Assembly (NCBI GenBank): GCA_021799255.1
Contig: JAJZAV010000009.1
Coordinates: 1 to 32,362, forward strand
Direction of reading: 5' to 3'
Origin: Bacillota bacterium
GTDB lineage: Bacteria > Bacillota > Bacilli > Alicyclobacillales > Alicyclobacillaceae
Length of the DNA stretch: 32,362 nucleotides
A model generated the notes under the pieces. It was not told where the DNA came from, did no database searches, and was given only the letters and a program-made list of their open reading frames with translations. Each line of letters opens with the position of its first letter. The first letter of the stretch is position 1. This document shows positions 1-32,362 of this stretch, in pieces. Both the position numbers and the translations under genes were made by a program.

Positions 1-521
1 CCATGGAGATGAGCACCATTCTTGTCGTTCCGGGAATGGTCGACGAAGGCACGCCATACGAGGAATGCTGGCATCGTAGCCAAGAACAATTGGCCGATTT
101 GGCGGACTACGCGGCAACGCTCGGCGTACGCATCGGCATCGAAAATGTATGGAACCGATTCCTCCTGTCGCCACCCGAGATGATCCGGTTCATCGAAGAG
201 ATAGGGAGTCCCGCCGTCGGCGCCTACTTCGACGTCGGAAACGTCGTGAATTTCGGTTTTCCTGACCACTGGATCCGCTCGCTTGGAAAGCGGATTCTAA
301 AGGTGCATGTCAAGGACTTCTCGACGCGGGTCGGGAACATTCACGGATTTGTTCCGCTGCTCGCAGGCGACGTCAATTGGCCTCGCGTGATGACTGCGTT
401 AAGAGATGTTGGATACGACGACTATTTGACGGCGGAAATCTCGCCGTATAGCGGGGACGCTCATCAGGCCATCCGAGATGCGTCGAACCAGATGAGTGCC
501 ATCATCGCGATGACGAAGTAA
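1..521 (+). CDS. Sugar phosphate isomerase/epimerase-like TIM barrel, C-terminal part (cut by window start)
   Basis: Only the last 172 or so residues are inside the window; the reading frame is open to the left edge, and the family is usually 270-290 residues long, so the 5' end is missing rather than starting at the ATG at base 3. The visible part carries the usual metal-site strands of the xylose-isomerase-like (AP endonuclease 2) fold: IGIENVW, AYFDVGN, KVHVKDF and YLTAEISPY, whose Glu, Asp, His and Glu would bind the divalent metal. Such proteins isomerise or epimerise sugars or sugar acids in the cytoplasm. It converges on the dehydrogenase operon ending at 694 and is followed by an intrinsic terminator. 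The exact substrate cannot be read from sequence. A second, separate member of the fold lies at 17275-18129. Confidence 0.8.
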   Translation, partial: MEMSTILVVPGMVDEGTPYEECWHRSQEQLADLADYAATLGVRIGIENVWNRFLLSPPEMIRFIEEIGSPAVGAYFDVGNVVNFGFPDHWIRSLGKRILKVHVKDFSTRVGNIHGFVPLLAGDVNWPRVMTALRDVGYDDYLTAEISPYSGDAHQAIRDASNQMSAIIAMTK

Positions 522-579
522 GACGCCCGAATGCTGCAGGCGCGAGGACCAATCCGTGCCGGAATCCAATGGCTGATCA

Positions 580-631
580 CGAAGACACCATCCCGCAAAG
601 CTTTCTTTGGACGGGACGGTGTCTTCGTTTT
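580..631 (+). terminator. Intrinsic terminator after the isomerase-like gene
   Basis: A 16-base stem (580-595 against 612-627, one mismatch) with a 16-base loop is followed by TTTT on the plus strand, about 60 bases after the stop codon. On the minus strand no T-run follows the stem, so it would stop the dehydrogenase operon arriving from the right less efficiently. Confidence 0.8.
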
Positions 632-693
632 AGAACCGTTGTGGAGAATACGCTATAATGCGAAAGCCATTGAAGTCAACGTCCGTGCACGCT

Positions 694-1692
694 TTACTCA
701 AGCACGGCTCTGTGGACAGGCACGGGTTTGTGCGTGCGGCCCGATTCGTAGGCCGCCAGCGCCACCTCGAGCGCTCTCAGGCCATCCACTCCCGTAATGA
801 GAGGTGCACTTTTCCCTTCTACGACGTCCACGAAGTTACGAATCAACAAATAGTCCATATCGTCTCCCCAGAACTGGTGAGAGTATGGCCTTGGCCCCTG
901 ACCAAAGTAGTCGAAATGCTGCGCGAAGGCGTTGACGTTAGTGACACCGGAGGTACCTACGACCTCGAGGGTGACGTCTCCCCATGTTGGGTAGCTTGCA
1001 GGTCGGGACCAGCTCGGATCGTGAGAAGCAAATACTCCGTTCTCGAACTCGAGCACCAGTTGGCCGCAGTCGTCCGTGGGAATAGACGTGAAGTGCGTAT
1101 CCACTTCGGCGTACACCTCGCGCACTTCGCTCTTCAAAATCCAGCGCATCACATCAATGACGTGAACGGTGTGGTCCATCACGGCCCCGCCGCCAGAAAG
1201 CGCGTTGTCGATGAACCAACCACCAGGGTTCTGACCACGGTTGGTTCCGCGAACCGCTACAATGCGCCCAAGTTTGCGCTCGTCCACCATTTCTTTGAGT
1301 CGAGCGATGGGGCGGGAAAAACGCACAGGAAACGCGATTTGGAGGATGACGCCGTTCTCTTTGCAAGCCCTGATCATGCGAAGGGCGTCCTTCTGCGTGG
1401 TGGCGATGGGCTTTTCGCAAAGCACGTGCTTGCCGGCTTCCGCCGCAGCCACGACCATCTCGGCATGCCTGGCGTTCTCGGAACAGACTATCACGGCCTC
1501 TACGTCAGTCTTGAGGAGTTCCTGATAATCCCTATAAAACCCACAGCTATACTGGTTTGCAGCCGCCTTTCCCCTTGCTACATCGTCGTCGGCTATGGCT
1601 ACCAGTTGTACCCCGCGGGTGGATAGCGCAAGGACGCTCTTCGCGTACGAATGTGCGTGCCCATGAGCGAAGCTGAGAATGCCGACTTTCAT
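694..1692 (-). CDS. Gfo/Idh/MocA-family NAD(P)-dependent sugar dehydrogenase (dehydrogenase 1)
   Basis: A 332-residue protein with an N-terminal Rossmann fold (MKVGILSFAHGHAHSY) whose glycine pattern is looser than the usual GxGxxG, the family CEKP motif near residue 95 that supplies the catalytic lysine, and a C-terminal alpha/beta domain with the active-site strand MDHTVHVIDV. The family oxidises or reduces sugar hydroxyls (inositol, glucose-fructose, 3-keto-glycosides) in the cytoplasm. The ATG at 1692 overlaps the stop of dehydrogenase 2 in an ATGA junction, so the two are translationally coupled; a longer reading frame reaching 1818 has no supporting motif. It is the last gene of the nanE operon. 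Substrate is unknown; an N-acetyl-amino sugar or its glycoside is the contextual guess. Confidence 0.87.
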   Translation of the reverse strand: MKVGILSFAHGHAHSYAKSVLALSTRGVQLVAIADDDVARGKAAANQYSCGFYRDYQELLKTDVEAVIVCSENARHAEMVVAAAEAGKHVLCEKPIATTQKDALRMIRACKENGVILQIAFPVRFSRPIARLKEMVDERKLGRIVAVRGTNRGQNPGGWFIDNALSGGGAVMDHTVHVIDVMRWILKSEVREVYAEVDTHFTSIPTDDCGQLVLEFENGVFASHDPSWSRPASYPTWGDVTLEVVGTSGVTNVNAFAQHFDYFGQGPRPYSHQFWGDDMDYLLIRNFVDVVEGKSAPLITGVDGLRALEVALAAYESGRTHKPVPVHRAVLE

Positions 1693-2690
1693 TCCTTCAC
1701 GCCCCCCAGTTCTACGACTTGCCCGGTTTGTACCGACTCGAGAGCGGCGAGTCCGATTTCCAGCGCGCGGTACGCGTCCAGCGGTGTCACCCGCGCCTCT
1801 TTGCCGTCGGTTAGGCACTCTATGAAATGCTCGAGTTCTAGCTGGTAAGGATTCTTCAGCATAGGACTGTCCGGTACCATGACGCCTTGACCTTGTCCCT
1901 GTTCGGCTCGCAGCTCAAGATGAACGGGGACGGCGTCGTCGCTCTTGTGCGCGATGAGCCCACCCTGTCCGGCGATTTCGAGCTCGGTGTGAAACCCGCT
2001 CGGATACGCCCACGTTCCCTCGACGTGACCGATGACTCCACTGTTAAAGCGCAAGCTTACGAAGGCGTGATCCAGCCGGTTGATGTCTCTGCCCAGCATG
2101 CTCTTGGCGTAAACCCGAGACACATCTCCGAAACACCATCGGAGAAAGTCGAAGTCGTGAATCACCATGTCCACAAGCAACGTTCCGCTCATGGCGGGGC
2201 TGGCGTACCAATCCTGCCACGCCGTTGGGTACTGGCCCCCGCGCATCGTACGGACGACGCCTATTTGACCCAGGTTTCCTGCGGCAACGGCATCGTGTGC
2301 CATTTGATATTCAGGAAAGAATCGGACGACGTGTCCGACGAACAGGCGAACACCGTTTCGTTCGCAGGCATCCATCATGGCCTGCGCGTCCTCGAGCGTT
2401 CTTGCGAGGGGCTTTTCACAGATTACGTGTTTTTTCGCCGTCGCCGCTTTCTCCACGTACTCCCGGTGCCATGGCGTTGGCACGCATACATCAATTACGT
2501 CGACCTCTTGTGCTGCGAGAAGCGCCTCCAGGCTGGAATACGCAACAGCGCCGTATCGGTTGGCCAGTTCCGTACCGGCTACCTCATCGATGTCCACAAT
2601 CCCGACGACCTTGGCGTCCTCCATGTGCGAGTACGCATGGGCGTGAACGCTCCCCATCGTTCCCGTTCCTACGAGTCCAATTCGCCACAT
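1689..2690 (-). CDS. Gfo/Idh/MocA-family NAD(P)-dependent sugar dehydrogenase (dehydrogenase 2)
   Basis: A 333-residue protein starting with a textbook Rossmann motif (IGLVGTGTMGSVHAHAY), with CEKPLA near residue 94 and the catalytic-face strand VDMVIHDFDFLRW near residue 175. It belongs to the same broad family as dehydrogenase 1 but is clearly a different subgroup in sequence, so it is not a recent tandem duplicate. It starts at an ATG preceded by a GGATGGTGG-type ribosome site, about 30 bases after the sugar kinase stop, and its own stop overlaps the next start. The pairing of two coupled dehydrogenases suggests that they act in sequence or on the same intermediate, for example one oxidising and one re-reducing a sugar. 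Substrate cannot be assigned. Confidence 0.88.
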   Translation of the reverse strand: MWRIGLVGTGTMGSVHAHAYSHMEDAKVVGIVDIDEVAGTELANRYGAVAYSSLEALLAAQEVDVIDVCVPTPWHREYVEKAATAKKHVICEKPLARTLEDAQAMMDACERNGVRLFVGHVVRFFPEYQMAHDAVAAGNLGQIGVVRTMRGGQYPTAWQDWYASPAMSGTLLVDMVIHDFDFLRWCFGDVSRVYAKSMLGRDINRLDHAFVSLRFNSGVIGHVEGTWAYPSGFHTELEIAGQGGLIAHKSDDAVPVHLELRAEQGQGQGVMVPDSPMLKNPYQLELEHFIECLTDGKEARVTPLDAYRALEIGLAALESVQTGQVVELGGVKE

Positions 2691-2721
2691 ATCCTACACC
2701 ACCATCCTTTAGACCTCTGCT

Positions 2722-3729
2722 TCATTTCCCGGTTGCCGCGCTATCCGCGTCGGCGTTCGTCTGGTACATCCAAACCTGCATGGCGGCTCCAATCAAGGTA
2801 CTTTCCGTACCAAACGTAGCCGTTTCAATCGAGACGTCGCGCAACATCGACGTCATCCCGGCGTGTGCGATTCGTTCGGCTACTCCCGCCCGAATCCATT
2901 CGCCGTCTCTTAGCAACCCGCCGCCAAGCACTATCATCGTCGGATTAAACGTGTGCACGTAACCGACAATGGCAACGGAAAGAGCCAGAAGCATCTGTTC
3001 CACTACGGACGCTGCATCGCCGTCCTCTTCCTTCATCCAACGAAATACATCTTCGCTGGTTACGCGGCCGCCCTTTTCCCGATATTCACGGTAAGCGGGG
3101 GTCTTTGGAGCATCCTCGTACTTAGCCCAGGCGTCGCGCATTCGGGCGGCGACTCCACTCCCCGAAGCATACGTCTCAAGGCAGCCACGTTGGCCGCAAT
3201 TGCATAGGGGGCCGAACATGTCAACGCTTACGTGACCGAGTTCTCCAGCTCCGCCCCACGCGCCATGGAGCAGCTTCCCGTCAGCGAGGACTCCCCCGCC
3301 GACACCGGTGCCGAGAGCCAGGCAGATCACGTTCTTGTGCCCTTTGGCGGCACCGAGGCGGGCCTCTGTGATGGTCATCACGTTGACATCGTTGTCCACC
3401 CAGACGGGCAGACCGGAGCAACCGGACAGGAACTGTCGTAGCGGAACGTCGTTCCAATCTGAGATGTTGGGGGTCCCTGACAGGATCCGTCCATTTTCAA
3501 AGTCAATCTGGCCGGCGCTCCCTATCCCGATGCCCACCGGCTTTTGCTTCAAAGAGAGGGCCGCCTCGCGAATAAGGTCCCCAGTGATTTCGCGCAGGGC
3601 CGATATGATGGCCGTTCTGCCCTCCGGCGGGGTGCGAATGGTCCTCAGGGCCTCGATTTCTCCCGTCTCACTCACGAGGGCGGCGGCAATTTTCGTGCCG
3701 CCGATGTCTATGCCGATGCTGTATTCCAT
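2722..3729 (-). CDS. ROK-family sugar kinase, probable N-acetylmannosamine (or GlcNAc/glucose) kinase
   Basis: A 335-residue ROK kinase. It has the phosphate-binding DIGGTK at residues 8-13, the catalytic-Asp segment VDNDVN around residue 114, the ROK GELGH motif (163-167) and the structural zinc site made by that His and CNCGQRGC (176-183). ROK kinases phosphorylate glucose, GlcNAc, ManNAc and related hexoses at O6 with ATP. The start is the ATG at 3729, served by GAAGGAG with 9-base spacing; the frame extends further upstream without support. Lying directly after nanE, whose substrate is ManNAc-6-phosphate, a NanK role is the most economical reading, but ROK specificity cannot be fixed from sequence alone. 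Confidence 0.88.
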   Translation of the reverse strand: MEYSIGIDIGGTKIAAALVSETGEIEALRTIRTPPEGRTAIISALREITGDLIREAALSLKQKPVGIGIGSAGQIDFENGRILSGTPNISDWNDVPLRQFLSGCSGLPVWVDNDVNVMTITEARLGAAKGHKNVICLALGTGVGGGVLADGKLLHGAWGGAGELGHVSVDMFGPLCNCGQRGCLETYASGSGVAARMRDAWAKYEDAPKTPAYREYREKGGRVTSEDVFRWMKEEDGDAASVVEQMLLALSVAIVGYVHTFNPTMIVLGGGLLRDGEWIRAGVAERIAHAGMTSMLRDVSIETATFGTESTLIGAAMQVWMYQTNADADSAATGK

Positions 3730-3789
3730 TTCATCGAACTCCTTCTCGCGAGAGCCTTGTGAGAAGCAGTGGATCAACTTTGTCCAAAA

Positions 3790-4530
3790 TCATTTGGCTT
3801 CGTTGATGCGCAGATCTAGCGACTCTTCGTCCTCCCTAGTCCCCTGATTGATATATTCCACAAACGCACGAGTAATTTCCTGCGGCCGGGTAATCGCGGA
3901 TCCCACGACAACGGACCAGCAGCCCACTTCCAGGCACTGCTTCGCCTGTTCCGGATACGATATTCTTCCTTCCGCGACGATGGGGACCTTGACGCTCTTG
4001 GCCAAACGCTCCAGCAATGCGAAGTCCGGAACAGTTTTGTGCCTGGTGTATTCGGTGTAACCGGACATCGTGGATGCCACCAGGTCGGCCCCGTCTGCTT
4101 CGGCCCTTTGTCCTTCTTCAAAGGTTGATACGTCGGCCATGACGAGTATATGTGGGTATTTCTCCTTTACCTCTCGCAGAAAGTCGTGCGATGATTGCCC
4201 ATCCGGGCGCGGCCTCATGGTGGCGTCTAGCGCAACGATGTCCGCCCCATTTGCAACGACCTCATCGACCTCTCGCATCGTGGGCGTGATATACACCTCG
4301 GAATTCGGATATACACGTTTCACAATGCCAATAACCGGCAAACCCGTTGTCTCTTTGATGCTTCGTATATCCTCGCCTCCGTTGGCGCGGATGCCTACGG
4401 CTCCCCCGTCTTTCGCGGCAAGGGCCATGCGGGTCATCATACCGGACCCAAAGAGCGGGTCCTGCTCCTGAGCTTGGCAAGAAACAATCAGACCGTCTCG
4501 AATTTGTAGCAGAATTGATGCGTGCACCAT
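3790..4530 (-). CDS. nanE: N-acetylmannosamine-6-phosphate 2-epimerase
   Basis: A 246-residue protein with the full NanE pattern: LIVSCQA near the N-terminus, GGAVGIRANG, LPVIGIVKRVYP (catalytic lysine), VYITPTMREVDE, ALDATMRPRP, and VAEGRIS (catalytic glutamate) near residue 187. It converts ManNAc-6-phosphate to GlcNAc-6-phosphate, feeding NagA and NagB, both encoded about 10 kb away in the same locus. It is the first gene of a four-gene minus-strand operon (nanE, ROK kinase, two dehydrogenases) driven by a sigma-A type promoter at 4590-4618. No N-acetylneuraminate lyase is present in the window, so ManNAc may arise by another route or from genes beyond the left edge. Confidence 0.95.
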   Translation of the reverse strand: MVHASILLQIRDGLIVSCQAQEQDPLFGSGMMTRMALAAKDGGAVGIRANGGEDIRSIKETTGLPVIGIVKRVYPNSEVYITPTMREVDEVVANGADIVALDATMRPRPDGQSSHDFLREVKEKYPHILVMADVSTFEEGQRAEADGADLVASTMSGYTEYTRHKTVPDFALLERLAKSVKVPIVAEGRISYPEQAKQCLEVGCWSVVVGSAITRPQEITRAFVEYINQGTREDEESLDLRINEAK

Positions 4531-4577
4531 ATCACCACCCTACCCATCTTGGTATTCTGCAGTGAATAAAAATATCC

Positions 4578-4606
4578 TTCACATTTTACATTATAAGTGG
4601 AATAAT
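4578..4606 (+). promoter_or_regulatory. Promoter of the metallophosphoesterase gene
   Basis: TTCACA (4578-4583), a 17-base spacer and AATAAT (4601-4606). Transcription would begin near 4613, which argues against the GTG at 4614 and for the TTG at 4638 as start codon. Confidence 0.6.
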
Positions 4607-4618
4607 TCTCTCTGTGAA
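4590..4618 (-). promoter_or_regulatory. Sigma-A promoter of the nanE operon
   Basis: On the minus strand TTCACA (4618-4613), a 17-base spacer, and a perfect TATAAT (4595-4590). It directly faces and overlaps the plus-strand promoter of the phosphoesterase. Confidence 0.75.
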
Positions 4619-4637
4619 TCTGAAAGGCGGGATAGAA

Positions 4638-5471
4638 TTGTCGAAAAAAAATCCACTTCGAATCGCGGTCTTCTCCGACATGCACTTCATGGCCTGGAAA
4701 GACACCAACCTCCCTGTTGAATGGGTGCCGCAACTCGCCCATTCCCTGGTCGACGCGAAGTCTCTTTCTCCGGACATCGTCGTAATGAACGGCGATCTTA
4801 CCAACGGCAAAGATAGGGATTACGCTCTGGCCATGCAACACGTTAGGGCGAACATCTCCGTACCGACGTACTTCACGATGGGAAATCATGAATATTACGG
4901 ATTTTACGAAGATGATGAATATAGCTTCGAAATGGCCCAGCAACGGTTCATGCGACACACCAATCAGCAGTCCATCTATTACTCCGCCGAAATGCCGCAA
5001 GCTACGCTTTTGTTCCTTTCACCCGAGTGCTATAAGCCAGATGAGTTCGGAGACGCGGCTTGGATATCTGACGCCCAGCTGGCCTGGTTTGAAGGTGCTC
5101 TGCTTGAGGCACGAAACGATAGGCCCGTGCTGATATTTCTCCATCAACCCATCAACGATACGGTCGCTGACTCCACAGGGTACTGCGTGTCCAGCGACGA
5201 GGTCCGCCGGATTCTCGCAAAGAGACCCGGTTGCTTCATGATTTCCGGCCATACGCATTGTCGAATGGACAGGTCGGATCAATTCGTGGTCCAAGACGGG
5301 ACCGTTTTCGTCGGAGGCGGTTGTTGTTGCAATGACATCCCCCAATCGCGTTGGTTCGATGTTTACGAAGATCGCATCGACATTCGGATTCGCAACCACG
5401 ATACCCGCTCATGGGACGGGGATGACTTCGCACACACCGTTCGGCTGAACTCTGGTGCTGCCGTCGTGTGA
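4638..5471 (+). CDS. Calcineurin-like metallophosphoesterase
   Basis: A 277-residue cytoplasmic protein with the complete dimetal phosphoesterase signature in order: FSDMH (residues 12-16), NGDLTN, GNHE, HQP and GHTH. The family hydrolyses phosphomono- or diesters; the target here is unknown, with a sugar phosphate or a lipid-linked sugar possible from context. The TTG at 4638 is chosen because AAAGGCGGG lies 6 bases upstream and because the promoter places the transcript start near 4613; the alternative GTG at 4614 would be almost leaderless. This is the only plus-strand gene inside the sugar locus, and it shares its control region with nanE. It has no signal peptide or membrane segment. The cysteine-rich stretch GGGCCCND near the C-terminus is unusual. 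Confidence 0.85.
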   Translation: MSKKNPLRIAVFSDMHFMAWKDTNLPVEWVPQLAHSLVDAKSLSPDIVVMNGDLTNGKDRDYALAMQHVRANISVPTYFTMGNHEYYGFYEDDEYSFEMAQQRFMRHTNQQSIYYSAEMPQATLLFLSPECYKPDEFGDAAWISDAQLAWFEGALLEARNDRPVLIFLHQPINDTVADSTGYCVSSDEVRRILAKRPGCFMISGHTHCRMDRSDQFVVQDGTVFVGGGCCCNDIPQSRWFDVYEDRIDIRIRNHDTRSWDGDDFAHTVRLNSGAAVV

Positions 5472-5495
5472 CAGACAACCCGCCATGTCATTACG

Positions 5496-5553
5496 GTTCT
5501 ACTTCACAGGTAGTGGTGCCGACATGCAGGCATAACTACCTGCGAAGTAGAAC
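5496..5553. repeat. 58-base near-perfect inverted repeat between convergent genes
   Basis: Two 25-base arms (5496-5520 and 5529-5553) differ at three positions and enclose an 8-base loop. It sits between the converging phosphoesterase and RpiR genes. No T-run follows on either strand, so it is not a standard intrinsic terminator, although it may still act as a two-way stop or RNA-stabilising hairpin. Confidence 0.75.
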
Positions 5554-5611
5554 TCGCACGGCCAAGCTGATTCAGGAAGAACATGAGACCCTGCCCTCTG
5601 CTTTGCAAATC

Positions 5612-6475
5612 CTAGTAAAGCTTTTCCAACACCGCTTTCGCCGTATGCTCAAGCGCGCTGAAAGTCATTTCTCTTCTCTTGATGGACACGATGGTAGACA
5701 GAATGTCGAGAACGTGGATCTGAGCAATCTTCGACGAGAAAGCACCTCCCTGCAACGGTGACTCTTTAGCCGCCGCCAATAGCACTGCGTCCGCGTAAGA
5801 CGTGATGGGAGAGCGCGCGTGATTCGTCAGGCAGATCACGAATGCCCCGTTGTTTTTGGCGATGCGAATCGCGTCTACGAGATCCTTGGTGCTGCCCGAC
5901 GTCGAGATCCCAAATACGATGTCTCCTTCCCCAACGAGGGAACAGTTCATCGCAATCACGTGCGAGTCGACGGCGCAGTGCGCGTCAAACCCGAGCCGCA
6001 TGAATCGATACTGGGCGTCGTTGGCCGTCAACCCGGACGATCCGACGCCAAAGAAAAACACGCGCTTCCCAGACAGGAGCACTTGGGTCACGCGGTGGAG
6101 ATCCGAAGATTTTAGTAACTGATCCGTGTCTTGCAGTGTATTCATATTGTTTGCCGTGATCTTGCTACACATTACTTCGATCTCGTCATCTTCTTCGATT
6201 TTTCCGTACACCTGTTGGCTCGGACTCACCAGATCCTGAGCGATGGCAAGCTTAAATTCCTGAAAGCCATGGAATCCGAGCTTGCGGCAAAACCGAATGA
6301 CGGTGGTCTCTCCAACCTCAGCGGCCTCGGCGAGGTCCGTGATGGATGAATAAACGGTGTTCTCGGCGTCGCCTTGCACGACATCAGCGACCTTTTGCTC
6401 GGCCTTCGACAAGCTTTGGTAGATACTTGTGATTAGCAGTAGCGTGTTGGAAGATTCACTTCCTAGTTTCTTCAT
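5612..6475 (-). CDS. MurR/RpiR-family transcriptional regulator with SIS domain
   Basis: A 287-residue regulator. Residues 1-80 form the RpiR helix-turn-helix (the DLAEAAEVGETTVIRFCRKLGFHGFQ region), and residues from about 125 onward form a phosphosugar-binding SIS domain with FFGVGSSG, FGISTSGSTKDLVDA and the C-terminal SPLQGGAFSS. Members sense a phosphorylated sugar, in characterised cases MurNAc-6-P, GlcN-6-P or similar, and repress or activate catabolic genes. The start ATG follows GAGGAGA closely. It is last in line after the opp operon and the hydrolase, 77 bases downstream of the latter. Likely targets are the overlapping nanE/phosphoesterase promoters and perhaps opp; the ligand is probably an intermediate of the ManNAc/GlcNAc route. 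Target and ligand are inference. Confidence 0.9.
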   Translation of the reverse strand: MKKLGSESSNTLLLITSIYQSLSKAEQKVADVVQGDAENTVYSSITDLAEAAEVGETTVIRFCRKLGFHGFQEFKLAIAQDLVSPSQQVYGKIEEDDEIEVMCSKITANNMNTLQDTDQLLKSSDLHRVTQVLLSGKRVFFFGVGSSGLTANDAQYRFMRLGFDAHCAVDSHVIAMNCSLVGEGDIVFGISTSGSTKDLVDAIRIAKNNGAFVICLTNHARSPITSYADAVLLAAAKESPLQGGAFSSKIAQIHVLDILSTIVSIKRREMTFSALEHTAKAVLEKLY

Positions 6476-6552
6476 CGGCGTCTCCTCGCTGCGGACTTTG
6501 TCTGTCGCGTTACTCCACCGTCATCCACACTAACAGACTCGCCAGTCTAGTG

Positions 6553-7281
6553 TCACCCTTGTGTAAGAAACTGAGTCACTTCATGGATAAGTTGCTTCTG
6601 CCAGGCTAAGGAGCTGTAACCGTGGTCGGCCCCAAGCACTTTTATCAGCCGCTTCGTGCCGCCTTCTACCGCCAAGTAATCGTCACTGAAGGACACCGGC
6701 GTCGCCATATCGTTGGTTCCATGAACGACAAGGATATTCTGCCCGTCATGGAACCGTTGTGGGCGATTTCGAAATTCCGACAATCCCAGGTAATACCCTC
6801 GACCAACCGGGTTGCCCCCAATGTCGATAACGTCGGCCGCCTGCTCATAGAGGGCCTTATCGCGCTCGAGGATCCGCCTGGCACGCCCTGGAGATACCAG
6901 AACAGCCCGCCGTATCGTGGGGTCATCCTCTAACACCAGCGACGCCACCAGACCCCCCAGGCTGAAACCAATCAGGTAAATTTGATCCGCCTCGGCGTGG
7001 CTCTTCACCCACGACACGATTTGCTTGGCCTGAACAACAAGCGAAGCTAGGGTCATGTCCGCGTAATCGCCATCACTTTCTCCGCTTCCCAGAAAATCCA
7101 TTCGCAGGCTTGCGATGCCACGGTCTTCGAGCGCATTGGACATGTGGAAGAACAGCCGATGCCCCTCAATGCGGTTCCCCGTAAATCCGTGGAACAGCAC
7201 GGCCAGCGCGCGATGGGATGAGGAGTCATTCGGCGCGTGGAGCATGCCTCTCAGAGTGAGCTTTTCGTGCAAAATTTCCAC
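6553..7281 (-). CDS. Alpha/beta hydrolase (serine esterase or acyl-transferring peptidase family)
   Basis: A 242-residue single-domain alpha/beta hydrolase, cytoplasmic (no signal sequence). It shows the oxyanion-hole strand LFHGFTGN, the nucleophile elbow GFSLGG, an acidic residue in VVHGTNDMATP and the catalytic histidine in LGADHGYS near the C-terminus. The arrangement resembles bacterial cinnamoyl/feruloyl esterases and related small esterases. It starts at a GTG at 7281, about 50 bases after oppF, with only a weak ribosome site, so its start is less certain. Its position in the opp transcript suggests that it removes an acyl group, for example an O-acetyl ester, from the imported compound; this is inference. 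Confidence 0.83.
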   Translation of the reverse strand: MEILHEKLTLRGMLHAPNDSSSHRALAVLFHGFTGNRIEGHRLFFHMSNALEDRGIASLRMDFLGSGESDGDYADMTLASLVVQAKQIVSWVKSHAEADQIYLIGFSLGGLVASLVLEDDPTIRRAVLVSPGRARRILERDKALYEQAADVIDIGGNPVGRGYYLGLSEFRNRPQRFHDGQNILVVHGTNDMATPVSFSDDYLAVEGGTKRLIKVLGADHGYSSLAWQKQLIHEVTQFLTQG

Positions 7282-7329
7282 AAAGGACTTGATGTCGACG
7301 GCCCCCTTATGGTTCTGATTTTCTCAGGA

Positions 7330-8328
7330 TCAGGCATTGTCTGAAGCAGACATGGCATTATGGCAAGCGACTAGGCTCCCGTTTCCCATCGCTTCCAACT
7401 TCGGTTCCTCACGGAAACAGATCTCCGTCGCAAATGGGCAACGGGTTTGGTATGCGCACCCTTTAGGGAGGTCTGTCGCCGACGGGCGATTTCCCCCTAA
7501 GAGGGACTCTGACGGCAGTGGGGTGACTCCGTTGTTGGTGAACGCCGGAATGGCCGCGATGAGGGATCTCGTATAGGGATGAAGTGGGTTTCGGAAGACC
7601 TCGTCAGAATTCCCCTGTTCCACGACACGCCCAAGGTACATGACCGCGAGTTGCTCGCACATGAGGCGAATGACGGCCAAATTGTGAGAAATGAAAATGT
7701 AGGTTAGCCCTAGATCCTTTTTCAAGCGCTGGAGAAGATTCAGAATTTGGGCCTGAATCGAGACGTCCAGGCTCGAAACGGCCTCGTCCAGCACGAGAAC
7801 CTCTGGCGACAGGGCAAGGGCCCGAGCGATGGCCACGCGCTGCTGCTGCCCACCGCTCAGCTCATGCGGAAAAGAGTGAAAATACGACAGCGAGATCCCC
7901 ACCAATTCCATGAGTTCTGCTGCCTTATCTCTTCTCTCTTTCTTGTCGGAGATTCCATGGACATAAAGGGGTTCCGAAATGTTCTGAGCGATGGTCATGT
8001 TCGGAAACAGGGAGCTGTACGGATCCTGCGCGACAAACTGAATCCTACGGCGAAAGGGCTTGAGTCTCTTCTCTGAATACAAGGTGACGTTCTGTCCACC
8101 AATCCAGACGTTCCCTTTCGTCGGCCGCTCCAGCAACTGCAAGGTCTTTATCAGAGTAGATTTGCCGCTCCCGCTTTCTCCAACCACACCCAAGCTGATG
8201 CCTTTATCGACTTGCACGGTGATATCGTTACAAGCGAGCAGGTCGCCGCGCGACGTCCGAAATCGCTTTGTGATATTCTCGAGCTTCACAATCGGGGTAT
8301 CATCCGGCTGAAACACGCTCTGTATCAC
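7330..8328 (-). CDS. oppF: Oligopeptide/oligosaccharide ABC transporter ATP-binding protein, OppF type
   Basis: A 332-residue ATPase with Walker A GESGSGKST (residues 50-58), Q-loop AQDPYSSL, signature LSGGQQQR, Walker B VLVLDEAVSSLD and the His switch ISHNLAV. The C-terminal oligopeptide-transporter extension carries the cysteine pattern GCAYQTRCPF...C...C seen in OppD/DppF proteins. It pairs with OppD on the cytoplasmic face of the importer. The GTG start at 8328 overlaps the oppD stop (GTGA), with GGAG upstream, so the two are translationally coupled. The DEAVSSLD form of Walker B is typical of the F rather than the D subunit. The transported substrate is not readable from it. Confidence 0.93.
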   Translation of the reverse strand: MIQSVFQPDDTPIVKLENITKRFRTSRGDLLACNDITVQVDKGISLGVVGESGSGKSTLIKTLQLLERPTKGNVWIGGQNVTLYSEKRLKPFRRRIQFVAQDPYSSLFPNMTIAQNISEPLYVHGISDKKERRDKAAELMELVGISLSYFHSFPHELSGGQQQRVAIARALALSPEVLVLDEAVSSLDVSIQAQILNLLQRLKKDLGLTYIFISHNLAVIRLMCEQLAVMYLGRVVEQGNSDEVFRNPLHPYTRSLIAAIPAFTNNGVTPLPSESLLGGNRPSATDLPKGCAYQTRCPFATEICFREEPKLEAMGNGSLVACHNAMSASDNA

Positions 8329-9317
8329 GCTTGCTCCACTCCCCCCTCAGCCAACCAACACGAAACACTATGTTGCTGAGATATTGATATATGACGGGGC
8401 CTCTCATGGCATTTTACGAACCGTTTGTCGCATCGTGAGGCAAATACGCATCCATCGGGCAGTCCGCCCGTAATCGATATCGGTTGCCCAGGAATGTAAG
8501 GCAGTTCGGTCCGCGGTCCGTCAATCTTTGGAATCGACTGAACGAGCCCACGCAAATAAGGGTGAACAAGATGGGTCGTCAACTCTGATGCGGCGATGCG
8601 TTCCATCACGAAACCGCCGTACATGACGTAGATGTCGTCGGCTACTTGGGCTGCCACGGCGAGATCGTGCGTGACAAACACCAGACCCATGCCCCGCTCC
8701 CGCTGCAACTTCTTCAGGAGGATGAGCACCTCAGCTTGTACCGTCACGTCGAGCGCAGTCGTCGGCTCATCAGCGATGAGCAACTTCGGATCCGCGATGA
8801 GCGCCATCGCAATCATGACGCGCTGCAATTGGCCACCGCTGAACTCAAACGGGTAGTTGTTCAGCCTCTCTTCGGGGTCCGGGATGCCAACCTGATGCAA
8901 GAGCTTCACAGCGACCTGCCGGGCGTCCCGGGCGGAAGCCATATGATGAAAGAGCATGGGTTCAATCATCTGGTCCCCAATGGTCTTCGTTGGATTCATC
9001 GACGACCCTGCATTTTGGAAAACCATCGCCATTTCCTTTCCGCGAAGACGACGCATGGCTTTCTCGGGAAGTTGTAGCACATCGGTTCCGTCCAGCTTCA
9101 CCTGTCCGGTAATCGAGGCGTTCGACTGCAATAGTCTCATGACGGCCATCATGACCGTGCTCTTGCCGCTGCCGCTCTCTCCGACGATGGCAATGGCCTT
9201 TCCCGTGTCCAACGACAGATCTAGGCCGTTCACAGCAAATACTTCCGCTTTATCGGAATGAAATCGGACGGACAGATTGGAGATCTCCAGAAGTGGTGCC
9301 AACGTTTCAACCTCCAT
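8325..9317 (-). CDS. oppD: Oligopeptide/oligosaccharide ABC transporter ATP-binding protein, OppD type
   Basis: A 330-residue ATPase with Walker A GESGSGKST (46-54), Q-loop VFQNAGSSMNP, signature FSGGQLQR, Walker B LLIADEPTTALD and H-loop VTHDLAV. The C-terminal domain has the family cysteine motif GCVFASRC and the final VSCWLAEGG. It energises import together with OppF. The ATG at 9317 is chosen because similarity begins just after it; an upstream ATG at 9374 lies inside oppC and would add residues with no family match. The ribosome site before 9317 is poor, so expression probably depends on coupling to oppC, whose stop is 14 bases upstream. Confidence 0.92.
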   Translation of the reverse strand: MEVETLAPLLEISNLSVRFHSDKAEVFAVNGLDLSLDTGKAIAIVGESGSGKSTVMMAVMRLLQSNASITGQVKLDGTDVLQLPEKAMRRLRGKEMAMVFQNAGSSMNPTKTIGDQMIEPMLFHHMASARDARQVAVKLLHQVGIPDPEERLNNYPFEFSGGQLQRVMIAMALIADPKLLIADEPTTALDVTVQAEVLILLKKLQRERGMGLVFVTHDLAVAAQVADDIYVMYGGFVMERIAASELTTHLVHPYLRGLVQSIPKIDGPRTELPYIPGQPISITGGLPDGCVFASRCDKRFVKCHERPRHISISQQHSVSCWLAEGGVEQA

Positions 9318-9330
9318 CTCAGACTGAGAA

Positions 9331-10233
9331 TTACCGCCTGCTTCTGGTATCAAACATGTCGCGCAGTCCATCACCCAAAAAGGTGAATCCTAACAAGGCA
9401 ATGATAAACACGCCTACCGGGCCGATGAGCTGCCATGGATAGGACATGATAGATTGTTGCCCTTCTGAAATCATGACGCCAAGGTCTGGTGTGGGCGGGT
9501 TGATTCCCAGCCCCACCAGGCTTAGGCCCGCTTCGGCCATCATGTTTGCCGGAATGCCAAAGGAGACGGCTACAACAATGGGACCCATGGCATTCGGAAG
9601 GATGTAACGGAGGATAATGGTGAGCGACGACGCTCCCATGCTTCGTGCGGCCTGAATGTACTCGGTTTGCCGCACGCGCAGGACTTGACTTCGAACGACG
9701 CGGGCCATGCCGACCCAACTTGTGGCGGCGACCGCAAGAAGCATGACGGGGAGGATTCTTCCCATCATGGTCACCAGGATCATGCTGATGAGAAAACTCG
9801 GGAAAGAAGCGACGGCGTCCACCAAACGCATCAGTACGTTATCCACCCAGCCGCCTTTGTACGCGGCCAGGGCACCCACCATGACCCCCACCGTCAATTC
9901 AACAAACTCCGCACCGAAACCGACGATGCAAACGCTGCGCAACCCGTAATTAATCCTTGTAAATAAGTCCCGTCCCAAGCTGTCAGTGCCAAGGATGTGG
10001 CTAAGGGACGGCCCTTGGTTTAGACTCGTGAAGTCCGCCTGTTGATACGCGTAGGGGGAAATCCAGTTTGCAAAGACCGCCAGGAAGACAATCAGAAAAA
10101 CCATAATTGCCCCAATGAGCGCCTTTCTATTTTTTGTAAGCCGACTCCACATTCGTCGCCAAGAAGAAGCGCGTGCGCCAATCAGTTGTTCTCTGTTTCC
10201 AATCACACTGTTCAGTGACATGGCTCGGTTCAT
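9331..10233 (-). CDS. oppC: ABC transporter permease, OppC/DppC type
   Basis: A 300-residue membrane protein with one N-terminal anchor (about residues 38-57, following a basic stretch), the periplasm-facing segment ILGTDSLGRDLFTRI that marks DppC/OppC permeases, and further transmembrane helices. The cytoplasmic EAA coupling loop is EYIQAARSMGASSLTIILRY, which docks on the ATPases. Its ATG overlaps the oppB stop in ATGA, so the permeases are made together. It forms the heterodimeric channel with OppB in the cell membrane. The C-terminus ends with GLRDMFDTRSRR, as usual for the family. No oddity apart from a longer than average cytoplasmic N-terminus. Confidence 0.94.
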   Translation of the reverse strand: MNRAMSLNSVIGNREQLIGARASSWRRMWSRLTKNRKALIGAIMVFLIVFLAVFANWISPYAYQQADFTSLNQGPSLSHILGTDSLGRDLFTRINYGLRSVCIVGFGAEFVELTVGVMVGALAAYKGGWVDNVLMRLVDAVASFPSFLISMILVTMMGRILPVMLLAVAATSWVGMARVVRSQVLRVRQTEYIQAARSMGASSLTIILRYILPNAMGPIVVAVSFGIPANMMAEAGLSLVGLGINPPTPDLGVMISEGQQSIMSYPWQLIGPVGVFIIALLGFTFLGDGLRDMFDTRSRR

Positions 10234-11198
10234 CGCCCCTGTACATAGCCTATTTTACGAATGCGTGGATCTAGCCCACCATATGTCAAGTCGACGAGGA
10301 GGTTCATAACCATGATGACCACCGCGTAGAGTAGGGTGGATACCATAATCAACGGATAGTCCTTCTGCTGGGCCGCATTAGCAAACACCTGTCCCATGCC
10401 GGGTAAACCAAACAAATTCTCGATGATCACGGTGCCCATCAAGAGGCCGGCTAATTGAGGACCAACCACGGTAATGAGCGGCAATAGGGAATTCCTCAGC
10501 GCGTGGCCGAACACCGCCTGTCTCATGCCCCCGCCTTTCGCGTATACCGATACGATATAGTCCGAGTGAAGCGATTCTATCAAGCTGTTGCGCATGTACC
10601 TCGACATTGAGCCAACGACCGGAATGACCAGGGCGGCGACGGGAAGGATGTAGTGCTGAATTCCTTGAAATCCTAGGATTGGTAGTATACGCCACCAAAC
10701 CCCAAAAACGAGCATGAGTACGATAGCGGTGACGTAACTAGGAATGGCCGTGCCCAAAGTGGCAATAAACATTGTCGTGGAGTCTACCCAGGTGTGTTCC
10801 TTGACCGCGGCGATAACCCCAAGCACGATGGACACAATGGTTCCTACTACGGTGGCTGAGAAGGCTAACCCAAGCGTGAGTGGAAATGTTCGCTTAATCA
10901 AGGACATCGTAGGCAAGGACGGATATTCAATGGAGTACCCGAAATGCAAGGTCACAAAACCCTTCAGATAAAACCAATATTGAACATACCATGGCGAGTT
11001 TAGATGAAACTCTTTAATGAACGAATTCATCAATTGGGGTGGAATATTCAGGTCCGTTGCGGCTTGGACGCCGCCCAGCATCTGCGTGTTGATGAGAAAA
11101 GTTCCCGGCGCGGCCTTCATCAACCCGAAGGTGACGATGCTCACGAGGAGAAACGCTAGTGCCATGTAGAACAGCCGCTTGATGATATACATGAACAC
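10230..11198 (-). CDS. oppB: ABC transporter permease, OppB/DppB type
   Basis: A 322-residue integral membrane permease. The N-terminal helix begins at once (MYIIKRLFYMALAFLLVSIV) and is followed by the family segment LNSPWYVQYWFYLKGFVTLHFG, about five further helices, and the EAA-like loop DYIVSVYAKGGGMRQAVFGHAL. The GTG at 11198 is taken as start because AGGAGT lies at the right distance; the ATG two codons later is the alternative. It is separated from oppA by about 80 bases that hold two hairpins, which should lower permease synthesis relative to the binding protein. With OppC it forms the import channel. Confidence 0.94.
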   Translation of the reverse strand: MFMYIIKRLFYMALAFLLVSIVTFGLMKAAPGTFLINTQMLGGVQAATDLNIPPQLMNSFIKEFHLNSPWYVQYWFYLKGFVTLHFGYSIEYPSLPTMSLIKRTFPLTLGLAFSATVVGTIVSIVLGVIAAVKEHTWVDSTTMFIATLGTAIPSYVTAIVLMLVFGVWWRILPILGFQGIQHYILPVAALVIPVVGSMSRYMRNSLIESLHSDYIVSVYAKGGGMRQAVFGHALRNSLLPLITVVGPQLAGLLMGTVIIENLFGLPGMGQVFANAAQQKDYPLIMVSTLLYAVVIMVMNLLVDLTYGGLDPRIRKIGYVQGR

Positions 11199-11225
11199 GT
11201 CAGATCACTCCTGGCAGAGAATAAA

Positions 11226-11269
11226 GGGGCCACGTGGGCCCCATCGAAATGCTCCCTGACAGAGTCAGG
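11226..11269 (-). terminator. Double hairpin between oppA and oppB (partial terminator or RNA-stabilising element)
   Basis: Reading the minus strand after the oppA stop: a 6-bp stem CCTGAC/GTCAGG with a 3-base loop, then a 6-bp GGGGCC/GGCCCC stem followed by TTTATT. This is the usual place for an attenuator that keeps the binding protein more abundant than the channel. Confidence 0.65.
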
Positions 11270-11277
11270 TTGACCAT

Positions 11278-13026
11278 TTACGATACTGTAATGTCGTTGA
11301 ACCACACCGGTGGCGTCGTTAACAGGAAACTGTTCGCCTTGTACCCGTGAACGTTCGAACGGATGAGCACTGGCTGGAGAGGCGTATAGATTGGAAGGTC
11401 GAATACCTGCTCCTCCTGCATGTAGAAGAACTGCTTCATGAGCGCCGTGTTGTTGGTGTTATACGCCTTGACCCCCAAGCGAATCCACTGAAGGATGCTC
11501 TTCGGCAGATTGTGAATGAGGATATTCGCAGCTTGCTCCTGTTGGAGTTTCGGCGGCATGCTCTTGTTGGCAATAACCTTTTGCCACTGTGTGTAGATGT
11601 TCATCGGCAGATACGGCGCGGTCCAGTCCTGACCAACTCCGGTGTTCAGGAAGGCGACGACCGATGTCGGCAACTCCAATTGTGGATAGACCACGTTGGA
11701 CGCATTCTGGCGGAACGCCACGCCGCTTGTGATGGGGTTGTTGTAGGTGGAGTAGAATTGACTGGCCGGCATGCCGTTGTACTTGACCGTGATGCCCAAG
11801 TTCTGCTGCCACATCTGTTGAATCGCCTCGGCGACAAGGTCAGGGGTACTGCCTACGCCGACATTAATCGAGAGCGTCGGGAATCCCTTCCCGCCCGGAT
11901 ACCCTGCTTGAGCCAGCAAAGCCTTTGCCTCTGTCGGATCATACGGGATGGCGTTCTTCTTGATCCAGGGATCCAGCCACGTCGGGGTCATGTAGTCGTA
12001 CGCCGGTGTGCCCGTCCCTTGGAGCACGTCCTTCGAGATGAGGTCCCTATTGATGGACATCATCAACGCCTTACGGACCAACGGATTGAGCAACGCGTTG
12101 TTCTGACTCGGCGCCACGTCCAAGGTGTACTGCGCAGCAGTCGGGAAGAAATGCAGTTCGCTCTTTAGCGTCGGATTCGAATCAACCGCCTTGATGTCAC
12201 TGGGGTTGATGATGGCCATATCCAGGGCACCATTCTCGAAGTCGACGAGCCCGGTTGACGAAGCTGTGTAGTTGAGGGTGATCTTTTTCAATTTCACCTT
12301 ATTGAAGTAGTACGGATTCGGAACCAGGGTGGCTGACGTGTTCGGGGTGAAACTGCTCACCATGTAAGGTCCGTCGGACACGATTTTGCTCGGAGTCGTC
12401 CAATCCGTCGCGGACATGCTGTTCACGACCTTCGGATCCAGCGGAACCGCCCAACCCATGGCAGGCAGCGTCAAGTCCTGAATCAACGTTGGATCTTTAC
12501 GAGTCAGCATGATCTGGAAGGTGTAATTGTTAACCGCCTTCACGCCAAGGGTGGAGGGGCTCTTCGTACCAGCCGCCACTTCCACTCCGTTGACGACGGG
12601 AAGGAACGCCGTTGCATCCATTCCGCCGCCGTCTTTTACGGCCGTGTTGGGATTAAAGGCCTGTTGGAAACCGAAGACGAAATCCTGGGCCGTAACCGCG
12701 TCTCCGTTGGAGAATTTCGCGTTATGGCGCAGATGGAAGGTCCACACCTTCCCATTTTTGCTGGTAGACCAACTCGTTGCAATGCCAGGCACAACGCCCT
12801 TGTCACTGTTGTGCACCAGGCCTTCAAAAATCCCCAACGAATCCGCATACAAAGACCACGTGTAAATGTCCGGAGAAAAGCCCCGCTTGTCCCCGATGAT
12901 GTACATGGAGAATGATCCACTGGAACTACTGGGTGCTGCCGATGCGGTTACAGCAAAGGCCGATAATGTACCCGTCAAAGTGAGTGCAGCTAAAGCACTC
13001 TTCGCTATCGTCATTCCTTTTGCCAC
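11278..13026 (-). CDS. oppA: Extracellular solute-binding protein of the Opp/Dpp family (family 5), without lipobox cysteine
   Basis: A 582-residue binding protein. The first 30 residues form a Sec signal (basic start, hydrophobic core, AFAVTASA before Ala-Pro), followed by a serine-rich linker. The rest is the SBP_bac_5 fold: VVPGIATSWSTSKNGKVWTFHLR, FSNGDAVTAQDFVFGFQQAF, VSDGPYMV and VRKALMMSINRDLI are typical. The start is the GTG at 13026, served by GGGAGGGG 7 bases upstream; the frame runs 96 bases further without support. It lacks any cysteine, so it cannot be a lipoprotein. It heads the opp operon behind a strong promoter and a 125-base leader. It should capture the substrate outside the membrane; peptide, glycopeptide and oligosaccharide are all possible for this family. 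Confidence 0.92.
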   Translation of the reverse strand: MAKGMTIAKSALAALTLTGTLSAFAVTASAAPSSSSGSFSMYIIGDKRGFSPDIYTWSLYADSLGIFEGLVHNSDKGVVPGIATSWSTSKNGKVWTFHLRHNAKFSNGDAVTAQDFVFGFQQAFNPNTAVKDGGGMDATAFLPVVNGVEVAAGTKSPSTLGVKAVNNYTFQIMLTRKDPTLIQDLTLPAMGWAVPLDPKVVNSMSATDWTTPSKIVSDGPYMVSSFTPNTSATLVPNPYYFNKVKLKKITLNYTASSTGLVDFENGALDMAIINPSDIKAVDSNPTLKSELHFFPTAAQYTLDVAPSQNNALLNPLVRKALMMSINRDLISKDVLQGTGTPAYDYMTPTWLDPWIKKNAIPYDPTEAKALLAQAGYPGGKGFPTLSINVGVGSTPDLVAEAIQQMWQQNLGITVKYNGMPASQFYSTYNNPITSGVAFRQNASNVVYPQLELPTSVVAFLNTGVGQDWTAPYLPMNIYTQWQKVIANKSMPPKLQQEQAANILIHNLPKSILQWIRLGVKAYNTNNTALMKQFFYMQEEQVFDLPIYTPLQPVLIRSNVHGYKANSFLLTTPPVWFNDITVS

Positions 13027-13033
13027 GTATGTT

Positions 13034-13141
13034 CCCCTCCCGTCAGGTATCCAATCTTTGAAGGAATAGTTACGATGTAGACCCCCCGGTTCACCTCTCT
13101 TATTATCGAAATTTGTCTCCATTTTATATCGATCTGACGGA
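13034..13141 (-). promoter_or_regulatory. oppA mRNA leader with possible Shine-Dalgarno-occluding pairing
   Basis: The transcript should begin near 13152. TCCGTCAG near its 5' end (minus strand of 13134-13141) can pair with CTGACGGG (minus strand of 13039-13046), whose last three bases are the start of the GGGAGGGG ribosome site of oppA. Only one G-U pair is needed. A switch function is inference. Confidence 0.35.
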
Positions 13142-13158
13142 TATTTCTACCCACAACT

Positions 13159-13187
13159 ATACTAGACAGAAGAAAATTTGTTGTCAA
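13159..13187 (-). promoter_or_regulatory. Sigma-A promoter of the opp operon
   Basis: Minus strand: perfect TTGACA (13187-13182), a 17-base spacer and TAGTAT (13164-13159). Immediately upstream of the -35 box is the inverted repeat CTGAaaaaTCAG (13188-13199), a possible operator. Confidence 0.72.
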
Positions 13188-13299
13188 CTGATTTTTCAGA
13201 TACGATCCATGGATTCGGGGCTGAGCAGTTCCCTTTGATTCCGTGCCAATTCGGCGGTTTTCCAATACATCTGGAGCCGGAGATGCCCGAGGGTGTGCA

Positions 13300-14502
13300 T
13301 CACTTCGAAAGCATAACCTTCCCTTCTATAAATACATGTTCCACTACAACCGTCGTTTCCCTTCGATGAAAGCAAACAATATTTGCGGGCTCGCCTTCGA
13401 CGAGTCCTCGTTCAACGCCCGGATTGATATAACGGAGGGGGCGCGTGGAGGCCAGATCCCAAGCCTGTGAGAAATGCAGGATGCGTTTGTTTGCGAGGTT
13501 GCAGACGCTCTGCAACAGGGTCGAAACGGACCCGGCAAGAAGCGTCGGGTCTTCGGCCATATAGAGTTGTCCGGCCTCGGTTAGAACGACATTTCCCCCA
13601 ATATGAGATTTGTATCTCCCCGGTGGCATGCCGCCCAAGGCCACGACGTCACTAACGAGGAAGCTGGTGCTTAGCTTCATTTTGAGGATCACTCGGATAA
13701 CGGAGTCCGGAAGGTGAAATCCGTCGGCGATGAACGAAGCGTGAAGGGAATCGTTGGCCAATTGATCCCAAATATAGTTTGGGTGACGCGGGAGCATCTT
13801 GTGTGCACCGTTGCCGAGGTGAGTGGACAGCGTGGCCCCAGCGTCGACGGCCGCCTCAATTTGCTTGCTGCTTGCGGCCGTATGCCCGATGGCCACTCGC
13901 ACACCCGAGTTCGCGCACCTGCGAATGAAATCCGGCGCCCCTGGCCACTCTGGCGAGAGCGTGACGAGACGCACGAGCCCCTCTGCTGCGTCTTGCCACC
14001 GCAAGAATTCTTCCCAGTCGGGTGGACGCACGTAACGTTTATCGTGAGCACCCCTCGGACCGTCTTCCGATGAGATGTACGGACCTTCGAGGTGGATGCC
14101 CGGAATGGACGCCCGAATCGCGGGATCCCGTCGGGCTTCGACGATGGTTCGCAACAGGGCCTCTGTGGCCGCCCTCGCGTTGGTCACGATGGTTGGAAAC
14201 AGGCCCGTGACACCCGTTTCCCACAGGCTCTCAACCATGGCTCGGACGTTTTGCGTGGTGAGCGCGAGTTGGTTCAAATCGTACCCGCGATATCCGTTTA
14301 CCTGTAGGTCCACGAGTCCTGGGGCTATCCATAGTTCCTCGGGCGTCGCCACGCCGCTCTGCGACCGTGCCTCATCGTCTGCGGTTGCGGAGTCGGCCGC
14401 CCCGTCATGCTCGATGGACGCGATTCTTCCATCCTTGACGATGAGGCGGATGCGCTCGCCGCTTTGGTAGTGTCTGCCGCAGAGCGCGAGGTCAGCCCGC
14501 AT
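13300..14502 (-). CDS. nagA: N-acetylglucosamine-6-phosphate deacetylase, divergent NagA
   Basis: A 400-residue amidohydrolase of the NagA family. Visible: the barrel entrance PGLVDLQVNG (E. coli-type, no HxH), the metal ligand Glu139 in HLEGP, His207 in IGHT, His228 in STHL, and the catalytic Asp285 in LVSDVV, with IADGFHLP before it. It would remove acetate from GlcNAc-6-phosphate, giving GlcN-6-phosphate for NagB. The usual THLxNAM substrate-binding segment reads STHLGNGAHKML, followed by RHPNYIWDQ, which differs from textbook enzymes. The ATG at 14502 overlaps nagB by 11 bases and has GGGGGAGAAG upstream; the open frame continues to 14664 inside nagB without similarity. Deacetylation of a related amino-sugar phosphate is a real alternative. 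Confidence 0.88.
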   Translation of the reverse strand: MRADLALCGRHYQSGERIRLIVKDGRIASIEHDGAADSATADDEARSQSGVATPEELWIAPGLVDLQVNGYRGYDLNQLALTTQNVRAMVESLWETGVTGLFPTIVTNARAATEALLRTIVEARRDPAIRASIPGIHLEGPYISSEDGPRGAHDKRYVRPPDWEEFLRWQDAAEGLVRLVTLSPEWPGAPDFIRRCANSGVRVAIGHTAASSKQIEAAVDAGATLSTHLGNGAHKMLPRHPNYIWDQLANDSLHASFIADGFHLPDSVIRVILKMKLSTSFLVSDVVALGGMPPGRYKSHIGGNVVLTEAGQLYMAEDPTLLAGSVSTLLQSVCNLANKRILHFSQAWDLASTRPLRYINPGVERGLVEGEPANIVCFHRRETTVVVEHVFIEGKVMLSK

Positions 14503-15271
14503 GCTCTTCTCCCCCGTAGGACCCTTCATCGAGGAACAGGTGGCAGTTCGCGTGCTCTCGCAAAACCGTTGCGGGACAGTCTGGCGCGATGGCCGCATGA
14601 AGTGTTTTGCCAACGGCGACGCGCTTCGTTTCGCCGGGGACCACCCCAAAGATCCTCCTCGCACTCATGAGCGTGGGAATGGTCAAGGTTAGTGCGGTGG
14701 ACGGGACGTCCTCGACGGTGGGAAAGCAACCGTCATGCACCTGCTGTAGGCGACACTCTGCGTCAAGGGTGACCTGCTTCATGACGAGAGGATCCGAAAA
14801 GTCTGCGACAGCGGGATCGTTAAAAGCCAGATGCCCATTCTCACCAATGCCCAGACAGACGATATCGATGGGCGCCTCGGAAATAAGATTTGCGTAGCGC
14901 TCGCATTCGCGCTCGGGTGAACTGACTGCGTTCATCCGATGAACCTCCCCAGGCTCCACGGAGGCGAACAGGTGGAGGTTGAGATAATGCGCGAACGAGG
15001 CCTCGTCCAAAGGCGTGAGACCGACGTATTCGTCCATCTGAAACGCGGTCACGCATCTCCAATCGATGTCGGCTTCCTGGCCAAGCGCCGCAAGAAATTC
15101 GTTTTGGGACGGAGCGGCGGCAAACACCATTCTGATGGCCGGCTGATTGATGAGCAAGGCCCTCATCTCTTCGGCCACCGCCTTCGCGGCAAGGCGACCG
15201 AGGGTGCTCCTGTCCTTGCATACCGTTACCGTCATTTTGCCCGCCACAAACGGTCGTCGATGGCTTAGCAT
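14492..15271 (-). CDS. nagB: Glucosamine-6-phosphate deaminase/isomerase
   Basis: A 259-residue protein with the NagB active-site segments FQMDEYVGL (catalytic Asp80) and CLGIGENGHLAFNDP (140-153), followed by the sugar-phosphate loop region TLTIPTLMSARRIFGVVPG and the C-terminal KTLHAAIAPDCPATVLREH. It converts GlcN-6-phosphate to fructose-6-phosphate and ammonia, the exit of the amino-sugar route into glycolysis. The start ATG at 15271 has GAGGGGG 7 bases upstream, inside the end of the ROK repressor gene (7-base overlap), and its end overlaps nagA, so the three genes are translationally coupled. The N-terminus is some 12 residues longer than usual; MTVTV at 15235 is a possible but less supported start. 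Confidence 0.93.
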   Translation of the reverse strand: MLSHRRPFVAGKMTVTVCKDRSTLGRLAAKAVAEEMRALLINQPAIRMVFAAAPSQNEFLAALGQEADIDWRCVTAFQMDEYVGLTPLDEASFAHYLNLHLFASVEPGEVHRMNAVSSPERECERYANLISEAPIDIVCLGIGENGHLAFNDPAVADFSDPLVMKQVTLDAECRLQQVHDGCFPTVEDVPSTALTLTIPTLMSARRIFGVVPGETKRVAVGKTLHAAIAPDCPATVLREHANCHLFLDEGSYGGEEHAG

Positions 15272-16437
15272 TCGGTTTCCCCCTCGAAGTGTAATATGAC
15301 GGCTTGCGCCATCCCTACGGCGGAGGATTGCGGCATATCCACGAATTCAAAGTGGGTTCTTTGACCGGGATACGAAAGCGCCAATCGCCTCGCCTCCCCC
15401 ACGGTCGCCCGGCAAAACTCCTCCGTCTCGCTGTATGGACTGTCCACGATGACCCGTTCTGGATTCGTAAGATTGATGACGCTCGCAAGCGCCCGTCCTA
15501 CGTACGTGCCATATGTTGCTAAAAGGGTTACGTATTCGGTGTGACAGGCGCTAGAAATGGGACCGCATGCTGTCTTCAACTCATCCCAGGTATGGATGGA
15601 TGAATCTTGCCGCAGAACGGCGACAGCGCGCGGAACTCTAACGAGAGACTCGAGGCATCCGCGCTGTCCGCACGTGCAGTGGGGTCCATCCTTGTCCACG
15701 CTGATGTGACCAATCTCGCCCGCCGTAAAGGTCGCGCCCTGGAGAAGCCTGTGGCCCACGACGAGCGCGCCGCCCACGCCTTCGTCAATGCGGACGTAGA
15801 ACATGCTCTGCGCGTGATGCGTTGCGTCAGCAAACGGCGACAGGGCAGCCGCCTGAACCCGATTCAGGGCCAGGATGGGAATGTCGCGGCTTTGGAGGCG
15901 CAGATGCTCTCGGATGGCCACGTCGCGCCAACCGAGGTGGGTCGATGAGTGAACGATGCCGGCATCGGGATCGACCAGGCCAGGTACGGCGACGCCGATG
16001 CCAAGAACCCTTGAATATCTGTCGAGGACCTCGTTCAGATCCTCTGATAAAAGCCCGAGCAGGGCGCGAGCATCGCTCGTTGATGCAGGGTTCTGCGTTG
16101 ACTCCAAAACGTCCCCAGCGTAGTCCGTCACTACCATTTGATAATGGTCCCGCCTGATGTGAATGCCGACCGCCTGATACGATCTCGTTTGCAGGGTCAC
16201 TTCAACCCGTGGACGCCCAACTCCGCTAGTGTCCGTGCCGGTTTCCTTCACAACTCCGTCCGCAATCAGCTTGTCGATGATGATGGAGACGGTATTCTTG
16301 CTCAAGTGGAGATCCTCGGCCATCCGCACCCGGGTGCTAGTTTGGTGCTTGCGCAGGTGAGCGAGGATTCGCTTCTCGTTTTGCGCGCGCAGGATGGCCG
16401 TACCTTTCGCAACGGATCTCCCCACGGCTTTCGTCAT
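15265..16437 (-). CDS. ROK-family transcriptional repressor (NagC/XylR type)
   Basis: A 390-residue protein. Residues 20-70 form a winged helix-turn-helix (LHLSKNTVSIIIDKLIADGVV) and the rest is a ROK domain with GEIGHISVD and the zinc motif CTCGQRGCLE. The segment where the kinase has NDVN reads NRVQ, so the catalytic aspartate is missing and the protein should only sense sugar, not phosphorylate it. ROK repressors release DNA on binding a sugar or sugar phosphate such as GlcNAc-6-phosphate. The start has an ideal AGGAGG 8 bases upstream. It sits between the M55 peptidase and nagB in the same operon, suggesting autoregulation; the inverted boxes at 20277-20339 are candidate operators. Confidence 0.91.
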   Translation of the reverse strand: MTKAVGRSVAKGTAILRAQNEKRILAHLRKHQTSTRVRMAEDLHLSKNTVSIIIDKLIADGVVKETGTDTSGVGRPRVEVTLQTRSYQAVGIHIRRDHYQMVVTDYAGDVLESTQNPASTSDARALLGLLSEDLNEVLDRYSRVLGIGVAVPGLVDPDAGIVHSSTHLGWRDVAIREHLRLQSRDIPILALNRVQAAALSPFADATHHAQSMFYVRIDEGVGGALVVGHRLLQGATFTAGEIGHISVDKDGPHCTCGQRGCLESLVRVPRAVAVLRQDSSIHTWDELKTACGPISSACHTEYVTLLATYGTYVGRALASVINLTNPERVIVDSPYSETEEFCRATVGEARRLALSYPGQRTHFEFVDMPQSSAVGMAQAVILHFEGETEC

Positions 16438-16449
16438 GCCAACTTCCTC

Positions 16450-17256
16450 CTAGAGCGCACGCGCGAGCAGCCTGCTTAGGTTGACGTCTGTGTACCTCAC
16501 GGTGCGTCCATCCACCCTTGAATCTCGCTCGCTGTCGATGTACAGTGCATCGACCAAATCCGTCGATGTGTAGCGGATGGTGAGGGTGTATGGACCCGGA
16601 ATCGTGTAGGGACGAAGACGACTCCTTGCGGCGATTGCCTCCTTGACGACGGTGGGGTATTCGTCATACACCGCCTTAGGAGCCTTAATCACTCCTGCGT
16701 GCCGCCCGTGTGCCCGTTTGGTCTCCAGCGTCGAAACGGCTTCGCCCAGTTGCTCGCGCGCCTCTGCACACGCCTTGTCATCGCCTGTCACGAGGATTAC
16801 CGGAACGCCGGTCAACCCGAACATGAGCGCGTCCAAACCGATTTCCCCCACCTCTTGTTCGCCTAGGCTGACGGACTGCCAGTTGAGGGAGGTCATGGTG
16901 TGATCGCGAATTGCCCTCGGGGTGCCCGCCCTTGCGTGATAGCCAAGCAGAATGGCCCCGTCGAAGGTTTCGTCGAGCCCGGCGAACCGGTCGGCTCCGC
17001 GCCCGGGTCCAAGACAGTAGCGAGCGGCTTTGTGCAGACGATTCAGACGAAGGTTCAACCCAGCGTAGTGCGCGTCCTTTACCACAATCTCGTCAACACC
17101 TGCGCTCACAAGAGCGTCCACCATCGCGTTCACCTCGTCCGTTAGGAGATCCCGACCTTCGTCGTAAAGCCGTTCCCCCGGGATGAGTTGGTCGCGGGAC
17201 ACAATCCCTGCGATGCCTTCCATGTCCGCACTGACGTACACTTTCGTGATAACCAC
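16450..17256 (-). CDS. M55-family D-aminopeptidase (DppA-like)
   Basis: A 268-residue zinc peptidase of the DppA family. Its ligands line up well with the known Bacillus enzyme: Asp11 and Glu13 in SADMEG, His63 in DAHY, His107 in GYHA and Glu138 in GEIGLDA, plus the RDHT segment near residue 119. Characterised members are self-compartmentalising decamers in the cytoplasm that cut D-Ala-D-Ala and similar D-amino acid peptides. It starts at a GTG at 17256, with a weak ribosome site, 18 bases after the isomerase gene. Finding it inside an amino-sugar operon next to an oligopeptide importer suggests the imported compound carries D-amino acids, as cell-wall material does. Some M55 proteins have uncharacterised substrates. 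Confidence 0.9.
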   Translation of the reverse strand: MVITKVYVSADMEGIAGIVSRDQLIPGERLYDEGRDLLTDEVNAMVDALVSAGVDEIVVKDAHYAGLNLRLNRLHKAARYCLGPGRGADRFAGLDETFDGAILLGYHARAGTPRAIRDHTMTSLNWQSVSLGEQEVGEIGLDALMFGLTGVPVILVTGDDKACAEAREQLGEAVSTLETKRAHGRHAGVIKAPKAVYDEYPTVVKEAIAARSRLRPYTIPGPYTLTIRYTSTDLVDALYIDSERDSRVDGRTVRYTDVNLSRLLARAL

Positions 17257-17274
17257 CCCACTATCGCGTTTAAA

Positions 17275-18129
17275 TCAAAGGTCTCTCAACAACTCGACGA
17301 GCCCCGCGAGCGCTTCTTCACAGCCCTGCTTCTTTGTCCCTCCGTCCGGGACGTAGTGGGGCTCTAGCGTGAAGAGACCTTGATACCCGTCGTCGACGAG
17401 CATGGCCAACTGCTTCCCAAACGGCACGGACCCGCGTCCAATGGGCAGGCATTCCGGGTGGCCCGCTGAGTTGATCCGAGCGTCCTTTAGGTGAACGTGC
17501 TTTATCACGCTGCGCACCCGGCAGTACCCCTCCAAAGGAGACTCCTTTCCCCCGTACACCTCGTTGCCTGGGTCCCACAGCGCTGAGAGGGACGGGCTGT
17601 TCACCGTGCGGATGATGTCCGCGATTTCTCCCGCAAAGCCCCCATTGCATGTCGGTTCATTTTCCAACAGGAGTGTGACCCCGGCGGACTCTGCCATTTC
17701 GCTGGCGCGTGTAAGGTGGCGGGAGATTTCTTGCGCACAAGAGGAAGGATCCTGTTCCCGCCAAAACGAGAACACGCGAATTTTGTTGGTCCCGAGCAGT
17801 CGAGCGACGGTGAGCGCTCGTTCGAGCAACAGAAAGTGCTGCAACACGGTCCCCTCGGACGCTCCGAACATGTCCCCACGTGCGATCACGCGCGCAGGGT
17901 GAAGTGCGCATTTGAATACCGGCGACGCCAGGCAGGAGACGAACAAGCCATGCTCGTGTACCCGCTGTCGGATGGAGACAATCTCATCGTCGCCAAGAGA
18001 CAGTACGTTTGATCCGCCCACGGACCTGATCTCAACGTGGGATAGCCCATGCTTTGCAGCAAAGTCGAGTCCCTCGTTCAGGTCGTCGGAGACTTCGTCA
18101 GTAATGATTCCTAGCCGCTCCAGCACCAC
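17275..18129 (-). CDS. Sugar phosphate isomerase/epimerase-like TIM barrel protein
   Basis: A 284-residue xylose-isomerase-like barrel with the metal-site strands in order: TLLLENEP (Glu), ALWDPGNEVY (Asp), KHVHLKDA (His) and LFTLEPHYVP (Glu), plus PIGRGSVPFGK before the last strand. Members isomerise, epimerise or dehydrate sugars and keto-sugars; several 3-keto-glycoside pathways pair such barrels with Gfo/Idh/MocA dehydrogenases, which fits the two genes just upstream. The GTG at 18129 is preferred because GAGGGGG lies 7 bases upstream; the ATG at 18168 has no ribosome site. The substrate is unknown. It is a different sequence from the partial barrel at the left edge of the window. Confidence 0.85.
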   Translation of the reverse strand: MVLERLGIITDEVSDDLNEGLDFAAKHGLSHVEIRSVGGSNVLSLGDDEIVSIRQRVHEHGLFVSCLASPVFKCALHPARVIARGDMFGASEGTVLQHFLLLERALTVARLLGTNKIRVFSFWREQDPSSCAQEISRHLTRASEMAESAGVTLLLENEPTCNGGFAGEIADIIRTVNSPSLSALWDPGNEVYGGKESPLEGYCRVRSVIKHVHLKDARINSAGHPECLPIGRGSVPFGKQLAMLVDDGYQGLFTLEPHYVPDGGTKKQGCEEALAGLVELLRDL

Positions 18130-18195
18130 CTTGTGTCCCCCTCGCGTGTAGGCGCCGCTTGTTCGCATATGGCGCCCGCAATTTGAAAATGAAGG

Positions 18196-19107
18196 CTACA
18201 ATTCGACGATGCTGCCAGTGACTCGGCTCTCGTTGGCGCATTCGATGAAACGAATGACCTGTTTTGTCTCCTCTTCATCGATGGGCGAGGCCTTGGTTCG
18301 GAAGAAACGGATGATTTCCTCCAACAGGCTCGCGTAAAAAGGTTTTTCGCTCCCGGAGATGTCCACGGCTCTGGTTGTCGATTCGCGGTGCACGAGTGCG
18401 CCGAAGTGGTAACTCCCCGTTCGATTGCCCCGGATGGTTCCTATGCGTCCGTTTGCCCACTCTCCTATGACGATATCGTGCTTCTCGTTCGTGACGCTGC
18501 GCACGCGAAGGCAGTCTTTGCCCAGGGCTGCGAACAGGATTTCGGCGGTGTGGATTCCGTACCAGAAGAGCCCCGGTTGAGTCGGTTCTATGGCCATCGG
18601 ACCGTATGCGTCGCAACCGGTGATCTGACCGCCTTCGGCCTGCGGGTCGTGTGACGTGGCTTCGACGAACGGCTGGGCATACCGGAGTGCTGAAGTGCTC
18701 ATGATGGGCGTGCCGTGTCGATGGGCCATTTCCACCATTGCGTCTGCTTCTTTGGACGAAAGTGCAAAAGGCTTGTCGACGAAAATGGGTTTCCCGTACG
18801 GAACGACCTCTGCGAGTTGTTCCGGATGAACGCGTCCGTCTACGGATTCGAGAAGAATCGCGTCGCAGGCCCTGGCAACGTCACTACAACGTTCGACGAT
18901 GCCAACGTCGTACTTACTACGAAGTTCATCCGTGTACTGAGCAACGCGGTTGGCGCTCAGTTCAAAGTCTTTGGAGCCACCAGGGTACGCGACGACTACC
19001 TTACCCCCTGGCACGTGGTACGGGTGGTCCTGTGCGTGAAGAAGTTCAGTAAACGCGGTGACGTGAGATGTATCAAGGCCAATGATTCCTATTTTCAGCG
19101 GCTCCAC
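18196..19107 (-). CDS. Gfo/Idh/MocA-family oxidoreductase, short variant (dehydrogenase 3)
   Basis: A 303-residue member, shorter than its neighbours. The Rossmann start is KIGIIGLDTSHVTAF, where the second glycine position and following residues differ from GxGxxG; the motif normally written EKP reads VDKPFA, keeping the lysine. The C-terminal domain includes PGLFWYGIHTAEILFAAL, with the active-site histidine, and GRIGTIRGNRTGSYHFGA. It starts at a GTG at 19107 behind AAAGGTGG. The family uses a nucleotide cofactor to oxidise or reduce a sugar hydroxyl; the modified motifs suggest a distinct subgroup, possibly acting on an unphosphorylated glycoside. It lies between dehydrogenase 4 and the TIM-barrel gene in one operon. 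Confidence 0.85.
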   Translation of the reverse strand: MEPLKIGIIGLDTSHVTAFTELLHAQDHPYHVPGGKVVVAYPGGSKDFELSANRVAQYTDELRSKYDVGIVERCSDVARACDAILLESVDGRVHPEQLAEVVPYGKPIFVDKPFALSSKEADAMVEMAHRHGTPIMSTSALRYAQPFVEATSHDPQAEGGQITGCDAYGPMAIEPTQPGLFWYGIHTAEILFAALGKDCLRVRSVTNEKHDIVIGEWANGRIGTIRGNRTGSYHFGALVHRESTTRAVDISGSEKPFYASLLEEIIRFFRTKASPIDEEETKQVIRFIECANESRVTGSIVEL

Positions 19108-19158
19108 GTTCCGTCGCCACCTTTCGTTGTGGTTATATTCAGGCGTCTAGCAAACCAG

Positions 19159-20250
19159 TCAGTGCCCGGACGAAATGGGGGTGTAGGAAAAGCGTTCGTT
19201 TTGTCGGAAGCAAGCCTCCATGACAGCTATCTGTTGGCGGACTTCCGGCAGCGTGACCACCAATGGAGTCCCGTTTGTGAGCGTCTCGTAGAGCATGTCG
19301 TAGTAGGATAGGGTCATCGTCAAGAACAGGTTTCGACCCATATCCTCTGGGATATCCCAAGACTCTTCGTACCAACGCAGTTGCTCCTGGCAGTAAGCAG
19401 GAGTGCCGTCCGCGTTCGCAAGGGGAGCGGTGATGAGTTCGTGGGATGCCGACTCTTCCGGTTTGAAGAACCGCCATGAAAGATGCGAAGTATTGCCCAT
19501 CAGCCCCCCCTTGGTACCTTGGATGTGGTAGGTGAAAAGCGGGTACGTGGAACACGAAGAGATCTCCACGTCCACGTTGGGCCTTCCTTCGCCGTACAAA
19601 ACCAGTTTTACGTAGTCCTCGGCATCACCGTATGAGTTTGCCGAGTCCATTCGGCAGAAGACGTTCGGCATGACGTCGGTTCCGAATAGTTGCAATGCTT
19701 GGTCCACGGGATGCGGTCCGGTGTTCAGGAGATTGCCACCGTTCATCGAACGTAGCGTTTGCCAGTCCCAACGCCTGGCGAAGCCATTGTAGGCGATGCT
19801 AGCCTGCACAATTCGACCCAATACGCCAGATTGGATGACTTCCCGCAGTTTCACAAAGGCGGGAGAAAAGCGAGACTGTTGGAACACAGCAAGCATTTTC
19901 CCCGCCGTTCTCGCCGCGTCGATTAGGGCATCGACTTGGGAGGTGTAGCGTGCAACCGGTTTCTCACTGAGGACGTTAAATCCGGCCCGAAGGAACTCCA
20001 TCGACACGGGTACGTGCAGCGCACTTGGCAACGCGTTGACAACCAAGTCAATGTCCTGGCGTGGCAGAAGAGCCTGGTAGCTAGAGTAGGTGTCGCATCC
20101 GTACTCCCGGGCGGCCCGATCCCGCCTTTGTGGATCCTCGTCAACCAGCGCGACGATTTCATATTTCCCTGGCATTTGGGCAAGAGAACTCGCGTGAATA
20201 TCGCGACCGCTGCGTCCCTGCCCCAGAATGGCAACTTTCACTGTGCCCAT
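19159..20250 (-). CDS. Gfo/Idh/MocA-family NAD(P)-dependent sugar dehydrogenase (dehydrogenase 4)
   Basis: A 363-residue protein with VKVAILGQGRSGRDIHASSL at the N-terminus, LSEKPVA near residue 95 and the active-site stretch NGGNLLNTGPHPVDQALQLFG near residue 185, all normal for the family. It is the first gene of the operon running through dehydrogenase 3, the isomerase, M55 peptidase, ROK repressor, nagB and nagA. The ATG at 20250 has AAAGGAG 8 bases upstream; the open frame continues to 20295 through the operator-like box and is not used. A probable promoter lies at 20330-20358. The family includes NAD-dependent glycosidases and 3-dehydrogenases; the exact reaction here is unknown. Confidence 0.9.
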   Translation of the reverse strand: MGTVKVAILGQGRSGRDIHASSLAQMPGKYEIVALVDEDPQRRDRAAREYGCDTYSSYQALLPRQDIDLVVNALPSALHVPVSMEFLRAGFNVLSEKPVARYTSQVDALIDAARTAGKMLAVFQQSRFSPAFVKLREVIQSGVLGRIVQASIAYNGFARRWDWQTLRSMNGGNLLNTGPHPVDQALQLFGTDVMPNVFCRMDSANSYGDAEDYVKLVLYGEGRPNVDVEISSCSTYPLFTYHIQGTKGGLMGNTSHLSWRFFKPEESASHELITAPLANADGTPAYCQEQLRWYEESWDIPEDMGRNLFLTMTLSYYDMLYETLTNGTPLVVTLPEVRQQIAVMEACFRQNERFSYTPISSGH

Positions 20251-20276
20251 CGTGTTTGCTCCTTTCGGCTGTGAGA

Positions 20277-20339
20277 GACCTAGTGCACCATCCAATACTG
20301 CAATTTGTCATTGTCTAGGACTAACTTGAACACTAGGTC
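20277..20339. repeat. Inverted pair of 13-bp boxes (candidate operator)
   Basis: The core GACCTAGTG at 20277-20285 recurs exactly as CACTAGGTC at 20331-20339; extended outward, 12 of 13 bases agree (GAGAGACCTAGTG against GAGTGACCTAGTG). One copy overlaps the likely -10 box and the other lies in the leader, 45 bases away. A repressor of the operon, such as the ROK protein, could bind both. Confidence 0.5.
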
Positions 20340-20358
20340 ACTCTGAGGCGTAAGTCAA
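20330..20358 (-). promoter_or_regulatory. Probable promoter of the dehydrogenase 4 - nagA operon
   Basis: Minus strand TTGACT (20358-20353), a 17-base spacer and TAGTGT (20335-20330). The -35 box is good, the -10 box is weak and lies inside one of the inverted boxes, as expected for a repressed promoter. Confidence 0.45.
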
Positions 20359-20493
20359 TCTTTTTTCGTGTGCGAGAAAAGGGGCTGATTGTATTGCAAT
20401 GTCTTTCTCAAGGGAAAGAGCGTGCGGGGTATTTTGCAGAGGAAGGGATAGGAGGATCTCGTCATGCGCCTTTCGCAAGGAAACGCACCTGTC

Positions 20494-20525
20494 AAAACGG
20501 GCGCACCCACTGAAGGGTGCGCCCG
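20494..20525 (-). terminator. Intrinsic terminator of the rpsF-ssb-rpsR operon
   Basis: A perfect 11-bp G+C-rich stem (20498-20508 with 20515-20525) with a 6-base loop, followed on the minus strand by TTTT. It lies about 30 bases after the rpsR stop and isolates the ribosomal operon from the sugar locus. Confidence 0.9.
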
Positions 20526-20556
20526 TACAAGCTGGATTCTGCGCTTGCGATTCGAA

Positions 20557-20787
20557 TTATTCGGTGGTGTAAGCCATCAGTGCAATTTGACGCGCACGTT
20601 TGATGGCAACCGTCACTTGACGTTGGTGACGGGCACAGTTTCCGGAAATGCGGCGCGGAAGAATCTTCCCTCTATCGGTCAAATACTTGGACAGCCTTCC
20701 GACATCCTTATAGTCAGCGGTCTGAATCTTGTCGACGCAGAACTGACACACCTTGCGACGTTTTCCGCCTCGTCCTTTACGTGGCAT
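20557..20787 (-). CDS. rpsR: 30S ribosomal protein S18
   Basis: A 76-residue basic protein with the S18 core: [42 protein letters not shown] and the C-terminal [19 protein letters not shown]. It binds next to S6 on the platform of the small subunit. It keeps the CxxC and the later cysteine typical of zinc-binding (C+) S18 proteins: CQFC near residue 14 and NCARH near residue 51. The ATG follows GAGGGGTGA. It is the last gene of the S6-Ssb-S18 operon, 36 bases after ssb, and is followed by a strong terminator; in Bacillus the next genes differ, so the sugar locus may be a lineage-specific neighbour. Confidence 0.98.
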
Positions 20788-20823
20788 ATTGGTTCACCCC
20801 TCACGGCCGATTTGAAGGCCTGA

Positions 20824-21294
20824 TCAAAATGGCAGATCATCATCTGAAATGTCGATGGTTTGACTATCGTCTGCGAACGGATCATCGTCAAATTGGGGCT
20901 GGTTCGTTCGTGCTGGCTCCGGTCTTTGTCGATTTTGCGTCGGGGGACTGGACGAAGGGCCACCCATAGGCTGGTCTCCGCGGTCGAGAAAACGCACGGT
21001 TTCCGCAACGACCTCGGCTACGCGCACCTTTTGTCCTTCCCGATTCTCATAGGTTCGGATTTGCAATCGCCCGTCGACGGCTGCAAGGCGCCCTTTGTGC
21101 AAATACTGCGCACATGTCTCCGCCTGCTTCTGCCACACGACAATGTTGATAAAATCCGTTTCCCGCTCGCCGTTCTGGTTCGTCCGCTGCCTGTCCACAG
21201 CCAGCGAAAACGTTGCTACGGCAGTTCCAGAATTCGTGTACCGTAACTCTGGATCTTGCGTTAACCTTCCAATCAAAACGATCCGGTTTAGCAC
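20824..21294 (-). CDS. ssb: Single-stranded DNA-binding protein
   Basis: A 156-residue Ssb. Residues 1-105 form the OB fold (MLNRIVLIGRLTQDPELRY, FSLAVDR, TDFINIVVWQKQAE, GRLAAVDGRLQIRTYE), followed by a flexible Pro/Gln/Arg-rich linker and the acidic tail ending DDDLPF, the docking site for replication and repair partners. It binds single-stranded DNA as a tetramer at the replication fork. It starts at a GTG behind GGAGGGG, 22 bases after rpsF. Position between rpsF and rpsR is the normal one in Bacillota and couples its synthesis to ribosome production. Confidence 0.98.
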   Translation of the reverse strand: MLNRIVLIGRLTQDPELRYTNSGTAVATFSLAVDRQRTNQNGERETDFINIVVWQKQAETCAQYLHKGRLAAVDGRLQIRTYENREGQKVRVAEVVAETVRFLDRGDQPMGGPSSSPPTQNRQRPEPARTNQPQFDDDPFADDSQTIDISDDDLPF

Positions 21295-21316
21295 AACTAC
21301 CCCTCCAGACGAATGA

Positions 21317-21604
21317 CTATTCGCCCAAGCGCACTGTCAAGAAACGAAGCACGGCGTCTTCGATTTTCATGACGCGTTCCAGCTCGTGAGTCAGGTCCGT
21401 GTCGGTGGAAAACTGCATCAACACGTAATAACCTTCGCGATAGTCATTGATCTCGTACGCCAAACGGCGTTTCCCCATTTCCTGGACCTGATCAATCTGA
21501 CCACCGTGATCTGTCACGAGGGATTGGTACTTCGTCACCAGTTCGGAAGTCTGTTCAGCCTCCAAATCCGGCTTCAGAACATACATGGTTTCATACTGGC
21601 GCAT
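21317..21604 (-). CDS. rpsF: 30S ribosomal protein S6
   Basis: A 95-residue protein with the S6 pattern [37 protein letters not shown] and the end [11 protein letters not shown]. It pairs with S18 on the small-subunit platform. The ATG at 21604 is chosen because an ideal AAGGAGGTGA lies just upstream; the open frame extends to 21694 without similarity. The 70-base leader contains a GC-rich hairpin around 21636-21656 with a CCG near its apex, in the place where many bacteria carry the S6:S18-binding autoregulatory element; I could not establish that the consensus is met. Confidence 0.98.
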
Positions 21605-21684
21605 CCCTTGGTCACCTCCTTTTGGACTGTGGCCCCGCCTCGAGGACGGAGCAAGGTTGGGCATAAAAAACGTGCCAAGTATAT

Positions 21685-21713
21685 ATAGTACCACTTTGGT
21701 GGCTTGGGCACAA
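21685..21713 (-). promoter_or_regulatory. Promoter of the rpsF-ssb-rpsR operon
   Basis: Minus strand TTGTGC (21713-21708), a 17-base spacer and TACTAT (21690-21685), giving a leader of about 75 bases before rpsF. Confidence 0.55.
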
Positions 21714-21780
21714 GGTTCACATTACAATCAGAGCTTGTCTCAGGAGAGGGTGGTGCACCGTGATCCGCCACCCTGCCAAA

Positions 21781-21829
21781 GGGGCCGTTGACCATCTCCA
21801 GCATGGCGTGGCTGGTCACGGCGGTCCCC
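21781..21829 (-). terminator. Long imperfect hairpin after ychF
   Basis: GGGACCGCCGTGACCA on the minus strand can pair with TGGTCAACGGCCCC across an 18-base loop. It lies some 40 bases after the ychF stop and is followed by only CTTT, so it is a weak terminator candidate. Confidence 0.35.
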
Positions 21830-21869
21830 TGCATCCTTGGTTCCGTGAAAGCAAACCACTTGGGAACTT

Positions 21870-22970
21870 CTATACGTTGAATCGGAAGTGCATAACGTCC
21901 CCGTCCTGCACTACGTAGTCCTTACCTTCGAGCCGCAACTTCCCCGCTTCGCGGGCGGCGACGTATCCGCCGGTCGCGACGAGATCATCGTAGTGAACCA
22001 CTTCGGCTCGAATGAACCCCCGTTCAAAGTCGGTGTGGATCACGCCGGCTGCTTGTGGCGCCTTTGTTCCCTGACGGATGGTCCACGCGCGGACTTCCGG
22101 TTCCCCGGCCGTAAAGTATGTGGCAAGTCCAAGCAAGTGGTACGCCGAGTGGATGAGCCTATCCAGGCCGGCCTCCTTGAGCCCCAGTTCGGACAGAAAC
22201 GCGGTGCGGTCTTCACCCTCCAGCTCGGCAATCTCCGCTTCCAATTGAGCACAGATGGGGACAACTTCAGCCCCTTCGTTGTTGGCGCGTTCCACCACGG
22301 CCTTTACATATGGATTTCCCTTCGCGTCGGCCACGTCGTCTTCGCCAACGTTGGCCGCGTATAGCACTGGCTTGGTCGTCAGTAGGTGCATGTCCCGCAG
22401 GAGCGCGCCCTCTTCATCGTTCAACTGAACGCTGCGTGCTGGTTTTCCATCGGATAGGGCGGCGTCCAATCTCTCTAGGGCTGAAAGTTCGATGGCATAA
22501 CGTTTGTCGCCAGATTTCAGGTTCTTCCTTGCCCGGTCTAGGCGACGAACCACCGTATCGAGGTCGGCCAAAACGAGTTCAAGTTCGATGGTTTCAATAT
22601 CCCGGACAGGATCTACGCTTCCCGAGACGTGAGTTACATCGCCGTTTTCAAAGCAACGCACTACGTGAACGATGGCGTCCACCTCGCGAATATGACCGAG
22701 GAACTTATTTCCCAGCCCTTCGCCTTTGCTTGCCCCGGCTACGAGCCCTGCAATGTCGACGAATTCAAAGGCTGTCGGGACGATACGCTTGGGGTGAACT
22801 ATCTCTGCGAGACCTTGGAGGCGTGGGTCTGGCACCTCGACGACTCCAACGTTCGGGTCAATGGTACAAAACGGGTAATTGGCAGCTTCTGCGCCAGCCC
22901 GTGTGATAGCGTTGAAAAGCGTTGATTTGCCGACGTTCGGCAGTCCTACAATGCCTGCCTGCAATGGCAT
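21870..22970 (-). CDS. ychF: Redox-regulated ATPase/GTPase YchF (Obg family)
   Basis: A 366-residue P-loop protein: [18 protein letters not shown] (residues 6-23), [41 protein letters not shown], then a coiled-coil insertion (about 130-200), and the C-terminal TGS-like domain with [36 protein letters not shown]. The NKxD motif of GTPases is replaced, as in all YchF proteins, which prefer ATP. It binds the ribosome and affects stress responses. The ATG at 22970 follows AAAGAGGTG; the longer frame to 23216 includes the promoter and is not used. Its own promoter lies at 23002-23030. Confidence 0.97.
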
Positions 22971-23001
22971 GACGACACCTCTTTTCCTCGTTGCAGTGCC
23001 C

Positions 23002-23030
23002 ATTATAGGAGATGGGCCCACGCGACACAA
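23002..23030 (-). promoter_or_regulatory. Promoter of ychF
   Basis: Minus strand TTGTGT (23030-23025), a 17-base spacer and a perfect TATAAT (23007-23002). A 10-bp palindrome ATCTATAGAT (23033-23042) lies immediately upstream of the -35 box. Confidence 0.65.
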
Positions 23031-23091
23031 TAATCTATAGATAATCCTCAGATATTGTGGCAAACTTAAAGGCGAAAGGAGGTGCAAATCC

Positions 23092-23205
23092 ATGTGGAAG
23101 CGATTGATGCGTCGCCTGCGGGTCCGTCGGTTGCCGACTAAAGGATTGGCATCGACTATGATTCCGCCGTCTAAGCAGTCTGCCCGCAATTCATTAGCAA
23201 GCTGA
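23092..23205 (+). CDS. Small cationic protein of 37 residues, unknown function
   Basis: A short plus-strand frame with an ideal ribosome site: GAAAGGAGGTG ends 7 bases before the ATG. It encodes a peptide beginning [14 protein letters not shown], very rich in Arg and Lys over the first 17 residues, followed by a Ser/Pro/Gln tail ending NSLAS and a TGA stop. The first 14 residues could form an amphipathic cationic helix. It lies between ychF and the yyaE-like gene, both on the other strand, and does not overlap either. I do not recognise a family. No clear sigma-A promoter is visible upstream. A real small gene (spore, membrane-binding or nucleic-acid binding peptide) is supported mainly by the ribosome site. 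Confidence 0.5.
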
Positions 23206-23237
23206 TTCCGATTCAAGGTTTTCGAAGTTCGAACGGT

Positions 23238-25316
23238 TTAGAGATTTTCCTGGGACTCATTTGCGGTGGTAGCTTGCACCGTCTCAAATCTGCTTACTGG
23301 TGCAATGGCACACGAGCAGTCGTATTGGGCTGTCTGTGTGCCTAAATCCGCGCTTCGAGTGGGTGTCAGTTGGTTTACGTTAGACCCGTTGTGCCACCAT
23401 CCGGATTCCATGACTATCGTATCCGGATGTCCCCGGTCGCTGATTTGCACGCGAACCACCAGGCTGCCTTGCTCGTTCCATAGGCGTGCGTAGGATCCGT
23501 CCTTGATGCCCGTGTCGCGGGCTATTTTTGTGGAGACAATGGCAGTCGGAGGGTTCGGAATGTGTGGCAAGTCCTTGTGTTGAGAATTCTCCGAAAACCT
23601 TGGATGAATCGTAAGCAACGCATAGGGATACTCGGTAGGTTCCGCCTTTCCGACGATTCTTCCCCGATTAGAAGGTGGGATGTAGATTGCGGTGCGGGAC
23701 CTTCCCTCGCGCTCGGCAGTGTCCGACGCAAATTCGAAGCGCCCCGATGAGGTTTTGAAATCGCCGTTCTCCCAGGCAATGCGTGGCACTGGCAATCGCA
23801 CAGTTCCTTCTCGCATGAGCCGTTCGAGCGTCACCCCATATGGCTCGCAGGGAGCCAGCGCTCGTTCCATCCAAGCATGAATGGGTTGATTCATTTGGTC
23901 CCCAAACCCGAGTCTGTTCGCCAATTGCCCGAATATCCACCACTCCGGCTTCGCGTCCCCTTGGATGGCCGCGGCGGGACAAATGTACGTAATGTACGGA
24001 TGCCACATCGTTGAGAAGATGAAGTCTTCGTCTTCGAGAACGTGCGTGCACGGAAGAACGTAGTCCATCATTTTTGCGGTCTCCGTAAGAAACTGGTCCA
24101 CGCCGACCTTGACGGGGATCCGGCTGTACGCTTCCCTCAGGCGTGAACTGTTGGGAACCTGGGTTATTGGGTTTGTTCGCGTGACAAAGAGCATCTTTAT
24201 CGGCGGCGTCGCCGCAAGGATTTGGTCAGCCTGCTCGCCTCGGGTGAATTCCCTTACGTCAGCGTGCTTTCGTCCCTGTATGGACTCTTGATCAATCCAG
24301 TCCGCCACTTCACGCTCGGCGTATTGCACGCCTCCCCCTCGGACGCCGACGTTTCCCGTCGCGGCCGCTAGTGCGTCAATCGCCCGAATCGCATTGCCAC
24401 CTCCAGGGTACCGCTGCATGCCCGGTCCCAACAGGGTCGCCACTGGGCCTTCGGTTCCATAGCGTCTGGCGAGATTCAGAATCTGTTGTTCGGAAACATC
24501 AGTCTCTGCGGTGACAAAATCGAGGCTGAACGCGTCGAGGAGAGGCGACAGTTCGTCCCAACCCACGGATTGTTCGGTTACGAATCGCTTGTTCAGCCAG
24601 CCGTTGTCTCGGCAGATACGAAGGACGCCGAGCGCCAGGGCTCCGTCCGTGCCCGGGCGTGGTGCGATGTGCTCCGCCGCGTGATCGGAGAAGTCATTTG
24701 CGATGGGGTTCACAACGACGATTTCTGTTCCAGCCTCGGCCGCTCGACGAAGGAAAGGGATCATGTGGATGTTTGTGACCGACACATTTCTCCCCCACAC
24801 CACCACGGTTCTCGCGTTCATGAGATCCTCCGGGTGGTGCGATTTCGCTTGTCCGAAGTCGTACCGAGCTGCGGTGATGCCTGCGTCCCAACACAGGCTT
24901 CCGACGGTCTCCGTGCAACCTCCAAGTTGATAGAAAAATCGCTGGTTCAGATTCTTTAGAATGGTTCCGGATCCGTAATCAAAGGCGTGAAGGATGGAGT
25001 GGTGACCGTCACTGCGAAGAACAGAGGTCACATGATACGCAATCTCATCGAGCGCTTGATCCCAAGACACGGGTTGCCAGCTGTCTCCCTTGCGTTTAAG
25101 GGGAGTTTGAATGCGCGCCTGTGAATAAAGACGATCACGCAGGCGCCTCCCTCGACTGCACAGGAACCCCGCGGTGATGGGATGGTCTTTGTCTCCTTGG
25201 AGTCTCGTTACGGTATTGCCATCAATTTGGGCGACGATGCCGCAAGTGTCCCAGCAATCGAGGGGACATCCCGTCTTTACGTACCGCACGGGTGATGAAT
25301 CATCATTCCTGGTCAT
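23238..25316 (-). CDS. yyaE: Molybdopterin oxidoreductase, YyaE-like (formate dehydrogenase/DMSO reductase family)
   Basis: A 692-residue cytoplasmic enzyme (no twin-arginine signal). The N-terminal cluster motif CPLDCWDTC...C (Cys17, 21, 25 and 53) binds a [4Fe-4S] centre. The central domains carry molybdopterin-dinucleotide contacts (VVWGRNVSVTNIHM, VVNPIANDFSDHA, PRPGTDGALALGVLR, GPGMQRYPGG) and the C-terminal barrel has ERFLT-like contacts in YALLTIHPRFSENSQHKD and ARLWNEQGSLVVRVQ. The Bacillus counterpart in the same position is also an uncharacterised oxidoreductase. The ATG at 25316 lies inside the DUF951 gene (14-base overlap) behind GGGAG. Electron donor, acceptor and substrate are unknown. 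Confidence 0.92.
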   Translation of the reverse strand: MTRNDDSSPVRYVKTGCPLDCWDTCGIVAQIDGNTVTRLQGDKDHPITAGFLCSRGRRLRDRLYSQARIQTPLKRKGDSWQPVSWDQALDEIAYHVTSVLRSDGHHSILHAFDYGSGTILKNLNQRFFYQLGGCTETVGSLCWDAGITAARYDFGQAKSHHPEDLMNARTVVVWGRNVSVTNIHMIPFLRRAAEAGTEIVVVNPIANDFSDHAAEHIAPRPGTDGALALGVLRICRDNGWLNKRFVTEQSVGWDELSPLLDAFSLDFVTAETDVSEQQILNLARRYGTEGPVATLLGPGMQRYPGGGNAIRAIDALAAATGNVGVRGGGVQYAEREVADWIDQESIQGRKHADVREFTRGEQADQILAATPPIKMLFVTRTNPITQVPNSSRLREAYSRIPVKVGVDQFLTETAKMMDYVLPCTHVLEDEDFIFSTMWHPYITYICPAAAIQGDAKPEWWIFGQLANRLGFGDQMNQPIHAWMERALAPCEPYGVTLERLMREGTVRLPVPRIAWENGDFKTSSGRFEFASDTAEREGRSRTAIYIPPSNRGRIVGKAEPTEYPYALLTIHPRFSENSQHKDLPHIPNPPTAIVSTKIARDTGIKDGSYARLWNEQGSLVVRVQISDRGHPDTIVMESGWWHNGSNVNQLTPTRSADLGTQTAQYDCSCAIAPVSRFETVQATTANESQENL

Positions 25317-25527
25317 TCGTGGTGTTCTCCCTATCGTTCTTGGCGGTTTCCAGGATCTTTCGTATGAGCCTATCGAATCTTGCTCTGGGTATAAGGACGC
25401 TATGGTCGCACTCCGTACATTTCACGCGGATATCCATTCCTAGCCGGATGATACGCCAGCGATTCGCCCCACAAGCGTGCGGTTTCTTCAGTTGGACGAC
25501 ATCACCCATTTGGTACGAGAATGGCAT
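25303..25527 (-). CDS. DUF951 small protein (YyzM-like)
   Basis: A 74-residue protein with the DUF951 core: YQMGDVVQLKKPHACGANRW, RLGMDIRVKCTECDHSVLIPRARFDR. The two cysteines of KCTECDH and the earlier HACG suggest a small zinc-ribbon or OB-like fold, with a possible nucleic-acid role; no function is established. The start ATG at 25527 is set by homology; the frame runs much further upstream through the membrane-protein gene, and that extension is only an overlap. The C-terminal tail (KNDRENTTNDQE) is polar. It precedes the yyaE-like gene and overlaps it by 14 bases, so the two are coupled. The gene is normally found near ychF and parB in Bacillota, as here. Confidence 0.9.
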   Translation of the reverse strand: MPFSYQMGDVVQLKKPHACGANRWRIIRLGMDIRVKCTECDHSVLIPRARFDRLIRKILETAKNDRENTTNDQE

Positions 25528-25601
25528 CGATGGGTACCTCCCAAGAAAGAGTGTTACACGGGTTGGCTGCGACGAGGGCCGTACGTCTTTCTCGGGTTCT
25601 A

Positions 25602-26180
25602 CTATAGCACAAGGGCCACGATATGGCCGACGTACGTGACGGCGAGGGAATGCGCAGTTTCCTCTGCAATCCATGCAAAGTCTTTCAACCAGGCTAGGTT
25701 TCCTACGAGAACAACGAAGATTACGGTTAAGTAGGTGGAGGCAGCGGTCGCCAGCACGTGGAGTGCCACGCTCTGAAGGCGGGTCACAGGCATGTTTGGG
25801 ATGTCCCAGAGCGTCTCCCGCAGCATGGCTACGGTAACAAACACCGAGAATATTGCGAGGGTGATGAGAACGTACAGGATGGACAGCAGCACGTGCGAGG
25901 CAATCCACATCGAGGTGTTTTGTCCCGTTGCCGCCGGAAGTGGCGGAACGTAGTTGTGAATGGCTCCTGCGGGCACCGCATTTGTCTGAACTTGTGCGAG
26001 CGCCCACCGGAACGCCGGACTTGTCGGCGGCGTCAGCGTCCGCTCCAGCCATGGGGCTATGACGGACGCAGTGTAACCCGACGAGATGGCTCCCCCCACA
26101 AGAATCAGCGTTCTTTGGAATCCTCGATGCGTAAGGACGATTTGACACCAGACCCATTCCACCATGACCAACAGATCCAT
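25602..26180 (-). CDS. CvpA-like integral membrane protein
   Basis: A 192-residue hydrophobic protein with about four membrane segments: around residues 2-16, 24-42, 93-115 and 140-160, plus a hydrophobic C-terminus. The N-terminal part, TLILVGGAISSGYTAS after HRGFQR, resembles the RGFxRG start of the CvpA family, and the C-terminal membrane-hairpin layout also fits; the match is by pattern only. A Pro-rich loop separates the second and third segments. The ATG at 26180 follows GGTGGGGGAAG; a GTG directly before it is an alternative, and the longer frame to 26408 has no support. It is the first gene of a run reading towards ychF and is divergent from yyaC. Function unknown. Confidence 0.62.
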   Translation of the reverse strand: MDLLVMVEWVWCQIVLTHRGFQRTLILVGGAISSGYTASVIAPWLERTLTPPTSPAFRWALAQVQTNAVPAGAIHNYVPPLPAATGQNTSMWIASHVLLSILYVLITLAIFSVFVTVAMLRETLWDIPNMPVTRLQSVALHVLATAASTYLTVIFVVLVGNLAWLKDFAWIAEETAHSLAVTYVGHIVALVL

Positions 26181-26329
26181 CACGTTGCTTCCCCCACCTT
26201 CTGATGCGTTTCTCAGTTCCATCCTCGGGTTATCCACTCGACTGGCGAACTTCGGATGGGCCTTTTGGTTGTATGCCTGTGATTTCGATTTGGAGAGTCC
26301 TCTATGGCGTCTAGGGTTTGCGGACACAG

Positions 26330-26360
26330 GTATAGTTGAGCCTACGCGCACGTATACTGG
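26330..26360 (+). promoter_or_regulatory. Possible sporulation-sigma promoter of yyaC
   Basis: GTATA (26330-26334), 16 bases, then CGTATACTGG (26351-26360), 25 bases before the start. The -35 box suits a forespore sigma factor and the -10 box fits only loosely. The same pair reads as GTATA and TATAC on the other strand, so a divergent minus-strand promoter is also possible. Confidence 0.3.
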
Positions 26361-26387
26361 GAATATTCCGGTCTGGGAGGACTGTTG

Positions 26388-27083
26388 GTGGGTCAGGAGC
26401 AGAGACAAGGCGATGAAGACAAGCTAGGGATGTCCATCCGAATCCCGTTTGATGAGCACGGCGCGGCAAGCCGCTTAGCAGAACATCTGCAGCGCGCTCT
26501 GCAGGATGCCAGCGGTCGGAACGTTGTCGTCGTTTGCGTAGGCACGGATAGATCCACCGGCGATGCGTTTGGTCCCATTGTTGGAACCAAATTAGAGACA
26601 TCCATGGGTTTTCAAGGCTTGCGGGTCTATGGCACGCTGAACAATCCGGTCCACGCCGTCAACCTTACCAGCGTTCTAGCCGAGATTAACAGTGAATACA
26701 GCGTACCGCCATTCATTCTTGCAGTGGATGCATGCCTAGGGAAGTTCGATCACGTTGGCCATATCATCCTTGAGCGTGGGCCTCTTCGCCCTGGGGCCGG
26801 CGTGAAGAAGAGCTTGCCCGAGTTTGGAGACTATACGCTCACCGGAGTCGTCAATGTGTGTGGATTCATGGAGTACTTCGTCCTGCAAAACACGCGTTTG
26901 GGTATTGTTATGCGTATGAGTGAGGTCGTGGCGGAGTCGTTGACTCTTGCGTGGCAGCGATTGCGGATTCAGGAGTCTGTCATCGACACCAAGTCTTCAC
27001 ATTTAGCCGGGTTTCATGCGACGAATCCACGCCAGAATACGATTCGACATTCCAGCGTGGATTCGTTTGGAGCGTATGAGTAG
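26388..27083 (+). CDS. yyaC: YyaC-type spore protein (GPR-related protease fold)
   Basis: A 231-residue protein of the YyaC family: VVVVCVGTDRSTGDAFGPIVGTKL, YGTLNNPVHAVNL, ILAVDACLGKFDHVGHI, ERGPLRPGAGVKKSLPEFGDYTLTGVVNVCGFMEYFVLQNTRL. The fold is shared with the germination protease, and in Bacillus the gene is expressed in the forespore, so this marks a spore-former. The GTG at 26388 is chosen because GGGAGG lies 7 bases upstream; the TTG directly before it is possible, and MSIRIPF at 26430 has a poor ribosome site. It is the only plus-strand gene among the parB-side group and ends 9 bases from the converging DUF4446 gene. The C-terminal 30 residues look unstructured. Confidence 0.9.
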   Translation: MGQEQRQGDEDKLGMSIRIPFDEHGAASRLAEHLQRALQDASGRNVVVVCVGTDRSTGDAFGPIVGTKLETSMGFQGLRVYGTLNNPVHAVNLTSVLAEINSEYSVPPFILAVDACLGKFDHVGHIILERGPLRPGAGVKKSLPEFGDYTLTGVVNVCGFMEYFVLQNTRLGIVMRMSEVVAESLTLAWQRLRIQESVIDTKSSHLAGFHATNPRQNTIRHSSVDSFGAYE

Positions 27084-27092
27084 ATCATTCGG

Positions 27093-27617
27093 TTACGGAG
27101 TCCCTACGGGTCGGCGCCTGCGGCCGGCGTCGGCCTGTTTGGGCCCCCCCGTCAAGACCTCAAGTTCCTCTTCGGTTAGCGGGTATCTCGATTCGCCTTC
27201 CAACACGGGCTTTGCGTAGGTCCGTGATTCTTCCCTGCCGTATATCGAGGATAGAACGAGTCCCGTCTTGGTGTCATCCACAAATGCGACCGAGAAACTC
27301 AAGTCGCTGCCGATATCCCCGAATGCGTTGAATCTCATGATGGCCGGGGCGTTCACTTTCCTATGCAGGAGCCCCTGAGTGTCGGTCAGATCACTTTGCA
27401 GTTGGTTAATCTGCGTCTGCAGTTCTTGGATGTCCTTACGCAGAAGTTCGTGGAGTTCCTCAGCGGATGAAACCTCGGGCGGACGTCGACGCCTCGCCTT
27501 GCGCTTCGCTTGGGCCGCTACACTGATGGCGATGATTGCGAGGATGATCCCAATAACTCCTACCGCGCCCGATGCAGCGGCCAACCCCACGATGTGTGCT
27601 GCTGCCAATGTGAACAT
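27093..27617 (-). CDS. DUF4446 membrane-anchored protein
   Basis: A 174-residue protein: an N-terminal hydrophobic segment (about residues 9-34), a basic stretch KRKARRRR, a coiled coil around residues 50-85 (LHELLRKDIQELQTQINQLQ), and the DUF4446 core with MRFNAFGDIGSDLSFSVAFVDD, SSIYGREESRTYAKPV and YPLTEEE. It should sit in the membrane with the rest in the cytoplasm. Function is unknown; the family is regularly placed beside parB. The ATG at 27617 is supported by GGGGGAGGG 10 bases upstream; the ATG at 27647 has none. About 130 bases separate it from parB; CATACTATG (27664-27672, minus strand) resembles a sporulation -10 box. Confidence 0.87.
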   Translation of the reverse strand: MFTLAAAHIVGLAAASGAVGVIGIILAIIAISVAAQAKRKARRRRPPEVSSAEELHELLRKDIQELQTQINQLQSDLTDTQGLLHRKVNAPAIMRFNAFGDIGSDLSFSVAFVDDTKTGLVLSSIYGREESRTYAKPVLEGESRYPLTEEELEVLTGGPKQADAGRRRRPVGTP

Positions 27618-27746
27618 GACGCTTATACCCTCCCCCAGATCCTTCATGTTGCCGGAATGAATCCTCGCATAGTATGTCTGTCCTTCCAGTGATTCTCTCT
27701 GGTAATCTTGGCCGTTTGTTAGCCGGCAAGGAAATGAAGCTTTTTA

Positions 27747-28619
27747 TCACTGTTGGACAATATTTTCAGGAAACAGCTGCAGGATTCGTTCCAAATCCTC
27801 TTTCGAGAAGTAGTCAATCTCGATTTTGCCACGTTTTTTCCCGTGGTGTATCCTCACAGAGGTTCCGAAGTATCCGCGGAGTTGGTTTTCGTATTGTCTA
27901 AGGTGGAGACCCTCCGGGGTCGACGCTGATGCTGTTTCACGTGAAACAGCCTTTGGTTGTTGATAGATGAGGGATTCCAGCTTGCGCACGCTCAACTCCT
28001 CGTGCACTACCTTATCCGCCAATTGAACTTGACGTCCCTTGTCCTCCACCGCAAGCAGCGCGCGCGCATGTCCCATGGATATTGTTCCACGTGAAACATG
28101 ATCCCGAATCTCAGACGGCAAATTCAACAATCTCAGCATGTTCGCCACATGGCTACGACTTTGCCCTACACGCTTGGCCAATTCCTCCTGCGTTAACCCG
28201 CACTTCTCCATCAAACCCGCGTAGGCCTCCGCAATCTCAATCGCATTCAGGTCCTCACGCTGAAGATTCTCAATGAGCGCAATTTCCATGAGTTCAACAT
28301 CAGAAAACTCCCGAACGACCGCGGGCACCGTGACCAATCCAACGAGCTTTGCTGCACGAAACCGACGTTCACCAGCAACAATTTCAAAACCGCGAATGGA
28401 TGACCGACGAACAATCAAAGGCTGAATAATGCCGTGCTCACGAATCGAATCCGCCAATTCCTCGAGCTTCGCCAAGTCAAACTGCCGCCGAGGCTGAAAC
28501 GGATTTGCCCGGACATCCCTAACCTCAATTTCCGCAACCACATCGGAATCCGAAACACTTAGGTCAGGATGTGGAGGAATCAGGGAATTAAGTCCACGCC
28601 CCAGCGCCTTCTTGTGCAC
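27747..28619 (-). CDS. parB: Chromosome partitioning protein ParB (Spo0J)
   Basis: A 290-residue ParB-type CTPase. The start KKALGRGLNSLIP is the ParA-interacting segment; residues 30-130 hold the CTP-binding motifs NPFQPRR, GIIQPLIVR, IVAGERRFRAAK and ALIENLQREDLN; the helix-turn-helix (LTQEELAKRVGQSRSHVANMLRLLNLP) binds parS, and the C-terminus dimerises. It loads at parS, slides along DNA and, with ParA and SMC, segregates the origin. The GTG at 28619 lies 32 bases inside parA, so the genes are coupled. Two parS sites lie within its own coding sequence, as in Bacillus. It is distinct from the paralogue Noc at 29716-30567. Confidence 0.97.
   Translation of the reverse strand: MHKKALGRGLNSLIPPHPDLSVSDSDVVAEIEVRDVRANPFQPRRQFDLAKLEELADSIREHGIIQPLIVRRSSIRGFEIVAGERRFRAAKLVGLVTVPAVVREFSDVELMEIALIENLQREDLNAIEIAEAYAGLMEKCGLTQEELAKRVGQSRSHVANMLRLLNLPSEIRDHVSRGTISMGHARALLAVEDKGRQVQLADKVVHEELSVRKLESLIYQQPKAVSRETASASTPEGLHLRQYENQLRGYFGTSVRIHHGKKRGKIEIDYFSKEDLERILQLFPENIVQQ
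27933..27948. promoter_or_regulatory. parS site 1 (perfect palindrome)
   Basis: TGTTTCACGTGAAACA, an exact match to the consensus ParB-binding palindrome, within the parB coding sequence. Confidence 0.97.
28083..28098. promoter_or_regulatory. parS site 2 (one mismatch)
   Basis: TGTTCCACGTGAAACA, one base from consensus, 150 bases from site 1 and also within parB. Confidence 0.92.
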
Positions 28620-29379
28620 CTCGAATCACTTCCTTCGCGAGATCAAGATAAGTCTCCGCACCCTTCGATCTGGGATCGTACTCTATGATGGGTCTCCCAT
28701 GACTTGGAGCCTCACTCAAACGAACGTTGCGTGGAATGACCGTCGTGTAAACCTTATCTCGGAAGTACTTCTTCACGTCCTCAATGACCTGAAGACCAAG
28801 ATTCGTACGCGCATCCAACATCGTCAGCAACACACCCTCCACCTCGAGGGACGTGTTCAAGTGTCTCTGCACGAGCCGAATGGTGTTCAGCAGCTGACTC
28901 AAACCCTCCAGCGCATAGTACTCACATTGAATGGGAATCAAGACCGAATCGGCGGCAGTCAAAGCGTTCAGCGTCAGCAAACCCAACGACGGCGGGCAAT
29001 CGACAAGAATGTAGTCATATCGACTGCGCAGCGGCTGGACCGCCCTCCTCAGCCGAACCTCCCGGGAAATCGTTGGAACCAACTCAATCTCAGCACCCGC
29101 CAATTGAATCGTTGCGGGTAGGAGCGACAGGTTCGCAAATTCAGTAGTCAAAATAGCATCTTCAATTGGGCAATCGTTCACGATCACGTCATAGATGCAG
29201 TACTTCACATCAGCCTTGTTGATTCCAATCCCTGATGTGGTATTCCCCTGCGGATCACTATCAACCAACAGAACCTTTTGCCCTAACGATGCAAGACAGG
29301 CCCCCAGGTTCACGGAAGTCGTGGTCTTCCCCACGCCACCCTTCTGATTGGCGATAGCGATTACGCGCCCCGTCGACAC
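28588..29379 (-). CDS. parA: Chromosome partitioning ATPase ParA (Soj)
   Basis: A 263-residue deviant-Walker ATPase: KGGVGKTTTSVNLGA (residues 13-27), LLVDSDPQGNTTSGIG, DYILVDCPPSLGLLTLNAL and the C-terminal PRNVRLSEAPSHGRPIIEYDP. The ATP-bound dimer binds DNA non-specifically and is stimulated to hydrolyse by the ParB N-terminus; in Bacillus it also tunes DnaA. The GTG at 29379 is chosen because GGGAGGG lies 7 bases upstream; a TTG at 29403 lies before that ribosome site. It is followed by parB with a 32-base overlap. About 340 bases upstream are non-coding and contain a palindrome next to a possible promoter. A partial Noc-type box lies inside the gene. Confidence 0.97.
   Translation of the reverse strand: MSTGRVIAIANQKGGVGKTTTSVNLGACLASLGQKVLLVDSDPQGNTTSGIGINKADVKYCIYDVIVNDCPIEDAILTTEFANLSLLPATIQLAGAEIELVPTISREVRLRRAVQPLRSRYDYILVDCPPSLGLLTLNALTAADSVLIPIQCEYYALEGLSQLLNTIRLVQRHLNTSLEVEGVLLTMLDARTNLGLQVIEDVKKYFRDKVYTTVIPRNVRLSEAPSHGRPIIEYDPRSKGAETYLDLAKEVIRGAQEGAGAWT
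29057..29070. promoter_or_regulatory. Possible Noc-binding site inside parA
   Basis: ACCTCCCGGGAAAT matches 12 of 14 positions of the Bacillus Noc box ATTTCCCGGGAAAT; the right half is exact and the left half has two changes. One such match could be chance. Confidence 0.35.
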
Positions 29380-29715
29380 TGCGATGCCCTCCCTAACAGC
29401 CAAGTAAACCCACTCCCACTAGAAGGGGTGTCAAAAACCACCCGCAACCACTCAATATCCACGGGTTTGCAGATCCATAGGAACGACCAACTTCGCGGAT
29501 TTGACAATGCAGACAGGCAGGCACACCAAAGCAACCACCCTAGTGCCTGCGCAGCTCGCCTAGCCTCTACCACTGTGGCCAATCGAAGAACCTAGTAAAT
29601 CTCACGTCTAGCACTAACCCAACACCCATTGTACTGCAAAGGACCCATCGATGGGGGCTTTCGACATAAAAACAATCGATAAAACCCAAAGAGAAATCTC
29701 CCATTTCGAAGAAAC
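29380..29715. other. 336-base non-coding region between noc and parA
   Basis: No convincing gene. It holds a near-palindrome (29638-29661) beside a TACAAT -10-like box on the minus strand (29633-29628) and a small GAAAT/ATTTC hairpin just after noc. A minus-strand frame at 29361-29582 lacks a ribosome site and overlaps parA. Confidence 0.6.
29638..29661. repeat. 24-base near-palindrome upstream of parA
   Basis: The centre CCCATCGATGGG (29644-29655) is a perfect 12-bp palindrome, extended by AAAG and CTTT at the outer ends with two unpaired positions on each side. It sits just upstream of a minus-strand TACAAT, in the spacer or -35 region, so it may be an operator or a weak end-of-noc hairpin. 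Confidence 0.45.
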
Positions 29716-30567
29716 CTAGCTAGATCTTCCAATCGTACCATTGCGCCCCGTCTTCGGCAGGCGAATCACGAACTCGTATGAATCTTCCCTCTCAACCTCA
29801 TTTACGTCCACGGAGATACCATTCTTTTCAATCATTTCAAGAGACTTGCGAATCGTATTCACCGCGATACGCATATCTTTCGACAACGTCTTTTTCCGAC
29901 TGCGATTCGTCTTGTCACCATGCAGCTTGGCAAGCCGACTCGCTACCCTCTCCTCCATCTGCTTCACGTTCCAACCGTGATCGATGCACGCTTTCAAGAG
30001 TTCCGTCTGCAACTGTGCACTCGGCAACGCGAGGAGAGCGCGTGCGTGCCGTTCTGTGATTGCCCTCGCTAGCAACGCCTGCTGAACGTCCTCCGGAAGG
30101 TGCAACAATCGGAGCTTATTCGCGATGGTGGATTGTCCCTTCCCGAGTCGTTGCGCGAGACTTTCCTGAGTAAGCCCATGCAGTTCTAACAACTGCTGAT
30201 ATGCGACGGCTTCTTCAATAGGCGTTAATCCTTCGCGCTGAAGATTCTCAATGAGAGCCACCGACGCCGCCTGGGCGTCGTTCATGTCACGCACAATCGC
30301 AGGAATTCTGAGCCAACCAAGAGACTTCACGGCCCGCCAACGACGCTCGCCGGCTATGAGCTCGTATCTTCCGTTTCGAAATCGAACGACGACGGGTTGA
30401 ATCACCCCATGAGTCTGTATCGTTTTCGCGAGTTCATCAATCGCCTCGGAATCGAAGACCGATCTCGGTTGGAAAGGATTCGAAACAATCTCCTCTACAT
30501 CGATGTCCACGACGCTCGCGTTTTGCCCGTCGCGCATGCTGAGCAATTTGCCCCAGGGCTCCCTCAT
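29716..30567 (-). CDS. noc: Nucleoid occlusion protein Noc (ParB paralogue)
   Basis: A 283-residue ParB-family CTPase: NPFQPRSVFD, GVIQPVVVRF, IAGERRWRAVKS and VALIENLQREGL form the CTP-binding part, followed by the helix-turn-helix LTQESLAQRLGKGQSTIANKLRLLHLP. The short N-terminus MREPWGKLLSM could be the amphipathic membrane-binding helix that Noc uses to keep the division machinery off the chromosome. Place next to rsmG and upstream of parA is the normal noc position. It is clearly different from ParB at 27747-28619, especially in the helix that reads the DNA. The ATG at 30567 follows GGGGGCGG; a promoter lies at 30650-30678. Confidence 0.93.
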   Translation of the reverse strand: MREPWGKLLSMRDGQNASVVDIDVEEIVSNPFQPRSVFDSEAIDELAKTIQTHGVIQPVVVRFRNGRYELIAGERRWRAVKSLGWLRIPAIVRDMNDAQAASVALIENLQREGLTPIEEAVAYQQLLELHGLTQESLAQRLGKGQSTIANKLRLLHLPEDVQQALLARAITERHARALLALPSAQLQTELLKACIDHGWNVKQMEERVASRLAKLHGDKTNRSRKKTLSKDMRIAVNTIRKSLEMIEKNGISVDVNEVEREDSYEFVIRLPKTGRNGTIGRSS

Positions 30568-30649
30568 TCGTACCGCCCCCGAATTCCAATGTGTGAAAAC
30601 CAGTCCCGCTCCTAGTCAAAGGAGTTTCGTCGCCATACGGTTTCCACAA

Positions 30650-30678
30650 CCTATATGGAATCCCTGCCTTCCTGACAA
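30650..30678 (-). promoter_or_regulatory. Probable promoter of noc
   Basis: Minus strand TTGTCA (30678-30673), a 17-base spacer and TATAGG (30655-30650), giving a leader of about 75 bases that contains a CTCCT/AGGAG hairpin. Confidence 0.45.
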
Positions 30679-30760
30679 AGGTTCTATTGCTTCGTCAAAA
30701 CCCGACAACGCCGCATCCTCTTCCAAGGCCTTCCTCAGTTCAAAACGACACAAACCGACA

Positions 30761-31471
30761 CTACCCTAAGGGTTTCCTCTGCGGCGTCCCTGCTTTTCGC
30801 GGGTACGAGGAAGGCGTAGCCATTCGCTGGCGCACAATGACGATATTTCGCTCTCCTTGGCCATCCGGCAAGGAAAACGACTCCACCCCTACCACTTCGG
30901 CCCCGAGTCGTTTTGCCACTCGCTTGCCCTCATTGAGCTCGTCCTTTAATCCTGGACCCTTGTACGCAAAAAAGTAGCCGCCGACGCGCACAAAGGGCAA
31001 GGACAGTTCCATCAAGACGTTTAGCCGCGCTACGGCGCGGGAGAGCGCAACGTCGAACCGATTTCGAAAATCGGGGACTCGCCCCAGATCCTCCGCTCGT
31101 CCGTGAACCAATGACACGTTCTCAAGGTGAATTTCCGAAACCACCGCATCCAAGAACCTCAGCCGCTTTTGCAACGAGTCGACCAAGGTAAAGGTCATCG
31201 TTGGGTAGGAGATGGCGAGGGGCAACCCAGGGAATCCGGCTCCCGTTCCGACATCGACGCAACTCGCATCCTTGGGAAGTTCCCTAAAAGCCGAGATCCG
31301 AGACACCTGGACACTGTCCCAAAAGTGCTTTAGGAACACCTCATCCCTATCCACAATTCCCGTTAGATTCATCCGCTCATTTTCCGAGACGAGGCGACTG
31401 TAATACCGCTCAAATTGTTCCTTGGCCTCTGTCGACAGCTGCTTTACCCAGTCTCCAACCTCATTACTCAT
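30761..31471 (-). CDS. rsmG: 16S rRNA (guanine-N7)-methyltransferase RsmG (GidB)
   Basis: A 236-residue class I methyltransferase: [17 protein letters not shown] and [11 protein letters not shown] in the N-terminal part, the SAM-binding [16 protein letters not shown] near residue 73, [13 protein letters not shown], and [18 protein letters not shown] with the [10 protein letters not shown] segment. It methylates N7 of G527 (E. coli numbering) in 16S rRNA; its loss gives low-level streptomycin resistance. The ATG at 31471 overlaps the mnmG stop by 8 bases; the GTG at 31486 is an alternative with an AACAGG site. The pair mnmG-rsmG is a standard origin-side unit. The C-terminus has a basic tail ([13 protein letters not shown]). 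Confidence 0.95.
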
Positions 31472-32362
31472 TGACAACGTTCCCACGCACCTGTTCCAAG
31501 GAAATCAGCAAAATCGAGATATCGGCCGGCGTGACACCGGGAATTCTCCCGGCCTGCCCAATCGTCGTCGGCCGAACCTTGCAGAGCTTCTGCCGTCCTT
31601 CCGTCGACAATTGTCGAATGGACTCAAAATCGAAATCTTGGGGAATCCTTCGCTCTTCGAGGCGCAACAGGCGTTCCACCTCTTGCTCTTGCTTGGTGAT
31701 ATAGCCTGCGTATTTCGTTGCAATCTCCACCTGTTCCGCCACCTTTGGTGGAACCTCCGGAGTGACCCTCCCAGCATTCTTCTCAATCTCGACGAGATCC
31801 GTATAAGATACCTCAGGACGCCGGAGCAACTGTTCCAGCGACATCGCCTCTTCGAGCGGGCTTGACGACACACGAGAGAGGGTCCCATTCGCTTCGGAAG
31901 GCTTGACCCTCACTCCGCGTAACCTCGCGAGTTCGGCGTCAATTTGAGCCTTTTTGCGCCTCATCGCGTCGTACCGGACGTCAGGCAGAAGCCCAATCTC
32001 GTGTCCAATCTCCATCAACCGCAAATCCGCATTGTCGTGACGAAGCAACAACCGGAACTCCGCACGAGACGTGAGCAATCGATACGGCTCGTTGGTTCCC
32101 TTGGTCACCAAATCGTCCACCATCACTCCGATGTACGCGTCGGATCTGGACAACACGACAGGAGGTTCGCCTTTTGCCTTTCGCGCCGCGTTGATGCCAG
32201 CCATGATTCCCTGTCCAGCCGCCTCTTCATACCCAGACGTCCCGTTGATCTGCCCCGCCGTGAACAAACCCTCGACTCTCTTCGACTCCAACCACGGCCA
32301 AAGCTGCGTCGGAACGATGGCATCGTACTCGATAGCGTACCCAGGGCGCAGCATCTCCACCC
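31464..32362 (-). CDS. mnmG: tRNA uridine-5-carboxymethylaminomethyl modification enzyme MnmG, C-terminal part (cut by window end)
   Basis: About 298 residues of the C-terminal half, open to the right edge, where the family has roughly 630. Recognised by [31 protein letters not shown] (FAD-binding segment), [20 protein letters not shown] and the C-terminal helical domain with [15 protein letters not shown] and the final [17 protein letters not shown]. With MnmE it forms the cmnm5U modification at the wobble position of several tRNAs. It precedes rsmG, with an 8-base overlap, and marks the direction of oriC, which in Bacillota lies a few kilobases beyond mnmE, past the right edge. Confidence 0.96.

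Follow-up and report, generated by a model that had tools for sequence, protein, structure and literature searches.

We analyzed a stretch of 32,362 nucleotides from a member of the Alicyclobacillaceae, hereafter the window, which contains a divergent pair of transcription units. On the left, nanE, predicted to encode N-acetylmannosamine-6-phosphate 2-epimerase (3790-4530, minus strand; 306.9 bits against a cut-off of 189), is followed by a gene for a ROK family sugar kinase (2722-3777, minus strand), which probably belongs to the same operon, and then by genes for two Gfo/Idh oxidoreductases. On the right lies a gene for a calcineurin-like phosphoesterase (4638-5471, plus strand), whose likely start is the TTG at 4638, after GAAAGGCGG (4622-4630). 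Next to it, rpiR encodes an RpiR-family regulator with HTH_6 and SIS domains (5612-6475, minus strand). Judging from gene order and spacing, rpiR stands at the far end of a putative opp operon that begins with a solute-binding gene near 13.1 kb and continues through oppBCDF and a hydrolase gene; its predicted promoter (13159-13187, minus strand) reads TTGACA-17-TAGTAT. We note that positions 1-20295 hold a cluster including nagA, nagB, a NagC-like ROK protein, an M55 D-aminopeptidase, the opp importer, and several Gfo/Idh proteins, which suggests that amino-sugar peptides or pieces of the cell wall are scavenged. No sialic-acid lyase gene (nanA) was found among the window proteins scanned.

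The 107-bp intergenic region between nanE and the phosphoesterase gene (36% GC) contains two predicted sigma-A promoters that face each other and interlock. The promoter of the phosphoesterase gene (4578-4606, plus strand) consists of TTCACA (4578-4583), a 17-bp spacer, and AATAAT (4601-4606) preceded by TG, with 10 of 12 positions matching and a start expected near 4613. The promoter of the nanE-ROK operon (4590-4618, minus strand) consists of TTCACA (4618-4613), a 17-bp spacer, and TATAAT (4595-4590), with 11 of 12 positions matching and a start expected near 4583. A preliminary description of this DNA had reported both promoters at these positions and their -35 boxes as an exact TTCACA...TGTGAA inverted repeat, and both observations were confirmed. 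It had also argued that polymerase can occupy only one of the two promoters at a given moment, which the overlap of the sites supports. With 17 bp in common, the two are overlapping divergent promoters by sequence; they do not fall into the class of bidirectional promoters with a shared -10 box, as their -10 boxes are separate (4590-4595 and 4601-4606).

The interlocked promoters are the best plus-strand match and the best minus-strand match of the window, in which only three promoter-like sites reach at least 10/12, the third being the opp site at 13187-13159. Interlocked pairs with at least 9/12 on each strand appeared in 10 of 2,000 dinucleotide shuffles of the intergenic region, and a pair as good as the observed one in none. 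Across 60 shuffles of the whole window, the mean number of pairs at the 9/12 threshold was 0.067, versus one in the window. Since shuffles rarely or never match the pair, chance does not account for the overlap, which looks usable. By sequence comparison, the predicted interlock is strong in this lineage only: weak overlapping opposed matches (8-9/12) were present at five relative loci (L041, L046, L047, L057, and L058), where promoters may therefore overlap as well. We considered strong interlock as an ancestral trait and rejected it, because no interlocked pair with at least 9/12 on each strand occurred in 12 relative loci of 18-20 kb each.

The regions of relatives have a bipartite element in common, represented in the window by two candidate operator arms to which no strand was assigned. 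Arm O1 (4568-4577; AAAAATATCC, with the 12-mer AAAATATCCTTC at 4569-4580) is flanked by GTGAA (4562-4566) and TTCAC (4578-4582), and lies directly upstream of the plus-strand -35 box and directly downstream of where nanE transcription is expected to start. The weaker arm O2 (4599-4608; GGAATAATTC) lies over the plus-strand -10 box, within the spacer of the minus-strand promoter. The centers of the arms are 31 bp apart, or about three helical turns. The pattern ATWTCC-N20-22-GGA, in which GGA is joined by an AT-rich tract and which we wrote post hoc after inspecting the sequences, was present in all nine divergent nanE-phosphoesterase regions, from six genera (L045-L047 represent one genus; L057 and L058 another). 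A looser version of the pattern (GGA or GGT) was found in 2 to 17 of 1,000 shuffles per region, and a first fixed pattern, GGAWATTTCTC, was not above chance in the window. The TTCACA...TGTGAA repeat, which the preliminary description had offered as the operator, is instead absent from the other divergent nanE-phosphoesterase regions (0/8) and was rejected in that role. In these regions, the feature kept by evolution is the candidate repressor-site pair across the promoters, not the overlap itself.

Two features of this segment had been missed in the preliminary description: the plus-strand -10 box lies inside the second conserved site, O2, and a local GTGAA-N11-TTCAC repeat (4562-4582) takes in the left TTCACA and surrounds the conserved core. 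GTGAA or TTCAC occurs three times in window positions 4562-4618 (at 4562, 4578, and 4614) and is not conserved in relatives; because of this recurrence, the left -35 box doubles as a flank of O1.

We also learned a motif by EM, GAAATATCCTCC, on 18 non-window regions; its log-likelihood was 90, versus 35-41 in eight shuffled sets. Applied to the unseen window, the motif ranked position 13136 in the opp promoter region first (17.5 bits), position 4569 in O1 second (16.2 bits), and position 431, inside an ORF, third (14.3 bits). The top two positions adjoin the only three window promoters that reach at least 10/12. O2 on its own is weak under this model (rank 30, 7.35 bits). In a leave-one-genome-out analysis of 21 regions, which like the 18 EM regions had been picked after motif-like sequence was noticed in many of them, 12 of 21 scored at no more than 1 of 300 shuffles and 15 of 21 at no more than 9. 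Six of the 21 (L057, L041_SBP2, L048_SBP, L043_rpiR, L050_nagB, and L049_PE) were not significant. The region sets covered neither rpiR genes inside operons nor opp genes without a visible promoter of their own.

The second copy of the element (13108-13150, minus strand; GTAGAAATATCC-N18-GGAGACAAATTTC) lies directly downstream of the opp promoter and contains the best motif match of the window. As listed, the solute-binding ORF begins at 13122, inside this copy, so translation probably begins near 13014 in reality, ahead of a signal-peptide-like stretch. By eye, two arms with an 18-nt gap were also recognized in the opp copies of L044 and L048 and in the rpiR copies of L045-L047; the motif precedes rpiR in L045-L048. 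An exact search of the source genome for RAAATWTCCKYC returned 11 sites, versus 4 with the reversed control. Two of the 11 are those in the window, and a third (G000:C31:10918) precedes a sulfatase gene, its partner arm lying at a distance of 21 nt. The other eight are mostly located within ORFs or lack a clear link, and none was tied to a pathway gene. The sulfatase gene (G000:C31:9401-10929; loci L084 and L085) is unlinked to the window and encodes a PF00884 protein with SGSH_C. Comparable arm pairs occur upstream of its orthologues in G061, G062, and G002; in the G063 region the left arm is poor and only the right arm is good. The sulfatase element suggests that breakdown of sulfated amino sugars may also be under RpiR control. 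In G023, a Gfo/Idh gene located behind an MFS transporter is preceded by a motif-like site (L042:15994), which makes it a possible further member of the set.

We then compared gene arrangement across the family. nanE and the phosphoesterase gene are divergent in eight other family genomes (L041, L042, L044, L045, L046, L047, L057, and L058), and several of these loci are also found in named Alicyclobacillus records. The phosphoesterase gene is divergent from rpiR in L048 and from an opp solute-binding gene in L049. It therefore faces a gene of the set in all 11 genomes that have it (nanE in nine, rpiR in one, and the opp solute-binding gene in one). Among 41 family genomes, the phosphoesterase was found in 11 (E 1e-50) and RpiR in 13 (E 1e-95), including all 11 phosphoesterase genomes, where its gene is mostly close to the phosphoesterase gene; kinship alone could be the source of part of these co-occurrence and arrangement counts. 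The phosphoesterase match of G015 (L048:8917-9717) crosses one in-frame TAA, which may mark the end of the gene or a true disruption, and protein alignment A2 was made without L048 because the translated match contains a stop codon. The Paenibacillus and Bacillota phosphoesterase loci L065-L067 have no divergent nanE and were therefore left out of the footprint; loci L069-L072 yielded no window homologues.

The protein encoded at 5612-6475 belongs to the RpiR/MurR family, with an N-terminal rpiR-type HTH (PF01418, 84.1 bits) and a C-terminal SIS domain (PF01380, 84.8 bits), both above cut-off. Its helix-turn-helix is nearly invariant across 10 genomes. Its best solved match is 4IVN (E 2.9e-42), which we take to be the structure of Vibrio vulnificus NanR. 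The SIS domain carries GGAFxSK, common to 4IVN and absent from 8JU9, and this hints at an amino-sugar phosphate as a candidate ligand. The earlier proposal of RpiR as regulator thus gains from three lines of evidence: the conserved element, the co-occurrence, and the motif before rpiR in some relatives. Together these support RpiR as the best candidate regulator of the divergon.

We consider it likely that both directions are co-repressed by RpiR, a relative of NanR, bound at the two arms, and that an amino-sugar phosphate ends this repression by releasing the protein. Positions 4562-4618 would then be the control region of the divergon, serving nanE-ROK leftward and the phosphoesterase gene rightward. 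RpiR would occupy O1, which lies just within the nanE transcript and adjoins the plus-strand -35 box, together with O2, as dimers or as a bridging tetramer, and would block polymerase at both promoters. The copy of the element at opp would let it block that promoter too, which drives rpiR itself. The releasing ligand would probably be N-acetylmannosamine-6-phosphate or a related compound, and both directions would be induced together. The interlock would let one arm pair serve both promoters and couple their firing, without itself being the switch. Because the candidate repressor-site pair is kept across both promoters, both genes are probably switched together. Co-regulation also fits the presence of the same element at nanE, the phosphoesterase gene, opp, and some rpiR genes, and the orientation of the phosphoesterase gene toward the set in 11 of 11 genomes.

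The preliminary description had instead expected nanE and phosphoesterase expression to be mutually exclusive, through polymerase exclusion, or switched by a regulator on TTCACA...TGTGAA, with RpiR as the candidate. Two good overlapping promoter matches, above chance, speak for such a switch, as do plasmid pLS20, which switches via overlapping divergent promoters, and E. coli bidirectional promoters, at which one direction can be repressed when the other is strongly activated (PMC12825309). Against it, the repeat and the strong interlock are not kept in relatives and the operator pair alone is, and the element carried by the genes on both sides is also present at the other members of the set, including opp and, in some relatives, rpiR. 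Moreover, polymerase competition requires high activity: at five E. coli bidirectional promoters, basal activity brought negligible competition, and only strong activation of one direction made it visible (PMC12825309). Mutual exclusion would hence be possible only at high output and is not our default interpretation; we regard it as an unlikely account of the region. A more elaborate scheme seems to us quite unlikely. In it, an RpiR tetramer bridging the two in-phase arms would do more than block: with the strong arm placed at the nanE start and the weak one on the phosphoesterase -10 box, partial ligand release would free one polymerase orientation first, and in this lineage the interlock would have evolved to select direction in a dose-dependent way, within a sulfated amino-sugar regulon that includes the unlinked sulfatase.

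RpiR could also be an activator here, like its relative NanR of S. pneumoniae at nan operon-I, or repress one direction while activating the other. O1 lies directly upstream of the plus-strand -35 box, and the S. pneumoniae protein is proposed to activate as a tetramer that extends to a weak half-site at a distance of about 23 bp, reminiscent of strong O1 and weak O2 (excerpts of PMC12713135). We nevertheless doubt that RpiR activates, since O2 lies over the plus-strand -10 box, O1 in the nanE start region, and the opp copy directly downstream of its promoter, a blocking position; the same preprint describes every other reported RpiR regulator as a repressor (PMC12713135). A different regulator might target the conserved pair, for example the NagC-like ROK protein (15265-16437) encoded in the window beside nagB, but we consider this very unlikely given the distribution of that protein. 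In a comparison limited to regulators of the window cluster, RpiR was present in 11 of 11 phosphoesterase genomes, and ROK homologues of at least 44% identity were present in 2 of 11 (G000 and G002; 4 of 11 at E 1e-40), on which basis we rejected the ROK protein as binder. Finally, the overlap could be an accident of an AT-rich spacer, with one or both promoter matches unused and transcription starting elsewhere. Relatives do have weak matches only at this place (8-9/12), but none of the 2,000 shuffles equaled the pair, which combines the best plus-strand with the best minus-strand match of the window, and we judge an accident highly improbable.

Co-repression by RpiR would make the arm pair a candidate operator, and nanE-ROK, the phosphoesterase gene, the opp importer, rpiR, and the sulfatase gene a candidate regulon, for RpiR in Alicyclobacillus-type bacteria, both of them testable. 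The comparison separates a striking promoter overlap, strong in this lineage only, from a regulatory element kept by evolution. Among open-licence papers, we found none linking Alicyclobacillus with RpiR or with nanE and, in the wording searched, none joining RpiR with overlapping divergent promoters. Control of this kind is already known, and the window region is a new example of it.

The nan genes of V. vulnificus have a divergent nanTPSLAR/nanEK arrangement. Their NanR resembles the window RpiR in being an RpiR-family regulator of amino-sugar genes with two adjacent sites and N-acetylmannosamine-6-phosphate as effector (excerpts of PMC12713135), an effector that is a proposal for the window protein, and 4IVN is the best solved match of the latter. 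In contrast, the partners here are a phosphoesterase and an opp-type importer, no sialic-acid lyase is among the scanned window proteins, and the arms are about 10 bp each, 31 bp apart, versus sites of about 55 bp each. At the E. coli MurR operator, a tetramer is proposed to bridge two sites 17 bp apart over the -35 and -10 boxes; the genes are different, and the excerpted description has no interlocked promoter pair (PMC12713135). Because MurR and V. vulnificus NanR are described with two adjacent sites (PMC12713135), the two-arm plan is already known for the family. The NanR sites of C. perfringens (GAAAAATATTTTC; excerpts of PMC4509764) and S. pneumoniae (TCTGAAAGTACTTTTAGA; excerpts of PMC12713135) are AT-rich near-palindromes like GAAATATCC here. 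Judged by the one printed site of each in those excerpts, they are more symmetric than the window arms, whereas the core here carries CC/GG at its ends and is paired with a second arm at a fixed distance. S. pneumoniae NanR differs further in that it activates, as stated in excerpts of PMC12713135. For the promoter pair itself, the excerpted accounts of the E. coli bidirectional set and of pLS20 Pr/Pc describe the same principle, in which opposed polymerases exclude each other and one operator can control both. E. coli bioA/bioB is likewise a case of overlapping divergent promoters. The E. coli bidirectional class has one shared -10 box and starts whose distance is commonly 10, 18, or 23 bp (PMC12825309), whereas the window promoters have separate -10 boxes and inferred starts about 30 bp apart.
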